Notes under the pieces: generated by a model
Told to the model about the DNA's origin: nothing
Databases searched by the model: none
The model's input: only the letters and a program-made list of their open reading frames with translations
Translations under genes and position numbers: made by a program
In this document: positions 1 through 64,000 of the stretch, piece by piece
Layout of the letters: every line of letters begins with the position of its first letter
How positions within the stretch are numbered: the stretch's first letter is position 1
Origin: Vibrio algicola
GTDB lineage: Bacteria > Pseudomonadota > Gammaproteobacteria > Enterobacterales > Vibrionaceae
Direction: 5' to 3'
Assembly: GCF_009601765.2 (NCBI RefSeq)
Contig: NZ_CP045700.1
Location: 248,001 to 312,000 of the forward strand
Length of the DNA stretch: 64,000 bases

Positions 1-301
1 TGATAGATGTTCGAATGTAACTTGTTGATTGTTATTTAGTATTGATTGATATTGCAGAGGTGAAAGGAAATAATATTTTTTGACTTCAAGGTCAGAAAGT
101 TGCTAATAAATAGCAAAAAGATGCGTTGGTTAACAAAATGCAAATCAATTTACTTGCTATGTTTTATTCATTGTATACAATTATTAAAACAAGGTGGTGA
201 TAAGTCTCAATTTTTAGCTATCACAAGCTTTATTGATATAACGAGATTTATTGATATCAGTGTCATCACCATCACCAAGGATGAAGACTAAGGAGTGACT
301 C
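1..301. other. Upstream region of the urate cluster, no supported gene
   Basis: AT-rich stretch leading to puuE. A 63-codon open frame can be read on the plus strand, but it opens with TTG, has no ribosome binding site, and ends just before the puuE Shine-Dalgarno, so I do not call it. The region probably holds the promoter of the urate operon; a perfect palindrome within it is listed separately. Confidence 0.6.
170..181. promoter_or_regulatory. Candidate operator palindrome ATTGTATACAAT
   Basis: A perfect 12-bp palindrome about 120 bp upstream of puuE. The core TTGTATACAA has the shape of operators bound by FadR/FCD-type GntR repressors, which often control catabolic operons. No regulator gene is visible in the window, so the link to a GntR protein is inference. 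Confidence 0.4.
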
Positions 302-1222
302 ATGGGTAGCGAGTATCCACGCAATTTAATCGGTTATGCCGACCAACTACCACAGGTGCAATGGCCGAATAATGCCAGAGTCGCGGTATCGTTTGTACTT
401 AACTATGAAGAAGGTGGAGAGCGTTGCACCTTGCATGGTGATGATGAATCAGAAGCATTTTTGTCTGAAATTATCGGAGCTCAACCTTTCCCCAATGCTC
501 GTCATATTAGTATGGAATCGATTTATGAATATGGCAGCCGCGCCGGAGTATGGCGCATTCTAAAACTGTTCAAACAATTTGATTATCCACTGACCGCTTT
601 TGTGGTGGGTATGGCGGCAGAACGTAACCCTGATGCAATAAAAGCAATGGTGAATGAGGGATATGAGATTTGTAGCCACGCTTACCGTTGGATTGATTAC
701 CATAAAGTAGATATCGAGACCGAACGCGCTGATATGCAAAAAGCCATCGAGGCCATCAAAGCGGTCACAGGCGAGCGCCCTTATGGGTGGTATACCGGTC
801 GTAATGGGATTAATACTCGTAAACTGGTGGCCGAAGAAGGCGGGTTTTTATACGACTCAGATGCTTACGATGATGATTTGCCTTATTGGCATACAGAAGG
901 ACCAAAACCGCAATTAGTGATCCCTTATACCTTAGATGTCAACGATATGCGCTTTGCGACCAACCAAGGTTTTAATACTGGTGAGCATTTCTTTCAATAC
1001 CTAAAAGACACGTTTGATACCTTATATGAAGAGGGGGCAGAGACACCTAAAATGATGTCGGTTGGCTTGCATTGCCGTTTAATTGGTCGTCCTGGTCGAA
1101 TTCAAGGCTTAAAACGTTTTATGCAATATGTAAAGCAGCACCAACAAGTGTGGGTGTGTCGCCGTTTAGATATCGCCAAACATTGGCATGAGTGTCATCC
1201 ACATCCTGACTTGGTCAAGTAA
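302..1222 (+). CDS. puuE: Allantoinase PuuE, cofactor-independent polysaccharide-deacetylase type
   Basis: Hydrolyses allantoin to allantoate in purine breakdown. The 306-residue protein has the PuuE layout: an N-terminal NLIGY segment, the VSFVLNYEEG strand near residue 32, the conserved CSHAYRW motif near residue 125, and a C-terminal GLHCRLIGRPGR segment. This metal-independent enzyme belongs to the NodB-like deacetylase superfamily and is unrelated to AllB. A good AGGAG lies seven bases before the ATG. It is the first gene of puuE-uraD-allA-puuD, all on one strand with short gaps, so co-transcription is likely. Length is normal for the family and no defect is seen. Confidence 0.95.
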   Translation: MGSEYPRNLIGYADQLPQVQWPNNARVAVSFVLNYEEGGERCTLHGDDESEAFLSEIIGAQPFPNARHISMESIYEYGSRAGVWRILKLFKQFDYPLTAFVVGMAAERNPDAIKAMVNEGYEICSHAYRWIDYHKVDIETERADMQKAIEAIKAVTGERPYGWYTGRNGINTRKLVAEEGGFLYDSDAYDDDLPYWHTEGPKPQLVIPYTLDVNDMRFATNQGFNTGEHFFQYLKDTFDTLYEEGAETPKMMSVGLHCRLIGRPGRIQGLKRFMQYVKQHQQVWVCRRLDIAKHWHECHPHPDLVK

Positions 1223-1331
1223 AGACGATACGTAATCTCGCTTTGGATTCAATATTCTGATGATCCGAGAATTTGTCACTTGTCGCCGCTTGTCGTCATA
1301 GGGAAATCATACAATCAAAAAGGAAAAAATT

Positions 1332-1847
1332 GTGGCTCAATTTAAAACCTGTCAACCAAGCCAAATGAGTAAAGATGAATTTGTCGCCACTTTTGCCGAC
1401 ATCTACGAACACAGTCCTTGGGTGGCGGAGCGCACTTTTGATCAAGGTTTAGATGAGACATCCAACAATATCGATACCTTGCATAGCGTGATGTCTAAAG
1501 TGATGCTCGATGCTAAACCGCAGCAGCAGCTTGATCTGATCAATGCTCACCCAGATTTAGCCGGCAAAGCAGCCGTCAATGGCGAACTCACCGCGGCCTC
1601 TACTTCTGAGCAAGCTGGCGCGGGTATTAGCCAATGTAACGCAGAAGAATTTGCGCGCTTTACCGATTTTAATCAACGCTATAAAGAGCGATTTCAGTTT
1701 CCTTTTATCATGGCGGTAAAAGGGGCAGACAGACACCAGATTTTAGCCTCATTTGCACAAAGAATAGATAACGATCAAGACACGGAGTTTGCCACTGCGA
1801 TAGAGCAGATCAACAAAATAGCCTTGTTTAGATTGCAATCTATGTAA
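1332..1847 (+). CDS. uraD: 2-oxo-4-hydroxy-4-carboxy-5-ureidoimidazoline (OHCU) decarboxylase UraD
   Basis: Decarboxylates OHCU to S-allantoin, the step before PuuE. The 171-residue sequence shows the OHCU family hallmarks: an N-terminal SPWVAERTFD segment, the INAHPDLAGK motif near residue 76 with the catalytic His, a SEQAGAG segment, and the RFPFI-like FQFPFIMAVKG motif near residue 121. The start is GTG, preceded by AAAAAGGA. It follows puuE by about 110 bp. Gamma-proteobacterial uric-acid clusters often pair it with a transthyretin-like HiuH, which is not present between these genes; HIU hydrolysis may be spontaneous or encoded elsewhere. Confidence 0.95.
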   Translation: MAQFKTCQPSQMSKDEFVATFADIYEHSPWVAERTFDQGLDETSNNIDTLHSVMSKVMLDAKPQQQLDLINAHPDLAGKAAVNGELTAASTSEQAGAGISQCNAEEFARFTDFNQRYKERFQFPFIMAVKGADRHQILASFAQRIDNDQDTEFATAIEQINKIALFRLQSM

Positions 1848-2007
1848 CATAAAAATAGCGATATAAAGAAATAAAAGACATGTTAATCATAATAAGGGAA
1901 TGAGGACTGTCTTAATGCAATGGGTAATCTATCAATTACCTTAGAAGTATGTAGAAGAAACGAGCTTAATTAAGACAAAATCAAACAGTAATAACGGAAG
2001 GGATATC

Positions 2008-2535
2008 ATGACAGTCATCAACAGCATTGCATTAACAGTAGAGCCATTAACTCAAGACGCTTTTGCCCCCTTTGGCGATGTGATCGACAAAGCAGAAAGT
2101 GAGTATTTCTTGATCAACAATGGTTCGACTCGTCGCTATCATCAGTTAGCAAATGTCGATGTGGCGGATAACGGTGGTACGCCCATTATTAGTATTTTCC
2201 AAGCAACCCCTTTAGCGTACCCATTACAAATATCCATGATGGAACGTCACCCTTTAGGCTCGCAAGCTTTTATCCCTCTACTTGGTAACCCTTACTTAAT
2301 TGTGGTTGCAGAGAAGGGTGATGGGTTACAGCCACAAGCGTTACGAGCATTTATGAGTAATGGTAAGCAAGGTGTCAATTATCACAAAGGGGTTTGGCAT
2401 CATCCTGTTCTCGCTTTGCAACCTGATGATCAATTCTTAATTGTTGATCGTGCAGGTGAAGGGCATAACTGCGATGAAGTGTACTTTGACCAATCAACCC
2501 AGATTAACTTGTCACTGGATAAGCTACCAAACTAA
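2008..2535 (+). CDS. allA: Ureidoglycolate lyase AllA
   Basis: Splits ureidoglycolate to glyoxylate and urea, the end of the allantoate branch. The 175-residue protein has the AllA cupin layout: N-terminal LTQDAFAPFGDVI, the central MERHPLGSQAFIPL motif near residue 78, and VNYHKGVWHHPVL near residue 124 with the conserved histidines. AACGGAAGGG precedes the ATG. A 160-bp gap separates it from uraD, so a secondary promoter is possible; it is followed closely by puuD. Allantoate amidohydrolase or allantoicase, needed to link PuuE to AllA, is not in the window. Confidence 0.95.
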   Translation: MTVINSIALTVEPLTQDAFAPFGDVIDKAESEYFLINNGSTRRYHQLANVDVADNGGTPIISIFQATPLAYPLQISMMERHPLGSQAFIPLLGNPYLIVVAEKGDGLQPQALRAFMSNGKQGVNYHKGVWHHPVLALQPDDQFLIVDRAGEGHNCDEVYFDQSTQINLSLDKLPN

Positions 2536-2581
2536 AACGGTATTTATCCAACGCAATCAAAATAGTTTAAAGGAGTAAATT

Positions 2582-3859
2582 ATGGATCCGCATATTACGG
2601 AATGGCTCAACCTTTCAATTCGATGGGTTCACATGATCGTTGGTGTCGCCTGGATTGGCGCATCATTCTACTTTGTATGGTTAGAGAATAACTTAAACCG
2701 TGTTGATCCTAAAACGGGTTTATCGGGCGATTTATGGGCTATTCATGGTGGGGGGATCTACCACCTAGAAAAATACAAGCTCGCACCACCAAAAATGCCA
2801 GACAATCTGCATTGGTTTAAGTGGGAAGCGTATTTCACTTGGATCACCGGGGTGTGCTTACTGTTTGTGGTTTACTACCTCAATGCCAATATTTATTTGA
2901 TCGCGCCAGGATCAGGCTTGAGTGCGGGCGCAGCCATTGGCATCGGCATTGGTTCGCTGATCGGCGGCTGGGTAGTGTATACATTATTGTGTGACTCACC
3001 TTTAGGTAAAAAACCTTTATTACTCGGTATTGTTTTGTTTATCTGTTTAGTGGGCGCCGCTTATGGTTTAAGCCAAGTGTTTAGTGGCCGTGGTGCTTAC
3101 ATCCATGTTGGTGCCATTATTGGTACGATTATGGTGGGTAATGTGTTCTTTATCATTATGCCTGCGCAACGTAATTTGGTGAAAGCGATTGAAGATGGCA
3201 CAGAGCCAGATCCATCACTGCCAGCCAAAGGTTTATTGCGTTCACGTCATAACAACTACTTAACGCTGCCAGTGTTGTTCATTATGATCAGTAACCACTT
3301 TCCAAGTACCTTCGGCTCGGAATACAACTGGTTAATTCTTGCTGCGCTATCGGTATTTAGCATTTTGGTTCGCCACTACTTTAATACACGTCATGGTAGT
3401 CAAAAATATGCTTGGGCGGTACCTGTTGCGGTACTCGGTATGATCAGCTTGGCGTTTGTCACTTCAAACAGCATGCCATCGATGAAATCTGCGAGCAGCG
3501 AAAGCGTGCCAGTTGCACAAGTGACTAGCACAGTAGAAGCGACTGAAACGGTTGATGCACAAGGTGAAACCGTGCAAGTTGAATCCACGGAAACGCCAAC
3601 GCCAACCGTGTTTATGCAAGTTCAAAATGTGATTGAACAACGTTGTGTGGAATGCCACTCCGAAAATCCAACCAGTAACCTGTTTGCTTCTGCTCCGGCC
3701 GGTGTGATGTTGGATACTGCGGAAGAAATTCAAGCTAATGCCCCACGGATCCAATCACAAGTGCAAATGAAAGTGATGCCGTTAGGAAATATGACCAAAA
3801 TGACTGACGCAGAGCGCAGTTTGGTGGTTAATTGGGTCAATGATGGCGCGAAAATTTAA
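2582..3859 (+). CDS. puuD: Membrane urate hydroxylase PuuD with fused cytochrome c domain
   Basis: Oxidises urate to 5-hydroxyisourate at the inner membrane and passes electrons to its own cytochrome c. The 425-residue protein has an N-terminal membrane domain (residues 1-300, about eight hydrophobic helices, opening with the WLNLSIRWVHMIVG segment typical of the urate oxidase N family), a Thr/Glu-rich periplasmic linker (about 300-345), and a C-terminal c-type heme site CVECH at residues 355-359. AAAGGAG precedes the start. It is last in the urate operon and is followed by a strong terminator. No truncation is seen. Confidence 0.94.
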   Translation: MDPHITEWLNLSIRWVHMIVGVAWIGASFYFVWLENNLNRVDPKTGLSGDLWAIHGGGIYHLEKYKLAPPKMPDNLHWFKWEAYFTWITGVCLLFVVYYLNANIYLIAPGSGLSAGAAIGIGIGSLIGGWVVYTLLCDSPLGKKPLLLGIVLFICLVGAAYGLSQVFSGRGAYIHVGAIIGTIMVGNVFFIIMPAQRNLVKAIEDGTEPDPSLPAKGLLRSRHNNYLTLPVLFIMISNHFPSTFGSEYNWLILAALSVFSILVRHYFNTRHGSQKYAWAVPVAVLGMISLAFVTSNSMPSMKSASSESVPVAQVTSTVEATETVDAQGETVQVESTETPTPTVFMQVQNVIEQRCVECHSENPTSNLFASAPAGVMLDTAEEIQANAPRIQSQVQMKVMPLGNMTKMTDAERSLVVNWVNDGAKI

Positions 3860-3911
3860 CGGCAGATCATTTGGACTGAATAAAAAATAACGATAGATAT
3901 ATCCTCGTTTT

Positions 3912-3938
3912 CGGCATCTTCGGATGCCGATTTTTTTG
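3912..3938 (+). terminator. Rho-independent terminator after puuD
   Basis: Seven-bp perfect stem CGGCATC/GATGCCG closed by a TTCG tetraloop and followed by a run of seven T. It ends the urate operon. Confidence 0.9.
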
Positions 3939-4078
3939 TTTGGATTTTATACCTCAAACTATGTTTGGCATGAACATCGGTAGGCAATGTTGCGTGATAA
4001 AGGTGCACTCATGCTTATATTGCGATTATCTGTGATATTTATTTATTAAGTATCATGGAGTTAAAATGTTTTTCACTT

Positions 4079-4094
4079 TGGCATGGTTTTCGCT
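4079..4094 (+). promoter_or_regulatory. Sigma-54-type (-24/-12) promoter for the nas operon
   Basis: TGGCATGGTTTTCGCT matches the RpoN consensus TGGCAYG-N4-TTGCW at all but one -12 base, with exact GG to GC spacing. Transcription would begin around position 4105, three bases before the first leader hairpin. The Klebsiella nasF operon is known to use an NtrC/sigma-54 promoter followed by a NasR-controlled leader, the same arrangement as here. The promoter call is from sequence only. Confidence 0.65.
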
Positions 4095-4104
4095 TTATCT
4101 TTTG

Positions 4105-4210
4105 CAATGAATAAAACGACTTATTCAAAAAAATCTGATCTGCACCAGGCAAAGACGCCTCGTTACCTCTGACTCATCGATGGATGGCTTTGAGGTAACG
4201 AGGCGTTTTT
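4105..4210 (+). promoter_or_regulatory. ANTAR/NasR-type antitermination leader, two hexaloop hairpins plus terminator
   Basis: Hairpin 1 is TGAATAA, hexaloop AACGAC, TTATTCA (4108-4127). Hairpin 2 is AGGC, hexaloop AAAGAC, GCCT (4147-4160). Both loops have A at position 1 and G at position 4, the signature bound by ANTAR-domain antiterminators such as NasR. The 3' arm of hairpin 2 is also the start of the 5' arm of the following terminator, so the two are mutually exclusive. Known family logic: nitrate-bound NasR stabilises the hairpins and lets RNA polymerase through. Here the controlled gene, nasA, is broken. Confidence 0.78.
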
Positions 4211-4211
4211 A
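4155..4211 (+). terminator. Leader terminator before nasA (15-bp stem)
   Basis: Fifteen-bp perfect stem (4155-4169 with 4192-4206), extended by A-T and G-T pairs, followed by five T. It is the attenuating terminator of the nas leader and overlaps the second hexaloop hairpin. Confidence 0.85.
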
Positions 4212-4243
4212 TTTGTAATATATAAAAAGAAGGATGCAATAAT

Positions 4244-6515
4244 ATGACCAAACAATGTATCAAATCAGCGTGTCCTTATTGCGGCGTTGGCTGTGGTGTC
4301 AGCATTGAACACGATGGGAAAATTGTCGGCGATAAAAGTCACCCTGCTAGCCATTGCCAATGATGGCGATGTGTTATTGTTTAACGGGTTATTACGCTAC
4401 TTATTGGATAACCAAACCTCTGAAAATCAAAGTATAGATTTTGCCTTTATTGATCAATTTACCTAAGGTATTGATGATGTTATTAGTGAAGTTCAATCAG
4501 ATCAATATCAGCTTAACCATGTTAGCCAAGAGCTGAATATTGACGCTAGCTCTCTCGCCTCATTTTATCAATGGTTCGCTGCTTCTCCGACCGCGGTCAC
4601 TCTGTTTTGCCAAGGGGTAAATCAGTCTGAGTCTGGCACAGATAAAGCCAATGCCATTATCAACGCACATTTGATCACCGGAAAAATTAGCAAATCAGGC
4701 TGTGGCCCATTTTCGATAACTGGGCAGCCCAACGCCATGGGAGGCCGTGAAGTGGGCGGTCTTGCCAATCAATTAGCGGTGCATCGAGGCTTTGATGAGC
4801 AATCGATTCACCAAGTCGAAAAATTTTGGCAAGCGCCGAATATCGCCAAAAAACCGGGTTTGAAAGCGGTAGATTTATTTGATGCAGTAGAACAGGGGAA
4901 CGTAAAATTCATTTGGATAATGGCAACCAATCCTGTGGTCTCTATGCCTGATAGCGATAAAATCCGCCGCGCGTTAGAAAAGTGTGAATGTGTGGTGGTA
5001 TCCGATATCAGCGCTAATGCCGATATTGCCAAGTACGCCGATATTTTATTGCCGGCCGCGGGCTGGGGCGAAAAGCAAGGAATGGTAAGTAACTCAGAGC
5101 GTTGTTTAACTCGCCAACGTCAATTTATCCAACCTCCTGGTGAAGCCAAACCAGATTGGTGGATGGTGAGTCAAGTGGGTCGACAATTATGTCAATTAAT
5201 GCAGGTAGATTCAGGTTTTGAATTTAAGCATGAAGCCGAGGTATTTCGTGAATATGCGTCCATGACCGGTTTAAATCAAAATACCCCATTGCAGTTAGAT
5301 ATTTCGGCTTTAGAAACATTAACCAATGATGAATATCATGCATGGCAACCCCAACGATGGCCTGTCACCAAAAACTCGCGCGTGGTGGCAAAAACATTAA
5401 AGCAAAATGGACTTGAATGTCACGACAGCAAGATTAAATATATTTTAAAGGATGTCTTTCTCGATAAACAGAGTGGCGCTTTTCGTTTTCCAACCTTGTC
5501 GGGCAAAGCCAATTTTGTGCTAACGAAACCATGTATAAAAAAATCATTAGAGAAACATCGTTGGTGGTTAAACTCAGGTCGTCAGCGCGATCAATGGCAC
5601 ACCATGACTCGCACCGGTCATATTGTTCATCTGTCAGCTTCGGAAGTCGAGCCGACGGTGTACATTAATCGCCTGGATGCCGAGAATGCAAATTTAAAAC
5701 CCGACAACTTAATTGCGATTCGACAAGGTGACAATCAGCTTAAAGCGAAACTGGCGATTGACGATAATTTAACACATGGTCAAGCTTTTATGTCGATGCA
5801 TTGGGCGGGTGAGTACGGTAAAACCAGTCAGGTTAATCGCGTGCTCAAAGGTGTTGTTGATCCTCATTCGGGTCAACCCGCCTTTAAGTCCCAAGCTATT
5901 TCTATTTACGCGCAAACCGTCGCCAGTTATGGGATTTCTACTGGGATCAATTTCACTCTTAAGCATTGGGATTATTTAAGTTTGCAACATGTGCAGTTTC
6001 AAACCGGTATGCAAACTCAGGCAAAAGCGGGGAGCACGACTTCCAATTTTCAAAAAGGTATTTGGCGCTTTGCTCACAGCATCGCGATCAGCAAAGCCGA
6101 AATACAAGCTCAAATTAAAGCAACCCATCCTCGTTGTAAGTTTTTAAGCTTAGATCACGAGCAAGGTTGGAGTATGGCTGGACTGGTTAACGATAAGGTG
6201 GTGTCGGTTATTTCAGTTAACGATCAGCCGTTGAAACTAGCAGCAGAAGCGTTAATTTCGTTGATAAACCAACCATTGAACCTCACTCAGTTATTAAGTG
6301 CGCTTTCTTCTAACCAAAGCCAAAATAGTAAGCTAATTTGTAGCTGTTTTAGAGTAACCGAAGCCGATATCTTGCAAGTGTTAGAAGAACGCACATCTGT
6401 GTCGCTGGCGGAACTTCAAACGACATTAAAATGCGGGACCAATTGTGGATCTTGTTTACCGGAAGTGAATCGTTACTTACAAACACAAAAAATTGATGTG
6501 TTGGCGGTGAAATAA
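4244..6515 (+). pseudogene. nasA: Assimilatory nitrate reductase catalytic subunit NasA, disrupted
   Basis: The start is intact: ATG and an N-terminal 4Fe-4S motif CPYCGVGCG. After about 38 codons (near 4345-4360) the sequence jumps to a downstream part of the family (LAIANDGDVLLFNGLL) in another frame, so roughly 200 codons are missing and the frame is broken. A TAA at 4464-4466 then interrupts the new frame. The remaining 614-codon frame keeps molybdopterin-domain segments (GCGPFSITGQPNAMGG, LPAAGWGEKQGMVSNSER) and the C-terminal BFD-type 2Fe-2S domain (CSCFRV, CGTNCGSC). Family length is about 870-900. The protein cannot be a functional reductase. Confidence 0.9.
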
Positions 6516-6568
6516 CCACTTTTCACCTCGCCCAGAAGGGACGCTAAATAGGATATAAGGAAGATATT

Positions 6569-7519
6569 ATGACAATGGATCACTCACTATTTGCCCCTTT
6601 GGGTGAAAAAACAAACCACCTTTATACGCGCTCAAACCTTAACGGTAGAGGACGTTATTTAGAGGAAGAGAAAAAAACGAGTTCTCGGATGTCACAAGCA
6701 TCAAAGGACAAATTAGGGCGGGTACTATTGGTGGGGGCTGGCCCTAACGATCCAGAACTGCTTACCGTTAAAGCATATAAAGCGATAGAGAATGCTGAGG
6801 TGGTGGTGTTTGATCGTTTAGTCGGGCAAGAGGTTTTAAATTTAATCCCAGACAGTTGTGAGCAAATTTATGTCGGTAAACGTTGTGGTCAACCGAGTTT
6901 AAAGCAACAGCAAATTAACCAAATATTGATCGAGCAAGCTCAGTTAAGAAAACAAGTGGTACGTTTAAAAGGTGGTGAGCCTTTTATTTTTGGTCGTGGC
7001 GGTGAAGAAGCGTTAGCCTTGGTTGCCAATGAAATTGAATACGATGTGATCCCAGGCATTACCGCGGCTATCGGGTGCGCGGCATCCTCAAAAATCCCGC
7101 TCACACATCGCAATGTTTCTCGCAGTGTGACCTTAGTAACTGGGCATATCACCAGCGGCGCGTTTTCATCTTGGGCAGGTTTGGTGTCTAGTGGACAAAC
7201 GTTGGTATTTTATATGGGGTTAGAGCAAGCAAAAAATATTCAGCAAGGTTTAATGAGTGAAGGGGTTAAAGAGGACTTTCCATTAGCGATTATCGGTAAT
7301 GGCTGCAGTAAAAATCAACAAGTGTATGTTAGTCAGTTATCACAACTGGTGTCATTATCAGAGCAATTAAAAGGGCTGACGCCAGCGTTGATTATTGTGG
7401 GAGAAGTAGTCAATTTACGCCAAGACTTGTTGCAAGCCCATCATTTACAGGCTCAAAATCAGCAAGATCAATCACAGGCGTTATATCCGCAACTGATGGC
7501 TGAATTAATAGGAGTTTAA
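6569..7519 (+). CDS. cobA: Uroporphyrinogen-III C-methyltransferase (SUMT)
   Basis: SAM-dependent double methylation of uroporphyrinogen III to precorrin-2, the entry to siroheme, the cofactor of nitrite and sulfite reductases. The 316-residue protein has the family motifs: LLVGAGPNDPELLTVKA near residue 53, VVVFDRLV, GKRCGQPS, the VRLKGGEPFIFGRGGEE block near residue 130, VIPGITAAIG and TGH. It carries about 48 residues before the catalytic domain; an internal ATG at residue 40 would give a standard start, but AAGGAAG sits before the upstream ATG. It was presumably the siroheme partner of the nas operon and outlived it. Confidence 0.92.
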   Translation: MTMDHSLFAPLGEKTNHLYTRSNLNGRGRYLEEEKKTSSRMSQASKDKLGRVLLVGAGPNDPELLTVKAYKAIENAEVVVFDRLVGQEVLNLIPDSCEQIYVGKRCGQPSLKQQQINQILIEQAQLRKQVVRLKGGEPFIFGRGGEEALALVANEIEYDVIPGITAAIGCAASSKIPLTHRNVSRSVTLVTGHITSGAFSSWAGLVSSGQTLVFYMGLEQAKNIQQGLMSEGVKEDFPLAIIGNGCSKNQQVYVSQLSQLVSLSEQLKGLTPALIIVGEVVNLRQDLLQAHHLQAQNQQDQSQALYPQLMAELIGV

Positions 7520-7534
7520 GCTTATTGCTAGAAT

Positions 7535-7816
7535 CTAAGATTTATTTCGGTATTTGATCACGGCAAGCGAGATTAAAAAAGGCACGAAAGCAAGGGTTAA
7601 TACACCGCACATTACACCAATTTCTCCGGTTGGGTTATCGTTTGGTACAGAGTAAGACACCGCATAGAGAAAACATAACCACGAAAAACTGATCACTTTG
7701 GTTTTAATAGGGAATGCAGACTCAGGTTTAAACACAAACCAAACAAACACTAAAGGTAAGAGGAAAATGCCAAATTTTAATTTAGTACTGACACGCGGGG
7801 ATGGTGTATCGATCAT
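7535..7816 (-). CDS. Small membrane protein, unknown function
   Basis: About 93 residues with three hydrophobic segments (GIFLLPLVFVWFVF, ISFSWLCFLYAVSY, GVLTLAFVPFLISLAV), the last followed by a positively charged tail. I use the ATG at 7814-7816; an upstream TTG would add three residues. No strong Shine-Dalgarno is visible. It is convergent with cobA, with only 15 bp between them. I do not recognise the family. Hydrophobic pattern and codon use make it plausible as a real gene, but the support is moderate. Confidence 0.6.
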   Translation of the reverse strand: MIDTPSPRVSTKLKFGIFLLPLVFVWFVFKPESAFPIKTKVISFSWLCFLYAVSYSVPNDNPTGEIGVMCGVLTLAFVPFLISLAVIKYRNKS

Positions 7817-7894
7817 GGTAAGCAACTTAACGGTGAAGGTTGGATGTTAACTAAAAACCAGCAATAATATTTGCTGGCTTTTAAGTGGTAAAGC

Positions 7895-8134
7895 TTAAGC
7901 GTCTGCTTTCTTTACTCGGATTTTTTGACCCGCAACTAAAGCTTGATTTAAGCTCTCAATTGCTTTTTTTGCTTCGTCGTCGCTTGGCATTTCAACAAAA
8001 GCAAAACCTTTTGATTGACCCGTGATCGCATCTAAAACAAGATTGCAGGTGCCAACCGAGCCATGCTCAGTAAATAAGACGCGAACTTCATGTTCAGTCA
8101 TGGTGCGGGCAAGATTTCGAGCTAAAATTTTCAT
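7895..8134 (-). CDS. RNA-binding protein with a single RRM domain
   Basis: A 79-residue protein that is almost entirely one RNA recognition motif. RNP2 is KILARNLA at the N terminus and RNP1 is KGFAFVEM near residue 41, with the conserved aromatic residues for base stacking. It closes with a basic RVKKADA tail. The ATG at MKILARN is chosen because the RRM fold begins there; the frame extends further upstream without a better start. Small single-RRM proteins of this kind are common in Vibrionaceae; the RNA target is not known. Function beyond RNA binding is inference. Confidence 0.88.
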   Translation of the reverse strand: MKILARNLARTMTEHEVRVLFTEHGSVGTCNLVLDAITGQSKGFAFVEMPSDDEAKKAIESLNQALVAGQKIRVKKADA

Positions 8135-8440
8135 AGTAAACCATTTAATATAAGGTGTTGAAGGTGATTGTCTCAAAGGATCGTCAATAGTCCAAGTGAT
8201 TAATCGTATTCTAATGAATAATCCTGCTCATATTGTTTTTATACCCATCAATAACCGATAAGTGATGACTAATAAAGCAATAGTCCATAAAGCGGAATTC
8301 TGTTAAAGTGGCGTGCTTTTTTATGATAGACCTTTAATTTACGTTGCTTGTTGTGTTTATCAGATGATACCCATCTATTCGTTTTCATCTGCTTAATATC
8401 AGATCATCAAGCCGCGACTGACCTAACACTAGGAATTACT
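8135..8440. other. Divergent intergenic region between the RRM gene and the DUF1456 gene
   Basis: About 300 bp that must hold the two divergent promoters. I see no clear hairpin, known riboswitch or open frame with support. Confidence 0.5.
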
Positions 8441-8929
8441 TTGACCAATAACGATATCTTACGCCGTATTCGCTACACTTTTGATTTTAAAGACGCCAAC
8501 ATGGTGGATATATTTAATGCCGCTGATTTGGCCGTCACAAGGCAGCAAGTGATCAACTGGCTTAAAAAAGAAGACGACAGCGAATTTGTAAAATGCAGCG
8601 ATACCGAATTGGCTATCTTTTTAAATGGTTTAATCAATACTAAGCGTGGCAAACGTGAAGGCGAGCAACCAGAGCCAGAAAAGCGTTTAACCAATAACAT
8701 GGTATTTATGAAACTGCGTATTGCACTGAACATGAAAGCGGAAGATATTATCACCACTCTTGAAGGGGCTAATTTCCGTTTAAGTAAGCATGAACTGAGC
8801 GCTTTCTTCCGTAAGCCAGACAATAAGCATTATCGTGAATGTAAAGATCAAATCTTGCGTAACTTCTTAATGGGCGTGCAATTGCAATTGCGTCCAACTG
8901 ATACGCACGAGTATCAAGACGGTGAGTAA
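8441..8929 (+). CDS. yehS: DUF1456 family protein (YehS-like)
   Basis: About 162 residues made of two similar helical halves. Each half has the DUF1456 pattern: NDILRRIRYTFDF...VINWLKKEDD near the start and NNMVFMKLRIALN...LSAFFRKPDNKHYREC in the second half, ending in a RNFLMGVQLQLR helix. The start is taken at TTG, because the family begins with the (L/M)xNNDILR segment and AGGAATT lies just upstream; a longer reading adds about 31 residues that do not fit the family. Function is unknown; E. coli YehS is the named member. A bidirectional terminator separates it from convergent talB. Confidence 0.88.
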   Translation: MTNNDILRRIRYTFDFKDANMVDIFNAADLAVTRQQVINWLKKEDDSEFVKCSDTELAIFLNGLINTKRGKREGEQPEPEKRLTNNMVFMKLRIALNMKAEDIITTLEGANFRLSKHELSAFFRKPDNKHYRECKDQILRNFLMGVQLQLRPTDTHEYQDGE

Positions 8930-8970
8930 TTAACCTAGGGTTAAGCCTAAATAAGCCAACAAAGACAGAA

Positions 8971-8996
8971 AAGGTCAGCAGATGCTGACCTTTTTG
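8971..8996. terminator. Bidirectional terminator between yehS and talB
   Basis: Stem AAGGTCAGC/GCTGACCTT with an AGAT loop, flanked by A on the left and T on the right, so it can serve both convergent genes. Confidence 0.85.
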
Positions 8997-9050
8997 ATAC
9001 TCTCAATATCACTATCGAGAGCTTAGAGCTTAGTTCTCAAGCCTTAGGCC

Positions 9051-10001
9051 TTAAAGTTTAGCTTCGATCATGGCTTCCAATTTACCTTGGTCTACCGCAA
9101 ATGCACGGATACCTTCAGCCAGTTTTTCAACCGCCATTGGATCTTGGTTATGCTCCCACAAGAATTCGGCATGAGTCATGTGTTGAGGTTGTGGCTGTAC
9201 GTCTTGGTCTGCGATTAATTTTTGCACCACTTCACCTTGGCTGTCTTCTAATTCTTGTAGAAGTTGTGGGCTAATAGTTAAGCGATCGCAACCCGCAAGT
9301 TCTAAAATTTCACCAATATTACGGAAGCTTGCCCCCATGACAACCGTATTGTAACCGTGCTGTTTATAATAGTTGTAAATGCTAGTTACCGACTGAACAC
9401 CTGGATCTTCATTAGCGGCAAAGTCACGGCCTTGTTTCGCTTTGTGCCAATCCATAATACGACCCACAAATGGTGAGATTAAGAACACGCCGGCTTCAGC
9501 ACAAGCACGCGCCTGAGCAAAAGAGAACAGTAGGGTAAGGTTACAGTTAATACCTTCGCTTTCTAGAATTTCAGCGGCGCGAATTCCTTCCCACGTTGAA
9601 GCTAATTTAATTAAAATACGATCATTGGTAATGCCGGCATCATTGTACATTTTGATCAATTGACGGGCTTTTTTAACACTGCCTTCAGTATCGTAAGATA
9701 GGCGCGCATCGACTTCTGTTGAAATACGACCAGGAACCACTTTTAAAATTTCTTGACCAATTGTTACCGCTAGCATGTCGCAAGTATCTTGTACTTGTTG
9801 AGCCGTATCTTGGCTCTGGGCTTTAGCGTAGGCAATAGATTGGTCGATTAAAGGAGCGTAGTCTTCAATTTGAGCGGCTTTTAAAATCAAAGATGGATTA
9901 GTGGTGGCATCTTCTGGTTGATATTTAGCAATAGCTTCAATGTCGCCGGTATCGGCAACAACAGTGGTAAGCGAGCGAAGTTGTTTTAATTGACTACTCA
10001 T
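9051..10001 (-). CDS. talB: Transaldolase
   Basis: Transfers dihydroxyacetone between sedoheptulose 7-phosphate and glyceraldehyde 3-phosphate in the pentose phosphate pathway. The 316 residues match the E. coli TalA/TalB type throughout: [12 protein letters not shown] near residue 31, EVDARLS near 96, the Schiff-base lysine K132 in [20 protein letters not shown] near 154, and [11 protein letters not shown] near 176. Length is exactly that of the family. In many vibrios tal and tkt are adjacent, but tkt is not seen here. Start ATG agrees with the conserved [10 protein letters not shown] opening. Confidence 0.97.
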
Positions 10002-10495
10002 TTTAGGACCTTAAAAAGTGAATGAAGCATAATGGAAGGAAAAGTCAGACAAGTCAGCGTTTTTATTATTATAGTCTGGATTCCTTGACTTAACTGGCTT
10101 CATCATCGAAATAACGGGGGGGTAAGTCAACCATAACTTTCTAAAAGGACCGCTGGATCTCACTTTTTTTTAAGCAACCGCTTGCGTAATCGTTGGCATT
10201 AAAATTCATAAAACGTAAATAAAAAAACGACATATATGAGCCAGAAAAAAGATCGCACAATATTAAATTTTTGAGATCTAGATACGATTATATTGCAATA
10301 AAATCGATCTTTTGCGTTATCGTCTAAATTTAATGGAAACCACTTCATAACCTGTCAATTCAATAGCACTTATCCATTCATTGTTCACTATTTTTATAGT
10401 TAGTTAGGTTAAGATTTAAAAGTTAGATTCAGATTTGAAGTTATGCACTTCGGTGTTGAATCCAAACCAAATCAATTCTAATCAAGGAGATAATA
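10002..10495. other. Long divergent regulatory region between talB and the chitinase gene
   Basis: About 490 bp, AT-rich in its right half, with no supported gene. It must carry the promoters of talB and the chitinase. I searched by eye for a c-di-GMP (GEMM) riboswitch core and for long inverted repeats and saw none. The length suggests regulated chitinase expression. Confidence 0.5.
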
Positions 10496-11827
10496 ATGAA
10501 TAAGAAAAAAGGGGTTTCGTTATCGGTGATCGCGTTAGCATTATCTGGTTTGGTTTCACATTCGGTATTGGCCAGTGATGCTCCTCAAGTGAGCAAACCG
10601 ATCGTCGCCGGCTACTTCGCAGATTGGCAATATAAAAACAAACAGCACCCCTATACAGTGAAAGATATACCAGCGGATAAACTCACCCATGTTATCTATG
10701 CTTTTTTGTCTATGTGTGGTCCTCATACCGGCGCAGGAGATAAAGTGATCAAACAAGTTGAGCAACAATGTGCAGGCAAAGATCCTTATACCGCGATTAT
10801 TGTTGATAAAAAGGCGGCTTTAGAGGTTGATTTTGGCAAGGTCAATGTGGATGTCAGCTATAAAGGACACTTTGCTCAACTGGCGCAATTGAAAAAAGAC
10901 CATCCCAATCTCACTATTTTGCCCTCTTTTGGTGGCTGGACCATGTCAGAACCTTTTCATGCGATGGCGAAAGATAAACAAGCCATGGATCATTTTGCGA
11001 AAACAGCGGTTGAATTAATTGCGCAGTATGACTTTTTTGATGGTATTGATCTTGATTGGGAGTATCCAGGTGGCGGTGGATTAACCACTTCTCCGTGGGA
11101 TGAAAAAACCAAATTAACCGATGAGCAAAAAGAGCAAGAAAAGGCAGCATTTACGTATTTAGTCCGAGAGATCCGCAGTGATTTAGACCAATTAAGCAGC
11201 AAAACTCAACGTGACTATGAATTATCAACCGCGGTGGGGGTTGGGCCCAAAGCGGCTCAAATTGATTGGAAATCTGCCGCGCCGTATATGACCAATATGT
11301 TTGCCATGACGTATGACTTTTTAGGTGGTTGGGGACAGCAAACCGGTCATTTAACCAATCTACATGCCACCGAGCGTAGTTGGTGGGGAATGGGTGCGGA
11401 TGTTTTCTTAAATCAAATGCTTGAATTGGGTATTCCCGCTAATAAATTAGTCATGGGAGCCGCTTTTTATGGACGAGGATGGGAAGGCACTAAAAATTTC
11501 GATGGTAAATTACCTACCGCTGATCTCATGTCTGAAAAAGGCGCGACATTCGGCACCGATGAACCTGGTTATTTCATGTATTGGGATCTAATGAAAAACT
11601 ACGGCAAAGAGCAAGGTTATCAATACGGTTATGATGAGCAAGCACAAGCACCATTCTTATGGAATGCTGAGAAGAAAGTCTTTATTTCGTTTGATGATCA
11701 GCGTTCGATAAAAGCCAAGGCACAATGGGTGAAACAAAAAGGCTTGGCGGGTATTTTTGCTTGGGAGTTAACGGGAGATACCGATAAAAATACGCTGGTG
11801 GATGCGATGAGTGAAGGTATGAAGTAG
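10496..11827 (+). CDS. Secreted glycoside hydrolase family 18 chitinase
   Basis: A 443-residue chitinase. Residues 1-27 are a Sec signal peptide (lysine-rich start, SVIALALSGLVSH core, cleavage after VLA). The GH18 barrel follows: IVAGYFADWQ strand 1, the SFGGWTMS motif near residue 144, and the catalytic FDGIDLDWE motif at 181-189 with E189 as acid/base. Later motifs AMTYDFLGGWG, MGAAFYGRGW and a C-terminal GIFAWELTGD fit the family. No chitin-binding module is present, so it is a compact single-domain enzyme. GGAGATAAT precedes the ATG. It would act outside the cell or in the periplasm. Confidence 0.93.
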   Translation: MNKKKGVSLSVIALALSGLVSHSVLASDAPQVSKPIVAGYFADWQYKNKQHPYTVKDIPADKLTHVIYAFLSMCGPHTGAGDKVIKQVEQQCAGKDPYTAIIVDKKAALEVDFGKVNVDVSYKGHFAQLAQLKKDHPNLTILPSFGGWTMSEPFHAMAKDKQAMDHFAKTAVELIAQYDFFDGIDLDWEYPGGGGLTTSPWDEKTKLTDEQKEQEKAAFTYLVREIRSDLDQLSSKTQRDYELSTAVGVGPKAAQIDWKSAAPYMTNMFAMTYDFLGGWGQQTGHLTNLHATERSWWGMGADVFLNQMLELGIPANKLVMGAAFYGRGWEGTKNFDGKLPTADLMSEKGATFGTDEPGYFMYWDLMKNYGKEQGYQYGYDEQAQAPFLWNAEKKVFISFDDQRSIKAKAQWVKQKGLAGIFAWELTGDTDKNTLVDAMSEGMK

Positions 11828-11867
11828 TGGCTTATTAGAATAACCAAATTAGCTGGGTTTTGAATAA

Positions 11868-11902
11868 ATGCGCAAGATCAGAGCTGATCTTGCGCATTTT
11901 CT
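11868..11902. terminator. Terminator between the chitinase gene and speG
   Basis: Perfect 12-bp stem ATGCGCAAGATC/GATCTTGCGCAT followed by TTTT; it lies between convergent genes and may stop both. Confidence 0.88.
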
Positions 11903-11905
11903 CGA

Positions 11906-12454
11906 TTATTTGACCGCATTAATTGCACTGGGTTGATCTTGCCTATTGAGATAGTCACGCTGCAGCATATACATGCGAATCGCATTTCGATATTGGCCAT
12001 TCATAAAGAACTCTTCAATTAAAAGCCCTTCTTGTTTAAAGCCAAAACTTTCATAGAGATAGACGGCTTTCTCGTTTTCATCGGACACTTGTAGATACAG
12101 CTTATTGACGTTCAATATTTTAAATGCGTAGTTGACCGCGCGATCAATGATTTCGCGTGCATAACCTCTACCTTGGAAGTAAGGCGCAATGATTATCTGA
12201 AATTCTGCGGTACGATGAATGTAATTTATTTCGACTAATTCCACCAATCCGACATGCTCACGATCACCATTTTCAGCAATGAAGCGACGCTCATTTAAAT
12301 CATGGATATGCTTCACATACAGGCTTTCAAGTTCCATAAACGACTCATAAGGCTCTTCAAACCAATAAGACATTACACTACGATTATTGTTTAAGCTGTG
12401 GATGAATCGTAAATCATCTTTTTCTAGTGCACGAATACGGATAGAGTCCGACAT
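11906..12454 (-). CDS. speG: Spermidine N1-acetyltransferase SpeG
   Basis: GNAT enzyme that acetylates spermidine and spermine with acetyl-CoA to limit polyamine toxicity. The 182-residue protein has the SpeG hallmarks: [23 protein letters not shown] opening, [13 protein letters not shown] with the catalytic region, the acetyl-CoA loop QGRGYAREI near residue 96, and the C-terminal [12 protein letters not shown]...[12 protein letters not shown]. cholerae SpeG is the well-studied relative. The last dozen residues ([11 protein letters not shown]) go beyond the core. It stands alone, convergent with the chitinase gene. No defect is seen. Confidence 0.95.
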
Positions 12455-12730
12455 ATTAGCTATTCCATTAGAATTTTAACTGAGTATATAGAATAAAAAA
12501 TGGCTTGCAGAATGAAATTTTTTCGTCGTCTCGATAAAATTTTATACTCGATAAAAACCAACGGAGAGATCATTCAGAAAATGATCTACCTACTGATTTG
12601 ACATTCAAAGAATTGAACTTCGGACTTGAATTTTGGGTCAATACTCTGCTTCAAGAAGGGCAAGTATCACTCTCGTTGTATGTGAAACGGTGAAGTAGAG
12701 TAAGTTCGTATTGAGTTTACAGTGTAAATT

Positions 12731-13183
12731 TTATTGTTTTTCTATCTGACATTGTTGGTTAATTTTAAAATGTTGCTCTGCATTTAGCGCTGTGACGTCG
12801 GTTGCAATAAATAAATGAATCGGGAGCTCCTGTACGTTGATTTGAAAATTATTGTTGGAACGGCCTGAGACCTGGGACAACATGGTATTGTTAGTTTTAG
12901 TCACGATCTTAACCTTAATTACTTTAATAGATTGGGTTTTGATACCTAAGGTTAATATATGACCCGTTATGTTACAGGATAAATGGCTATCATCGATATC
13001 AATATTGTTACTCATAGGTTCAATACCGTTGTTACTAGCATTAGCGCTATTGCTCACAGGTTTTGGATCTGAGGTATTGATCTTCGATGACTCGGCCTGT
13101 GCGTACTTAAAAACGTCACTAGCATAAAATGATGAAAAAATAGCGGCGCAAAACACCGCTATTACTAGGTTTTTAATATTCAT
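12731..13183 (-). CDS. csgC: CsgC-like curli accessory protein
   Basis: A 150-residue secreted protein downstream of the curlin gene, the place of csgC in csgBAC. Residues 1-30 are a signal peptide. A Ser/Asn-rich linker (about 31-65) leads to a C-terminal domain with a Cys in LSCNITG and another in INQQCQIEKQ; the pattern of beta strands (VIKVKIVTKTNN, FQINVQELPIHLFI) resembles the Ig-like CsgC/CsgH fold. CsgC in E. coli is about 110 residues and keeps curlin soluble in the periplasm. Sequence similarity is weak, so the call rests mainly on position, size, export signal and strand pattern. Confidence 0.62.
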   Translation of the reverse strand: MNIKNLVIAVFCAAIFSSFYASDVFKYAQAESSKINTSDPKPVSNSANASNNGIEPMSNNIDIDDSHLSCNITGHILTLGIKTQSIKVIKVKIVTKTNNTMLSQVSGRSNNNFQINVQELPIHLFIATDVTALNAEQHFKINQQCQIEKQ

Positions 13184-13191
13184 AAATAAGC

Positions 13192-14253
13192 TTATAACTG
13201 ATTTACAGTAGCTGTGTTACCCCAGCCACTAACTGTTGTGCTAGACCAATCCCCACCATTTTGGCTAGTATAAGCATTATTACCGACACCACTTACACCA
13301 ATGTATGAGTAGTTTAAATCACCAGTTTGCATTGTTACCGCATTGTTTCCTAAGCCTGACATATCAGTCATAGATATATTAGCAAAACCAGATTGATTAA
13401 CTAGGACATTATTTAACATTCCAGAAGTGTTAACACTTGCATTGTTAGCAACACCTGTTTGCCCAACTGCTGTGCTATTAAGGAAACCACCTGTTAAGTT
13501 AATATCTGCACCATTCAAGTCACCAACTTGGCTTAATGTTGCTCCACTCATTAATGAATTTGAAATATTTACAGAACCGTAATTACCATAACCTGCTTGA
13601 GTGACACTTGCTCCTGCTAAAGCTGAGTTAGTAATATTAATCATAGCAGAATTCATTGAGCCGCCAATTTGATTAATTAATCCACTCACTGCAAAAGAGT
13701 TTGCGACAGAAATAAGCGCAGTGTGTGAATCACCAAAAGCACCAAGCTGGTTAATGGTTGCATTAGCAAAAAGTGAGTTGTCAATCATGATACCCGCTAC
13801 ATTATTAGCCGCCAAAAAACCACCTTGGTTTATATTTGCATTACTAAAGGCAGAATTAGAAATACTCGCACTAGCACTATTATTATTTAAAAATGCACCA
13901 CCTTGAGTAAGGTTAATATTGGTTGCATAAGAATTACTAATATTTCCCGATGCATTATTGGACGCGATAAAAGCGTCTTGGTTAACATTTACATGATTAA
14001 ATGCACCACCAGTAATTGCAACATCGGATGTATTTGACGAACCTAATTGCACCACATGAGCATGGTTAACAAATCCACCATGAACTTGAGCATTGGATAC
14101 ATTAGAACCTAGGTCAAAAGGGGTGACTTGTAAAACCGTCACCTGGCTTGCCACTCCTGATAAACCTACAGTTGAAGTATTATCAACCGCAGATGCCTGA
14201 AAAGAAGCACCAGCAGCGAGTATTGCAGATATAGTAAGGGCTAACTTTTTCAT
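13192..14253 (-). CDS. csgA: Major curlin subunit CsgA-like, long repeat protein
   Basis: Secreted amyloid subunit of curli fibres. Residues 1-22 are a signal peptide (cleavage after ASA). The remaining 330 residues are a run of roughly a dozen imperfect 22-27 residue repeats of the form N-x-(A/V)-x-(V/I)-x-Q-x-G-x-x-N, for example ASVTQAGYGNYGSVNISNS. E. coli CsgA has five repeats in 151 residues, so this is more than twice as long. Early repeats replace the usual polar core with ISNS(L/A)F and NINQGGF. A signal peptide and downstream csgC-like gene and upstream csgB-like gene give the csgBAC order. The charge-poor, Asn/Ser-rich composition is typical of curlins. Confidence 0.88.
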   Translation of the reverse strand: MKKLALTISAILAAGASFQASAVDNTSTVGLSGVASQVTVLQVTPFDLGSNVSNAQVHGGFVNHAHVVQLGSSNTSDVAITGGAFNHVNVNQDAFIASNNASGNISNSYATNINLTQGGAFLNNNSASASISNSAFSNANINQGGFLAANNVAGIMIDNSLFANATINQLGAFGDSHTALISVANSFAVSGLINQIGGSMNSAMINITNSALAGASVTQAGYGNYGSVNISNSLMSGATLSQVGDLNGADINLTGGFLNSTAVGQTGVANNASVNTSGMLNNVLVNQSGFANISMTDMSGLGNNAVTMQTGDLNYSYIGVSGVGNNAYTSQNGGDWSSTTVSGWGNTATVNQL

Positions 14254-14264
14254 AATTTAATCCT

Positions 14265-14777
14265 TTATTTTAGATTGATGGTGATATCTCGATTTAAACC
14301 ATTAACCATAATTAAACGGCTACTACCATTCTGGTTAATATCGTAATTTGACGCATTGTAATTAAATTTATCGACAACATACGCGAGATTATCATTACCA
14401 TTTTGTATTATCTTACTATCTTTATTCCATCCAGATTGAACTAGTAATGCATCATTATTACTGCCATTTTGGATAATGATTCCATTATTACCTATTCCGG
14501 ATTGAATGATAGCAGCTTCATTGTTGGATCCAGTTTGTTTAATATTGGAAATATTATTCATCCCTCCTTGTGTAATGTGTGCAATGTTATATGAACCGCC
14601 TTGATTTATTTCTGATGTATTATTCCCACTAGAACCTGAAAAAACGAAATGTTTACTAACATCAACAAGGTCTGTAGTTTTGAAATTAAGCTCACTCTTA
14701 CCAAGATCTCTATTCGCTAGGCAATTAAAAGATAAAAGTAAAGTTGCTAATTCTATTGTTATAATGATGGTTTTCAT
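14265..14777 (-). CDS. csgB: Minor curlin / nucleator CsgB-like
   Basis: About 170 residues: a signal peptide (MKTIIITIELATLLLSFNCLA), a 40-residue linker, then five curlin repeats of the canonical form SG-x-NN-x-x-x-(I/L)-(I/V)-Q-x-G-x-N (for example SGIGNNGIIIQNGSNN). In E. coli, CsgB anchors and nucleates CsgA at the outer membrane. The start is placed at the ATG that begins the signal peptide; an upstream in-frame ATG would add 17 hydrophilic residues ahead of it and has no better ribosome site. It sits directly upstream of csgA with 11 bp between them. Confidence 0.86.
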   Translation of the reverse strand: MKTIIITIELATLLLSFNCLANRDLGKSELNFKTTDLVDVSKHFVFSGSSGNNTSEINQGGSYNIAHITQGGMNNISNIKQTGSNNEAAIIQSGIGNNGIIIQNGSNNDALLVQSGWNKDSKIIQNGNDNLAYVVDKFNYNASNYDINQNGSSRLIMVNGLNRDITINLK

Positions 14778-15158
14778 TCTGTTTATTCTTTCTTTATGAG
14801 AATACCATCGATTATGGTTGCGGCTCATAATTAACGCTATAAACTTTACACTGAATGTGATGGGGTTAATATTAATTAAATAGTGGTTATTTATATTGTT
14901 TTTATGATTATTTTTAATGAGTGGTTTTTAATTTATAATACTAAAGTTTATATAGCATATACTAATATATAACATTATTTCGTGATTGAAATAGTTCCAA
15001 GACATAGTGAAGTGCGATAACTCTTTGTATTTAAGGTGTTCCTAATTTTGTACGATGTTATAGCGGATTAATTTTAAAATTTAATGGATATTCTAGAGGG
15101 GTAGGCTAATCTTGATGAAGTGCTTATAAGATAATTACGAACTAAGTAAGGAGGCGAT
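14778..15158. other. Divergent control region between csgBAC and csgDEFG
   Basis: About 380 bp of very AT-rich DNA. In Enterobacteria this region binds CsgD, OmpR, IHF and H-NS; the base composition here fits bending/silencing proteins, but I cannot point to individual sites with confidence. Confidence 0.6.
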
Positions 15159-15812
15159 ATGGCGTTAAATAGCCTTTTTCTAGTAGCCAATAGAAGTTTA
15201 CAGTCATCGCTATTGAAAGAAAGTTTAGAAACAATAATTGACAAAAAAATCAATATGATGACTTTTTGTGAAATGGAGATCGCGATTGAGAAAAGCAAGA
15301 AGGATATGGGGTATGTGATTTTAGATTTGGAGTATGTAACTGACGAAATGATTCATAAGTACATCATTGCGTTGCAAAAAAATAATGTTCAAACAAAAGA
15401 AATACTCATCAATACCAGAGATGAGATACAACTTCCATTTGTATTAACTTTTCCTAATGTTGTTGGGATATTTTTCAAAGAAGTAAAATTAGATCATATA
15501 TCGAAAGGCATAACATCGATTTTATCAGGTAAGATTTGGTTAAATAGAGATCTTTCACAGAAGATAATTGAATATTATCGGAGTAAAGATTTATTTAGCT
15601 CTAAGGTTTTTGCTAGCCTAACAGGGAGAGAAGAAGAAATATTAAAGTTACTTCTTATTGGAGCTTCTAATGTGCAAATTGCCGAGCAATTATTTGTCAG
15701 TGAAAATACAGTAAAAGCACATCTGTATCATGTGTTTAAAAAAATAAAAGTAAAAAATAGATTGCAAGCTTTGATGTGGGCGAAAAACTATAAATTTAAT
15801 GGTGTAGCATGA
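15159..15812 (+). CDS. csgD: CsgD-type LuxR-family regulator of curli
   Basis: A 217-residue transcription factor. Residues 1-140 form a receiver-like domain without the full phosphorylation site; residues 150-210 are a LuxR/FixJ helix-turn-helix (LTGREEEILKLLLIGASN..IAEQLFVSENTVKAHLYHVFKKI). In VpsT and some CsgD relatives a W[F/L/T][T/S]R motif binds c-di-GMP; here residues 127-130 read WLNR, matching W, L and R but with Asn in the third place. AAGGAGG precedes the ATG. It heads csgDEFG and overlaps csgE by four bases, so it is likely autocontrolled with the export genes and acts on the divergent csgB promoter. Confidence 0.88.
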   Translation: MALNSLFLVANRSLQSSLLKESLETIIDKKINMMTFCEMEIAIEKSKKDMGYVILDLEYVTDEMIHKYIIALQKNNVQTKEILINTRDEIQLPFVLTFPNVVGIFFKEVKLDHISKGITSILSGKIWLNRDLSQKIIEYYRSKDLFSSKVFASLTGREEEILKLLLIGASNVQIAEQLFVSENTVKAHLYHVFKKIKVKNRLQALMWAKNYKFNGVA

Positions 15813-16255
15813 AAAAACATACTGGTTTTCTATTGATTTATTTAGTATTTATGCCATTAGCGTTAGCAGAGAGTGTTAATGATTTAGGTAGTAACCCGTT
15901 AAAAGAAAAGATGATATTAAATAATGATAGTTTAATCAATGGTCTAATTGTAGATCAAACCATGACATTATTAGGAAAGAATTTTTATTTCTATTTCTCT
16001 CAGTTGATGAATGAAAGCCATGAAAAATTAAATGTTAACTTGCGTATTACAGAAAGGCCAACAGCATTATCGGGCAGCATAATCACAATATTTCATATTA
16101 ATACCGCTATATATAGAACATCACTTTCTCCAGGAAGACAACAAGCAAAACTAAAAGCAGAAGAAGCACTGAGAAATATTAACTACTATTTAGTTAAGTG
16201 GAAGATTGAAAAACGATTTGAAGATAATAATGATCTTGCATCTGATGAGTTATAG
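15809..16255 (+). CDS. csgE: Curli assembly factor CsgE
   Basis: Periplasmic cap protein that gates the CsgG pore and selects curlin for export. The 148-residue protein has a signal peptide (cleavage after LALA), and the family segments LIVDQTMTLLGKNFYFYFSQ, LNVNLRITERPTALSGS and FHINTAIYRTSLSPGR in order. The ATG overlaps the csgD stop as ATGA, so translation is coupled. E. coli CsgE is 129 residues; the extra length is a C-terminal charged tail. Confidence 0.92.
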   Translation: MKKHTGFLLIYLVFMPLALAESVNDLGSNPLKEKMILNNDSLINGLIVDQTMTLLGKNFYFYFSQLMNESHEKLNVNLRITERPTALSGSIITIFHINTAIYRTSLSPGRQQAKLKAEEALRNINYYLVKWKIEKRFEDNNDLASDEL

Positions 16256-16265
16256 AGGTGTATTT

Positions 16266-16676
16266 ATGGAAAGAATAAAAAAGTATATTTTAGTCATAGG
16301 CTTAGCTTTGCCTTTTGCTAACGGATGTCTTGCGACAGAGCTAATTTACCAGCCCATTAATCCAAGTTTTGGTGGTAACCCTTATAATGGTACACATTTA
16401 CTCAATGTTGCCAATGCGATCGATCAGTATGAGCCAGATAGTGATGGCTTTGGCCTCACCGCCGCCGACCGACTTGCCACTACACTAGAGTCGAGATTGT
16501 TAAATAATTTACTGGATGACGTTAGCTCTGGAAAAAGTGACAGTGGTCAATTAGAAACAAATGACTTCATTTTAAATGTATTGGACGATGGTAATGGAGG
16601 GTTAACTTTAAATATTTTCGATAAAATTACAGGAGAATCTTCCATCATAGAAGTGAGTGGACCACTGTCTAATTAA
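16266..16676 (+). CDS. csgF: Curli assembly factor CsgF
   Basis: Surface-exposed factor that couples the CsgG pore to CsgB nucleation. The 136-residue protein (E. coli: 138) has a signal peptide and then the conserved mature N terminus LIYQPINPSFGGNPYNGTHLLNVANA, the part that inserts into CsgG. The start is the ATG after AGAGGTG, because an upstream reading would put 20 residues before the signal peptide and overlap csgE. Near the C terminus, TGESSIIEVSG is also family-like. Confidence 0.94.
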   Translation: MERIKKYILVIGLALPFANGCLATELIYQPINPSFGGNPYNGTHLLNVANAIDQYEPDSDGFGLTAADRLATTLESRLLNNLLDDVSSGKSDSGQLETNDFILNVLDDGNGGLTLNIFDKITGESSIIEVSGPLSN

Positions 16677-16692
16677 AAAGGGATTATTTATC

Positions 16693-17526
16693 ATGTCTAA
16701 AATCTTGATGGTATTAATAACATTTGTGGTCGCTGGCTGCTCAAACTCGTTAGATATTCCGGACTCTGATGAAAGCTCTAAATTGATGTACCGAGGTGCT
16801 GCATATTCCGATCTCATTAACTTGCCAAAACCACAAGGTATTATCATGGTTTCGGTCTACGACTTCAGAGATCAAACTGGTCAATATCGTCCACAACCTA
16901 ATAGTAATTTTTCCACTGCAGTCAGTCAGGGGGCGACCGCTTTACTTACGATGTCTCTTATTGATTCTGGTTGGTTTGCACCGTTAGAAAGGGAAGGATT
17001 ACAAAATCTACTGACCGAACGAAAAATTATAAGAGCGGCGCAAAATCATGGAGAAGCATTCAACCATAATGGAACACTACCATCATTACAATCTGCTAAC
17101 ATATTGATTGAAGGTGGGATTGTTGCCTATGATACCAACATAAAAACAGGCGGTGTAGGGGCGCGTTACTTAGGTATTGGCTCGTCGGGTAAATATAGAA
17201 CAGATCAAGTGACAGTTAACCTAAGAGCCGTCGATGTCCGCAGTGGTAAAATTCTCTCCAGTATCACGACCAGTAAAACCATCCTGTCTTATGAGTTAAG
17301 CGCTGGTGCATTCCGGTACATTGATTATAAAGATCTTCTAGAGGTTGAAATGGGGTATACCAACAATGAACCGGTCAATATTGCATTGATGTCGGCAATT
17401 GATACTGCAGTTATCTATATGGTGGTAAAAGGGATTCAAAATAGATTATGGAATCCTGCAAGTGTTGAAGAGTTAGAAAATGCCGTGTTCAAAAATTATG
17501 CTGATGACAAGGTCGAAATTTTATAA
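16693..17526 (+). CDS. csgG: Curli secretion channel lipoprotein CsgG
   Basis: Nonameric outer-membrane pore that exports CsgA and CsgB. The 277-residue protein begins with a lipoprotein signal ending in VVAGC, Cys 16 being the lipidation site. It then follows E. coli CsgG closely: VSVYDFRDQTGQ, SNFSTAVSQGATALL, the ERKIIRAAQNHGE segment, GGVGARYLGIG and SKTILSYELSAGAFRYIDY. The ATG at MSKIL is preferred over an upstream one within the end of csgF. It ends the csgDEFG operon. Confidence 0.96.
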   Translation: MSKILMVLITFVVAGCSNSLDIPDSDESSKLMYRGAAYSDLINLPKPQGIIMVSVYDFRDQTGQYRPQPNSNFSTAVSQGATALLTMSLIDSGWFAPLEREGLQNLLTERKIIRAAQNHGEAFNHNGTLPSLQSANILIEGGIVAYDTNIKTGGVGARYLGIGSSGKYRTDQVTVNLRAVDVRSGKILSSITTSKTILSYELSAGAFRYIDYKDLLEVEMGYTNNEPVNIALMSAIDTAVIYMVVKGIQNRLWNPASVEELENAVFKNYADDKVEIL

Positions 17527-17582
17527 TCTTGTTTTTGGTATGGTCTTAATGACAACATTCTAGAACTAAGTTAATATTTGCG

Positions 17583-17634
17583 ACTCACTTCATAAAAATA
17601 TGAAACCGTTTCAATCGGTACATATGAAGTGAGT
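17583..17634. repeat. Nested inverted repeat downstream of csgG
   Basis: Perfect 12-bp arms ACTCACTTCATA/TATGAAGTGAGT separated by 28 bp, inside which TGAAAC-C-GTTTCA forms a second small palindrome. No T run follows, so it is not a classic terminator; it could be an mRNA-stabilising hairpin or a protein site. Confidence 0.6.
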
Positions 17635-17796
17635 AACTTTGAATTTTATATTCAGAGTTATCATTCGTATCCCATTGTAAAGTGCTTTACGAAGTGTTTG
17701 CTTAGCTTTTGGTTTGGCCGCTGATCAGTTAAGCATATGAACACACCATTAATGGTTACGCATAGCTGGCTATTACTTTGTAATGGTTTTTGTAAC

Positions 17797-17827
17797 AAGC
17801 TCAGGTTTTCTTTCCTGAGCTTTTTTT
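17797..17827 (+). terminator. Terminator upstream of sbcD
   Basis: Nine-bp stem AAGCTCAGG/CCTGAGCTT with an eight-base loop followed by seven T. It separates the curli operon from sbcDC. Confidence 0.88.
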
Positions 17828-17893
17828 ATGCCTGAAATTTGATTTTATGGCACAATTGTTTATCTATTTCAGAGTTAATAAGTTCATTATTTT

Positions 17894-19222
17894 ATGAAAA
17901 TTTTACACACATCAGATTGGCACCTTGGCCAGAATTTTTTCAGTAAAAGCCGTAAACGTGAACATCAAAAATTTTTGCAATGGTTACTTGAGTTAGTAGA
18001 GAAGCAATCAATTGATACCATTATTGTGGCCGGAGATGTGTTCGATACCGGATCGCCTCCAAGCTATGCACGCGAAATGTACAATCAATTTGTGGTTGAT
18101 GTGCATAAAACGGGTTGTACGTTAGTGGTTTTAGGTGGAAACCATGATTCAGTCTCGATGTTAAATGAATCGAAAGAATTACTCGCATGTTTAAATACTC
18201 ATGTAATAGCCAATAGCAATGAAGATCTCACCAGTCAGGTACTTACCTTAAAAACGCAATCGGGAGAGGTTGGTGCAATATTATGCGCGGTACCATTTGT
18301 TCGACCTAGAGATGTGGTGCAAAGTCTTGCGGGTGAAACCAGCGTGGATAAAAAACAATCACTTGGACACGCGATAAAGCAGCATTACCACCAGTTGTAT
18401 CAATATGCCGAACAAGTTCGAGATTCACTTGATGCACAACTGCCAATTGTCGCCACGGGTCATTTAACCGCAGTTGGTGTCACCGCATCCGAATCCGTTC
18501 GCGATATTTATATTGGCTCTCTTGAAGCTTTTGATGCAGGGGCTTTCCCTCCTGTGGATTATATGGCTTTAGGTCATATCCACCGCCCTCAGATTGTGGC
18601 TAAATCAGAATCTATCCGCTATTGCGGCTCACCGATCCCGTTAAGTTTTGATGAGATAAAAGGCTTTGATGAAATAAAGAGTATCGAGCAAGCAGAGGCT
18701 GGCACTCAGACTAGACAAAGAATTCAAATCGCGAACAAACAAGTGGTGGTTGTGGAATTTGATAATAACCAGAAAAAAATAACACCGACCTCTATTCCTA
18801 TCTTTCAAGCGATGGCGGTCATCAAAGGTGATTTACAACAAATAGAACAACAACTGCAGCAGTTTACACAGGTAAAAGATACCGTATGGCTGTGCATACA
18901 TGTCGAGGTGCAAGATTATTTATCCGATTTACAAGCTCGCATTCAAAGCTTGGTCGAAGGGCTGAATGTAGAAGTGTTGCAACTGCGCCGAACACGCTCC
19001 CAACAAGCAAAAGCATTGACTCAAATGCAAAATGAAACCTTGGCAGAGTTAAGCCCACAAGATGTGTTTGCGAAACGTTTGCAACTGGAGACGTTTGAAA
19101 CCGAGATTGAGCAGCAAAGAAAAGCGAGGATCCTTGACCATTTTAAAGTGGTGTTATCGGAAGTAGAGTTGAAAGATCTGCCCGAAAATGATGCGGTAAT
19201 GCCACAAGGAGACGTTAAATGA
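17894..19222 (+). CDS. sbcD: Exonuclease subunit SbcD (Mre11-type nuclease)
   Basis: Mn-dependent nuclease of the SbcCD complex, which cuts hairpins and protein-blocked DNA ends. The 442-residue protein has the calcineurin-like phosphoesterase motifs in order: HTSDWHLGQ (residues 5-13), VAGDVFDTGSP near 50, GGNHDS near 81, TGHLTAVG near 195 and LGHIHRPQ near 227. The C-terminal third is helical and carries the capping/dimer region. It overlaps sbcC by ATGA. E. coli SbcD is 400 residues; the extra length is in the C-terminal part. Confidence 0.95.
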   Translation: MKILHTSDWHLGQNFFSKSRKREHQKFLQWLLELVEKQSIDTIIVAGDVFDTGSPPSYAREMYNQFVVDVHKTGCTLVVLGGNHDSVSMLNESKELLACLNTHVIANSNEDLTSQVLTLKTQSGEVGAILCAVPFVRPRDVVQSLAGETSVDKKQSLGHAIKQHYHQLYQYAEQVRDSLDAQLPIVATGHLTAVGVTASESVRDIYIGSLEAFDAGAFPPVDYMALGHIHRPQIVAKSESIRYCGSPIPLSFDEIKGFDEIKSIEQAEAGTQTRQRIQIANKQVVVVEFDNNQKKITPTSIPIFQAMAVIKGDLQQIEQQLQQFTQVKDTVWLCIHVEVQDYLSDLQARIQSLVEGLNVEVLQLRRTRSQQAKALTQMQNETLAELSPQDVFAKRLQLETFETEIEQQRKARILDHFKVVLSEVELKDLPENDAVMPQGDVK

Positions 19223-22200
19223 AGATTTTAAGTTTACGTTTTTCAAATTTGAATTCACTTAAAGGTGATTGGAAAATTGATTTTACTCAATCCCCTTTTG
19301 CTGAAAATGGATTATTTGCGATCACAGGTTCAACCGGCGCGGGTAAAACCACTATGTTAGATGCGATTTGTCTTGCCCTTTATCATCAAACCCCTCGCTT
19401 AGGACTGATCTCAACCTCTTCTAATGAAATTATGACGCGCGGAACCGCTGAATGTTTATCAGAAGTGGAGTTTGAAGTTAAAGGGATCGCATATCGCGCT
19501 TTCTGGAGCATGCGTCGCTCGCGAGGTAAAGCGGATGGCAACTTACAATCGGCGGTCGTCGAACTGGCAGAAGTCGCGTCAGGTAAAATTCTCGCCAGTC
19601 AAATAAAGCGAAAAGATAGCGTGATGAAATTATTGACCGGATTAGATTTTTCGCGTTTTACCAAGTCTATGATGTTGTCTCAAGGCCAATTTGCTGCTTT
19701 TTTAAATGCAAAAGAATCGGAGCGAGCGGAATTACTTGAAGAATTAACCGGCACTGAGATTTACGGTGATATTTCAGAAAAAGTTCATGAACACTTTACT
19801 GCTGCCAAGCAACAGCTTAGTGAGCTTGAATCTCAGGCCAAAGGTGTACAGCTGTTAACTGAGGAACAAATTAGCCATTTAACGCTTGAGGGTGAGCAAT
19901 TATCTAATCAAATAAATCTAGATAAAAAGCAGCTACAGGAATGGCAACAGCATCTGCAATGGTGGCAACAACACGATAAATTGCAGCAAGCAAAACTCAA
20001 CGCTGAAAATGCGATGACGGATGCTTTAACGGCCAAACAATTGGCTCAAACCGAATTGTCATTATTAGCCAACAGCGAACCGGCAGAAAAACTGCGAATG
20101 CCATTTCAATTATGGCAAGAATCAAGACAGCATAAAATACAGACTGACCAACAGTTAGCGAGCAAGAAGAAACAGCACCTTGAGCAAGAGGTTTCGCAGC
20201 TTAACGCTCAACAACAAGCCGAACAGGTTAATAGCCAACTGCAATCGCTTAAGCAACAACATCAAGACTTATTGACCTTAGTGGATGAAAAAGTTCAGCC
20301 TCTAGATAATGAAATAATGCATGCTCAAACACAGCAAAAAGAACAGCAAAATCTACTGAGTCAACAAGCATTGCAATTATCAGAGACTAAAAAACAGGCA
20401 CAAAAGCTAGAACAACAACAGCAAAATACTCAACAACAATGCCAAGTGAGCCAAACTTATTTGCATCAGCATGCTAACGATCAAGCCATCGCACAATATA
20501 TACATGCTTGGCAATTACAAGTTGGGCATATTGCGCAAAATGATCACAAAATGGCCACGTTAACTCAGAAGATAAACACCGAGCAAGACCAACAATTGCA
20601 GCTGAAGCAAAGGTGCGCTCAAGTAGAAATGCAATTGAACCAACAACAAACGGATGTGCATGGTAAAAATGCATTATATCAAGCCGCGCTTCAAGAGTGG
20701 CAAATTGAAACCGAGAATAAACATGATGAGCAGGATAAACTGCAGCAACTTGAAGCTCAATTAACGTTAAAATCACAACAGCAGCAGCAGGTTTTTCAGT
20801 TGAATGTGATCCAGCAATCATGGCTAAAATTATCGGCCCAAAATCAAGCTATCGCACCTCGTTTAACTGAGCAGGGTACCCAATTAGATCAACTTACCGA
20901 ACAATGCACGACGCTGCGTGAAAGCTATAAAACCAAAGATGATTTAATTAAAAGTTATACTCAACTCATCGACCAAGATACCCATTTTTCTGACTATCGA
21001 GCTCAATTGTCACAAGGAAAAGCGTGTCCACTTTGTGGTGGATTAGATCACCCTTTAATACAATCGGGTCAAGCTTTGTCTCGCTCACAATTGAGCATTA
21101 ACAAAGAACAAGCAGAGCAGGAAAAACAACAGATTGAATCACAGGGAATATTGGCGCGAACACAATTAGATTCGGTGCGCAGACACATCGATGAATTGAG
21201 CAAACAGCAAGCTCAATCGGCGCAAGACATCGCCGATCTGGAACAGCAATGGGTTGAGAAAATAAACCGTGCGTGCGTGGGGTTAGATTCGCTATTATCG
21301 GAAATTAATCAGCCTGAAAAAATAAAACAATTAGAGCACCAGTTACCGCGCGAGATTGATGATTTAATGCATCGTATTCACCAATACAAAAAAATTGAGA
21401 AACAGGTATCGACGAGCAAAGAAGCGTTGGTGTCGAGTGAACGATTATTGGAACGATCGCAGTCTGATGTTGCCACTCTGAAACTGCAACAGCAAACACA
21501 ACAATCACAGATTGAAGATTCAGTATTACAAAAGCAAAATTTGGCGAGCGAAAGCAGTAACATTTATCAGGCGTTATGCCGTCAATGGCAGGCGTTGGGG
21601 TATGCACTACCGCAAGCTGAGGCGGGTGAAAGTACGGTGCCGCATAGCGTGATGGCAGATTGGCTGTCAGATAAACAACAAGCTGCCCAGCAATGGCAAA
21701 AACACCATGAAACAAATACTGATCTGCAAAATCAATTGGTTCGTTTGCAAGAACAAATATCGAACGCTGCGAGTACGTTGCAAGACAAACAAGTGACGGT
21801 CGATAAAATGCAGCATACTCAATTAGAGGCGAGCAATAAACTGGATCATTTACGCCTACAAAGGCGCGCTGTGTTCGATGATAAACTTGTCATGGATGAA
21901 AAGCGACATAGCCAAATAGCACTCGAACAGGCAGAAAAGCAGTGTCACCAAGCGCAGAGGCTATTTCAGCAATTGAATACGCAACAACAGACGTTATCAG
22001 CCGAAATAGATACCATCGCGCAACAATTACAACAGTTAGAGAGCCGATACCAACAAAGAGAGTCAGAGTGGCAGCAGCAGTTACAACAAAGTCCATTTGA
22101 CACTCAGCAACAATTTGAGGCGGCATTATTAACGACCGAAGATCGGAAAAAATTGTTGGTATTACAAAAAGATATCACCAATCGTATTGAGCGCCAAACG

Positions 22201-23022
22201 GCCTTAGTTGACAATGCCACCTCGCAGTATCAGCAGATCATGCAACTTGAACAAGCCAAGCAATGGTTATCCGTTAGCCCGAATAGTGTCGAACAGAATA
22301 TCCAGTCTTTAAGTGATAATATCGAACAAAAATCTCACCGAGCAGGTCAAGTTGAGCATGAGATCGAGTCAGATGTGCAGCGCCGAGCAGGGCAGCAATC
22401 TTTGTTTGAAAAAATTGAATCGATGCGCTCAACGTATGATGACTGGCAATATTTACATTCCCTCATCGGTTCTAAAAGTGGCGATAAGTTTAGGAAATTT
22501 GCTCAAGGCTTAACCCTCGATAATTTGGTGTATCTGGCGAATAAACAGCTAAACCGTTTGCATGGACGTTATTTATTGCAACGTTCAGGCTTGGCGATGG
22601 CAGAGGAGGCAACGAGTTCTAACTTATTATCGATAGAGGGATTGGCCCTTTCTGTGGTGGATACTTGGCAAGGGGATACGATTCGAGACACCAAAACCTT
22701 ATCTGGAGGGGAGAGCTTTTTAGTCAGTTTAGCCTTGGCATTAGCCTTGTCGGATCTGGTCAGCCATAAAACCAGTATCGATTCGTTATTTTTAGATGAA
22801 GGTTTTGGCACATTAGATGCTGACACTTTAGATATGGCGTTAAATGCATTAGATAACTTAAATGCCTCGGGTAAAATGATTGGTGTGATCAGCCATATTG
22901 ATGCAATGAAAGAGCGGATCCCAGTTCAAATCAAAGTACATAAGAAAAGTGGTTTAGGGATCAGTGAGCTTGATCAAAACTATCGACATCACACTCAAAC
23001 TCAAGACAAGGAAATGGCATGA
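19219..23022 (+). CDS. sbcC: Exonuclease subunit SbcC (Rad50-type ATPase)
   Basis: SMC-like ATPase partner of SbcD. The 1267-residue protein has a Walker A GSTGAGKTT near residue 37, Q-loop LSQGQFAAFL near 155, two very long coiled coils rich in Gln (about 190-590 and 620-1060), a zinc-hook CPLCGG at 603-608 between them, the ABC signature LSGGESFLVSLALALA near 1170, and Walker B SLFLDEGFGTLD near 1195. Size is somewhat above E. coli SbcC (1048). The extreme glutamine richness (CAA/CAG runs) is a feature of Vibrio homologues. Overlaps both neighbours by four bases, so the three genes form one transcript. Confidence 0.96.
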   Translation: MKILSLRFSNLNSLKGDWKIDFTQSPFAENGLFAITGSTGAGKTTMLDAICLALYHQTPRLGLISTSSNEIMTRGTAECLSEVEFEVKGIAYRAFWSMRRSRGKADGNLQSAVVELAEVASGKILASQIKRKDSVMKLLTGLDFSRFTKSMMLSQGQFAAFLNAKESERAELLEELTGTEIYGDISEKVHEHFTAAKQQLSELESQAKGVQLLTEEQISHLTLEGEQLSNQINLDKKQLQEWQQHLQWWQQHDKLQQAKLNAENAMTDALTAKQLAQTELSLLANSEPAEKLRMPFQLWQESRQHKIQTDQQLASKKKQHLEQEVSQLNAQQQAEQVNSQLQSLKQQHQDLLTLVDEKVQPLDNEIMHAQTQQKEQQNLLSQQALQLSETKKQAQKLEQQQQNTQQQCQVSQTYLHQHANDQAIAQYIHAWQLQVGHIAQNDHKMATLTQKINTEQDQQLQLKQRCAQVEMQLNQQQTDVHGKNALYQAALQEWQIETENKHDEQDKLQQLEAQLTLKSQQQQQVFQLNVIQQSWLKLSAQNQAIAPRLTEQGTQLDQLTEQCTTLRESYKTKDDLIKSYTQLIDQDTHFSDYRAQLSQGKACPLCGGLDHPLIQSGQALSRSQLSINKEQAEQEKQQIESQGILARTQLDSVRRHIDELSKQQAQSAQDIADLEQQWVEKINRACVGLDSLLSEINQPEKIKQLEHQLPREIDDLMHRIHQYKKIEKQVSTSKEALVSSERLLERSQSDVATLKLQQQTQQSQIEDSVLQKQNLASESSNIYQALCRQWQALGYALPQAEAGESTVPHSVMADWLSDKQQAAQQWQKHHETNTDLQNQLVRLQEQISNAASTLQDKQVTVDKMQHTQLEASNKLDHLRLQRRAVFDDKLVMDEKRHSQIALEQAEKQCHQAQRLFQQLNTQQQTLSAEIDTIAQQLQQLESRYQQRESEWQQQLQQSPFDTQQQFEAALLTTEDRKKLLVLQKDITNRIERQTALVDNATSQYQQIMQLEQAKQWLSVSPNSVEQNIQSLSDNIEQKSHRAGQVEHEIESDVQRRAGQQSLFEKIESMRSTYDDWQYLHSLIGSKSGDKFRKFAQGLTLDNLVYLANKQLNRLHGRYLLQRSGLAMAEEATSSNLLSIEGLALSVVDTWQGDTIRDTKTLSGGESFLVSLALALALSDLVSHKTSIDSLFLDEGFGTLDADTLDMALNALDNLNASGKMIGVISHIDAMKERIPVQIKVHKKSGLGISELDQNYRHHTQTQDKEMA

Positions 23023-23633
23023 ACAATATTATTGTCGATGGAAAGAAAATAAAACCGTCCAAAGTGGTTTGTGTCGGGCGCAATTATGCCGAGCATATCA
23101 AAGAGCTTAATAATGTGATGCCAGATGAAATGGTGGTCTTCAATAAGCCTAATTCTGCCATTAGCGCAACCTTAACTTCATTTCATCAAGAGCCGTTGCA
23201 TTATGAAGGTGAAATCTGCTTTGTGATAAAAAGTAAAAAAATTCATGCGGTTGGATTTGGCTTGGACTTAACCAAGCGCCAATTACAATCAAAGTTGAAA
23301 GGGAAACAACTGCCATGGGAAAGAGCAAAAGCATTTAATGGTGCGGCAGTACTCAGTCAGTTTGTTTCGATCTGTAATGGAGATTGGCAAGGCTTATCTT
23401 TAGAGTTATTAATTAATGGCGTTAAGGTACAAGCCGGTGGCGTGAATCAAATGCTCTATACTCCGGATCATATTGTGCAAGAAGTATTAAGCTACAGTAA
23501 GCTTGAAAATGGCGATGTGATCATGACGGGTACGCCAAGTGGTGTAGGGGTAGTACATCAAGGTGATATTTTCACTGGCCGTATTAAGCAATATGAACAT
23601 GTGCTTTTAGAGGCGCAATGGGTTGCGGAATAA
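23019..23633 (+). CDS. Fumarylacetoacetate hydrolase family protein
   Basis: A 204-residue FAH-fold enzyme. It has the opening KPSKVVCVGRNYAEHIKEL, the metal-binding YEGEICFVIKS near residue 65 and later LDLTKRQLQ, with the second Gly-rich GDVIMTGTPSGVG near residue 166. Members hydrolyse or decarboxylate acylpyruvates (fumarylpyruvate, oxaloacetate tautomers); the actual substrate cannot be told from sequence. The start overlaps the sbcC stop, so it is transcribed with sbcDC, an unexpected partnership that probably reflects position, not shared function. Confidence 0.9.
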   Translation: MNNIIVDGKKIKPSKVVCVGRNYAEHIKELNNVMPDEMVVFNKPNSAISATLTSFHQEPLHYEGEICFVIKSKKIHAVGFGLDLTKRQLQSKLKGKQLPWERAKAFNGAAVLSQFVSICNGDWQGLSLELLINGVKVQAGGVNQMLYTPDHIVQEVLSYSKLENGDVIMTGTPSGVGVVHQGDIFTGRIKQYEHVLLEAQWVAE

Positions 23634-23907
23634 TAGTGACAGAAAGAGTCTAAAAAACTTATCGACAGTATTTGTTAATGAAATGTACTCTGGTTCATTA
23701 TTGATTCTCATAATCTTAAGGTTTCAATCTATCACTTTGATTTTATGCATTAAATTTAATTATGTTAAATATCAAACATTCTGGCATTGTTATTAGGTTG
23801 TAAATTAGAAAAACTAATGTGAAAATGTGGTTTTTCTCATTATGACTTATGCGAAATTGTTCGTATTATCGCCATATATTAATAAGTTAATAAGAGTGAG
23901 AAGCCAG

Positions 23908-24096
23908 ATGACACAAGCAATTTTAGATACTGTTGCCACACCATCAATGGACCAAAAAGCCTACTCGGTTAGCTTCAAAGGATTGATTCAGCATTTTTCA
24001 GATGTACTATTTGGCAAAAGCCAAGTAACGAATGCCGTCACTAATGATACGTCAGCGTTATCTGAACATTTGCGCAAGGATCTTGGGTTGTACTAA
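23908..24096 (+). CDS. Small protein, unknown function
   Basis: A 62-residue hydrophilic protein beginning MTQAILDT and ending SEHLRKDLGLY. The C-terminal (L)RKDLG(L) helix recalls the ends of some DUF1127-like small proteins, but the arginine-rich middle of that family is missing, so I do not assign it. It has its own terminator directly downstream and about 270 bp of upstream sequence, so it is a monocistronic gene. An in-frame ATG 27 codons upstream exists; the shorter start is preferred for composition. Confidence 0.6.
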   Translation: MTQAILDTVATPSMDQKAYSVSFKGLIQHFSDVLFGKSQVTNAVTNDTSALSEHLRKDLGLY

Positions 24097-24130
24097 CCCA
24101 TTAGATTTCAACATTGCTTTATGAATACGA

Positions 24131-24156
24131 AAACCAGCCTAGTGCTGGTTTTTTTA
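24131..24156 (+). terminator. Terminator after the 62-residue protein gene
   Basis: Eight-bp stem AAACCAGC/GCTGGTTT with a five-base loop and eight T. Confidence 0.88.
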
Positions 24157-24360
24157 TGCCCGTATATAAAACGGGAGTATTATTATTTTAATCGAGGGCT
24201 GAGAGCTAATGTCATGATTTTGTCAAAGAAATAGTCAATAAATGTGATAGCTGGGGGTTTGCAATAATTTTTGATAATAAAAAAGTATGAATTTAATTTT
24301 TTATAATCTAAACTTTAATAGTATAAAAATTAAATTGGTTATCTACCGATAGGATGAGGT

Positions 24361-25068
24361 ATGTTGGAAAAATTCAGTTGCAATCATATAGTTTTAGTGA
24401 GTAAAAATGAAAGTTTATTCCCTATTTTAAATGAGGTTTTCCAGCGACTGTCTCCAAGACCAGATAAATTTTATTACGAAAAAAACTTTAATTTTTTAGA
24501 TAAAAAACAACATCATAATAAGTTGGTTATTATAGATTTTAATACAATTAAAATTCCGACAAATTTCTCTCCTACAGGTACGAGACAAAGCTACAAGTGT
24601 CTTGCTATCAATACTAAGCTGACTTTTGACTTAGCTAAGCGCTTTCTAACCCTAGGTTATGTTGGTGTGATAGACCAACCAATGCTTATGGAGCAACTCC
24701 CTAAAGCTGTCCGTTCAATTCTAAATGGCGAGTATTGGTATTCTCGCATTGTACTTTGTTCTGTGATTAAACCTGAAAATCATAAAGAAATGGATTTAGA
24801 TGATGTACTTAATAAATTATCTCAAGAATACGATTTAACATTAAAAGAAACTAATACTTGTAAGTTTATGCTGGAAGGATTGACTAATAGTCAGATAGCG
24901 GAAGAAAATCATGTCAGTATTAATACTATAAAAACGCATAGTTTAAATGTTTTCAACAAACTGCAAATACATTCAAGAAAAGAGTTAATAAACTTTGTAA
25001 CTGATAAATTTGAGAATAACATCTCACCTGAAAATCACCCGCTCAATCAGATTAAATCACCCGTTTAG
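24361..25068 (+). CDS. LuxR-family regulator of the CsgD/VpsT type, adjacent to pilus genes
   Basis: A 235-residue relative of the curli regulator upstream. The N-terminal receiver-like domain has no clear phospho-acceptor pocket; the C-terminal helix-turn-helix is LTNSQIAEENHVSINTIKTHSLNVFNKL near residues 175-205. Residues 126-129 read WYSR, close to the c-di-GMP-binding W[F/L/T][T/S]R of VpsT but with Tyr in the second place. ATAGGATGAGGT precedes the ATG. It lies about 90 bp upstream of the pilin gene in the same direction, so it probably controls the chaperone-usher pilus. AT-rich, like the pilus genes. Confidence 0.85.
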   Translation: MLEKFSCNHIVLVSKNESLFPILNEVFQRLSPRPDKFYYEKNFNFLDKKQHHNKLVIIDFNTIKIPTNFSPTGTRQSYKCLAINTKLTFDLAKRFLTLGYVGVIDQPMLMEQLPKAVRSILNGEYWYSRIVLCSVIKPENHKEMDLDDVLNKLSQEYDLTLKETNTCKFMLEGLTNSQIAEENHVSINTIKTHSLNVFNKLQIHSRKELINFVTDKFENNISPENHPLNQIKSPV

Positions 25069-25157
25069 GATGAGGCAGGTATCTTCGTAACTGACTAGTA
25101 TTTGATTGCTGGCCGAGTCTGGCATTTAAAAACAATATATTTTACGAGGGATTGACA

Positions 25158-25748
25158 ATGAAAATGAAATTACTAGCGGCTTCTGCTGCACTCGCTTTTG
25201 CTCCAACTTTTGCAAACGCGGCGATTGATTTAAATGCTAGTGATACTGTTAGCTTTAATCTTAGCGGTGTCATTGAAGAGTATTGTGTGATGGAAGTGGT
25301 TGATGATAACGCAGGTGTGCTACAGTTAGAAAATTCGGTATTAAATAACTTTGGTTCAGTCAAAGTATGGTGTAACAATGGTACTGGTTTTGCTGATGTT
25401 AACGTAACTTCAGCTAACTCTGGTAAGTTAGTTGGCGGTACGTATGGAGAAGAAATTACTTATTCATTTCGTTTCCATGAAAATGATCACCCTCTAACTA
25501 CATCAGCTAATGACTATTTAATACATCGTGCTGGTAAACCGCATATTCTATTAACACAAACATCAAATATTGTTACAGAAATCTGGACTAAGAAAAATGC
25601 CGCGGGTACTCATACTTTAACTGAGCTTGCAGCAGCGCCACCTATTAAACAACTTTACCTTCAAACTGAAGATGTAATGGCGACTACAGTTGCTGATACA
25701 TATGCAGATGTTTTAACTCTAAAAATCGGTCCTGTAGGCTCATTATAA
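25158..25748 (+). CDS. Chaperone-usher pilus major subunit (archaic / spore-coat-U type)
   Basis: A 196-residue secreted pilin. Residues 1-22 are a signal peptide (cleavage after ANA). The mature part has two cysteines in EEYCVMEV and VWCNNGTGF, about 30 residues apart, like the disulfide of archaic (CsuA/B-type) pilins, and ends with the donor-strand-like ADTYADVLTLKIG, resembling the Y-x-D-x-(V/L)-T-V end of spore-coat-U domains. The ATG follows a GAGGGA; a TTG two codons earlier is ignored. First structural gene of a pilin-chaperone-usher-tip cluster. Confidence 0.82.
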   Translation: MKMKLLAASAALAFAPTFANAAIDLNASDTVSFNLSGVIEEYCVMEVVDDNAGVLQLENSVLNNFGSVKVWCNNGTGFADVNVTSANSGKLVGGTYGEEITYSFRFHENDHPLTTSANDYLIHRAGKPHILLTQTSNIVTEIWTKKNAAGTHTLTELAAAPPIKQLYLQTEDVMATTVADTYADVLTLKIGPVGSL

Positions 25749-25820
25749 TTGATAATTTGATTGCAGGATAGTTTAAGCGAACCATATTTGTGGTTCGCTT
25801 CTTTTACAAGGATGGTTTTT

Positions 25821-26519
25821 ATGAAGCAGATTTTGATGCTTATTGTTTGTATTTTAGTATCAAGTAATAGCTATGCTTTTCGGGTTGAGCCTTTTTTACA
25901 AGCAATGGAACCGCTAGGAAAAAAAGCATCAGCGACGTTTAAAGTGATCAATGATTCAGATAAACCTCTTCCTATAGAGACGGAGATATTACGTGCTCAT
26001 GTGAATGAACAGGGCAAGGAAGTCACACAACCTGATGATAGTTTTTTTCTTATACCTCCCCAAACAATGATACCGCCTCAATCGTCACAAGTTTTTCGAC
26101 TCAAATATATCGGTGAGCCTATTCTTTCTCAAACCGAAGCTTATCGTTTGGTTTTTAAGCAATTATCCCTTGATGAAAATCAGGGGAAATCAGGCGTTCA
26201 ACTTCTTTTTCATTTCAATGTTTTACTTTTAGTCTCACCTAAAGACGCTAAATCGAATTTAATTACCAATATAGCGGATCACAAAGATAAAAAATCAATT
26301 GATGTTAAATTGAAAAATGAAGGTAATAAGTATGTTGACCTCTCTAAATTAAATATGAACGTTGTAGGAAGCGAAGGGGAAAATACCCTTAAATGGTTCC
26401 AATATTCACCTATCACTGGTTTTCAAATATTATTACCTCAACGTGAGAGGCAGTTTGTTATTGAATCTGGGGATATCCCGAATGTAGGGACCGTTAAGAC
26501 TGTCGATTTTAGTGAATAA
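25821..26519 (+). CDS. Periplasmic pilus chaperone
   Basis: A 232-residue PapD-like chaperone with a signal peptide (SSNSYA/F). The first Ig domain has FRVEPFLQAMEPLGKKASATFKVIND and, near residue 80, PPQTMIPPQSSQVFRLKYIG, the subunit-binding edge; the second domain is shorter. The layout fits archaic (CsuC-like) chaperones better than the classical FGS type. AAGGATGG stands before the ATG. It captures pilin subunits in the periplasm for delivery to the usher that follows. The usher start lies inside its last codons. Confidence 0.85.
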   Translation: MKQILMLIVCILVSSNSYAFRVEPFLQAMEPLGKKASATFKVINDSDKPLPIETEILRAHVNEQGKEVTQPDDSFFLIPPQTMIPPQSSQVFRLKYIGEPILSQTEAYRLVFKQLSLDENQGKSGVQLLFHFNVLLLVSPKDAKSNLITNIADHKDKKSIDVKLKNEGNKYVDLSKLNMNVVGSEGENTLKWFQYSPITGFQILLPQRERQFVIESGDIPNVGTVKTVDFSE

Positions 26520-28950
26520 TATCAAACGCATTTGTTGGGTATATTTAGCAACGCTTTCCTTTTCTGTACAAGCGGCAACGTGGTGGATCGAATTGCCAGT
26601 ACAGATAGAAGGAAAGGTGGTAACCCAATTAGAAATAGAAACAGATGGCATGACAGTAGAAAAACTGGATGTTGAACGAGTGACCAATGCGTTTAAAGGC
26701 TTGGTGAGTTCTGAGTTATTACAAAAAATAAGTAACCAAGAGCACGGTGATATCACAATCGAAGAATTGAATAGTTATGGTATTCATTTGAACTTCTCCC
26801 CACAAAACTTGCAATTTGATCTGACTCTTGATTCTGGTGCGATGGCGATGTCATCGTTAGATTTTGGCTATGACTATCAAGTACCCGATTATTCTTCCAG
26901 TGCTAATGTCACCTTTCAAAATGCGTTTAATTTTATCAATCGTTATGACTTCGAAGAGAAACTATCTGAAAATACGATTGAAATTACTGGCGCATTAAAT
27001 TTATTTGGTGTTTATGGTGCCAATCTCATTTGGAATGGCAACATTGACTTTTCTGGCGAAGGTGAAATAACCGAAAGCAGAGGCCCTGTCTTACTTTATT
27101 TTGATCAACCCCAAATCCCCATGCGTATTTCTATGGGGGAGATGGATACATCATCAACGAATAATTTATCTTCTATTACCATCACAGGGCTTTCTATTTC
27201 TCGTAGTCAAAATACGCTAAGACCCTTAGAAACGACGACAACGGCGCCAAATCAGGTTTTTGAATTAACGGAGTCTGCTGATGTTAGTATCTTAATTAAT
27301 GGTCGTTTATTTAATACAATTAAATTGCGTCCAGGTCGCTACTCATTAGATGATCTGCCTATTTCAAGTGGTGCGAATGACATATCATTAGTGATAAATT
27401 ATTTGTCTGGAAAACAAGAAATTAAAGAATTTAGTAATTTTTATTCGGCAGCGCCATTAGCCAAAGGGTTTGATGATTTTAATTTATCCACCGGAATAGT
27501 TTCTGACTACAGTAGTGATGGATTGAAAGCAACATACCAAGAAACATGGATTGCTTCAGGATTGTATCGTTATGGACTCACTGATGGGATAACCCTAGGT
27601 GCTATTAGTACTTATCATCCTGATGCTCAGATTGTCGGGCTTGACCTTGTATTCACATCTTCGTTAGGTACATTATCCCTAAGACCAAGTATCAATTTAT
27701 TATCTGAATCTATAAATGACAATCTAGCGCTCAAAGGTTTTGCTGGGGGAGATGAATCATTGGCATTAAGTGTAGATTACTCTCAGACATTTTTTGCAAC
27801 CACCACTTTTACCGGGACAGATATTCGATTGAATGCGAATTTCCTACAAAATTATTCTGCCCAACCATGGTTTTTAAATAGTGACCAATTCGACACCAGT
27901 AATACTTATATTGTCAGCATTGGTCAGGGTATCACTGAGCAACTAAGTTTAGATTTAAGTGGGCAGTATCAAGAATTGTACTTTTATAATGATACCTATA
28001 ATGGCAAGGCTTTATTATCTTTTCAATGGGATAGTTTAACCGCTAAAACGGGAATCGAGTATTATTCTGATTCTGAAAATTTCACGGCGGAAACCCGATA
28101 TATCTTTAACGTCACTTGGAGTGGAATGATTTCAGATTCATCTATTTATGGCTCATTATCTTATGATCAGAGAGGAAACTATACTCGAGCAGAACTGAGT
28201 TCGGATTCGGCTAAATATGTAGGCGATCTGGATGGTTCAGTTTCTTATACATACGTCGATAATAACTCTTCAGCTTCGGTTGAATCAAATTATATTGCGA
28301 ATCGGTTTAGAGGCAGAATGAACTATAATTATAAATTAAATCAGGATAAAGAGTCATCATCTTCGTTAACCAGTAATATATCGACGACTTTTGCTTTTGT
28401 TGATGGGCGAGTATCTTTATCTCCACAACCCATCGGAGCGCTTGCAATGGTTGATGTTCATGATTCTTTGACTGCGGATGTCTTAATTAACCCTTCAAGG
28501 GATGAATATGAAGGCGTTGCCAGTCGATATTTATCGACACATACGGCTTTAAGTTCGCATATAACAAGTAGAGTCATTATTGAATCACCAGACGCACAGG
28601 TTGGTTATAATTTAGGGAGTGGCTCGTACAATGTCACCCCTGGTAGTTTAACTGGGCATATACTAGAAGTCGGCTCTGATTTTTCTAATACCGTCATTGG
28701 GCAATTTATAGATCAAGATTCAAAGCCAATTGCATTGAAGGTTGGAAAGGCTTATCAGGGCGATCACTCGGTGAGTTTTTTTACTAATAGTAATGGCAGG
28801 TTTGCTTTAGAGGGGGTTTCAACCGGTATTTATAATGTCGAAGTCTCTTTTGACGGGCAAGTATTTAAAGGGAAATTGGATATCCAACCTGAATCTAATC
28901 TTTTGTATAGAGCAGGTACTGTTATCCTTCAACGGACTCAAGCTCCATAA
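26512..28950 (+). CDS. Outer-membrane usher protein
   Basis: A 812-residue usher. It has a signal peptide (cleavage after VQA), an N-terminal chaperone-binding domain opening with TWWIELPVQIEGK, a large beta-barrel of alternating strands (about 150-680) with a plug region around ILINGRLFNTIKLRPGRYSLDDLPISSGAND, and C-terminal plug-like beta-sandwich ending in GVSTGIYNVEVSFDGQ. Length fits archaic ushers (CsuD about 830). The GTG start overlaps the chaperone stop by eight bases and has no clear ribosome site, so translation is coupled. Confidence 0.87.
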   Translation: MNNIKRICWVYLATLSFSVQAATWWIELPVQIEGKVVTQLEIETDGMTVEKLDVERVTNAFKGLVSSELLQKISNQEHGDITIEELNSYGIHLNFSPQNLQFDLTLDSGAMAMSSLDFGYDYQVPDYSSSANVTFQNAFNFINRYDFEEKLSENTIEITGALNLFGVYGANLIWNGNIDFSGEGEITESRGPVLLYFDQPQIPMRISMGEMDTSSTNNLSSITITGLSISRSQNTLRPLETTTTAPNQVFELTESADVSILINGRLFNTIKLRPGRYSLDDLPISSGANDISLVINYLSGKQEIKEFSNFYSAAPLAKGFDDFNLSTGIVSDYSSDGLKATYQETWIASGLYRYGLTDGITLGAISTYHPDAQIVGLDLVFTSSLGTLSLRPSINLLSESINDNLALKGFAGGDESLALSVDYSQTFFATTTFTGTDIRLNANFLQNYSAQPWFLNSDQFDTSNTYIVSIGQGITEQLSLDLSGQYQELYFYNDTYNGKALLSFQWDSLTAKTGIEYYSDSENFTAETRYIFNVTWSGMISDSSIYGSLSYDQRGNYTRAELSSDSAKYVGDLDGSVSYTYVDNNSSASVESNYIANRFRGRMNYNYKLNQDKESSSSLTSNISTTFAFVDGRVSLSPQPIGALAMVDVHDSLTADVLINPSRDEYEGVASRYLSTHTALSSHITSRVIIESPDAQVGYNLGSGSYNVTPGSLTGHILEVGSDFSNTVIGQFIDQDSKPIALKVGKAYQGDHSVSFFTNSNGRFALEGVSTGIYNVEVSFDGQVFKGKLDIQPESNLLYRAGTVILQRTQAP

Positions 28951-28960
28951 GGGGGTAGAT

Positions 28961-29824
28961 ATGCATAATGTATTAAAAATTTTTGTTGTTATATTATTTT
29001 CTACTATGAGTATGAAAAGCTTGGCTCAATGTGAGGTTAATTGGAGTATTACCGAATCTCCTGTTGGAGTGATATTGCATCAAGGTAAATATGTTTTACC
29101 TGTCAAGGTTGTGGTGAATAGCACAAACGAAAGTTGTACGACTTACTTAGCTTTAAATGCTAAAAAAACAATTGTTTTCCGGTCTGGTCGAGATGCTTTT
29201 AAAGCTAAAATTCTAGATAATCAGATGAATAGGATACCTATTTGGAATGAAAAGTTCCTATTACCGTTAAAAGATAATGAAGCACATGTCTACCTTGTTC
29301 TTCGTTCACCATTTGAATTAATGCCAGGAAACTATTCTACATTCTTTGATTTTTTAATTTTTGATGCAAAAAAGAAAATAGTTAATACCTCTAGCGTATC
29401 ATCTCAAAGTGTCAGTTTTTCAGTTGAACCAGTTGCATCCGTACAAGTAAGAGGGAAAAGGCAAACCAATCATTATGGTAACTATGAAATTGATTTTGGT
29501 AATCTGTATAAAGGAAACACACAAAAAGTAATGCTATTATTTAACAGTAATACATTAACTCAAGTTTCTATTGAATCAAAGAACGGAGCATTAGTTAATG
29601 CCAGAAATAATGAATACCGCATTCATTATGAAGTGATGCTTGATGTGCGACAAAAATTTAAGTTTCAGCCGTCAAAATCAAATAAAACAGCAGTGTTTGA
29701 AAGGGTATCAGGGAAAGGCAAGAAGCTGGTTAAAATGCAAATGCGAATTTTAGATGACACTAAATCTGCACTTGCAGGTCAATATCAAGATAATTTAATT
29801 TTGACGATTGGACCTCAACTTTAA
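28961..29824 (+). CDS. Pilus tip / two-domain subunit
   Basis: A 287-residue protein with a signal peptide (cleavage near LAQ/C), an N-terminal domain (about 25-155) of unknown fold with two cysteines, and a C-terminal domain that ends AGQYQDNLILTIG, the same spore-coat-U-like donor strand found in the major pilin. Two-domain organisation and last position match the tip adhesin CsuE of archaic pili. A GGGGG stretch lies seven bases before the ATG. Adhesin role is inferred from position and layout; the ligand is unknown. Confidence 0.75.
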   Translation: MHNVLKIFVVILFSTMSMKSLAQCEVNWSITESPVGVILHQGKYVLPVKVVVNSTNESCTTYLALNAKKTIVFRSGRDAFKAKILDNQMNRIPIWNEKFLLPLKDNEAHVYLVLRSPFELMPGNYSTFFDFLIFDAKKKIVNTSSVSSQSVSFSVEPVASVQVRGKRQTNHYGNYEIDFGNLYKGNTQKVMLLFNSNTLTQVSIESKNGALVNARNNEYRIHYEVMLDVRQKFKFQPSKSNKTAVFERVSGKGKKLVKMQMRILDDTKSALAGQYQDNLILTIGPQL

Positions 29825-29872
29825 ATATTCAAAAGTGCTATTTTTGACAAGCTATTATTTAAGTTGGATATG

Positions 29873-29910
29873 AAAATGGCGTTAAATCAAAGGATTAACG
29901 CCATTTTTAA
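29873..29910. terminator. Bidirectional terminator between pilus operon and PhnA-domain gene
   Basis: Perfect 13-bp stem AAAATGGCGTTAA/TTAACGCCATTTT with flanking A and T runs, between convergent genes. Confidence 0.9.
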
Positions 29911-29928
29911 ATAAATGATTTGTTAGTT

Positions 29929-30498
29929 TTACTTCTTACGGCAGTACTCAGCAATTAAGTACATAGATTGACCGTTTGCTTTACCTGAAATCAAACGCGG
30001 ATCAGCGTCTAGGCTAATGTTACGAACGACAGTACCTTGTTTGATAATAGTTGAAGATCCTTTAACCGGTAAATCTTTAGTAACAGTCACATCATCACCT
30101 TTTTGAAGAACAACGCCATTGATATCGCGCGCTTTTTCTTCGTCTTCATCCATGCCGATTTCTGCCCAGTTTTTGGTTTCTTCTTCGATATACATCATAT
30201 CAAGCAACTCGTTAGCCCAAGTTTCACCTTGACGAGATAGGTTGGTCAGTTGACGCCAAGCCAGAACTTGCACTTGAGGTACCTGACTCCACATACTGTC
30301 ATTTAAGCAGCGCCAGTGGTTAACATCCATGCTTTCTGGTGACTCAACCTGTGCGCGGCAAGTACCACAAAGAATGGTAGCGTGATCGACAGTGATGTAT
30401 GTGTGAGGCGCTACAACAAAAGGAGCAAGATCAGAAGTAGAAGAGCAAAGCTCACATTTTGAGTCGCAACGAGCGAGTAAAGTCGATTCAGTTGACAT
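29929..30498 (-). CDS. PhnA domain-containing protein
   Basis: A 189-residue protein. The N terminus has a Cys4 zinc-ribbon-like pattern (CDSKCELCSS and, near residue 46, CGTCRAQ). The C-terminal half is the PhnA domain: DINGVVLQKGDDVTVTKDLPVKG followed by IKQGTVVRNISL and YLIAEYCRKK. Despite the name, PhnA-domain (YjdM-like) proteins are not shown to take part in phosphonate use, and their role is open. Size agrees with the long form common in gammaproteobacteria. It stands alone. Confidence 0.88.
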   Translation of the reverse strand: MSTESTLLARCDSKCELCSSTSDLAPFVVAPHTYITVDHATILCGTCRAQVESPESMDVNHWRCLNDSMWSQVPQVQVLAWRQLTNLSRQGETWANELLDMMYIEEETKNWAEIGMDEDEEKARDINGVVLQKGDDVTVTKDLPVKGSSTIIKQGTVVRNISLDADPRLISGKANGQSMYLIAEYCRKK

Positions 30499-30673
30499 AG
30501 ATATTCACCTAAAATTTATCGGGTTTGTTTTCAATCCGCTATTATCCATGTATCACTAAAGCACTTCAAGGCGAAAGATTTGTTAATGACAGTATGTATA
30601 AAGCTAGGTAGACGAATTGTTTTATTTGTGTAAAATTAGAGCGATAAACTTAAAGATAGAAGCAAGGAACACA

Positions 30674-30868
30674 ATGACCAAGCTAATATTTGGAATTATT
30701 TTGATTGCGATGGGGGTTGGTCTTGGTATTAAATATCAAGATCCAATCATGGATATGCTGAATTTAAGACAAGCAGAAGAAATTCAAGATGGCTATGAAG
30801 ATGCCAAAGATAGCTTACAGTCAGGTATGAGTTCATTGTCGGATACGGTGAGCCAATTAGCTCAATAA
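30674..30868 (+). CDS. Small single-pass membrane protein
   Basis: A 64-residue protein: an N-terminal membrane helix (LIFGIILIAMGVGLGI), then an acidic, amphipathic tail with heptad-like spacing (AEEIQDGYEDAKDSLQSGMSSLSDTVSQL). AAGGAAC precedes the ATG; an earlier non-ATG start is ignored. A strong terminator follows. I do not recognise the family. Confidence 0.65.
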   Translation: MTKLIFGIILIAMGVGLGIKYQDPIMDMLNLRQAEEIQDGYEDAKDSLQSGMSSLSDTVSQLAQ

Positions 30869-30912
30869 TACTTCCGATTAAGAAATAACATGACGGAAAA
30901 TGTCATTCACAA

Positions 30913-30946
30913 AAAAGAGACGTTGCTTAATCGTAACGTCTCTTTT
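30913..30946 (+). terminator. Terminator after the 64-residue protein gene
   Basis: Stem AAAAGAGACGTT/AACGTCTCTTTT with a ten-base loop and T run, just left of an insertion sequence. Confidence 0.88.
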
Positions 30947-30995
30947 TGTATCTAATGGTAATCCTCCCATTTCTAACTGTTGTTAAAAGTAGAAG

Positions 30996-31811
30996 TTAAG
31001 CGACCATCAATGGTGGTCTACCACCATTGGCTTTATGAGGCCGTTCATTATTATAAAACCAAAGCCAATTGGTTGCATAGTCTTGGACATCTTCCAATGA
31101 CTCGAAAATGTGCTTACTCACCCAACTGTATCGAATGGTTCGGTTATGCCTTTCAATATAAGCATTTTGTTGTGGATTCCCCGGTTGAATGTAATCAATC
31201 CGGATTCCATGTTGTTTTGCCCAGTTAGTAAATTCATGACTAATGAATTCAGGCCCATTATCACATCGGATAGCGATTGGTTTTAGGCGCCATTCTAGAA
31301 GTTGATCCAACGTGCGAATAACTCGTAAAGCAGGTAAAGAAAATCCTGCTTCAATTGCTAAACCTTCTCGACGATAGTCATCAATCACATTAAATAAACG
31401 GTAATTTCGGCCGTCCGATAACTGATCATGCATAAAATCTATAGACCAAACTTGATCAGACCGGAGCGGTTCCTTTAATGGTTCTGGTTTATTACGTTTT
31501 AATCTTCGACGCGGCTTAATACGAAGATTTAAGGCTAACTCACAGTAAATACGATAAACGCGTTTATGATTCCAACGATAGCCTTTTACATTACGTAAAT
31601 AGTCAAAGCACAAGCCAAACCCCCAATCACTTTGAGTTGATGTGAGTGAGATTAACCAATCAGCAATTAAATCATTTTTAGCACTCAGTTTAGGCTGATA
31701 TCGATAACAGGTTTCACTTACGTGAAACCATTCGCATGCTTTTTTAATACTGACTAAATGTTTCGCCACCGAACTCTGAGCCATAACACGACGCTCACAG
31801 GGCTTCACCAC
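30996..31811 (-). CDS. IS3-family transposase OrfB (DDE integrase domain)
   Basis: A 271-residue catalytic part. An N-terminal HTH_21-like region (about 20-90) leads to the rve integrase core with DDE residues in VWSIDFMHD (near residue 121), IRCDNGPEF (near 187) and AYIERHNRT (near 223), and a C-terminal [12 protein letters not shown] motif. It is normally made as an OrfAB fusion by -1 frameshifting at AAAAAAG (31811-31817 on this strand). No stop or frameshift defect is seen. Confidence 0.93.
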
Positions 31812-32071
31812 TTTTTTGACATAGCATCTTGAATAACTTCAGCTTTTAGCCGTTCTTCAGCATACATTTTTTTGAGTCGACGATTTTCATCTTCAAGCTC
31901 TTTTAATCGAGCCATTAACGAGGCATCCATACCACCATATTTTGCACGCCATTTATAAAAAGAAGCGTTACTCATTCCATGCTCACGACAAAGCTCAGGC
32001 ACAGGAGTGCCTGCTTCAGCTTGTTTTAGTATGGAGAGGATCTGACTGTCCGTGTATCGTGATTTTTTCAT
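31805..32071 (-). CDS. IS3-family transposase OrfA (HTH protein)
   Basis: An 88-residue protein: HTH domain ([38 protein letters not shown]) followed by a leucine zipper ([27 protein letters not shown]) that pairs monomers. The IS407-type opening is clear. It overlaps orfB, with a slippery heptamer near its 3' end for OrfAB production. Confidence 0.93.
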
Positions 32072-32151
32072 ATTGAATCTCCTACGTTTAGATTACGAGA
32101 AAATTCTACTTTTGCCAGCAGTTATTTTTCGGGGGGATTACCTAATCTCTA

Positions 32152-32412
32152 TTAATGGGCATTTTGTCCTGTGTGTGTAAACCCTTCATAAGCTAAAAAC
32201 ATGCCTAAGCCAATTGCTGGTAATAAAATCACAACATTTTTTAGAAAATCTAATTGACTATAAAAATTAATTGGATTGAGTAAATCAGGCGATTGGACAA
32301 GGTAATGATCTGGAGAACCAAGCATGGTAAGTATATACACTATTGCTGGGACACCAAAAATACCAAAGATGAACCCAACGACAGCTGCTAATATTTTATT
32401 TAACATATTCAT
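32152..32412 (-). CDS. Small membrane protein, two helices
   Basis: An 86-residue protein with hydrophobic helices ILAAVVGFIFGIFGVPAIVYIL and FLKNVVILLPAIGLGMFLAYE. GGGGGTGAT lies five bases before the ATG, a strong ribosome site. The stop codon lies nine bases from the right end of the IS, so the coding sequence seems to have escaped disruption, though its terminator may have been displaced. Function not recognised. Confidence 0.65.
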   Translation of the reverse strand: MNMLNKILAAVVGFIFGIFGVPAIVYILTMLGSPDHYLVQSPDLLNPINFYSQLDFLKNVVILLPAIGLGMFLAYEGFTHTGQNAH

Positions 32413-32725
32413 ATTATCACCCCCGCTTTTCAACACCATTATCGTTTTTATTGATGGCATCAATATACGACTGTCTTTAGTTGAAGAACTGTTGATTAGT
32501 CCATTTAATTTCTATGTTTTTTAGATTACTCCTGTTATAAAAAAGTAAATTCGGGATAGATCACAAAGGTTAGTTTCTATACAAAAAAGATCGGAGATTG
32601 GTCACAATCAGCGATCTTTTATCTATAAACATAGGTACATTTTCTACAGGTAAACTAATCTTAGTTAATCCAATCTAAGTGACATTAAGTATAGCTTATT
32701 GCTACAGATTGTTTGACATTCGGCG
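32413..32725. other. Intergenic region upstream of the two-helix membrane protein
   Basis: About 310 bp, AT-rich. Apart from one terminator-like hairpin near 32600, listed separately, I see no gene or known motif. Confidence 0.5.
32585..32622. terminator. Terminator-like hairpin
   Basis: Outer stem AAAAGATCG/CGATCTTTT with an inner GATTG/CAATC pair and flanking A and T runs. It probably ends transcription from the small lipoprotein gene on the minus strand. Confidence 0.65.
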
Positions 32726-32875
32726 TTATAAATTGCCGCCGATACCAATGCTAGGGTTGACATAGACTGGTCCAATTTTAAATGGCGCTCCAATGTCTAA
32801 ATTGGCATAAGGAGTACAAGAAGCCAAAAGTAATACAGTTGCTGTTAACGCAATAATTCGTTTTAAATTCTTCAT
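32726..32875 (-). CDS. Small lipoprotein (49 residues)
   Basis: A short protein with a lipoprotein signal: a basic start, the hydrophobic IIALTATVLLL core, and LASC as lipobox, followed by a 30-residue mature part rich in Gly, Pro and Ile (IGAPFKIGPVYVNPSIGIGG). The ATG overlaps the stop of the upstream VOC-domain gene as ATGA, so they were one operon. GGAGAG lies seven bases before the start. The mature sequence is unlike any domain I can name. Confidence 0.7.
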   Translation of the reverse strand: MKNLKRIIALTATVLLLASCTPYANLDIGAPFKIGPVYVNPSIGIGGNL

Positions 32876-33731
32876 TTTTTGCTCTCCTGTATGACAAAGC
32901 CTGCGCCAGCAGGATCACGGATGATGGCAACAGTACCATTGCGAACGGCTTTCGTTGGGGCCATTAATACCACGCCGCCATTTTGTTTTACTTTCTCAAT
33001 CGTCGTTTTTACATTATCGACTCTTATGTAGTTAACCCAAGTGGTACTGACATCAGCGTTAGGCTTTTTAACAAAACCAAAAGCAGGTTTGTTGTTAATC
33101 GTTAAATACTGATAACTATTTTTCGCCAGTGTTTTTTCACCGCTTTTATACTGCCCAAGTTGCTGATAAAACGCTTGGCTTTGCGCGACATCTTGGGTCC
33201 ACACTTCTTGCCACATCCAATTACCTGATTGTTTCGGCAGTGTAACTGGGTCGCCTGATACGGTATTGAGAACAGAGAATACGGCCCCTTGAGGATCTTG
33301 CAATACGGCAATATCACCACTACACACGTCCTTTTAAAGTGGTTTTCTTAATTAAGGTTTTGCCACCGGCTTTTTCTGACAAGCTTACGGTTTGGTCAAT
33401 ATTGTCAGTTGAAATAACCGGTAACCAATAGTTGGTATTGCTGTTCGCCGGCAGTTTTTCCATACCGGCAATGTATTGTTCTTGATATTGGATCAGGCTG
33501 TAATCATCGTTAATGGCTTCAAATTTCCAGCCAAAACATGTTGGTAAAAAGGTTTAACTTGCTCTGGATTGGTGGTTGCCAAATCGCGCCAAACAATCGT
33601 GCCGGGGGTTTTAACGCTACTATCGGTTAAAGCGGGAAAGGTCATGGATGGCGATCCACTACAAGCAGCAAGCAATAATGTTATTGCACCTGCAATGGGC
33701 AGTGAAAACCATTTTTTTGCCAGTATTTCAT
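32872..33731 (-). pseudogene. VOC (glyoxalase/bleomycin resistance-fold) lipoprotein, frameshifted
   Basis: Read through its breaks, this is one protein: a lipoprotein signal (ITLLLAACSGSP), then two VOC modules (TIVWRDLATTNPEQVKPFYQHV and NWMWQEVWTQDVAQSQAFYQQL), and AIIRDPAGAGFVIQ at the end. The frame is broken at three places, each in or next to a short homopolymer: an A7 run (33712-33718 as T on the plus strand), a shortened T run in HVFGW (33533-33536), and near the GG at 33330-33331. The second and third breaks are needed for any reading; the first may instead mean an alternative start. Confidence 0.8.
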
Positions 33732-33823
33732 TATGTCTGTCCTTGTTTGGTTAAAAATGTAATGGTTTAATGATCTTGGAGGGTTCTATAGCCTATAATT
33801 GACTGCAATATAGGAACCTAACT

Positions 33824-34144
33824 ATGAATATTAACACTCGAAAAAAACGACTAAATTACACACATAAACAAAAGCACGAGTACGCCAGATTGATGATTGA
33901 AGAGCATTATACCAATCAACAAATTATGGATATATCAGGCGCTGGCGCTACTGCGGTTGCTCGTTGGAAAAAGCAGTACATAGATGAACAGCGTGGTGAA
34001 TTCGCACCCGATAAAGTGCCTTTAGATGCCGATAAACGATTAATCGAAGAACTGAAAAAAGAGTTGGCAGAATCAAGAGAAGATGTTCGATTGTTAAAAA
34101 AAGCAACCGCCTTGTTCATACGCGACAATCCAAACTTGAAGTGA
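33824..34144 (+). CDS. IS3-family transposase OrfA of the degraded element
   Basis: A 106-residue HTH protein (NYTHKQKHEYARLMIEEHYTNQQIMDISGAGATAVARWKKQY) with a C-terminal leucine-zipper region (IEELKKELAESREDVRLLKKA). A7G at 34096-34103 could drive the -1 shift into orfB. The reading frame itself is intact. Confidence 0.88.
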   Translation: MNINTRKKRLNYTHKQKHEYARLMIEEHYTNQQIMDISGAGATAVARWKKQYIDEQRGEFAPDKVPLDADKRLIEELKKELAESREDVRLLKKATALFIRDNPNLK

Positions 34145-34989
34145 TTCAACAACTGAGCAAGGCAGAGCCTAAAATTTCTATTCAGAGATTATGTGGGCTG
34201 CTTGAGTTACCCATATCAAGCTATTACTACACGCCAGTGACTCGAGTTGCCGATGAGGTGCTCGGGAATAAAATGAAGACTATTTTCGAAGACACTTTTT
34301 ATTGTTATGGAAAGCGACGATTGGCTTTTGAGTTGAATAAAGAAGAATCCGTCACTGTTGGTTTATTTAAAACCGCTAGGCTAATGAAAACATTATAATT
34401 AGTCGCTAAGCGACCGAAGAAACCACACTATTATGCTCAGGGAAAAGAACGACCGACTACACCAAACTTATTAAAAAGAGCATTTAACCCGACTGATTTG
34501 AATACTCATTGGGTTGGCGATATTACGTTTATTCGCTCACATCAAGGTTGGAGCTATTTAGCCACAGTGATGGACTTGGCGAATCGAGAAATTGTTGGTT
34601 ATGCACTGTCGAAAACACCGGATGCCCAGTTGGCTAAACAAGCTTTAACGAATGCGATTGCTCAGCATAAACCAACAACGAAGGGGTTGATGTTTCACTC
34701 CGATCAGGGTGTACAATATACGGCAAAGTTATTCCAAGAAACGCTTCTCGATCACAACATGATACAAAGTATGAGTCGGCGAGGGTGTTGCTGGGACAAT
34801 GCCGTACAAGAACGATTCTTCCGCAATTTGAAAACGGAATATCTGAACGACCTAAGCTTCATCAATCACCCATCGGTGGTAACCGCCGTCGAACGGTATA
34901 TTAGCTTCTACAACTACAGACGATTGAACTCCGCGATTGATTATCTAACGCCAGTTCAAAAGCGCCAAGAATTACTAAAAGTGGCTTAG
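34141..34989 (+). pseudogene. IS3-family transposase OrfB, premature stop
   Basis: One continuous frame interrupted only by a TAA at 34396-34398. The first part carries the HTH_21 region (ISSYYYTP...YGKRRLAFELN); the second the rve core with WVGDITFIRS, MFHSDQGVQYT and the DNAVQERFFRNLKTEY glutamate, and the NYRRLNSAIDYLTP end. The stop separates the DNA-binding and catalytic regions, so transposition by this copy is unlikely. Confidence 0.9.
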
Positions 34990-35013
34990 AACTCCTACAG
35001 GATTGCTTGACCA

Positions 35014-35297
35014 TTACAAAAGAGCGAATCGAAGGAAGGGGTAAAAATAGTGTCATGTCGAAGATATTGAAATTATATGGGATTTTTTTGCTACGGGTAA
35101 CTGTTTTAATGTCGCTTACCTCAAATAGCGAGCAAATTTCCTATGTCACTTCAAATAAAGAGAATATTTCTTAAATAATGTAAGCACATGTATATTCATC
35201 AACTATTCTTAATTGTGATGGAAGCTGGTTGTTTTCTTTACCAAGTTAATACTAAAAGTAAAGTCAGCAACTTTCAAAACAATCAGGATCAGATGAG
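35014..35297. other. Intergenic region upstream of the cytochrome cluster
   Basis: About 280 bp, AT-rich. It should contain the promoter of the oxidase genes. I looked for an FNR box (TTGAT-N4-ATCAA) and did not find a convincing one. Confidence 0.45.
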
Positions 35298-35678
35298 ATG
35301 CGTATGTTTAAACAATTATGGTTAGTCAGTTTAGGGTTATTGGGTTTCGGAGTTATCCCAGCGACAGCTCAAGCGGATGAGCAATATGATACCGGCCAGA
35401 AAAAAGCCGCGGTTTGTATGACTTGTCACGGTAAAGCGGGGGTCTCAGATATCGCTATTTATCCTAACCTGCAAGGGCAGAAATTTGAGTATTTAGTCAC
35501 CACACTTAAAGCTTATAAACGACGTCAACGAACAGGGGGGCTTGCGTTAGTGATGTATGAACAAGCCGATAGCCTGACCGAGCAAGACATGAAAGACATT
35601 AGTTATTTCTTTTCCAAAGTCACTTCTCAATCCATATCAGAACCAACTCAATCCAAACCTGAACCTAGCGCACAATAG
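35298..35678 (+). CDS. Periplasmic monoheme cytochrome c
   Basis: A 126-residue class I cytochrome c: a signal peptide (cleavage after AQA), a heme site CMTCHGKAG near residue 40, and an axial-methionine region around LALVMYEQADSLTEQDMKDISYFF. The family resembles cytochrome c553 / c4-half proteins. A Ser/Pro/Glu-rich tail closes it. It lies 40 bp upstream of ccoN, so it is likely an electron donor to that oxidase. AGGATCAG precedes the ATG. Confidence 0.88.
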   Translation: MRMFKQLWLVSLGLLGFGVIPATAQADEQYDTGQKKAAVCMTCHGKAGVSDIAIYPNLQGQKFEYLVTTLKAYKRRQRTGGLALVMYEQADSLTEQDMKDISYFFSKVTSQSISEPTQSKPEPSAQ

Positions 35679-35718
35679 CGTTAAAACGTGATGGATGGAG
35701 ATAACAAGGAGGTGAACA

Positions 35719-37242
35719 ATGGAAATTAATTACGATATGAAAGTGGTGAAATATTTCATCATTACCAGTTTGATCTGGGCGCTACTCGGTATGACTGTTG
35801 GGTTAATACTTGCAGCGCAACTTTATTGGCCAATACTCAATTTTGATTCTGAATACTTTCAATTTGGTCGATTACGCCCCTTGCATACTTCTGGGGTTAT
35901 TTTTGGTTTTGTAGTCAATATTTTGATGGGGACGTCACTGTATATTGTGCAACGTACCAGTAAAACGACACTGTTTAATAAAAGTTTAGCTTGGATGGTG
36001 TTCTGGGGTTGGCAATTAGTCTTAGTGCTGGCGTTGATCACATTGCCATTAGGCTGGACCAGCTCAAAAGAATACGCTGAACTTGAATGGCCAATTGATA
36101 TTTTAATTGCCGTGGTTTGGGTGATGTACGCAGTATTATTTTTTGGCACTATTGGCCAACGAAAAGTACAACACATCTTTGTGGCAAACTGGTTCTTCGG
36201 CGGCTTTATTATTGTGATCGCGATGATTTTTATCGTTAATAACTTGGAGATACCGGTTAACTTGACTAAATCGTATTCTGTTTATGCTGGCACGCAAGAC
36301 GCCATTGTTCAGTGGTGGTGGGGGCATAACGCGGTTGGTTTCTTGTTAACTGCAGGGATCATTGGTATGAACTACTACTTCATCCCTAAAGCGTCCGAAC
36401 GACCTATCTATTCCTATCGACTTTCTGTGGTTCACTTTTGGGGCTTGGTAGGTTTTTATACTTGGGCAGGTACTCACCATTTAATTTATTCTTCTGTGCC
36501 AGATTGGTTGCAAAACCTCGGTATCATCATGTCATTATTATTATGGCTGCCATCTTGGGGCGGGGCATTTAATAGCTTAATGACACTGCTTTCAAATAAA
36601 GAAAAACTGAAACATGACTATGTGATGCTGTTCTTCCTTTCTGCGGTTATTTACTACGCGTTGGCAACCTTTGAAGGTCCACTATTAGCGATCCGCTGGT
36701 TTAATATGATCGCACATAATACCGAATGGATTGTTGGTCATGTGCATTCTGCCGCATTAGGTTGGGTGGCAATGTCTGGCTTTGCAGTGTTCTACTACTT
36801 TATTCCGCGTTTATGGGGACATAAAGACATGTGGTCACGTCGGTTGGTCAAATGGCATTTTTGGTTTGCACATATCGGGATTGCGATTTACGCGGTTGCA
36901 CTTTGGATTGGCGGGATCGGTCAAGGTTACATGTGGTTAAAACAAAACGATGATGGCTCTTTAATGTACACCTTTGTTGACGCCATGAACTTTGTTGCGC
37001 CATGGATGCTTGCGCGCTTTATTGGTGGAGCGTTCTTTGTTGCTGGGGTGATATTGATGATTTATAACCTTTATCGAACGCTTTCTTTGCCGCTCAACGA
37101 TACAGACAATGACGTTAATAACAAAGCGGCTGGTTTAGATAACGGTAACTTAGACACGAATAACTTAGGCGCGAATAGCTTAGGTGCGAATAACATCGCC
37201 ACGAAAACCACAGACCAAGAGGGTAAAGCTTATGTTAAATAA
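35719..37242 (+). CDS. ccoN: cbb3-type cytochrome c oxidase subunit I (CcoN-like)
   Basis: Catalytic heme-copper subunit in the inner membrane. The 507-residue protein has twelve or more hydrophobic helices. Family motifs seen: RPLHTSGVIFGF (low-spin heme His) near residue 52, WWGHNAVGFLLTAGIIGMNYYFIPK near 197, VHFWGLVGFYTWAGTHH near 240 with copper-site His pair and the Tyr, and IVGHVHSAALGWVAMSG near 337 with two heme ligands. After residue 470 a low-complexity Asn/Asp/Leu tail (NNKAAGLDNGNL...) is added. It is divergent from the standard CcoN; no ccoQ or ccoGHIS genes are nearby. Confidence 0.93.
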   Translation: MEINYDMKVVKYFIITSLIWALLGMTVGLILAAQLYWPILNFDSEYFQFGRLRPLHTSGVIFGFVVNILMGTSLYIVQRTSKTTLFNKSLAWMVFWGWQLVLVLALITLPLGWTSSKEYAELEWPIDILIAVVWVMYAVLFFGTIGQRKVQHIFVANWFFGGFIIVIAMIFIVNNLEIPVNLTKSYSVYAGTQDAIVQWWWGHNAVGFLLTAGIIGMNYYFIPKASERPIYSYRLSVVHFWGLVGFYTWAGTHHLIYSSVPDWLQNLGIIMSLLLWLPSWGGAFNSLMTLLSNKEKLKHDYVMLFFLSAVIYYALATFEGPLLAIRWFNMIAHNTEWIVGHVHSAALGWVAMSGFAVFYYFIPRLWGHKDMWSRRLVKWHFWFAHIGIAIYAVALWIGGIGQGYMWLKQNDDGSLMYTFVDAMNFVAPWMLARFIGGAFFVAGVILMIYNLYRTLSLPLNDTDNDVNNKAAGLDNGNLDTNNLGANSLGANNIATKTTDQEGKAYVK

Positions 37243-37822
37243 AGATTTTACTCAGTCGGTTTGGATCCTGATTTTTTCTACCATTGGGGTCGCGAGCTTC
37301 TCGTTACTGGCTTGGGTGGTGCCAGATCTGTTTATGAAAGATGAACAGATCAAAAAATCGACTGTACTCCCTTATACCGCTTTGCAGTTAGCCGGACGAG
37401 ATATTTACATTAGTGAAGGTTGTCATACTTGTCACTCGCAGATGGTGCGTCCATTACCTGCAGAAGTAGCACGATATGGCGAACCAACCAAAGGTGAGGA
37501 TGATATTTATGAATACCCAAATCTCTGGGGTTCTAAACGTACCGGTCCTGATTTGGCTAACGTTGGGCGTAAATATTCTGACCGTTGGCATGAGATCCAT
37601 TTAATGGATCCTAGGAATGTGGTACCAACCTCAATCATGCCTTCTTATCCGTGGCTATTTACTAAGGTATTAGACGGTGAAGATATTGCCGACAAAATGG
37701 AAACGCTTAGGATCTTAGGCGTGCCTTATACCGATGATGAAATTGATCGGGCGCGTTTGCAGGTGAAAAATAAAACCTATGCTGATGCATTGATCAGTTA
37801 TCTGCAGAGTCTAGGGGAATAA
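37232..37822 (+). CDS. ccoO: cbb3-type oxidase subunit II (CcoO-like) monoheme cytochrome
   Basis: A 196-residue membrane-anchored cytochrome c: an N-terminal helix (WILIFSTIGVASFSLLAWVV), then the CcoO heme site GCHTCHSQMVRPL near residue 68, and GPDLANVGRKYSDRWHEIHL and NVVPTSIMPSYPWL typical of CcoO, with the Met ligand. The start is the ATG at MLNKDF, which lies inside the end of ccoN and follows AGAGGGTA, so translation is coupled. Length is close to CcoO (about 200). Confidence 0.93.
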   Translation: MLNKDFTQSVWILIFSTIGVASFSLLAWVVPDLFMKDEQIKKSTVLPYTALQLAGRDIYISEGCHTCHSQMVRPLPAEVARYGEPTKGEDDIYEYPNLWGSKRTGPDLANVGRKYSDRWHEIHLMDPRNVVPTSIMPSYPWLFTKVLDGEDIADKMETLRILGVPYTDDEIDRARLQVKNKTYADALISYLQSLGE

Positions 37823-37831
37823 GGAGGCAGC

Positions 37832-39940
37832 ATGTTAAGTACATTTTGGAGTGCGTGGGTCATTATTCTTACCGTGATTTTCTTGGTCATTATGGGGTAT
37901 GTCATTTGGCATTATTGGCATAAAAATCATGAGGCGGATGCGGATAAAGCGTTACATGTTTACGATGGTATTGCGGAAAACGATGCCAAATTACCAATGG
38001 TATTGCTGTATTCATATTTGATTGCCTTTATTGCCAGTGCGATTTTCTTTGTGTTGTATCCGGGGATGGGAAATTGGCAGGGTTTAATGAATTGGCATTC
38101 AACCGATGAACTACAACAATACGATACCAAGATCATTGATAAAAAATTGGCGGCGTTACAGTCCGATTCAAAGACATTAACCCAGTTAAGCCAAAACGAA
38201 GACATTGTCGGTTATGGTGAAAAGCTATTTAATAACCACTGTGAAGCCTGTCATGGTAAAAATGGGCAAGGGCAGTTGCACTTTCCTAATCTCGTCGATA
38301 ATGAATGGATTTATGATAGCAGTGATGCGGGGATCATAAGTTCGATCACCCATGGTCGTCATGGGGTGATGGTCGGTTGGAAAGATGTATTAACCGAGCA
38401 ACAAATTGAGGATGTCTCGACCTATGTTGCCAGTTTACAAACCAATCGCGCAGTTCCTGCGGCAAAAGTGCAACGCGAACAAGGTCAGCAACTGTTTGAG
38501 TATAATTGTGCCGCGTGTCATGGCGATGCTGGCACTGGTAACACTCAAATTGGTGCCTACAACTTAACCGATGATACTTGGGTTCACGGTGGCAATATTG
38601 CGCAAATACAAACGACGGTACGCGAAGGGTTAGATTCGGTGATGCCTGCCTTCGATAAGCAATTATCCAAAGCGCAAATTACCGCCTTGGGTGCTTATTT
38701 GACCCATCAACGGTTAAAAGGGCAAAAGCAAGTGACTGCGCTCGATGCCGATATGGTTAAACGAGGTGAATACCTAGCTTATGCAGGAGACTGTGTGGCT
38801 TGTCATACCGCTGAAAATGGCGAACTATTTGGTGGTGGATTGGCTTTCCCAACCCCATTTGGTGCCTTGTATTCAACTAATATTTCGACTCATGTTGAGC
38901 GAGGGATTGGCAGTTATACTTACCAAGAGTTCCATGATGCGGTGCGTTTAGGCGTGGCCAAACACGGCAACTTATACCCAGCAATGCCGTACACGTCTTA
39001 TCAATATATAACCGAGGAAGATACTCAGGCGTTGTGGGCTTACATGCAATCGTTGACCCCAGTGAGCAGTCCAAATATACCAAACGGTATGATATTTCCG
39101 ACCAATATTCGATTGGGAATGTGGGCGTGGAATTTGGTGTTCTTTGATGAAGATAAGCTGACCTACCCACCAGAGGCTAGCGATGCTTGGAAGCGAGGAA
39201 AGTATCTCACTATGGGCTTAGGGCACTGCGCTGAGTGTCATACGCCGCGTAATGTCGCGCAAGCATTAGAAGAGGATAATCCTTTCCAAGGCAATATCAT
39301 TGATCATTGGAATGCGCCGGATATTACTGCTAATGAGTTACATCAACATGGTTGGGAAGTGAAAGACATTAGCGACTTCTTAAAAACAGGGCATTCCTCT
39401 AAAGGAACGGCGTTTGCTGGTATGGCCGATGTGGTGAAAAACAGTACTCGTTATATGACCCGTGATGACTTGGATGCGATTGCCGAATATTTATTAACCG
39501 GAGATGAAGGAAACCGCTTGGATCCTGCTACGAAACCATTACAACCAAGTGGCTTTAGTGTGGCGGATAAACAAACCAAAGAGTATCAAATCTTTGCCGA
39601 AACTTGTGGTGCTTGTCATGGACCAGACGGTAAAGGACGCAAAGATATTGCTCCAGCACTGTTAGGTAACGGTATTATTGCTCACTCAGAACCTTACAAC
39701 ACGGTTGCAGTAGTATTGCGCGGTTTATCACCGGATTATCTTGAGCCGAATCGTGATTACATGCCAATGAGTAGCTTTAACGATATTGCAGGCGATGCTG
39801 AAATGGCACGCATGATCAGCTTTATTCGCGATAAGCTTGGCGCTCGATCTGAACCTGTTACGAAAGAGATGGTAAAAGAGATCCGCATTAGCCTTGAAAA
39901 AGGAGGCGTTACGGGAGGGGTCCATGAAACAGGCAAGTGA
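37832..39940 (+). CDS. Pentaheme CcoP-like fusion: CcoP plus triheme dehydrogenase-type cytochrome
   Basis: A 702-residue protein with five c-heme sites. Residues 1-90 are two membrane helices as in CcoP; C137-H141 (CEACH) and C226-H230 (CAACH) are the two CcoP hemes. Residues about 305-665 are a second unit with CVACH at 321-325, CAECH at 466-470 and CGACH at 592-596 and the segments GGLAFPTPFGALYSTNI and SSKGTAFAGMADVV, typical of the triheme cytochrome subunit of membrane alcohol or gluconate dehydrogenases. Normal CcoP is about 300 residues with two or three hemes. AAGGAGGC precedes the ATG. Likely role: passes electrons from a periplasmic dehydrogenase directly into the oxidase; this is inference. 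Confidence 0.9.
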   Translation: MLSTFWSAWVIILTVIFLVIMGYVIWHYWHKNHEADADKALHVYDGIAENDAKLPMVLLYSYLIAFIASAIFFVLYPGMGNWQGLMNWHSTDELQQYDTKIIDKKLAALQSDSKTLTQLSQNEDIVGYGEKLFNNHCEACHGKNGQGQLHFPNLVDNEWIYDSSDAGIISSITHGRHGVMVGWKDVLTEQQIEDVSTYVASLQTNRAVPAAKVQREQGQQLFEYNCAACHGDAGTGNTQIGAYNLTDDTWVHGGNIAQIQTTVREGLDSVMPAFDKQLSKAQITALGAYLTHQRLKGQKQVTALDADMVKRGEYLAYAGDCVACHTAENGELFGGGLAFPTPFGALYSTNISTHVERGIGSYTYQEFHDAVRLGVAKHGNLYPAMPYTSYQYITEEDTQALWAYMQSLTPVSSPNIPNGMIFPTNIRLGMWAWNLVFFDEDKLTYPPEASDAWKRGKYLTMGLGHCAECHTPRNVAQALEEDNPFQGNIIDHWNAPDITANELHQHGWEVKDISDFLKTGHSSKGTAFAGMADVVKNSTRYMTRDDLDAIAEYLLTGDEGNRLDPATKPLQPSGFSVADKQTKEYQIFAETCGACHGPDGKGRKDIAPALLGNGIIAHSEPYNTVAVVLRGLSPDYLEPNRDYMPMSSFNDIAGDAEMARMISFIRDKLGARSEPVTKEMVKEIRISLEKGGVTGGVHETGK

Positions 39941-40047
39941 GGTCACACAGTGGAAAACCGATAGCGTTTGATACGTTGGCTAGCTTAGCCGGTTGTACGC
40001 ATCAACAGTAAACATGATTATTTATAAACATGTTTACAATAAACATT

Positions 40048-40083
40048 AAAACCATCAGTGAGGTAACTTGCTGGTGGTTTTTC
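40048..40083 (+). terminator. Terminator after the oxidase operon
   Basis: Stem ACCATCAG/CTGGTGGT (one G-T pair) extended by A/T pairs and followed by TTTTT. Confidence 0.75.
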
Positions 40084-40167
40084 TTAGAATAGAGCACGGT
40101 GAATGCTTTCTAAATGGTGTGTATTAGAATAAAATACGCCGCTTAAATTCAATCGAGATACCAATAG

Positions 40168-41127
40168 ATGACCAAAATAAAAAACTTTCCCACTCCAGTT
40201 GCAGGCTTAGCATTAGGGATCTCAGCTATTGGTTGGTGTTGGGAAAATTATGCACCGCATTTAGGTTTGATCCAAAATACCACCTCCGCAATCGCGTTAT
40301 TATTAGTGTGCGGTGTGATGGCTAAATTTATTCGCCATCCAACCAAGTTATTTGAAGAATTGCGTCATCCGATTGTGGGGTCGGTGCTGCCAACCATGTG
40401 TATGGCACTCATGGCGATTTCTTACGATCTTATTCATTTTCATCAACTCGCGATTACTGGCCGAGTAGTCTGGTATGGCGCAGTGATCCTTCACTTACTG
40501 TTTTTCATCTCGTTTACTTACCATCGTTGTAAAGGCTTTAAACTTAAAGACATGATCCCAAGTTGGTTTATTCCGGCAATTGGTCCGATTTTAGGCTGTT
40601 TAGCGAATCCCGGTGCAGACACATTATGGTTAGCTAACATCTTATTGGTTTTAGGGGTAGGTTCGTATTTTGTGTTATTGCCACTGCTAATGTATCGATT
40701 AACTTTCCATGAGCGATTACAAGCGGCTGAAGTACCAACCTTTGCCATTATGGCAGCGCCGTCTAATCTGATCATTATTGGTTACTTGGGGGTCGCGACT
40801 GCGCCGATGGTGAATATGCTACTGATGCTCAGTGGTGTGGCAATACTATTGAATGTGGTGTTTTACTTGTCGCTAGTACGTCTGCTAAAACAACCCTTTA
40901 GTGCGGGGTTTTCAGCCTATACTTTCCCGCTTGCCAGTGGCGCAACCGCGATGTTTAAAATGGAAGCACTATTAACCAGTCACGAGTTGAGCAATGGGGT
41001 GGGTGTGTTTCATTATTTAGCCATTTTTCAGCTTTATGTGGCCAGCCTTATTATTGCTTATGTGGCATTTTGCTTTATCAAACATTACCGCTTTAATCTG
41101 ATTGGCTTGTTTGTTAATCGTGCTTAG
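40168..41127 (+). CDS. TDT/SLAC1-family transporter (TehA-like)
   Basis: A 319-residue inner-membrane protein with about ten hydrophobic helices. It opens with FPTPVAGLALGISAIGWCWE, and has IPAIGPILGCLAN, MAAPSNLIIIGYLG and FPLASGATAMFK, motifs of the tellurite-resistance/dicarboxylate transporter family. Members move anions such as sulfite, malate or tellurite; the substrate here is not evident. It stands alone after the oxidase operon. Confidence 0.88.
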   Translation: MTKIKNFPTPVAGLALGISAIGWCWENYAPHLGLIQNTTSAIALLLVCGVMAKFIRHPTKLFEELRHPIVGSVLPTMCMALMAISYDLIHFHQLAITGRVVWYGAVILHLLFFISFTYHRCKGFKLKDMIPSWFIPAIGPILGCLANPGADTLWLANILLVLGVGSYFVLLPLLMYRLTFHERLQAAEVPTFAIMAAPSNLIIIGYLGVATAPMVNMLLMLSGVAILLNVVFYLSLVRLLKQPFSAGFSAYTFPLASGATAMFKMEALLTSHELSNGVGVFHYLAIFQLYVASLIIAYVAFCFIKHYRFNLIGLFVNRA

Positions 41128-41238
41128 AAGGTGGATTATCCAGCCGTTTAGTGAATACTTTAACGGCTAAATGGATTAACTTTCAATCTCTAATCTCTAA
41201 TCTCTAGCTTCTAGGCGCTTAAGCCCCTAAACTTTAAT

Positions 41239-41508
41239 TTAAGCCACCAAACCATTTCGAACTAACCCGCGGCGCACGTTTTTACATAACTTACCAAAGC
41301 GGTTTAGTTCATCAAAATCAGGCAGTTGATCTTTTTTCAATTGCGATTCCCAATAGATCAATTCCCCTTCAACTAGCTCGAGCAATTTTCTTGGGCAACC
41401 GACGCAAGTATCACCACAAATAGAGGCTTCAGGCGCATCGAGTGGAAACTCGCTTTTGACCGTTTCGATGATCTCTAGCATAACGGTTTTACGATCAGGT
41501 TTTGCCAT
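41239..41508 (-). CDS. Small cysteine-containing protein, unknown function
   Basis: An 89-residue soluble protein with a C-x3-C-x2-C cluster in SICGDTCVGCPRKL near residue 31 and one more Cys near residue 75 (GKLCKNVRRGL). Four cysteines could bind a metal or an iron-sulfur cluster. The rest is amphipathic helix. The ATG is preceded by a purine-rich AGGGCAAAG. I do not recognise a named family. Confidence 0.75.
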   Translation of the reverse strand: MAKPDRKTVMLEIIETVKSEFPLDAPEASICGDTCVGCPRKLLELVEGELIYWESQLKKDQLPDFDELNRFGKLCKNVRRGLVRNGLVA

Positions 41509-41610
41509 GACTTTGCCCTCTATTATTGGTTTATTTGATTATATCAAAAATAGTTGAGCGATTAATATACTAACTAAGAGGTAGCTTTTCTCAAACGCCA
41601 AAGGAAGGAG

Positions 41611-41775
41611 CAGTGTCTTTCGGGGTATTCAGATTGGACACATATTAAATGGAATGGGTATAAGCATAACCCTGTTGAATAACGTGAACGTAAAGCAAAA
41701 AAAGCCAGCTCCGAAGAACTGGCGAATAGGGCATCTGTGTATGAAGACTATTTAAATGAACAATATAAGGAATAG
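41611..41775 (+). pseudogene. C-terminal remnant of an unidentified host gene
   Basis: A frame without a start reads YSDWTHIKWNGYKHNPVE, a stop (TAA at 41680-41682), then RERKAKKASSEELANRASVYEDYLNEQYKE and a natural-looking stop. Composition is that of a real hydrophilic, helical protein tail. A strong terminator follows 55 bp on. I cannot name the family. It lies just outside the left end of the prophage, so it may be what is left of an interrupted or deleted gene. Confidence 0.35.
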
Positions 41776-41829
41776 ATGGGAATTGGTCGGAATAAATGGG
41801 ATGGATTTGGTTTGAGGCTAGGAAAAACA

Positions 41830-41866
41830 AAGGGTTTGAGGCGTTTTGCTTCAAACCCTTTTTTGT
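41830..41866 (+). terminator. Terminator just outside the prophage
   Basis: Thirteen-bp stem AAGGGTTTGAGGC/GCTTCAAACCCTT (one G-T pair), five-base loop, T run. It belongs to the host side. Confidence 0.85.
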
Positions 41867-41890
41867 ATTTTAGGTGTTGATGGTGGAAAT

Positions 41891-41950
41891 TTCAAAATGA
41901 ACAATTTTTTGAAATTATGAAAATCAGCCCTAGTAAAATGAACAATTTGG
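41891..41950. repeat. Paired repeats at the left phage end, candidate MuA-binding sites
   Basis: AAAATGAACAATTT occurs twice (41894-41907 and 41935-41948), 41 bp apart. The first is part of an inverted repeat AATTTCAAAA...TTTTTTGAAATT. Mu carries three transposase sites at its left end, so these are good candidates for L1 and L2. Confidence 0.6.
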
Positions 41951-41993
41951 AAAAGGCTTTATTTTGTTTTTAAAGTGCCTTTAAATTTTTAAA

Positions 41994-42800
41994 TCAGTTG
42001 CCCAGGTCTTTAGCGATGTGAACCACTTGGCCTATCACTTGGAACTGGTGCTGCTCTTCTTTTTTGATGTCCATCATGCTGTAAGCTTTGTTGTCGCTAA
42101 TTAAACGCCACGTGCCCACCATGCTTTGGTAACGCTTCACAAACAGCTCCTCACCGTTTCTAAAAACATATATGTGCCCATCTTGTGGAACGGTGCGGCC
42201 TAGGTGCACCACTAGCGTGTCGTTGTTGTTGATCGTTGGTTCCATGCTGTCGCCTTTGGCCCATACAATCGCTAAATCCTTTTCGCTAAAGCCTCGCCAC
42301 TTCAACCACTTGCGCCTAAACGCTAGGTGTCTGCATGGTTCTTCTTCACCGCCTAAAGGGTTTGTACCGTGTCCGGCTGAGACTTGAATTCTATAGCCAG
42401 GAATAAGAACAAACTCATTATAAAATTCGAGCATTTCATTAGAGGCAGCATAGCTTTCTGCTACATCACTGATTCCGAATATAGGCTTCATAGGCTCATC
42501 TATTGCTAGCATTTCGCCTCTGCCTGTCGCTAACCACTCTAGGTTAACACCCTCTCTGCACGCAATTTGGTGCGCTATATTTAGATTTGGAATGGATCCG
42601 TTTTTGACATAAGCATTTACGGTAGATGCTCCAATCCCCCAATCCTCAGCTACTTGCCTCGCACTTCTGCCTTTCATCAAAAGCAAAATTCTTTCTGATA
42701 ACGATCCATTTCCTTTGTTTTCAATCGGATCGTTAGAAGAATTTGAGTCTTTTTCGACCATATTCTTTAAACCCATTGTCGTATCTAGCCTGAGCCACAT
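41994..42800 (-). CDS. Phage repressor, HTH plus S24 (LexA/CI-type) peptidase domain
   Basis: Lysogeny repressor at the Mu c position. The 268-residue protein has an N-terminal HTH (ARQVAEDWGIGASTVNAYVKNGSIP, about 47-71) and a C-terminal S24 peptidase-like domain with Ser185 in GDSMEPT and Lys222 in LFVKRY, the latent self-cleavage pair, and a possible cleavage region around VSAGHG near 140-145. The Mu c repressor has no such domain. ATG codons at residues 9 and 14 are alternative starts, none with a good ribosome site. It is divergent from ner across an operator region. Confidence 0.88.
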   Translation of the reverse strand: MWLRLDTTMGLKNMVEKDSNSSNDPIENKGNGSLSERILLLMKGRSARQVAEDWGIGASTVNAYVKNGSIPNLNIAHQIACREGVNLEWLATGRGEMLAIDEPMKPIFGISDVAESYAASNEMLEFYNEFVLIPGYRIQVSAGHGTNPLGGEEEPCRHLAFRRKWLKWRGFSEKDLAIVWAKGDSMEPTINNNDTLVVHLGRTVPQDGHIYVFRNGEELFVKRYQSMVGTWRLISDNKAYSMMDIKKEEQHQFQVIGQVVHIAKDLGN

Positions 42801-42818
42801 TTAGCCCAAAAGAAACGT

Positions 42819-42899
42819 AATTTAGAAAAAGATCTAAATTTAGCTGTTGACAAGAACTATATTTAGATCAAGAATTGATTTTACGAACTAAGTTTAGTT
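42819..42899. promoter_or_regulatory. Operator/promoter region between repressor and ner
   Basis: Contains two inverted repeats, AATTTAGA-N6-TCTAAATT (42819-42840) and AACTAAGTTTAGTT (42886-42899), and a further half site TATTTAGATC (42860-42869), all sharing TTTAG/CTAAA. A -35-like TTGACA is at 42847-42852. These are likely repressor and Ner operators and the early promoter. Confidence 0.65.
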
Positions 42900-42948
42900 A
42901 CTTAGTGCATGTAGTAATAAAGAGATACTAGCAGATTGGGGGCTAAGA

Positions 42949-43182
42949 ATGGAAACAAAAACCGATATGCCACGAGCATTGATTGTTGCTCACTTAAAAA
43001 TGAAAGGCTGGAGTGTTGCCAAATTATCTATGCACCACGGGTATCACAGAGGAACATTAAACAATGCTTTATGTGCTCCTTGGCCGAAGGGTGAACGTCT
43101 AATTGCAGATGCACTAAATATGGCACCAGAAGATATTTGGCCGAGTCGTTACCCTGAAGTTGAGACGAAAGGAGTAGCTTAA
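42949..43182 (+). CDS. ner: Ner-family DNA-binding protein
   Basis: A 77-residue lambda-repressor-like HTH protein of the Mu Ner / Nlp family: RALIVAHLKMKGWSVAKLSMHHGYHRGTLNNALCAPWPKGERLIADAL and APEDIWPSRY. Ner in Mu switches off the early promoter and repressor gene. It is the first early gene; its stop overlaps the transposase start (TAATG). Confidence 0.93.
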   Translation: METKTDMPRALIVAHLKMKGWSVAKLSMHHGYHRGTLNNALCAPWPKGERLIADALNMAPEDIWPSRYPEVETKGVA

Positions 43183-45182
43183 TGTACTTCACAGCCAAAG
43201 AAATAGCTGGCGTGACGGGCATGCCAAAGCTAGAGCGAAATTGTTTAGCCAGACTGAATAACCTATTTAGTCAGCGAGATCTAAATCCTGAATTTAAACG
43301 CAAGCGGCAAGGCACTAAAGCGTTCGAATACCACATTTCTATTTTACCGCTTGCCACACAAGCTGCGCTTTACAAGCGTGAAGGCAAAATCAAAGTGGGT
43401 GATCAGGTTTTCGATTTACCAAAACCCAAAACCACTTCTTACTGTCGCGAAGCATTATGGGTGCGTTGGAACAAAGCTGGCACTCGTGCGCAAGAAAAAG
43501 CGCAAGGTGTACTAAAAGCCGTGCAGACCGTTAGCGAACTTGTGCGCTCTGGCATTGGCAAAATGGCCGCTTATGAAACCGTTTCAAATGAATTCGGGAT
43601 CAGCAAAATGAGCCTACGCCGCGCCTGTTCCAAAGTGAAAGATTTTGCACCGGAAGACTGGGCACCTGCATTGCTTGATCGCAATAAAGAAGTCGCGTCT
43701 GAAATCAAATCGAAACGCTTTGCCTACATCACACCTGCTGCGTGGGATTTTTTCAAAGCCGATTACCTACGCCTAGAACAACCAACTATGGCCGCTTGTT
43801 ACGAGCGCTTAATCGAAGCTGCTCCACAACACGGCTGGAAAGTACCTAGCCTAAAAAGCCTAGACCGCCGTATTCGCCATGAAGTACCACATCAACAACG
43901 AGTGATGCTACGCAAAGGTGAGCACGCATTAATGAGTTTATTCCCAAGCCAAGAACGCAGTGTTGATGGCTTGCATGCCCTTGAATGGATTAATGGCGAT
44001 GGTTACCAGCACAACGTGTTTGTGAAATGGTTCAACGGTGAAATTCTTCGTCCTAAAACATGGTTTTGGCAAGACATCTACTCGCGCAAAATTGTGGGTT
44101 GGCGTTGTGACATCAGCGAAAACACCGACAGCATTCGCCTATCACTTATGGATGTGTGCGAGCGCTACGGCGTACCAAAAGAAATCACCATAGATAACAC
44201 CCGCGCAGCGGCAAACAAATGGATGACTGGCGGCGTTCCTAACCGTTACCGCTTCAAAGTCAAAGAAGATGACCCACTTGGCATCATCCCGATGCTTGGT
44301 ATGAAGCTGCATTGGTCAAGCGTGATCTTGGGTAAAGGTCACGGTCAGGCAAAACCTATCGAACGTGCGTTTGGTGTGGGCGGCCTAGATGAAATGATCG
44401 ACAAACACCCACTGTGTGCAGGTGCCTACACTGGCCCTAACCCAATGGCAAAGCCAGACAACTACGCAAGCAAAGCGATTGATGCAGAAGAGTTCCTAAA
44501 AGCGCTCGCGGCTGGTGTTGAGATGTACAACAGCAAGCAAAACCGCCGCACTGAAATCTGCCAGGGCATGATGAGCTTTAACGATGCCTTTAACGCCAGC
44601 TATGCAGAAGCACCAATCCGTAAAGCGACTCAAGAGCAGCTGCAATTGATGATGCTACAAGCGGAAGCCATCACGGTGAACAAACAACACGCCACCATCA
44701 CGCTTGATGCAGGCGGCAGCTTGAAAGGTCGTAAGAACCGTTACCACCATGAAGCCCTGTTTGATTACGTAGGGCAAAAACTGGTGGCACGTTTTGACCC
44801 ACTCAAACTGCATGACAGCGTAGAAGTTTACACCCTACAAGGCGTGCGAATTTGTACAGCGGAATGTTTAGAGAAAGTCGGCTTCGGCGACACTCAAGCC
44901 GCTCGCGAACACAAACGCAAACGCACTCAATTTACCAAAGCCAACAAGATTGCCGCACAAGCGCAAACCGATATGGATGCGCTGGAAGTGGCCGCCATGA
45001 TGAAGCCGCTTGAAGAAGAGTTCATCCCAGAAACCAAAGTGGTTGAGCCATTCCGCCCTGTGTCCATTGGCAACACCGCTGCACAAGTCCATGTGGATGA
45101 AGATCTGGATGAAGACTACGAAGCCAATTATGCGCAAAACCTTTCGTATCTTGTGGAACAGAAGAACAAAAACCGCCTTTAA
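43182..45182 (+). CDS. MuA-type DDE transposase
   Basis: Catalyses strand transfer for integration and replicative transposition. The 666-residue protein has a Mu-type N-terminal DNA-binding domain (YFTAKEIAGVTGMPK), I-beta/I-gamma HTH regions, and a catalytic core with D273 in NGDGY, D338 in TIDNT and E394 in KPIERAFG, almost the exact positions of MuA D269, D336 and E392. The C-terminal beta-barrel and an Asp/Glu-rich tail for MuB contact follow. ATG shares one base with the ner stop codon. Intact. Confidence 0.97.
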   Translation: MYFTAKEIAGVTGMPKLERNCLARLNNLFSQRDLNPEFKRKRQGTKAFEYHISILPLATQAALYKREGKIKVGDQVFDLPKPKTTSYCREALWVRWNKAGTRAQEKAQGVLKAVQTVSELVRSGIGKMAAYETVSNEFGISKMSLRRACSKVKDFAPEDWAPALLDRNKEVASEIKSKRFAYITPAAWDFFKADYLRLEQPTMAACYERLIEAAPQHGWKVPSLKSLDRRIRHEVPHQQRVMLRKGEHALMSLFPSQERSVDGLHALEWINGDGYQHNVFVKWFNGEILRPKTWFWQDIYSRKIVGWRCDISENTDSIRLSLMDVCERYGVPKEITIDNTRAAANKWMTGGVPNRYRFKVKEDDPLGIIPMLGMKLHWSSVILGKGHGQAKPIERAFGVGGLDEMIDKHPLCAGAYTGPNPMAKPDNYASKAIDAEEFLKALAAGVEMYNSKQNRRTEICQGMMSFNDAFNASYAEAPIRKATQEQLQLMMLQAEAITVNKQHATITLDAGGSLKGRKNRYHHEALFDYVGQKLVARFDPLKLHDSVEVYTLQGVRICTAECLEKVGFGDTQAAREHKRKRTQFTKANKIAAQAQTDMDALEVAAMMKPLEEEFIPETKVVEPFRPVSIGNTAAQVHVDEDLDEDYEANYAQNLSYLVEQKNKNRL

Positions 45183-45216
45183 AACCAATTTAAACCGCCG
45201 ATAAACGGAGCAATTT

Positions 45217-45486
45217 ATGACTAAACAAATGGAAAACGTGATCACTTTAGGCCAACCCCAAGCGACTGAAACCGATGTGTTAATGCGTGTTCGTACTTTG
45301 GTTGACTCAAAAGTGGTTACATCATCGCAGCTAGCGAAAGAGATCAGCGTGTCGCCTGCCACGCTAAGCCAAATCATCAACAACAAATACCAAGCCGACC
45401 CTAGCAAGATTGTTGAGAAGCTTGAGAAATGGTTGCGCATGCGTGAATCACGTAAAGCAACGCCAAGCCAAAACCCGGCTTTGTGA
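45217..45486 (+). CDS. MuB N-terminal HTH domain as a separate protein
   Basis: An 89-residue protein that aligns with the first 80 residues of Mu B: RTLVDSKVVTSSQLAKEISVSPATLSQIINNKYQADPSKIVEKLEKWL. In Mu B this HTH binds DNA non-specifically and is joined to the ATPase. Here a TGA ends it and the next gene begins at an overlapping ATG, so two proteins are made unless ribosomes shift frame. CGGAG precedes the start. Confidence 0.88.
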   Translation: MTKQMENVITLGQPQATETDVLMRVRTLVDSKVVTSSQLAKEISVSPATLSQIINNKYQADPSKIVEKLEKWLRMRESRKATPSQNPAL

Positions 45487-46172
45487 TGACAACCACAGCA
45501 CAGCAAATCACTAACGATTTGACCTACGCCCAAGTGACCGAATCGATTGTCGTGATCTACGGCGCATCCGGTGTCGGCAAATCAGAAACCCTGCACGAGT
45601 ACCAAAAGCAAAACAACAACGTGTGGATGGTGACCGCTTCGCCAAGCCGTTCAAGCCTGACCGAATGCTTATATGAAATTGCGATGGAGCTAGGCATGGA
45701 TCAAGCGCCACGTCGCAAAGGCCCATTAGCGCGAGTGATTCGCCAGCGCCTAAAAGGTACAGAGGGTTTGATCATCATTGATGAAGCCGACCACCTCGAT
45801 TACCCAACCCTAGAAGAGCTGCGCATTCTGCAAGAAGAAACAGGCGTAGGCATGGTGCTAGTAGGTAACAACAAGGTTTATACGCAGCTAACGGGTGGCC
45901 GACGCAATGAAGATTTTGCCCGTTTGTTCTCACGCATTGCGAAAAAGCGCGGCATTCACAAAACCAAACAAGCCGACGTTCGCGCCATTGCACAAGCGTG
46001 GAATGTTCTTGGCGAAACCGAAAACAGCCTGATGTTCCAAATCAGCGAACGCCCGGGTGGTTTACGTCTATTAAGCAAAACCCTAAAGCTTGCGGCCATG
46101 TATGCCAAAGGCGGACAGATTACCGAAAAAGGCTTACGCACTGCGTTTGCTGAATTAGAAACCAATGAGTGA
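45483..46172 (+). CDS. MuB-type AAA+ ATPase, target-selection protein
   Basis: A 229-residue ATPase matching Mu B from about residue 85 onward: Walker A GASGVGKS at 26-33, NNNVWMVTASPS, APRRKGPLARVIRQRLKGTEG, Walker B LIIIDEADH at 96-103, and EFARLFSRIAKK-like DFARLFSRIAKK. MuB binds target DNA and activates MuA. Its N-terminal HTH is encoded by the overlapping upstream gene (ATGA overlap). The ATPase has all its motifs. Confidence 0.95.
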   Translation: MMTTTAQQITNDLTYAQVTESIVVIYGASGVGKSETLHEYQKQNNNVWMVTASPSRSSLTECLYEIAMELGMDQAPRRKGPLARVIRQRLKGTEGLIIIDEADHLDYPTLEELRILQEETGVGMVLVGNNKVYTQLTGGRRNEDFARLFSRIAKKRGIHKTKQADVRAIAQAWNVLGETENSLMFQISERPGGLRLLSKTLKLAAMYAKGGQITEKGLRTAFAELETNE

Positions 46173-46180
46173 GGTGTGAG

Positions 46181-46399
46181 ATGACTGTTGTAAACAAGAG
46201 TAAAGAGACTATCGCAACCCACAACGGGGAAGCTTATTTATGGATAAAGGACTCACAAGGCCAAGTGTTCAAGTTTGATCGCGTTGCGCACATGGTAGAC
46301 GGTGGCGTGGATTTAGACCAAATGAGACCTGATGAGTGCTTGTTGGCTCCCGGTCACATCTATCGATTTGATAAGGAGTTAACCAATGATGCACTTTAA
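46181..46399 (+). CDS. Phage early protein, unknown function
   Basis: A 72-residue acidic protein (VNKSKETIATHNGEAYLWIKDSQGQVFKFDRVAHMVDGG...). GAGGTG is eight bases before the ATG. It lies directly after the MuB ATPase gene and overlaps the next start. No family recognised. Confidence 0.7.
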   Translation: MTVVNKSKETIATHNGEAYLWIKDSQGQVFKFDRVAHMVDGGVDLDQMRPDECLLAPGHIYRFDKELTNDAL

Positions 46400-46706
46400 C
46401 GAAAAACGCCGCGCGGTTCGCAATGCCATTGAACGCTTAGAACGTGAAGGCGCTGCTGTGATTGGCTGGAACGTCAAACTCGCTATTCCAACCATCACTA
46501 TTGAAATGCCGCCTGTGTCGTTGATGACCAAAGCCTACACGGTCACAGAGCGTAAAGCAGGCAAGCGTGTGACTAGCCATGTCGCCAAGCTTAGCGGCTG
46601 CTTAGTTCGTTGGTACGACAGCGAACTACCAGAAGCCTTTTTTATCACTCAACACCTAAACCCATACGCGCCAGAGCTTATCGCTTCATGGCCGACGAAC
46701 TTATAA
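46386..46706 (+). CDS. Phage early protein, unknown function
   Basis: A 106-residue basic protein with an N-terminal helix (KRRAVRNAIERLEREGA) and a beta-rich remainder (VKLAIPTITIEMPPVS). AAGGAG precedes overlapping ATG codons. It is part of the run of small early genes between B and gemA, where Mu carries kil, gam and related non-essential genes. I see no similarity to Gam. Confidence 0.7.
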   Translation: MMHFNEKRRAVRNAIERLEREGAAVIGWNVKLAIPTITIEMPPVSLMTKAYTVTERKAGKRVTSHVAKLSGCLVRWYDSELPEAFFITQHLNPYAPELIASWPTNL

Positions 46707-46717
46707 GAGAAACGACT

Positions 46718-47341
46718 ATGACTACCCAAAACCCAAACCAAGCACCTGAAGGCTACCGCTTTAACGCACAAAGCCACCTAGTACCTGAGAGCCAAATCAA
46801 AGCGATTGATCTCATTCGTGATGATGTGGTGATGACCATAGTGCAAGAAGCTCGCATCCAGCAGCAACGCCTTGCCACTTTTAAAGCAGGAGCCATGAAC
46901 AAGGTCGCCGACTTTGTAGACCTATCCGCTGAAGAATACGGCGTGAACTATGGCGGCACTAAAGGAAACGTCACACTGGTTTCATTTGATGGCCGCTACA
47001 AATTGCAACGAGCTATGGGTGAACACCGCGTGTTTGATGAACGCATTCAAGCCGCGAAAACCAAGATTGATGCGTGTATTCAACGCTGGTCGGAAGGTTC
47101 AAGCGACCAAATCAAAGCCCTTGTGGATCATGCTTTCCGTGTGAATAAACAAGGCCACATTGATGTAAACCAGGTGCTGAGTTTGCGCCAATTAGATATT
47201 GATGATGCGGAATGGTTAGACGCCATGGAAGCGATTGCCGATTCAATTCAAATCACTGGCACCAGTTCTTATTTGCGCTTGTACGAGCGTCAAGAGAACG
47301 GCGCTTATACACAAATCCCACTCGACATTTCAAAACTGTGA
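46718..47341 (+). CDS. DUF3164 family phage protein
   Basis: A 207-residue protein of the DUF3164 family, common in Mu-like early regions: PEGYRFNAQSHLVPESQIKAIDLIRDDVV near the start, DFVDLSAEEYGVNYGGTKGNVTLVSFDGRYKLQRA in the middle and a C-terminal TGTSSYLRLYERQENG. The ATG is the one at MTTQNPN; the upstream frame overlaps the previous gene and is not used. Function unknown. Confidence 0.88.
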   Translation: MTTQNPNQAPEGYRFNAQSHLVPESQIKAIDLIRDDVVMTIVQEARIQQQRLATFKAGAMNKVADFVDLSAEEYGVNYGGTKGNVTLVSFDGRYKLQRAMGEHRVFDERIQAAKTKIDACIQRWSEGSSDQIKALVDHAFRVNKQGHIDVNQVLSLRQLDIDDAEWLDAMEAIADSIQITGTSSYLRLYERQENGAYTQIPLDISKL

Positions 47342-47348
47342 GGTCGTT

Positions 47349-47567
47349 ATGGCTCAGTCAAACCAACTACTTGATTGCCCGATGCGCCGTGAGTTCTTGC
47401 TAAAGAAAATGCAAGAACGCACACCAGACGAGTTAATTGAGCAAATTCAACAGGCGGCCAAAGGCGACCCGCGCAAGGAGTTCAACAAAGGCGTTGCCGC
47501 TACCTGCCAATGGTTACTTGGTCTTGGTGATAAACCCTTTGGAGGAAATGACGATGCCACGCAGTAA
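47349..47567 (+). CDS. Small phage early protein
   Basis: A 72-residue helical protein (LLDCPMRREFLLKKMQERTPDELIEQIQQAAKGDPRKEF...). GAGGTCG lies before the ATG. Its end overlaps the next start. No family recognised; translational packing with neighbours supports it. Confidence 0.7.
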   Translation: MAQSNQLLDCPMRREFLLKKMQERTPDELIEQIQQAAKGDPRKEFNKGVAATCQWLLGLGDKPFGGNDDATQ

Positions 47568-47724
47568 TGAGCTTATTCCTTGCATCATGCTGCACAACCG
47601 CATGAGTAAAGAACAAGCCGAAGCGTGGGCAGACAAACATTGTGGGGATTGGCGCAATACCCCACTACCCAAAGCGAAGCGGATCAAGTCAATCGCTTCA
47701 AATGAAAAGGAATGGGAAGAATGA
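47554..47724 (+). CDS. Small phage early protein
   Basis: A 56-residue protein (NELIPCIMLHNRMSKEQAEAWADKHCGDWRNTPLPKA...). GGAGGA stands seven bases before this ATG; an ATG two codons earlier is too close to it. It overlaps both neighbours by a few bases. Function unknown. Confidence 0.65.
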   Translation: MPRSNELIPCIMLHNRMSKEQAEAWADKHCGDWRNTPLPKAKRIKSIASNEKEWEE

Positions 47725-47936
47725 ATAAACAAAAAATATTAGATGATTTATTGAAAATTTTTGATGAACAAATCGAAGCTGAAAAAGAATCACGATCAGA
47801 AAAAGATAAAGACTCTATGAGCCAAGGTGAAGTTTCAGATTGGCATTACGATGATGGCCGTGTTGATGGTGTCGATACTGGTCGATTTTTAGTTGAAGAA
47901 TATTTTCAAGGATTAGAAGAGCAGCCAAATGAATAA
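47721..47936 (+). CDS. Small acidic phage protein
   Basis: A 71-residue strongly acidic, helical protein (KILDDLLKIFDEQIEAEKESRSEKDKDSM...VDGVDTGRFLVEEYFQGLEE). The ATG overlaps the previous stop as ATGA and follows GGGAAGA. Small acidic phage proteins are often DNA mimics or host-takeover factors, but I have no direct evidence for that. Confidence 0.68.
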   Translation: MNKQKILDDLLKIFDEQIEAEKESRSEKDKDSMSQGEVSDWHYDDGRVDGVDTGRFLVEEYFQGLEEQPNE

Positions 47937-48084
47937 CCCTTACACCTGCATACACAGCAAACAAGCAATAGAAAACCAGTTGGAACTTGCGGAAGAAAAA
48001 CACCACAGCGATGTGTACATGCAAGGTGTAGTCGATGCCCTGATGTGGGTACTAGGGCAAACCCCACCGCCAGCCGAAGACTAA
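47929..48084 (+). CDS. Small phage protein (51 residues)
   Basis: Begins inside the last codons of the acidic protein gene (AATGAATAA) and encodes MNNPYTCIHSKQAIENQLEL and then a helix ending WVLGQTPPPAED. No ribosome site of note other than the purine-rich GAAGAGCAG upstream. Kept because of the tight overlap and sensible composition. A hairpin of about ten pairs (48096-48124) follows it. Confidence 0.55.
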   Translation: MNNPYTCIHSKQAIENQLELAEEKHHSDVYMQGVVDALMWVLGQTPPPAED

Positions 48085-48172
48085 CCCGAACGAAACAGAT
48101 AGCCGAACAGTTAGCGGTTATCTGTCTATCTAGCGTCGTGGCTAGGTACTGATGAGTAGCGAAGAGGTTTTT

Positions 48173-48631
48173 ATGAGTACAGAAATAACCAAAGAAATGT
48201 GGAAAAAAATTGAAGATGAAATGTCTGATGGTTGGGTAAGTATCGTCTTTGCCTACAAAGGATATGAAGTAGGTGTTGAGCGCGTTCGAGCTTCTGAATC
48301 TAAAACATGCCTGCAAGTTTATATTGATGGGATCATTAAAGGTGAATGGGTGAGCTTTTCAGGGAACGATGGCATTAGTGATAAAGCGCCAGCGATTCTA
48401 GCTGATGTGTGGTGTAAGAAGACCAAATCGAAATACGACACAAAATTTAAAACTAGCATGACGAAAATATGGGGGAAACGTCGAGTTACAAAGAAATATC
48501 CAGATCTTAATGATAAACATGTTTTCCATGTTCCAACGTTTTCTAAAGCTTCCGTAGTGTGTCGTCAATTTAAAAAGCTTGAAGGCATTACTTTGGTTAA
48601 GTCTAAAAGCTCTTTCACGGGAGATTTGTAA
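48173..48631 (+). CDS. Phage early protein, unknown function
   Basis: A 152-residue basic protein: an acidic N-terminal helix, a beta-rich middle (VSIVFAYKGYEVGVERVR) and a Lys-rich second half (KKTKSKYDTKFKTSMTKIWGKRRVTKK). GAAGAGG precedes the ATG. AT-rich compared with the transposase genes, suggesting a separate origin. Its stop overlaps the DUF3850 start. No family recognised. Confidence 0.72.
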   Translation: MSTEITKEMWKKIEDEMSDGWVSIVFAYKGYEVGVERVRASESKTCLQVYIDGIIKGEWVSFSGNDGISDKAPAILADVWCKKTKSKYDTKFKTSMTKIWGKRRVTKKYPDLNDKHVFHVPTFSKASVVCRQFKKLEGITLVKSKSSFTGDL

Positions 48632-48957
48632 TGAAAGCCAAGTCCTCAACAGAAAAGCTACGTGAATATGTAGACTTATTTTTAAATAGCCCAACCTCAA
48701 ATGTCCATGATTTAAAAATACTACCCAATTACTTTAATGCACAGTTATCAGGAGCTAAGCGTTTTGAGGTTCGTTGTGCAGATCGTGATTACAACGTAGG
48801 TGACTTTTTAGTGCTTAATGAATGGGATGGTGAAAAATACACAGGCAGAAAGCTTGAAGTAACGATCACTTATATCTTGGGTGGCTATGACTTTGATGGT
48901 CTAGTTCCTGGCTTTGTCATTCTTGGTACAAGTGATGCAGTTGAGGTGAAGCAATGA
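48631..48957 (+). CDS. DUF3850 (ASCH/PUA-like) phage protein
   Basis: A 108-residue protein with the DUF3850 pattern HDLKILPNYFNAQLSGAKRFEVRCADRDYNVGDFLVLNEW...GRKLEVTITYIL. The fold is related to ASCH/PUA RNA-binding domains, and the family is common in phages. RNA or nucleotide binding is inferred from the fold. Start and stop both overlap neighbours (TAATG, ATGA). Confidence 0.88.
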   Translation: MKAKSSTEKLREYVDLFLNSPTSNVHDLKILPNYFNAQLSGAKRFEVRCADRDYNVGDFLVLNEWDGEKYTGRKLEVTITYILGGYDFDGLVPGFVILGTSDAVEVKQ

Positions 48958-49511
48958 AACTCACCCGTTGCCCTGTGTGCCACTGCAACATTCACTTGGA
49001 TGCGTTAATCCAAGACCAAGCAGGTCGTGACTTGCTTGGTGATGTGGCGGCACTGCCTGATTTTATCGCTCGTCCATTGTTGAATTACATCGGCTTGTTT
49101 CGTCCGCTCAAGTCAGATTTATCCAATGGTCGTGCGCTGCGCCTCATGCGTGAAGTCACCGATGAATACAAAGCGGATCATCTACTTGCTTCCGCCTTGA
49201 TTGAAACGGTCAACAAACTGCGTGAAAAGCGCATTCAGTTTCAAGACGTGAAGCCACTCGCCAACCACAACTATTTAAAGCAGGTATACAAAAGCCTAGC
49301 GGTAAAAAATAACGTAGCAATGCCTACAGAAAACCACACTCACCAAGGCAAAGCGGAAGCGGTACAAACCACCAAGCCTGATGATAGCCAATGGTACATC
49401 GAGCAAGCCACTCGCATGGTGAAGATGGGCATCGACCCACTCGGTGAGAAAAGCACCATTGCAAATAAGTTGAAAGAAATGAACTGGAGACCGCCATGTC
49501 AGCAATGCTAA
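48954..49511 (+). CDS. Phage early protein with N-terminal zinc-knuckle-like motif
   Basis: A 185-residue protein. It opens with CPVCHCNIHLDAL, a C-x2-C-x-C cluster, then a long helical body (GLFRPLKSDLSNGRALRLMREVTDEYKADHLLASALIETV), and ends WRPPCQQC. The layout is seen next to gemA in other Vibrio Mu-like phages as far as I recall, but I know no function. It overlaps gemA by 16 bp. Confidence 0.72.
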   Translation: MKLTRCPVCHCNIHLDALIQDQAGRDLLGDVAALPDFIARPLLNYIGLFRPLKSDLSNGRALRLMREVTDEYKADHLLASALIETVNKLREKRIQFQDVKPLANHNYLKQVYKSLAVKNNVAMPTENHTHQGKAEAVQTTKPDDSQWYIEQATRMVKMGIDPLGEKSTIANKLKEMNWRPPCQQC

Positions 49512-50020
49512 AAATGGTACAGATTGGCAAGCGTCAGTTGAACTTAGATGATGATGTTTACCGCGATATGTTAGAGCAAATTACAGGCCAACGAAGCTGC
49601 AAAGGCTTGAGTGACGCCAAGCTAAAACAAGTGGTCGATTGGATGAAAACCAAAGGCTTCAAAGTGAAGCGCAAGCCACGCCCAAGAGCGGAAGAAGTCA
49701 CGGTTATTCGAGCTATTTGGATCACCATGCACCAACAAGGTTTTGTGCGTAACCCCAAAGACCTAGCAATAGACGCCTACTGCAAACGCATGACCAAACA
49801 GATTAACGGCAAAGGCGTAGAACGCGCTAACTGGATGAACCAAGAACAAGCCGCTTATGTGTTGGAAGCGTTAAAACGTTGGCATGTGCGTTTAATGGAT
49901 GAAGCGTGTATTGCGAACGGCTGGCGTAAATGCCGCAATGAATACGGGAACTTACCCAGTCATGCCGTAATGAGCGCGCATTACGACATAGAACATCGAA
50001 AACATAACCCTATCGACTAA
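49496..50020 (+). CDS. gemA: GemA-like regulatory protein (DUF1018, Mu gp16)
   Basis: A 174-residue protein of the GemA/DUF1018 family: KRQLNLDDDVYRDMLEQITGQRSCKGLSDAKLKQVVDWMKTKGFK near the start and a WMNQEQAAYVLEALKRWHVRL segment later. Mu GemA alters host gene expression and supercoiling. It ends the early operon and is followed by a terminator. Confidence 0.92.
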   Translation: MSAMLKMVQIGKRQLNLDDDVYRDMLEQITGQRSCKGLSDAKLKQVVDWMKTKGFKVKRKPRPRAEEVTVIRAIWITMHQQGFVRNPKDLAIDAYCKRMTKQINGKGVERANWMNQEQAAYVLEALKRWHVRLMDEACIANGWRKCRNEYGNLPSHAVMSAHYDIEHRKHNPID

Positions 50021-50023
50021 CCA

Positions 50024-50052
50024 AAACGCCCAATTCAACGGGCGTTTTTTTA
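50024..50052 (+). terminator. Terminator of the phage early operon
   Basis: Stem AAACGCCC/GGGCGTTT with an eight-base loop and seven T. Confidence 0.88.
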
Positions 50053-50130
50053 TTGCCTACCTTTCTCATTATTTCCCATTCCGGAACATCTATACGATAT
50101 CGGTTGACGTGTTTTTAATCACCGCTAACA

Positions 50131-50151
50131 ATTCCCATATTAAGTGGGAAT
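50131..50151. promoter_or_regulatory. Inverted repeat upstream of mor
   Basis: ATTCCCA-N7-TGGGAAT, perfect 7-bp arms, 15 bp before the mor start. A second TTCCCATTCCGGAA lies about 50 bp upstream. Candidate operator for the middle promoter. Confidence 0.5.
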
Positions 50152-50165
50152 AAGCGAGATTAATA

Positions 50166-50558
50166 ATGACAGAGCAAAACCTTGATATGTTGGGCTTTGA
50201 TGACGTGTCGATTGAAGCGATTAAAGATTTAGACACCGAAGATTGCCGATGGCCGGAAGCCATGCGCCAAATGTACGATATTTTAAAGCATGAGCTTATC
50301 GAGGCTGGCGTGAGTGAAGAGTTAGCCATTCGTCAGTTAAGCAGTATTTGTAAAGCCTTTGGTGGCATGCAGTTCTACTTGCCACGAGGCAACCAACTTG
50401 CAAACGAGATTAAACACTTGCACATTTGGAACGAGTTTACAGGCAACAATGTCACTGAATTATCTCGTAAATATGATGTGAGTATGCAACACATTTACCG
50501 AGTTATTGCTAAGATGCGTAACCGCGAAGTGAAAAAACGACAACATGATTTATTTTAG
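50166..50558 (+). CDS. mor: Mor/C-family transcription activator
   Basis: A 130-residue activator: the Mor N-terminal dimer region (DCRWPEAMRQMYDILKHELIEAGVSEELAIRQLSSICKAFGGMQFYLPRG) and a C-terminal HTH (NVTELSRKYDVSMQHIYRVIAKMR). In Mu, Mor turns on the middle promoter that makes C, and C turns on late genes. Only one Mor/C-family gene is seen here, so it may drive lysis and head genes directly. Confidence 0.93.
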   Translation: MTEQNLDMLGFDDVSIEAIKDLDTEDCRWPEAMRQMYDILKHELIEAGVSEELAIRQLSSICKAFGGMQFYLPRGNQLANEIKHLHIWNEFTGNNVTELSRKYDVSMQHIYRVIAKMRNREVKKRQHDLF

Positions 50559-50569
50559 AAGGAATTATT

Positions 50570-50752
50570 ATGACTATTTTTGATTTATTGGTAGCAATTA
50601 TCGTGGGCTTAATTACCGCATTCCCTTTGTGTAAAGTAGCGCAGCGCGTTGGCTTGAAATCTGATTGGTGGGTAATGTTGGTTCTAGTTCTTATTCCTGT
50701 ATTACAGTTGCCATATCTTTACTACATTGCTCTAAGTCAGTGGAAAAAGTGA
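50570..50752 (+). CDS. Small phage membrane protein
   Basis: A 60-residue protein with two hydrophobic helices (LLVAIIVGLITAFPLC and VMLVLVLIPVLQLPYLYYIAL). GAAGGAAT precedes the ATG. It lies between mor and the gpF-like gene, upstream of the endolysin, so it could be a holin or anti-holin component. Confidence 0.7.
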   Translation: MTIFDLLVAIIVGLITAFPLCKVAQRVGLKSDWWVMLVLVLIPVLQLPYLYYIALSQWKK

Positions 50753-50759
50753 GGTAATC

Positions 50760-51239
50760 ATGGCCAAGAACTTAGCCTTTGATTCTGCTTTTGATTTTGT
50801 TTGCAAGCAATTAAATGTACCGAGTGCAGCGTTAAAATCTTTGCATAAGATTCTATCTAAGAATATCAATGACAGAAGAAACGCCCTAAAACAAGCAATT
50901 GAAATTTTACCTTATAACTGGATGTGTGAATCTATTTCGCCAATTCTAATTGGTAACAAGAAAGATGATATAAGTAAAAACCATATTGATTTTTTAGTAT
51001 TTAGAATCATATCTTTGACCAGAGTGAATGAGCAATGGGATCGCATTCATAGAACTAAGCGAGTAATGCCAAACCTGTTACTTCAGCGTGGAACATTTAT
51101 TCTAGATTGCGCTATCCACGAACCCGATAATGGTAAGGTATTTTCTGTCGATGATGAATATTGGACTACGCACCCATTAAATGAAGATCTGACATGTAAT
51201 TGCTCTATTAGACAATTAAGCCGACACGAACACCCATAA
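50760..51239 (+). CDS. Stand-alone gpF (Mu gp30) C-terminal-domain-like protein
   Basis: A 159-residue protein. Its second half (NEQWDRIHRTKRVMPNLLLQ...VFSVDDEYWTTH...CNCSIRQLSRHEHP) aligns clearly with residues about 128-195 of the minor head protein gpF encoded 7 kb downstream (GQWERIERTKRAMPYLLYQ...LLPVDDEWWQQH...CKCWIRQVSKYEYG). The first half is unrelated and unknown. The key PPNGWGC segment of gpF is reduced to LNEDLTC. It starts just after the membrane-protein gene. AT-rich. Role unknown: remnant duplication or a protein that acts on head assembly. Confidence 0.75.
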   Translation: MAKNLAFDSAFDFVCKQLNVPSAALKSLHKILSKNINDRRNALKQAIEILPYNWMCESISPILIGNKKDDISKNHIDFLVFRIISLTRVNEQWDRIHRTKRVMPNLLLQRGTFILDCAIHEPDNGKVFSVDDEYWTTHPLNEDLTCNCSIRQLSRHEHP

Positions 51240-51243
51240 ACAA

Positions 51244-51261
51244 CAACCAACGTTAATCCGC
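51244..51261. repeat. 18-bp repeat, copy 1 (before the endolysin gene)
   Basis: CAACCAACGTTAATCCGC, identical to 59278-59295. It lies 58 bp upstream of the endolysin start. In Mu a late promoter (Plys) is at this place, so it may be an activator site. Confidence 0.8.
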
Positions 51262-51275
51262 TTACCCCCTTAATA

Positions 51276-51317
51276 AAAAGCACAATCGAGTAAACAACTT
51301 ACTCGGCGGTGCTTTTT
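51276..51317 (+). terminator. Bipartite hairpin with T run directly before the endolysin start
   Basis: Outer arms AAAAGCAC/GTGCTTTT and inner arms CGAGTAA/TTACTCG, followed by seven T and then the ATG two bases on. It ends the mor transcript; it also leaves the next gene without an ordinary ribosome site. Confidence 0.8.
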
Positions 51318-51319
51318 TT

Positions 51320-51868
51320 ATGTCTCAAGATTTTCCATTTAATACTCGTGATTACTCGCTCTCTTTCTGCCATGCGTTAATGTTCGTGTTAGAAAAAGAA
51401 GGTGGGCTAACGGCTGATGGCGGCTATGTGGACGACCCTCAAGATCGTGGTGGTGAAACCAAGTTTGGTATTAGTCAGCGTGCGTTTCCCCATGAAAACA
51501 TTGCTGATCTAACCATTGATGACGCCGTTGCATTGTATTACGCCCACTACTGGTTAGTAGCAAGCTGTAATGATTTACCTGACCCTCTTTCGTTAGCCGT
51601 CTTTGATGCTGCTGTGCAACACGGCGTTCGTGCCGCCATTAAGATGCTGCAAGAAGTCGCTGGCGTGGTAGCCGATGGCATTTATGGCCCTAAAACCCAT
51701 GAAGCGGTTTACGCCAAAGACGATGAATACCTGCTTTCTGTTTATCACCTACGACGTGCTCGTTTCTACGCTCGCATTATCAAGAAGAACCCGACACAAA
51801 GTCGCTTTATTGAGGGCTGGCACAACCGTCTAAGTGATTGCTTAGAAGCGGCTTGGGAGTTGGTGTGA
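51320..51868 (+). CDS. Endolysin, glycoside hydrolase family 108
   Basis: A 182-residue peptidoglycan hydrolase. The GH108 core has VLEKEGGL with the likely catalytic Glu27, VDDPQDRGGETKFGISQRAFP, and a predicted C-terminal peptidoglycan-binding helical domain (YLLSVYHLRRARFYARIIKKN). No signal peptide, so it needs a holin. The start ATG follows a T run with no clear Shine-Dalgarno, so initiation may be weak or depend on RNA structure. It corresponds to Mu lys (gp22) by position, though the fold family differs in many phages. Confidence 0.92.
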   Translation: MSQDFPFNTRDYSLSFCHALMFVLEKEGGLTADGGYVDDPQDRGGETKFGISQRAFPHENIADLTIDDAVALYYAHYWLVASCNDLPDPLSLAVFDAAVQHGVRAAIKMLQEVAGVVADGIYGPKTHEAVYAKDDEYLLSVYHLRRARFYARIIKKNPTQSRFIEGWHNRLSDCLEAAWELV

Positions 51869-52200
51869 TGTCTTTTTATAAACTCAACCCCGATCTAAAA
51901 AATGCCCGAGCCTTTGAGCGATTCAAAGATGGTCGTAAAGCTCGCTTTAATGATGAATTAAATGACCTTCAAAACGGGATTGAACCGCGTTTACACAAAG
52001 CACCTTTGTACAGCCATAACTCAACTTGGCAATCACAATTTCGCCGTGGTTTTGAAAGCGTGACCGCCAATGACTTAGCCCAGTTTCGTTATCGCTATGC
52101 GGAAAATCAAAAGCAGCAAGAGTTAAAAACACCACTGCATCCTCGTATTCAATCGATTCTCAGAAATCAAAATGAAAGGAACGCTCATGCCAACCACTAA
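51868..52200 (+). CDS. Phage lysis-region protein, unknown function
   Basis: A 110-residue basic hydrophilic protein (FYKLNPDLKNARAFERFKDGRKARFNDELNDLQNGIEP...). The ATG overlaps the endolysin stop (TGATG). No membrane segment or known motif. Confidence 0.72.
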   Translation: MSFYKLNPDLKNARAFERFKDGRKARFNDELNDLQNGIEPRLHKAPLYSHNSTWQSQFRRGFESVTANDLAQFRYRYAENQKQQELKTPLHPRIQSILRNQNERNAHANH

Positions 52201-52435
52201 ACCCAACGCTTTAAAAGAGCTGTTTACCAATGACGACAACCGAACCAGTACCACAGGCACTTTGCATGTGCTTGGGTTCTTCGTTCTCTCTGCCGTGCTT
52301 TTGTATTCGGTGTATTTAGACCGCAGCTACGTGCCGGAACTGTTCACCACCTTGGCCATTTTTAGCGGCGGCGCAGTCGTGACCAAGGGCGCTGTCTCTG
52401 CTTACAAATCCAAAGTGACCAAGGTGGGTTCATGA
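52187..52435 (+). CDS. Holin-like two-helix membrane protein
   Basis: An 82-residue protein with two hydrophobic segments (LHVLGFFVLSAVLLYSVYL and FTTLAIFSGGAVVTKGAVSAY) and a short basic tail. GAAAGGAAC precedes the ATG. Position between endolysin and spanin genes and the topology suit a class II holin; similar Mu-like proteins fall in DUF2644. Holin function is inferred. Confidence 0.75.
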   Translation: MPTTKPNALKELFTNDDNRTSTTGTLHVLGFFVLSAVLLYSVYLDRSYVPELFTTLAIFSGGAVVTKGAVSAYKSKVTKVGS

Positions 52436-52692
52436 GTTTTTCAATCATGACGTATTTGATTGCGGGTGCTGCCGCTGCCTTTGTTTTCCTGTTCTGGCTA
52501 ATGAACTACTACAAAGCCAAATCGAAACGCATTGCGGGGCAGCTAGAGCAAGCGAACGTGATGAACGCACAATTGCAAACGGAGATAAAGCATGTGCAAA
52601 TTAAGCAAAAAATTGAAGCAGATAACTTTGCTCTTGATGGCGATCAGCTTGATGAGCGGATGCGCGAGAAAGGTTATTACCGTCAGCAATAG
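52432..52692 (+). CDS. Rz-like inner-membrane spanin
   Basis: An 86-residue protein: N-terminal membrane helix (MTYLIAGAAAAFVFLFWLMNYY) and a periplasmic coiled coil (KRIAGQLEQANVMNAQLQTEIKHVQIKQKIEADNF). The i-spanin layout is clear and an Rz1-like lipoprotein is nested in its 3' end in another frame, the classic arrangement. ATGA overlap with the holin-like gene. Confidence 0.85.
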   Translation: MSFSIMTYLIAGAAAAFVFLFWLMNYYKAKSKRIAGQLEQANVMNAQLQTEIKHVQIKQKIEADNFALDGDQLDERMREKGYYRQQ

Positions 52693-52831
52693 CGGCTGTA
52701 CCAGCTTTGGGTTGATTTATGCCAGCCCACAAGACACCGATGGCACCAAGCGTCAGGTGTTAAACCATAACGAAACTTACGAGGCCATTTGTCCTACAAA
52801 GCCTCTGAACAAAAAAGAGAGCAATCAATGA
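52592..52831 (+). CDS. Rz1-like outer-membrane spanin lipoprotein
   Basis: A 79-residue lipoprotein starting inside the Rz-like gene in the +1-shifted frame. The signal ends in LMSGC with Cys24 as the lipidation site, followed by a short periplasmic part with two more cysteines. Together with the i-spanin it would fuse the membranes at the end of lysis. It runs about 140 bp past the Rz stop. Confidence 0.83.
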   Translation: MCKLSKKLKQITLLLMAISLMSGCARKVITVSNSGCTSFGLIYASPQDTDGTKRQVLNHNETYEAICPTKPLNKKESNQ

Positions 52832-53049
52832 CAGATGTAATCGACCAAGCCGCCAAGTTAGAACAGCGGCAGCGAGATGCTGCTATTGCCCGAGCAAGGC
52901 AAGTGACCGAACAAAAACCGCAAATGATTGATGGTGACACTATTGTGTGTGCGTGTTGTGGTGAGCCTATTCCATTAAAAAGATTAGAAATCAACCCTGC
53001 TGCCACTTTATGCGTAGCGTGTAAATCACAGTTAGAAAAGGAACGATGA
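52828..53049 (+). CDS. TraR/DksA-type zinc-finger protein (Mu gp24-like)
   Basis: A 73-residue protein: an N-terminal helix (DVIDQAAKLEQRQRDAAIARAR) and a C-x2-C...C-x2-C zinc finger (CACCGEPIPLKRLEINPAATLCVACKS). TraR-type proteins bind RNA polymerase and mimic DksA/ppGpp. The short ATG is chosen after GAGAGC; an earlier start would overlap the Rz1 gene more. Confidence 0.9.
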   Translation: MTDVIDQAAKLEQRQRDAAIARARQVTEQKPQMIDGDTIVCACCGEPIPLKRLEINPAATLCVACKSQLEKER

Positions 53050-53349
53050 GTGGACATTAATGATTTAAAAGTTTGGTGGCCTATTGTCTGGGCTGGAGTG
53101 TTGAGCGTAGTACAAGTGATTCAAATGCTGTTATCTAAAACTTATGCAAAACGTGAAGATTTAGAAACGGCAAATCAAAAAATTAATAAGATCAATAACT
53201 ACATTTCGTCACTGCCGACACATGATGATAACCACAAACTCCGTTTAGAAATGGAAGTTACTCGTGGCGAAATCAAAGAATTACGGGCGGCATTAAAGCC
53301 AGTTGATCACTTAACCAAGTTATTGCTTGAAAAAGAAATGAAGGAATAG
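53050..53349 (+). CDS. DUF2730 family phage protein (Mu gp25-like)
   Basis: A 99-residue protein with an N-terminal membrane helix (WWPIVWAGVLSVVQVIQMLL) and a long amphipathic helix (EDLETANQKINKINNYI...LRLEMEVTRGEIKELRAAL). GTG start immediately after the preceding stop codon, with GGAACGATGA upstream. Position and pattern match Mu gp25. Function unknown. Confidence 0.85.
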   Translation: MDINDLKVWWPIVWAGVLSVVQVIQMLLSKTYAKREDLETANQKINKINNYISSLPTHDDNHKLRLEMEVTRGEIKELRAALKPVDHLTKLLLEKEMKE

Positions 53350-53351
53350 TC

Positions 53352-53642
53352 ATGAGCATGCATGAAGTTTTACAGCAAGACCGCCGTCTTGTGATGTTGC
53401 GGGTGCTGAATGAGTCACCTGCTTATACGGCCAATGAGTCTATTTTAGATTCTTCGCTCGATGCGTACGGTCATCGTATCAGTCGTGATCTTGTGTTGTC
53501 TGAAATGCACTGGCTACAAGAGCAAGGCTTAATCACCTGCAAAGATATGTCGGGCACCTTGGTCGCCACTATCACTCAACGCGGTAGTGATGTTGCTGAA
53601 GGCCAAGCCACTCATCCTGGTGTGAAACGTCCGCGCCCTTAG
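53352..53642 (+). CDS. VpaChn25_0724-family phage protein (Mu gp26-like)
   Basis: A 96-residue winged-helix-like protein: LQQDRRLVMLRVLNESPAYTANESILDSSLDAYGHRISRDLVLSEMHWLQEQGLI...ATITQRGSDVAEGQ. The family is named after a Vibrio phage and sits between gp25 and gp27 in Mu-like phages. It may be a DNA-binding protein of the packaging operon. Confidence 0.88.
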   Translation: MSMHEVLQQDRRLVMLRVLNESPAYTANESILDSSLDAYGHRISRDLVLSEMHWLQEQGLITCKDMSGTLVATITQRGSDVAEGQATHPGVKRPRP

Positions 53643-53650
53643 AGATTGTT

Positions 53651-53899
53651 ATGAAAAACAAACATGTTAAACCGATGATCTGCTCTATTGATGATGGATA
53701 TAAAGGTAAGTTTTGGCACCGAGGTAAATTGATGCATATAAGAGAACATCTTATATCAGCACCAACAATGGATGAGGTTTGTTTTTTTGGGGCAATATCA
53801 GTTACCAGAAATCAATTAAGAAGAAAAAGCGGCGCTTGTTCCAGACTCTCTTATATAAGGCAAGAACAATATGAAGCACACCAAAAATCGACTGAGTAA
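53651..53899 (+). CDS. Phage insertion gene in the head operon, unknown function
   Basis: An 82-residue basic protein (SIDDGYKGKFWHRGKLMHIREHLISAPTMDEVCFFGAISVTRNQLRRKSG...) starting with ATG after AGATTGTT. It has no counterpart between gp26 and gp27 of Mu. AT-rich compared with its neighbours, so probably a recent insertion. It overlaps the gp27-like start by 29 bp. Confidence 0.65.
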   Translation: MKNKHVKPMICSIDDGYKGKFWHRGKLMHIREHLISAPTMDEVCFFGAISVTRNQLRRKSGACSRLSYIRQEQYEAHQKSTE

Positions 53900-54449
53900 G
53901 ATAGACAAACTGCCAGATGACATAAAGTCACAGCTCAACATGTTGTTGCGTGATGGCCGCATGACCCAAGAAGAGATCCGTAATCAGATAAATGATTTGA
54001 TTGCCGAGCAAGGTGTACTGGCGGAAGAACGTGGCGATGAAGAGTACATCAAGCGCAATGCATTAAGCCGTTATTCCAAGTCATTTCATAAAGGCATGGA
54101 GAACTACAAACGCGCCCAAGAGATGACGAAACAATGGGTGCAGCAGTTTGGTGAAATGCCACAAACGGATATTGCCCGCACGTTAATTGAAGTGGGTAAA
54201 AGCCAGATTTTTGATTTTCAAATGGCGGCGTTGGAAGAAGGCCAAACCATCGACCCGAAAACTTTGGGCCAAATGGCACTGGCAATTAAGCGTCTGCAAG
54301 AAGCGCAAACAGGCAGCATTAAGTTGGAGTCTGAAATTCGTCAGCAAGCGTTTGAAGAAGCTGCCGAGAAGACCGAAGCCGTCGCTAAGAAAGCAGGCCT
54401 TACTTCCGACACGGTGAAAATGCTCAAATCTGAAATCTTGGGGATTTAA
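53871..54449 (+). CDS. DUF3486 protein, small terminase subunit (Mu gp27)
   Basis: A 192-residue helical protein: KNRLSKIDKLPDDIKSQLNMLLRDGRMTQEEIRNQIND at the start and a middle segment ARTLIEVGKSQIFDFQMAALEE, typical of the Mu gp27 family. It would recognise phage DNA for packaging. Directly followed by the large terminase. Confidence 0.9.
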   Translation: MKHTKNRLSKIDKLPDDIKSQLNMLLRDGRMTQEEIRNQINDLIAEQGVLAEERGDEEYIKRNALSRYSKSFHKGMENYKRAQEMTKQWVQQFGEMPQTDIARTLIEVGKSQIFDFQMAALEEGQTIDPKTLGQMALAIKRLQEAQTGSIKLESEIRQQAFEEAAEKTEAVAKKAGLTSDTVKMLKSEILGI

Positions 54450-54451
54450 TT

Positions 54452-56059
54452 ATGGCTGAAACCGTTACCTTGCCAATCGTGAACAAAGTGACTGAAGACA
54501 TCCTTATCGAGTTTGATAAGGATGAGCTTTTACTTGGTTATCAGAAGCGTTGGATTGCTGATGACTCCGTACTCAAGATTGCTGAGAAATCACGCCGAAC
54601 CGGTTTAACCTTTGCCGAAGCTGCCGACTCAGCCATTAGCGCAGGAACGGCCAAGGGCGAAGGCGGTAACAATGTGTTCTACGTTGGCTCAAATAAAGAG
54701 ATGGCGCGAGAGTTCATTGATGCGGTCGCGCTGTGGGCCAAGATATTTGATAAAGCCGCAGGTGAAGTACAAGAAGATGTCTTGAACGATGAAGACAAAG
54801 ACATCTTAACCTTTGTGATCTACTTTGAATCCGGCTTTAAAGTTCAGGCGTTATCGAGTAACCCCTCTAACCTACGTGGTATGCAAGGTACAGTTATCAT
54901 CGATGAAGCTGCTTTCCATGAACGCCTAGCCGAAGTCTTAAAAGCCGCACTTGCTTTGACTATGTGGGGATCTAAAGTTCGACTTATCTCTACCCACAAC
55001 GGTGTCGAAAACCTATTCAACCAACTCATTCAAGACAGCCGCGCTGGCAAAAAGCGTTATTCCATCCATACCATCACGCTGGATAATGCTTGTGCTGAAG
55101 GTTTATATCAGCGTATTTGTCAGGTCACTAAACAAGAATGGTCGCCTGAAAAAGAAGAACAATGGAAAGCCAACTTACTCAAAGACACCGCCACCGAAGA
55201 AGACGCACTGGAAGAATATTACTGTGTGCCGAAATCTGGCGGTGGTGCTTATATCGCGCGTTCGTTGCGAGAGCGAGCAGCAAAACTCGATGCGCCTGTG
55301 TTGCGATTTACTGGCTCCGATGCGTTTAACCAAGCAGGTGAAGGCGCACGCATGCGTGAAATGCAAGAATGGTTGGTTGAACATGCAGGGCCAGAGCTAA
55401 AGAAACTCCCGCAGAACTTGCGCCATGCACTCGGTGAAGACTTTGCACGTAGTGGTGACTTAACCGTGTTTGCTCCTGTCATTATCAATGATGACACCAA
55501 GCGTAAAGTACCGTTCTTGGTCGAGCTGAAAAACGTGCCATTCAAGCAGCAAGAGCAAGCGTTGTATTACATTTGTGATCGCCTGCCTCGTCGTGATGGC
55601 ATCTTCCTCGATGCGCGTGGTAACGGCCAGTACCTAGCCGAGCAAGCGCACTACAAATATGGTGAAGAAGTGGTTGAAGTCATGCTGTCTACCGCTTATT
55701 ACCGTGAAAACATGCCGAAGTTTAAAGCTGCTTTTGAAGACGATGAACTGGAGCTGCCAAAGCATGAAGATGTGATCACCGACCTTGGGCAAATTCAAAT
55801 GATTCGCGGTGTGCCTGGCATTGATGATTCACGCACTAAAGGCAGCGATGGCAACAAGCGTCACGGCGATAGCGCGATTGCTATTTTCTTGGGCTTCCTT
55901 GCGTCTAAAGCCGATTTAACTCGCTATGAATTGCACACCATTTCCCCTAAAGGCGATGAGACTCACCGCCGATTCTTTGGCAGTGCTGAAGAAAACAACC
56001 GACACGATGACGCATTCGGTGAACGCACCGACCTGCGTGGTAAAGGAATTCGATTATGA
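54452..56059 (+). CDS. Terminase large subunit (Mu gp28)
   Basis: A 535-residue packaging motor. ATPase: the Walker A variant KSRRTGLT at 46-53 and Walker B TVIIDEAAF with D151-E152; a coupling motif SNPSNLRGMQG near 136. Nuclease domain: HALGEDFARSGDLTVF near 325-340 with acidic D330, FLDARGNGQYL near 388, and KRHGDSAIAIFLG near 470. Length is normal. It overlaps the portal gene by four bases. Confidence 0.95.
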   Translation: MAETVTLPIVNKVTEDILIEFDKDELLLGYQKRWIADDSVLKIAEKSRRTGLTFAEAADSAISAGTAKGEGGNNVFYVGSNKEMAREFIDAVALWAKIFDKAAGEVQEDVLNDEDKDILTFVIYFESGFKVQALSSNPSNLRGMQGTVIIDEAAFHERLAEVLKAALALTMWGSKVRLISTHNGVENLFNQLIQDSRAGKKRYSIHTITLDNACAEGLYQRICQVTKQEWSPEKEEQWKANLLKDTATEEDALEEYYCVPKSGGGAYIARSLRERAAKLDAPVLRFTGSDAFNQAGEGARMREMQEWLVEHAGPELKKLPQNLRHALGEDFARSGDLTVFAPVIINDDTKRKVPFLVELKNVPFKQQEQALYYICDRLPRRDGIFLDARGNGQYLAEQAHYKYGEEVVEVMLSTAYYRENMPKFKAAFEDDELELPKHEDVITDLGQIQMIRGVPGIDDSRTKGSDGNKRHGDSAIAIFLGFLASKADLTRYELHTISPKGDETHRRFFGSAEENNRHDDAFGERTDLRGKGIRL

Positions 56060-57645
56060 TTTTAGATGCAAATGGCAAACCGTTTAAAGTTGAGCAAGAA
56101 GTGCTGTCTGAAGACATTGCTCGTGCTTATACCACCAGTGTGCGAAACCCTCGCCCGAGCAGTGTCGCCAGTACCTTAACCCCGCAACGTCTAGGAACGT
56201 TAATGCGCGCAGTGGTCGATGGCACTGACCTTGAAGCCTTCATGACGCTAGCCGAAGAAATGGAAGAGCGCGACTTGCATTATGCCGCCCAGCTGCGCAC
56301 CCGTAAGCTGGCAGTGGCGGCATTGCCTCCGACCGTGGAAGCGGCCAGTGAAGACGAAAGCGATGTAGAGCTAGCAGAAAAAGTCCGTGACTTACTCAAT
56401 GACGATCAAGTTCCTGAATTATTCTTTGACCTTCTTGATGGCTTAGGAAAAGGCTTATCGGTCGTGCAAATCTTATGGAACACTAATGCGACACCATGGA
56501 AACCTAAAGACTACAAATGGGTTGATCCTCGTTATTTACGCGCCGACCAAGACACACTCGAAAGCATTTTACTCATTAGTAATGACTACCCAAGTGGCGC
56601 ACCGTTAGAGCCGTATAAGTTTATTGTACACACGCCTCGATCTAAATCTGGCAGTGTATGGCGCAATGGATTGGCGCGCTTGGTAGCCGTGATGTACATG
56701 CTGAAATCGTTCACGGTTCGCGATTGGTGGGCTTTTGCGGAAGTGTTTGGCATTCCGGTGCGTGTGGGTAAGTACGGCCCGAACGCCAGCAAAGATGACA
56801 TTACCACGCTAGTGAATGCGGTTAGCCGAATTGCCAGTGATGCAGGCGCGGTTATTCCTGAGTCGATGAAACTAGAGCTGATTGAGACGGCTAAAGGTAA
56901 TGGTGGCAACACTCTATTTGAAAACATGGCACGCTGGTGTGATGAGCAAACCAGTAAGGCGGTACTCGGCCAAACCATGACCGCCGATGATGGCAGCTCG
57001 CAATCGCAAGCGAACGTGCACAACGAAGTGCGTATGGATATTGCGAAATGGGATGCACGCCAACTGGAAGCCTGCATCAATGAGTACCTAGTTAAGCCTT
57101 ACATCATTTTGAATTGGGGCGTACAAACTCGCTACCCGAAAGTACGCATTAAAGTACCAGAGCCAGAAGACTTGAAGATGCTGGTTGATAGCATCACGCC
57201 ATTGATTGATCGTGGCATGAAAGTCTCAGCCTCTAGCATGCGTGAAAAGTTTGGTTTAACAGAACCGGATGAAGAAGACGAACTGCTGCAAGCTGAAACA
57301 CTCATTGCCATGAGCGCGACGCCACCGCCTGCGTTAAACCGTAGCCAGAAACATGCCGATGTTGAGTTAGGCCGCAATAAGCAACGTGTTTCGATTAACC
57401 GTGTGACGCAAACTTCTGACCAAATCATTGATGAACTCACCGACGATGCGATGGACGATTGGGAAGAAGTCGCGGAAGACTTCATGAACCCGATCATGCA
57501 ACTGGCCGATAGCGTAGACAGCTATGATGCGTTCTTGGCTAAGCTGCCAGAACTGCAAGACCAATTAGGTGCAGAGAACTTTGTCGAACAAATGGCGAAG
57601 TACATGTTTGAAACACGCGCACTAGGAGACGTTCGTGATGCCTAG
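56056..57645 (+). CDS. Portal protein, DUF935 family (Mu gp29)
   Basis: A 529-residue portal. Family segments: TPQRLGTLMRAVVDGTDLEAFMTLAEEMEERDLHYAAQLRTRKLAV near residue 42, FGIPVRVGKYG near 230, VLGQTMTADDGSSQSQANVHNEVR near 300. Twelve copies form the DNA gate at one head vertex. It overlaps terminase at ATGA and runs into gpF. Confidence 0.95.
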   Translation: MILDANGKPFKVEQEVLSEDIARAYTTSVRNPRPSSVASTLTPQRLGTLMRAVVDGTDLEAFMTLAEEMEERDLHYAAQLRTRKLAVAALPPTVEAASEDESDVELAEKVRDLLNDDQVPELFFDLLDGLGKGLSVVQILWNTNATPWKPKDYKWVDPRYLRADQDTLESILLISNDYPSGAPLEPYKFIVHTPRSKSGSVWRNGLARLVAVMYMLKSFTVRDWWAFAEVFGIPVRVGKYGPNASKDDITTLVNAVSRIASDAGAVIPESMKLELIETAKGNGGNTLFENMARWCDEQTSKAVLGQTMTADDGSSQSQANVHNEVRMDIAKWDARQLEACINEYLVKPYIILNWGVQTRYPKVRIKVPEPEDLKMLVDSITPLIDRGMKVSASSMREKFGLTEPDEEDELLQAETLIAMSATPPPALNRSQKHADVELGRNKQRVSINRVTQTSDQIIDELTDDAMDDWEEVAEDFMNPIMQLADSVDSYDAFLAKLPELQDQLGAENFVEQMAKYMFETRALGDVRDA

Positions 57646-58432
57646 TGATTCAGACAAGTATGATTTCGTGCCGACGGATGTACTCAACTGGTTTAAGAAG
57701 AAAGCCATTGAACCTAGCTTTGATTACAAGGATGTGTGGAAGCAAGAGCACACCAATGCCTTTACCGTTGCCAAGATGCTCAATGCGGATTTGTTGGTGG
57801 ATGTGAAAACCTTGGTGGAAGATGCCATTGAACAAGGCCAAACTTTTGCCCAGTTCCGCGACATCTTAAAGCCTCTGTTGGTTAAGTCTGGTTGGTGGGG
57901 CGTTCAAGAAATGGATGACCCGCTCACCAAAGAAACCAAAACCGTCCAGCTTGGTAGCGAAGGTCGAATCAAAACCATCTACCGTACTAACATGCGTACC
58001 GCACGCGCAGCTGGTCAGTGGGAACGCATCGAGCGCACTAAGCGAGCCATGCCGTACTTGTTGTATCAGCTTGGCCCTTCTGTGGAACACCGTGTGGATC
58101 ACGTTAAGTGGAAAGACTTGTTGTTACCTGTGGACGATGAATGGTGGCAGCAACACATGCCGCCTAATGGTTGGGGCTGCAAGTGTTGGATTCGCCAGGT
58201 ATCAAAATATGAATATGGCAAGCTGACTGAAAGCGACAAAGTTTCAACCACTGCGCCACAAGGCAAAACCAAGCAATGGGTAAATAAACGTACGGGTGAA
58301 GTGGAAACTCTACCAGAAGGCATTGAACCAGGATGGAACTACAACCCTGGTCAAGCTCGTGAACAAGCTATGAAAGCCGACTTAAATAAAAAAGAGGCTC
58401 GAATGCGTGAGACGTATTCTAAGCCGCTTTAG
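57638..58432 (+). CDS. Minor head protein gpF (Mu gp30)
   Basis: A 264-residue head morphogenesis protein of the Mu F family: DVLNWFKKKAIEPSFDYKDVWKQEH at the start, IKTIYRTNMRTARAAGQWERIERTKRAMPYLLY, and the Cys/His-containing PPNGWGCKCWIRQVSKYEY end of the core. The C-terminal part has VETLPEGIEPGWNYNPG. The start is the ATG after a GTG one codon earlier. A partial copy of its C-terminal domain is encoded near 51 kb. Confidence 0.93.
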   Translation: MPSDSDKYDFVPTDVLNWFKKKAIEPSFDYKDVWKQEHTNAFTVAKMLNADLLVDVKTLVEDAIEQGQTFAQFRDILKPLLVKSGWWGVQEMDDPLTKETKTVQLGSEGRIKTIYRTNMRTARAAGQWERIERTKRAMPYLLYQLGPSVEHRVDHVKWKDLLLPVDDEWWQQHMPPNGWGCKCWIRQVSKYEYGKLTESDKVSTTAPQGKTKQWVNKRTGEVETLPEGIEPGWNYNPGQAREQAMKADLNKKEARMRETYSKPL

Positions 58433-58463
58433 GTTGATATTGGCTACAAAGTTACTAATGAAA

Positions 58464-58506
58464 ATGTTTAAACAAATCTGAGGCGATTTAAACGGGGTTT
58501 AAACAT
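58464..58506. repeat. TTTAAAC inverted and direct repeats before the insertion gene
   Basis: Perfect 10-bp arms ATGTTTAAAC (58464-58473) and GTTTAAACAT (58497-58506), with another ATTTAAAC between them. They lie about 65 bp upstream of the 227-residue membrane-protein gene and may be its own operator. Confidence 0.6.
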
Positions 58507-58570
58507 GGTTATAAGTGTTTGTTAGCGGTAGAATTTCGTTTTCACAAAATGAACGATTGAAGGCGGAGTT

Positions 58571-59254
58571 ATGTTATCGAGTGTTTATGTCAAGGAAGTG
58601 CCAGAGCTAACACTTATTACATCCACGGATTGGATTGCTATTGGTAGCATGGTCGTCACCGTGATTATTGTTGTATTAGCTGCTTGGTTTCAAGTTCATC
58701 AAGCTAAAAAGTTAGCTGAGCAAACGAAACAGCAGATGGAAGCAGAGCAAGATTTAAAACGTAGGCAGTTTATTGCGCAGAGTAGACGAGAATGGATTGC
58801 TACATTACGTAATGAAGTATCTGGATTTTTATCAGCTTCAGGAGAATATCATACTTATATTATAGGTACCTACCATATGGCTTATCATTTGCCTCCTCAA
58901 AAAAGGGAAAACGGTATAATTTTAAATGCTGTAGTACTAAGCAATGAATTGATTAATACAAGGGTGCGTATTGAGCTACTTTTAAACCCTGAAGTAAATG
59001 ATCAAGCAGTAAAAGTGAAAGTATCCATAAAGGATTTAAATCTTGATAATGAATTAATATATTCATTAAATAAAATAATAAAGCAACTTTCAGATATACG
59101 AGAATATATTGAAAAAGAGCCAGATATTGATTCTTTATCACAAGGAGTTGATGATATGAACAAGGACTATGTACAACTTCTTAATGAAACCAAGGCATAT
59201 GCAAAAGTTATTTTAAAGACAGAGTGGGAACGTGTGAAAAAACTCGAAGGCTAA
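58571..59254 (+). CDS. Membrane-anchored protein inserted in the head operon (moron-like), unknown function
   Basis: A 227-residue protein: a short periplasmic N terminus, one membrane helix (WIAIGSMVVTVIIVVLAAWFQV, about 21-42), a charged coiled coil (KKLAEQTKQQMEAEQDLKRRQFIAQSRREWI), then a cytoplasmic helical domain. AAGGCGGAG precedes the ATG. It has 138 bp of its own upstream sequence with repeats and a terminator after it, is AT-rich, and sits where Mu has gpG between F and I, so it looks like an independently expressed insertion. The layout is like some phage-encoded exclusion or defence proteins; function is not known. Confidence 0.8.
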   Translation: MLSSVYVKEVPELTLITSTDWIAIGSMVVTVIIVVLAAWFQVHQAKKLAEQTKQQMEAEQDLKRRQFIAQSRREWIATLRNEVSGFLSASGEYHTYIIGTYHMAYHLPPQKRENGIILNAVVLSNELINTRVRIELLLNPEVNDQAVKVKVSIKDLNLDNELIYSLNKIIKQLSDIREYIEKEPDIDSLSQGVDDMNKDYVQLLNETKAYAKVILKTEWERVKKLEG

Positions 59255-59273
59255 TCCTAAATCATCCCAAACT

Positions 59274-59306
59274 AAAGCAACCAACGTTAATCCGCGTCGG
59301 TTGCTT
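59274..59306 (+). terminator. Terminator after the insertion gene
   Basis: Arms AAGCAACC/GGTTGCTT with a 13-base loop and T run. Its left arm and loop contain copy 2 of the 18-bp repeat. Confidence 0.85.
59278..59295. repeat. 18-bp repeat, copy 2 (before the protease/head operon)
   Basis: CAACCAACGTTAATCCGC, identical to 51244-51261. It lies 100 bp upstream of the protease start, where Mu has the late promoter PI. Confidence 0.8.
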
Positions 59307-59395
59307 TTTTTTTGCATGCTTACTTCACACAAGATGTTTCATACCAACCCGAACCCAAGGAGGTTGTTATGTGATCTTCAATTTTGGAGTGAGTA

Positions 59396-60364
59396 ATGAA
59401 CCAAGCATTAACTGCATTATGTTTTTCCTTACAGCCTACCTCGGTTGCAGAAAATGCAACGGAACAAGGCATTTGGCTACCGATGATCCCTGCTGGCACA
59501 TTTGCAGGTGTCGATAGCCGTTCCTGGACAAACAACAACCCAGAGCAAGTCATTGCCCGCTTTACGCAAAAGCGCCCATTCGATATTGAACACTCAACCC
59601 ATATCAAAGCCCCGAAAGGTGAACCTGCTCCGGCGTACGGTTGGATTACCAAAGCCGAAAACCGTAACGGTGAAATCTGGGGCTTTATCGAGTGGAATGA
59701 TGATGGCGCACAACTGATTGATGAGAAGAAATACGCTTTCTACTCGCCTTCCTTTACGTACGACAAGAGCGGCCAAGTGCTGGCGCTTGTGAGTGCGGCT
59801 TTAACCAATGACCCCAACCTTGATGTTCCTGCATTAAACCAACGAATGGAGAACGCCAATATGCCGTTGCCAAAAATCGTTTTGGATGCGCTTGGCCTTG
59901 CCGAAGATGCAACACCAGAACAAGCCGAAGTGGCTATCAACTCTCTTAAACAAGAGAAAGATGTCGCCCTAAACCGTGCTCAGACCGTGGACTTAAACAA
60001 GTTCGTACCAAAAGAAACCTACGAAATTGCGCTAAACAGTGTATCGAAGGCAGAAGCCCAACTGGCTGCTATTCATGATAAAGAGCTTGAAGCACTTGTC
60101 GATGATGCCATTGAAGCTGGCAAAGTTGCCCCAGCTAATAAGGATATGTATTTGTCTTTGTGTCGTGCCGAAGGTGGCGTGGATCAGTTTAAGTCTTTTG
60201 TTGAAGCCGCCCCTGTAGTGGTGGATAGCAAAGAAAAGAAAAAGCCAGCAGTAGCAACAAACAGCAAGCTGGATGATGTTGAACTGGCGATGTGTCGCAA
60301 GATGGGCGTCTCTGAAGAAGAGTACCTAGCGGCTAAAGCTGAAACGAATAAAGGAGCGAAATAA
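59396..60364 (+). CDS. Phage head maturation protease (Mu gp32/I)
   Basis: A 322-residue protease-scaffold protein: VAENATEQGIWLPMIPAGTFAGVDSRSW near the start, RPFDIEHSTHIKAPKGEPAPAYGWITK and KKYAFYSPSFTYDKSGQVLALVSAALTNDPNLDVPALN in the protease half, then a helical scaffold-like tail with low complexity before ending MCRKMGVSEEEYLAAKA. In Mu, I cuts the scaffold Z, which is encoded in the same frame. It overlaps the major head gene start (TAATG). GGAGTGAGTA precedes the ATG. Confidence 0.93.
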   Translation: MNQALTALCFSLQPTSVAENATEQGIWLPMIPAGTFAGVDSRSWTNNNPEQVIARFTQKRPFDIEHSTHIKAPKGEPAPAYGWITKAENRNGEIWGFIEWNDDGAQLIDEKKYAFYSPSFTYDKSGQVLALVSAALTNDPNLDVPALNQRMENANMPLPKIVLDALGLAEDATPEQAEVAINSLKQEKDVALNRAQTVDLNKFVPKETYEIALNSVSKAEAQLAAIHDKELEALVDDAIEAGKVAPANKDMYLSLCRAEGGVDQFKSFVEAAPVVVDSKEKKKPAVATNSKLDDVELAMCRKMGVSEEEYLAAKAETNKGAK

Positions 60365-61263
60365 TGGCGACTGAAGCACAAGTACTTGAAGCTCTTCAAG
60401 TCAATATGTCTGCGGCGTTTACCCGCGGCTTACAAGCAGCAAACCCGCAATGGCAGATGGTAGCGACGAAAGTACCTAGCTCGGGTGCGGCAAACTTTTA
60501 CGGTTGGCTAAAAGACTTACCTGGCATTAAAGAATGGGTTGGTGATCGTCAACTGGCTGACATGGGCCGTCACGGTTATTCGGTTGAAAACAAAACGTGG
60601 GAAAGCTCGATCTCTGTTTCTCGTGAAGATGTCGATGATGACCAAATCGGTCACTACTCGGTTATTGCGCAGAACTATGGTGATCAAGTTGCCATCTTCC
60701 CTGATGAATTGTCTTACGGCTTATTAGTCGCTGGTTTCACAACACTTTGTTATGACGGCCAGAACTACTTTGATACCGACCACCCAATTGAATCAGATCC
60801 AGCAACGACGTTCTCGAATGTGATTGGTGACCCAACCACAGACACTGGCGAACCGTGGTTCTTGATTGATGATACCAAGGTGCTGAAGCCTATCGTGTAC
60901 CAAGAGCGTCGTCCGTTCGTGTTTAAGAACATGCAGCCAAATGAAGAATATACCTGGTTCAATAACAAATACGCCGCTGGTGTAGATGGCCGTTGTAACG
61001 TGGGCTTCTCATTCCCTCAGTTGGCGATTGGTTCTAAAGGCGTGTTGGATGAAGACACTTATGCCGCAGCCAAAGAGCTATTAGGCACCATGAAGAAAGC
61101 CGATGGCACACCAATTGGTACTCGCGCAACCAAGATTGTGGTTGGTCCGAAAAACGAATCGGCAGCGAAAAAACTATTGGCTCGCATGTTGGTAGAAGGT
61201 GGTGACTCCAACATCTACTACAACGATGTAGAGATTGTTGTGAGCCCTTACATCACGGCTTAG
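60364..61263 (+). CDS. Major head protein gpT (Mu gp34)
   Basis: A 299-residue capsid protein: VLEALQVNMSAAFTRGLQAANPQWQMVATKVPS at the start, FYGWLKDLPGIKEWVGDRQLADMGRHGYSVENKTWESSISVSREDVDDD, then GQNYFDTDHPIESDP, YQERRPFVFKNM, and a C-terminal VVGPKNESAAKKLLARM. These are the gpT family hallmarks. The shell is built from several hundred copies. Confidence 0.96.
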   Translation: MATEAQVLEALQVNMSAAFTRGLQAANPQWQMVATKVPSSGAANFYGWLKDLPGIKEWVGDRQLADMGRHGYSVENKTWESSISVSREDVDDDQIGHYSVIAQNYGDQVAIFPDELSYGLLVAGFTTLCYDGQNYFDTDHPIESDPATTFSNVIGDPTTDTGEPWFLIDDTKVLKPIVYQERRPFVFKNMQPNEEYTWFNNKYAAGVDGRCNVGFSFPQLAIGSKGVLDEDTYAAAKELLGTMKKADGTPIGTRATKIVVGPKNESAAKKLLARMLVEGGDSNIYYNDVEIVVSPYITA

Positions 61264-61282
61264 TTCTTAAAACGTAAACGCC

Positions 61283-61329
61283 TATCAGGTGCAAACTGAT
61301 AACGGGCTGGCGGTATTCAGTTACCGCCA
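61283..61329 (+). other. Two small hairpins after the gpT gene
   Basis: TATCAG/CTGATA (61283-61301) and TGGCGGTA/TACCGCCA (61308-61329). No T run follows; they may slow RNA decay and raise gpT yield relative to downstream genes. Confidence 0.55.
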
Positions 61330-61370
61330 CGTTTAAAGCCACTTTAACCTCGATTTAAAAGGAGTTCACC

Positions 61371-61928
61371 GTGAGTGGAACCGCTAAAAAAACAGGTACA
61401 TCAACTGCGAAACAGACGGCAGCAGCGAAGGCTAAAGAAGCAGCTGCAAAAGCTGATGAGCAGACAGCGAATGCCAACAGCCCCGAGCAATCTACCACTG
61501 GAACTACTGAGCAACCAGTGGAACAAGCTCAGCCCGCTGATCAAGCGCAAGCCGAACAGGAAGCGTTGAAGGCAGATTCTGATATTCAACAAAAGGAACA
61601 AGACGATGTTTCGAAACAAGCAAAAGATGATGAGCCACTTCTCAGCACTGATGGTGATCCTATTGGTGTGCTTGGTGCCCTTAAAGTTCGCTCTGTCTCA
61701 GATGCTGGCTTTTGGCGCAGTGGCGTTAAATTTCACCGCTTACAAGAAACATTGGTGCTTGTGGTGGATGGAGAACCGCAAGGTCAGCCTGCGGCAGTGG
61801 ATGTTAAAGACTTCCCACCTGAGTTTGTGGTGTTCATGTCTACTGAAAAGGCAAAGCGCGTCCACGATGAGCCTCGCTTAGTGGTGGAGACTGTCGAACT
61901 TAAAGATGTAATCGACATTCAAGACTAG
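61371..61928 (+). CDS. HI1506-related phage protein (Mu gp35-like)
   Basis: A 185-residue protein. The first 90 residues are low-complexity Ala/Gln/Glu/Thr; the second half (GVLGALKVRSVSDAGFWRSGVKFHRLQETLVLVV...FPPEFVVFMSTEKAKRVHDEPRLVVE) is the conserved HI1506-like part. GTG start after AAGGAG. In some phages this protein decorates the head; that role is inferred. Confidence 0.85.
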   Translation: MSGTAKKTGTSTAKQTAAAKAKEAAAKADEQTANANSPEQSTTGTTEQPVEQAQPADQAQAEQEALKADSDIQQKEQDDVSKQAKDDEPLLSTDGDPIGVLGALKVRSVSDAGFWRSGVKFHRLQETLVLVVDGEPQGQPAAVDVKDFPPEFVVFMSTEKAKRVHDEPRLVVETVELKDVIDIQD

Positions 61929-61958
61929 CCATTAACAGACAAGAGCTAAGGAAAACCG

Positions 61959-62399
61959 ATGGCAATCTACGCAACAAAACAAGACTTAATGGATCGCGAT
62001 GAGCAAATGCTTTGGAATTTTGCCATTGATCGCAATACCAACGAGTTAAATGACACATGGATTAACCAAGCCCTAGAGCAAGCCGATGAAGAGATCGATT
62101 CTTTTCTGGCGCGTCGCTTTGAGCTTCCGTTACCGACTGTGCCAGGCATGTTGAATAAGATTGCCATTACCATTGCTTTCTACTGGCTGGCCGACCGTGA
62201 CCAGCAAGCCACCAACTTGTTGGAAGAACGCTACAAGATGCAGCTGCAAACCCTGCGTGACATTGCTGACGGTAAGCGCGAGCTCGGTTTGCCAACCTTG
62301 GATGACAACAACCCAACCGAAGGCAGCGTGGGCAAAGTAGAACTGGTGCAAGAAGGCGAGCGCCTGTTTACCCGCAACAAACTTAGAGGCGTCTTGTAA
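61959..62399 (+). CDS. DUF1320 protein (Mu gp36), head-tail connector
   Basis: A 146-residue protein: YATKQDLMDRDEQMLWNFAIDR, ALEQADEEIDSFLARRFELPLPTVPGMLNKIAITIAFYWLADRDQQ and a C-terminal tail. All are typical of the DUF1320 gp36 family, similar to adaptor proteins of other tailed phages. AAGGAAAA precedes the ATG. Overlaps the next gene at TAATG. Confidence 0.93.
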   Translation: MAIYATKQDLMDRDEQMLWNFAIDRNTNELNDTWINQALEQADEEIDSFLARRFELPLPTVPGMLNKIAITIAFYWLADRDQQATNLLEERYKMQLQTLRDIADGKRELGLPTLDDNNPTEGSVGKVELVQEGERLFTRNKLRGVL

Positions 62400-62941
62400 T
62401 GGGTATCTCGGTTCAAGTCACCGGAACGGAGGAACTGAGACGCTATGAAGAGCTGCTTCAGCGCTTGGCGGATCCATCTCATAAGTCTGAGTTACTTGAA
62501 TCCCTCGGCAGTGTTGTTGAGAGCCAGACCCGCAGACGAATTGCTGATGAAAAAGAATCCCCTAGTGGTGTGTCTTGGCCTGATTGGTCAGCGGATTACG
62601 CCAAAACACGCCATGGAAATCAGTCCTTGTTACAAGCTGATGGCGGATTGCTCGATTCCATTCAGTACATCGTACAAAAGAACCAAGTACGAATCGGCTC
62701 GCCGCTTGCCTATGCCGCCGTACACCAAGATGGATTTTCGGGTGCAGTGCAAGTATCGGCCCACAATCGGCTAATTACTCAAGCCTTTGGCAAAGCACTT
62801 AAACACCCTGTGTGGCAATCGGTAAGTAGCTTTAGCCGCCAAATGGACATCCCACAGCGCGAGTTTTTAGGGCTAAGCAGTGAAAACCAAAACGAAATTT
62901 ATCAAGTCCTTGGTGACTTCTGGCAGGAGCTAATGTCGTGA
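62399..62941 (+). CDS. Virion morphogenesis protein (Mu gpG/gp31-like)
   Basis: A 180-residue protein of the phage virion morphogenesis (tail completion) family: RRYEELLQRLADPSHKSELLESLGSVVESQTRRRIADEKESPSGVSWPDWSADYA near the start, and LGSPLAYAAVHQDG-like RIGSPLAYAAVHQDGF and a C-terminal IPQREFLGLS. In Mu the equivalent, gpG, lies upstream between F and I; here it is between gp36 and gp37, so its place has moved. Confidence 0.92.
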   Translation: MGISVQVTGTEELRRYEELLQRLADPSHKSELLESLGSVVESQTRRRIADEKESPSGVSWPDWSADYAKTRHGNQSLLQADGGLLDSIQYIVQKNQVRIGSPLAYAAVHQDGFSGAVQVSAHNRLITQAFGKALKHPVWQSVSSFSRQMDIPQREFLGLSSENQNEIYQVLGDFWQELMS

Positions 62942-62954
62942 TGGAGACAGTGAA

Positions 62955-63557
62955 ATGAGTAGACCTGATGTATTTAACATCCAAGGTTCCACGGTGTGGG
63001 CTACGCAAGAAATTGTTAAGTACTTAAAGCCTGTGCTTGAAGGTTCAGAACGAGATATTGACAAAATTCAAACCGTAGAGCGTCACATTGGCCGTTTTGA
63101 TAAACCGGAAGATGTAAAGCGCTGGCTAAGTAACCGTGATGGCAGCGTACGTATTACAGCTTTACGTGTCACTGAGTATGAGAACACCGCAGGCAGCTTA
63201 TTTGGCAAGGTTAATTTTGTGGCCTATGTGTTCACCACTGACCAATACGGCTATGCCAAAGACCAGCGTTGTGAAGTGGTTGCAGGTCAATTAGTACAAG
63301 CCATTATGCAGCGTGGTGCACTACCTACGGCACGTAGCAATGTAGAGGCAGTTCGTAGTGATAACTTATACAGCGGCAGTATTGATCAATTAGGTGTCGC
63401 TATTTGGGCTGTCACCTGGTCGCAATGGTGGCCGATGGATGAACCACTCGATCCATCCTCATTAGACGATTTTATCACCTTTAGTTTTGAAGGCGATGTG
63501 GGTGACGGTAGCCCACCGATTGAAGGTGAAGTCACGCTTCCACAAGATGACTCTTAA
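62955..63557 (+). CDS. Tail protein, Mu gp37-like (DUF1834)
   Basis: A 200-residue protein: FNIQGSTVWATQEIVKYLKPVLEGSERDIDKIQTVERHIGRF, VNFVAYVFTTDQYGYAKDQRCEVVAGQLVQAIMQRG and a C-terminal VAIWAVTWSQWWPMDEP. Pattern and place match gp37. The end is acidic. GGAGACAGTGA precedes the ATG. Its role is tail assembly, probably tail terminator; this is inferred. Confidence 0.88.
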   Translation: MSRPDVFNIQGSTVWATQEIVKYLKPVLEGSERDIDKIQTVERHIGRFDKPEDVKRWLSNRDGSVRITALRVTEYENTAGSLFGKVNFVAYVFTTDQYGYAKDQRCEVVAGQLVQAIMQRGALPTARSNVEAVRSDNLYSGSIDQLGVAIWAVTWSQWWPMDEPLDPSSLDDFITFSFEGDVGDGSPPIEGEVTLPQDDS

Positions 63558-63592
63558 CCCCGAACACGTATTACAACCGAAAGGAAACCACC

Positions 63593-63802
63593 ATGAAGAT
63601 CTATGTGAAACCAAATAAAGCGAACGTCAAGGTGCGTAAACCTGACGGTAAGTACCTAGCCGAGCAAGGCGAAGAAGTCACAAAGTCTGCTTTTTGGGTG
63701 CGTCGCATTAACGATGGCGACGTTGTTGCTAGTGAGCCAACCCCAACCACAAAACCAAAGAAAGCCGCTGCTGTAGAAGCTGCTGCTAAGAAAGGAGAAT
63801 AA
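63593..63802 (+). CDS. DUF2635 protein (Mu gp38)
   Basis: A 69-residue protein: MKIYVKPNKANVKVRKPDGK then LAEQGEEVTKSAFWVRRINDGDVV and a Lys/Ala-rich tail. Typical of the small DUF2635 protein before the sheath gene. CGAAAGGAAA precedes the ATG. Confidence 0.92.
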   Translation: MKIYVKPNKANVKVRKPDGKYLAEQGEEVTKSAFWVRRINDGDVVASEPTPTTKPKKAAAVEAAAKKGE

Positions 63803-63804
63803 CC

Positions 63805-64000
63805 ATGGCATTGGGTAACATTCCAAACGATATTTATACGCCGTTAGTGTTTATCGATATCGATAACTCAGAAGCACTTTCTGGTACGCCAGCCTTGGTG
63901 CAAAAGATTTTGGTGATTGGTCAGCAGTTACCAACGGCGCTATCTACTCCGTTAAAGATCACTCGCATCGGTACGAGTGAAAGTGAAGCTGATGCGCTGT
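63805..64000 (+). CDS. Tail sheath protein gpL (Mu gp39), 5' part
   Basis: The first 65 codons, cut by the window end. NIPNDIYTPLVFIDIDNSEAL, then KILVIGQQLP and ITRIGTSESEADAL match the N terminus of Mu-type sheath proteins. AAGGAG precedes the ATG. It identifies the phage as a contractile-tailed myovirus like Mu. Confidence 0.9.
   Translation, partial: MALGNIPNDIYTPLVFIDIDNSEALSGTPALVQKILVIGQQLPTALSTPLKITRIGTSESEADAL

Follow-up and report, generated by a model that had tools for sequence, protein, structure and literature searches.

In the cbb3-type oxidases of Pseudomonas (P. stutzeri 3mk7, P. aeruginosa 8smr/8snh), the subunit CcoP has N-terminal helices and two c-type hemes and is partnered by CcoN and CcoO. 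CcoQ is common in cbb3 operons without defining them. Among the matches listed in our searches, the CcoP chains of known structure are 297–349 residues long, or 474 residues in an engineered fusion. The tri-heme CcoP of Neisseria is extended C-terminally by a cytochrome fusion, and the extension is described as one c5 heme and an Ala-Ser-Pro-rich region (PMC2924362). Triheme cytochromes of another family are found as dehydrogenase subunits, including those of the alcohol, fructose, glucose, and aldehyde enzymes (ADH, FDH, GDH, and ALDH) of Gluconobacter and Burkholderia (8gy2, 7w2j/8jej, 8hdd, and 8gy3) and of a Tat-exported molybdenum (Mo) hydroxylase complex that consists of a MoCoBD large subunit of ~950 aa, a 177-aa 2Fe-2S subunit, and the triheme cytochrome.

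The window, the 64,000-nucleotide stretch of Vibrio algicola DNA analyzed here, encodes a CcoP that unites the two types of protein in a single ORF of 702 aa (37832–39940, plus strand). The fused CcoP is like that of Pseudomonas in its N-terminal helices, two c hemes, and related fold but has ~400 extra residues, three more hemes, and no accompanying ccoQ. Like the Neisseria protein it carries a C-terminal cytochrome extension, yet it adds three hemes of the triheme dehydrogenase type, in place of the c5 heme, on a gap-free helical junction. Its residues 301–690 have the same heme order as the Mo-hydroxylase cytochrome, from which they differ in lacking a linked Mo or 2Fe-2S subunit and a signal peptide of their own and in being joined to an oxidase subunit. 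The cassette is a variant of cbb3 oxidase, whose anatomy could be confirmed, whose ancestry needed correction, and whose electron source we infer.

The CcoP part (37832–38722, residues 1–297) contains the N-terminal helices at residues 4–34 and 56–75 and the sites of heme 1, CEACH (137–141; 38240–38254), and heme 2, CAACH (226–230; 38507–38521). The triheme part (38732–39901, residues 301–690) contains those of heme 3, CVACH (321–325; 38792–38806), heme 4, CAECH (466–470; 39227–39241), and heme 5, CGACH (592–596; 39605–39619), all on the plus strand. The five CxxCH motifs of the 702-residue protein, starting at 137, 226, 321, 466, and 592, are as an earlier note on this DNA had described them, and their Cys and His residues are invariant in 18/18 aligned fusions. 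The same holds for one candidate axial Met per heme (M180, M271, M385, M531, and M646), which, judged from the alignment, may serve as the second ligands. The NCBIfam profile TIGR00782 (ccoP) matched residues 37–291 with 200 bits against a cut-off of 180, Pfam FixP_N matched residues 42–83 with 37.7 bits against 24.9, and a search of PDB sequences paired residues 3–291 with Pseudomonas CcoP (8snh_G, E 2e-52), in agreement with the CcoP-like, two-heme N-terminal third of the earlier note. Residues 301–685 matched the cytochrome subunits of glucose, fructose, alcohol, and aldehyde dehydrogenases among PDB sequences, the best being 8hdd_B (E 3e-65), 7w2j_C, 8gy2_B, and 8gy3_A, and in the predicted structure the C-terminal part has three CxxCH units folded as in ADH, FDH, and ALDH. 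Sequence, tree, and predicted fold thus all identify the C-terminal unit as dehydrogenase-type triheme cytochrome, and the caveat that it might be unrelated to that family falls away. The structure model was the one made with 91 sequences (an earlier 18-sequence model was poor, pLDDT 62) and contains the protein chain alone, without hemes and without the N and O subunits. The lists returned by VIA-align were dominated by single c-type domains, and absences from them were not interpreted.

The two parts meet in a junction (38669–38785, plus strand, residues 280–318) made of helices 280–302 and 306–318, with a predicted pLDDT of 92–97 across residues 281–320. None of its 39 columns was gapped in the 18-row alignment of fusions. 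For comparison between loci, we used a set of 55, comprising the 54 named fusion loci among the matches listed and the window, and found hemes 2 and 3 spaced exactly 95 residues apart in 53 of them, the remaining spacings being variable; the two others (L048 and L049) have short four-heme ORFs. The predicted model and the alignment suggest that the junction is rigid, helical, and fixed in length. The pairwise identity among fusions was 0.59 and 0.49 for hemes 1 and 2 and 0.66, 0.65, and 0.59 for hemes 3, 4, and 5. Conservation is higher at hemes 3 and 4 than at the two CcoP hemes, and heme 5 is level with heme 1; the triheme part is therefore under constraint.

The fused gene is the last of a four-gene cassette with all genes on the plus strand. 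First comes a monoheme c-type cytochrome (35298–35678; 126 aa, one CxxCH, a signal peptide by eye, Pfam Cytochrom_C E 2.7e-5), followed by ccoN, which encodes the catalytic subunit and belongs to a second cbb3 lineage (35719–37242; TIGR00780, 602 bits against a cut-off of 583) and, overlapping it, ccoO for the monoheme subunit (37232–37822; TIGR00781, 212 bits against 201). As only 9 bp separate ccoO from ccoP, ccoQ is absent from the cassette; across 52 loci the distance had a median of −4 and a range of −29 to 541. The earlier note was correct on this absence and on the preceding monoheme gene, while its description of ccoN and ccoO as divergent is valid for the sequence only, CcoN being 54% identical to the standard CcoN of the same genome, as both genes share the strand of ccoP. 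The CcoN of the window ends in an Asn-rich tail (37087–37239) and has 507 aa, compared with 469–489 in seven relatives. The cassette is nearly constant across the 55 loci, with the monoheme cytochrome found in 53, ccoN in 54, and ccoO and the fused ccoP in all 55, and the commonest neighbor cluster outside it, from ORF clustering, reaching 14/55 (flanks were shorter than 10 kb in L005, L010, L012, L030, L042, and L045). A strict FNR box was present in 1/53 cassette upstream regions and in 0/10 of native cco operons, which makes the scan uninformative. Directly upstream of the cassette lies a transposase with an rve domain (33824–34989, IS3-like by eye), whose second ORF seems fragmented. A SLAC1-type transporter gene (40168–41127) lies downstream, and Mu-like prophage genes (MuA, MuB, terminase, Mu portal) extend shortly beyond it from 41994 to at least 57645.

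The catalytic ligands of the Pseudomonas partner subunits are shared by the cassette. In the alignment of CcoN with 3mk7_A, the heme and CuB ligands were identical (H60, H207, Y251, H257, H258, E323, H345, and H347); in 3mk7_A these residues bind heme and copper and include the tyrosine of the cross-link, and given their identity, oxygen reduction would be expected. The same genome has an additional, standard ccoN-O-Q-P operon on C1, with a 59-aa ORF in the place of ccoQ and followed by ORFs that resemble ccoH, ccoI, and ccoS by eye. In a 57-row CcoN tree, for which 26 fusion rows were selected by hand and 20 of these retained, with 12 of 23 high-scoring references and long branches flagged, the fusion CcoNs formed one group (90/79), apart from the native Vibrionaceae CcoN (100/100). 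The separate grouping that the CcoN phylogeny had been proposed to reveal was thus found.

The same lineage contains four-heme CcoPs of 484–488 aa, seen in Vibrio, Moritella, and Shewanella, with four CxxCH motifs in 9/9 full-length relatives. These have two extra hemes where the fusion has three, and their match to the A1 profile is restricted to residues 1–297. One operon of this kind was examined, and its CcoN joined the fusion CcoN group at 100/100, the row falling inside the group in one CcoN tree and beside it in the 57-row tree. With their CcoN grouped in this way, four-heme and fused five-heme CcoPs indicate an oxidase lineage whose CcoPs have been extended in more than one way. The operon in question (L088, 16197–19666) has the order ccoN-ccoO-ccoP, with a CcoP of 484 aa and no monoheme gene seen beside it.

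Within Vibrionaceae, full-length fusions were found in 48 of the 150 genomes searched, which answers in the affirmative whether the fusion is conserved in the family; one further genome (G115) has it split over two frames. At least 54 named loci (L004–L057), at 50–86% identity, belong to Vibrio, Photobacterium, Aliivibrio, Shewanella, and one uncultured Microbulbifer, and among the protein relatives listed, Psychromonas and Sinobacterium also have fusion copies. All of the best 120 relatives, from 7,998 scored candidates, had five CxxCH motifs in 686–734 aa. A single five-heme ORF was present in 52/54 named loci among the matches listed, L048 and L049 having a shortened four-heme ORF. Together with L095 (8020–10219), these two are loci at which fusion copies are split or have a shortened ORF. 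No further fusion was found at E 1e-80 in a class-wide scan of 369 genomes, that of V. algicola included, with at most three candidates scored in each and not all carrier genera sampled. The relatives are named variously in databases, as "cbb3-type subunit III," "c-type cytochrome," "thiosulfate dehydrogenase," or "diheme cytochrome c-553," and such names overlook the fused CcoP architecture.

The ancestry of the triheme half was examined with a 50-row tree that used 18 of the 120 fusions. All 18 fused domains formed one clade (100/100), which shared a larger clade of 43 rows (100/99) with 25 Mo-associated cytochromes. Three further standalone rows fell outside this larger clade, as did the PDB subunits of the FAD, PQQ, and Gluconobacter aldehyde enzymes; 7 of the 25 standalone loci (L059, L065, L070, L074, L075, L077, and L081), whose gene was missed by the ORF filter, are not in the tree. 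The forks placing the fused clade inside the Mo group and next to Microbulbifer are weak (81/88 and 83/94), and the standalone rows had been chosen as best hits. Homologues of the Mo-cofactor large subunit and the 2Fe-2S subunit were located by tblastn upstream of 25/25 listed standalone relatives (L058–L082); two of the large subunits were confirmed as MoCoBD_1/2, and those that were read start with a twin-arginine-like stretch. The fused domain is 37–43% identical to the 25 Mo-associated cytochromes and 31–35% identical to the ADH, FDH, GDH, and ALDH subunits of Gluconobacter and Burkholderia, which lie outside the fused-domain clade. Of 78 positions with 90% conservation among the 25 standalone cytochromes, it retains 64 (32/38 around heme 3, 23/26 around heme 4, and 9/14 around heme 5) and adds 91 conserved positions of its own in hemes 3–5, a figure inflated by the greater diversity of the standalone set. 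The resemblance to alcohol and gluconate dehydrogenases proposed in the earlier note thus stands at the level of the triheme dehydrogenase family, while the tree grouping corrects that label to a kinship with Mo hydroxylases. The fused triheme part is treated here as a relative of the dehydrogenase cytochrome subunits, not as a working member of them.

A dehydrogenase partner was sought both beside the cassette and elsewhere in the genomes. ORF clustering and tblastn revealed no conserved dehydrogenase beside the cassette among the 55 loci, and tblastn found the Mo large and 2Fe-2S subunits in 0/55 within flanks of at most 10 kb. A gene of the GMC class lies 5.8 kb downstream of the cassette in V. 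hibernica (L004), in 1/55 loci. The commonest linked dehydrogenase cluster, present in 14/55 loci, was an aldehyde dehydrogenase (soluble NAD-type, PF00171 in the one member tested); in Shewanella it lies ~5 kb upstream of the cassette, in some Vibrio on the downstream side at close to 10 kb. At the genome level, the Mo large subunit (E 1e-60) was present in 13 of the 150 Vibrionaceae, exactly the 13 with a standalone triheme cytochrome. Eight of these were among the 48 fusion carriers and five among the 102 noncarriers (Fisher P = 0.027, ignoring relatedness), so that the enzyme was missing from 40/48 carriers, and in 7/8 genomes with both, cassette and Mo enzyme were on different contigs. 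The genome of V. algicola had no match to the Mo enzyme at E 1e-60; its single MoCoBD_2 match belongs to an operon resembling that of xanthine dehydrogenase, with a large subunit that has no Tat start by eye. Any MoCoBD_2 match was found in 27/48 carriers.

The flavin- and quinone-dependent classes fared no better. The GMC small subunit (PF13618) was found in 0/150 genomes, that of V. algicola included; 37/48 carriers had a GMC match (PF00732), without the small subunit, and the match in V. algicola was weak (7e-7). PQQ alcohol dehydrogenase scored over the cut-off in 17/150 genomes, none of them among the 48 carriers, V. algicola included, and the partner enzymes of the Gluconobacter and Burkholderia cytochromes were not found in that genome. 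A GMC match, a MoCoBD_2 match, and a PQQ alcohol dehydrogenase over the cut-off were all missing from 7/48 carriers. The flavin- or quinone-dependent dehydrogenase that the earlier note had proposed as the source of electrons is thus not supported, the triheme half grouping elsewhere as well, and its suggested survey of co-occurring dehydrogenase genes yielded none conserved beside the cassette. The GMC gene close to the V. hibernica cassette and the GMC matches in 37/48 carriers weigh in favor of the proposal.

Because the unit is conserved and constrained yet without its usual partner, the simplest reading is that the triheme module forms an extended electron-entry arm. We favor, giving it an even chance, a second cbb3 oxidase with a triheme entry arm on CcoP that is fed mainly by small c-type cytochromes. 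The arm would collect electrons in the periplasm, supplied by the cassette's monoheme cytochrome, by the pool that bc1 reduces, or by both, and would pass them from hemes 5, 4, and 3 to CcoP hemes 2 and 1 and on to CcoO and CcoN. The module would have been co-opted as a wire and a docking surface, rather than retained as the subunit of one dedicated dehydrogenase. The role of the monoheme cytochrome as donor is suggested by operon membership, that is, by guilt by association, and bc1 cytochrome c1 is present in the V. algicola genome. A precedent is an engineered bc1-CcoP-cytochrome cy fusion, for which its authors ascribed electron transfer from bc1 to cbb3 to the cy domain (PMC7876108). The constancy of the cassette, the lack of a conserved dehydrogenase neighbor, and the absence of the partner classes from most carriers favor an entry arm. 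Counting against it are the higher share of Mo enzyme among carriers, the GMC gene near the cassette of V. hibernica, and one genome (G131) in which the cassette lies head-to-head with a Mo-hydroxylase operon that keeps its own triheme subunit (L089, 3911–14586).

Those same head-to-head operons and the uneven distribution of the Mo enzyme, together with the grouping of the triheme half with Mo-hydroxylase cytochromes and the retention of most of their conserved positions, argue for direct docking, in which the triheme domain would receive electrons from a dehydrogenase in the periplasm, be it like the Mo hydroxylase or from an unrecognized class, and oxygen would be reduced without quinone or bc1. 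We consider this rather unlikely. Most carriers, and V. algicola with them, are without the Mo enzyme, and in all 13 genomes that have it the enzyme is accompanied by a standalone triheme subunit and thus does not need the fused one. The separate contigs in 7/8 double carriers, the lack of PQQ alcohol dehydrogenase over the cut-off in carriers and of the GMC small subunit in any genome, and the absence of a conserved linked dehydrogenase speak against it too. Direct input from an unrecognized donor is possible. A general periplasmic connector from dehydrogenase to oxygen that bypasses the quinone pool and bc1, with an unrecognized dehydrogenase in most carriers and the Mo hydroxylase in a few, seems to us distinctly unlikely; if true, it would be a welded respiratory unit of dehydrogenase and oxidase with a built-in five-heme wire.

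The electrons could also flow the other way, leaving bc1 via the extra hemes of CcoP toward a periplasmic reductase, by analogy with the third heme of Neisseria CcoP, which directs them to nitrite reductase. In gonococcal strains with the di-heme form, growth with nitrite was slower under microaerobic conditions (PMC2924362). In the three relatives nearest to the window (L004, 2419–5479, and also L005 and L051), the cassette is preceded by a Prismane-family gene, accompanied in L004 by a flavin/2Fe-2S reductase gene, where the window has the IS element instead. However, copper nitrite reductase (TIGR02376, E 1e-40) was found in 3/150 genomes, none of them with a full-length fusion, and we judge an outlet quite improbable. 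The Prismane-family gene is presumably hybrid-cluster-protein-like. Related triheme subunits of the Gluconobacter enzymes deliver electrons to ubiquinone, and as the fold is common to both, the fused domain might retain an ancestral quinone site and the complex act as a quinol:O2 oxidase; inspection of the modeled C-terminal part by eye showed no evident extra membrane helix, and we regard such quinol access as very improbable. A frame or assembly error joining two separate genes, for which the window offers nothing (a few copies elsewhere, in G115, L048, and L049, are themselves split or shortened), is already refuted by the intact single ORF and full-length fusions across many genomes, by the gap-free junction, and by the lack of a standalone triheme gene in the V. 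algicola genome.

A second cbb3-type oxidase with a fused triheme CcoP, carried by many marine relatives of Vibrio, has apparently not been studied. Our search of the open PMC literature on CcoP and cbb3 found, among the titles and abstract openings listed, no description of a five-heme CcoP or a CcoP-triheme fusion, and the PMC literature on triheme dehydrogenases and urate oxidase had nothing about the fusion; subscription papers were mostly outside its scope, and an earlier notice may exist. Around a third of the Vibrionaceae genomes searched carry an oxidase whose entry subunit is unlike the listed CcoP structures, which suggests that respiratory modules can shift between dehydrogenase and oxidase on a rigid, length-fixed junction. 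It raises the testable question of whether bc1 is still required by an oxidase that carries a multiheme wire of its own and would be of relevance to the microaerobic respiration of marine bacteria and to the design of enzyme electrodes.

Two minor observations concern other proteins with heme sites. About 34 kb from the fused gene, the window encodes a membrane urate oxidase (2582–3859, plus strand; PF06181 E 2e-127) with a C-terminal CVECH heme site, a case of cytochrome-linked oxidation that we take to be PuuD-like; a search of the remaining 54 fusion loci did not find the gene. Two CcoP-like proteins of 517–521 aa (P0251 and P0252, one from Marinicella) have four CxxCH motifs and cytochrome c1 in their Pfam list, and are possibly another type of CcoP fusion.
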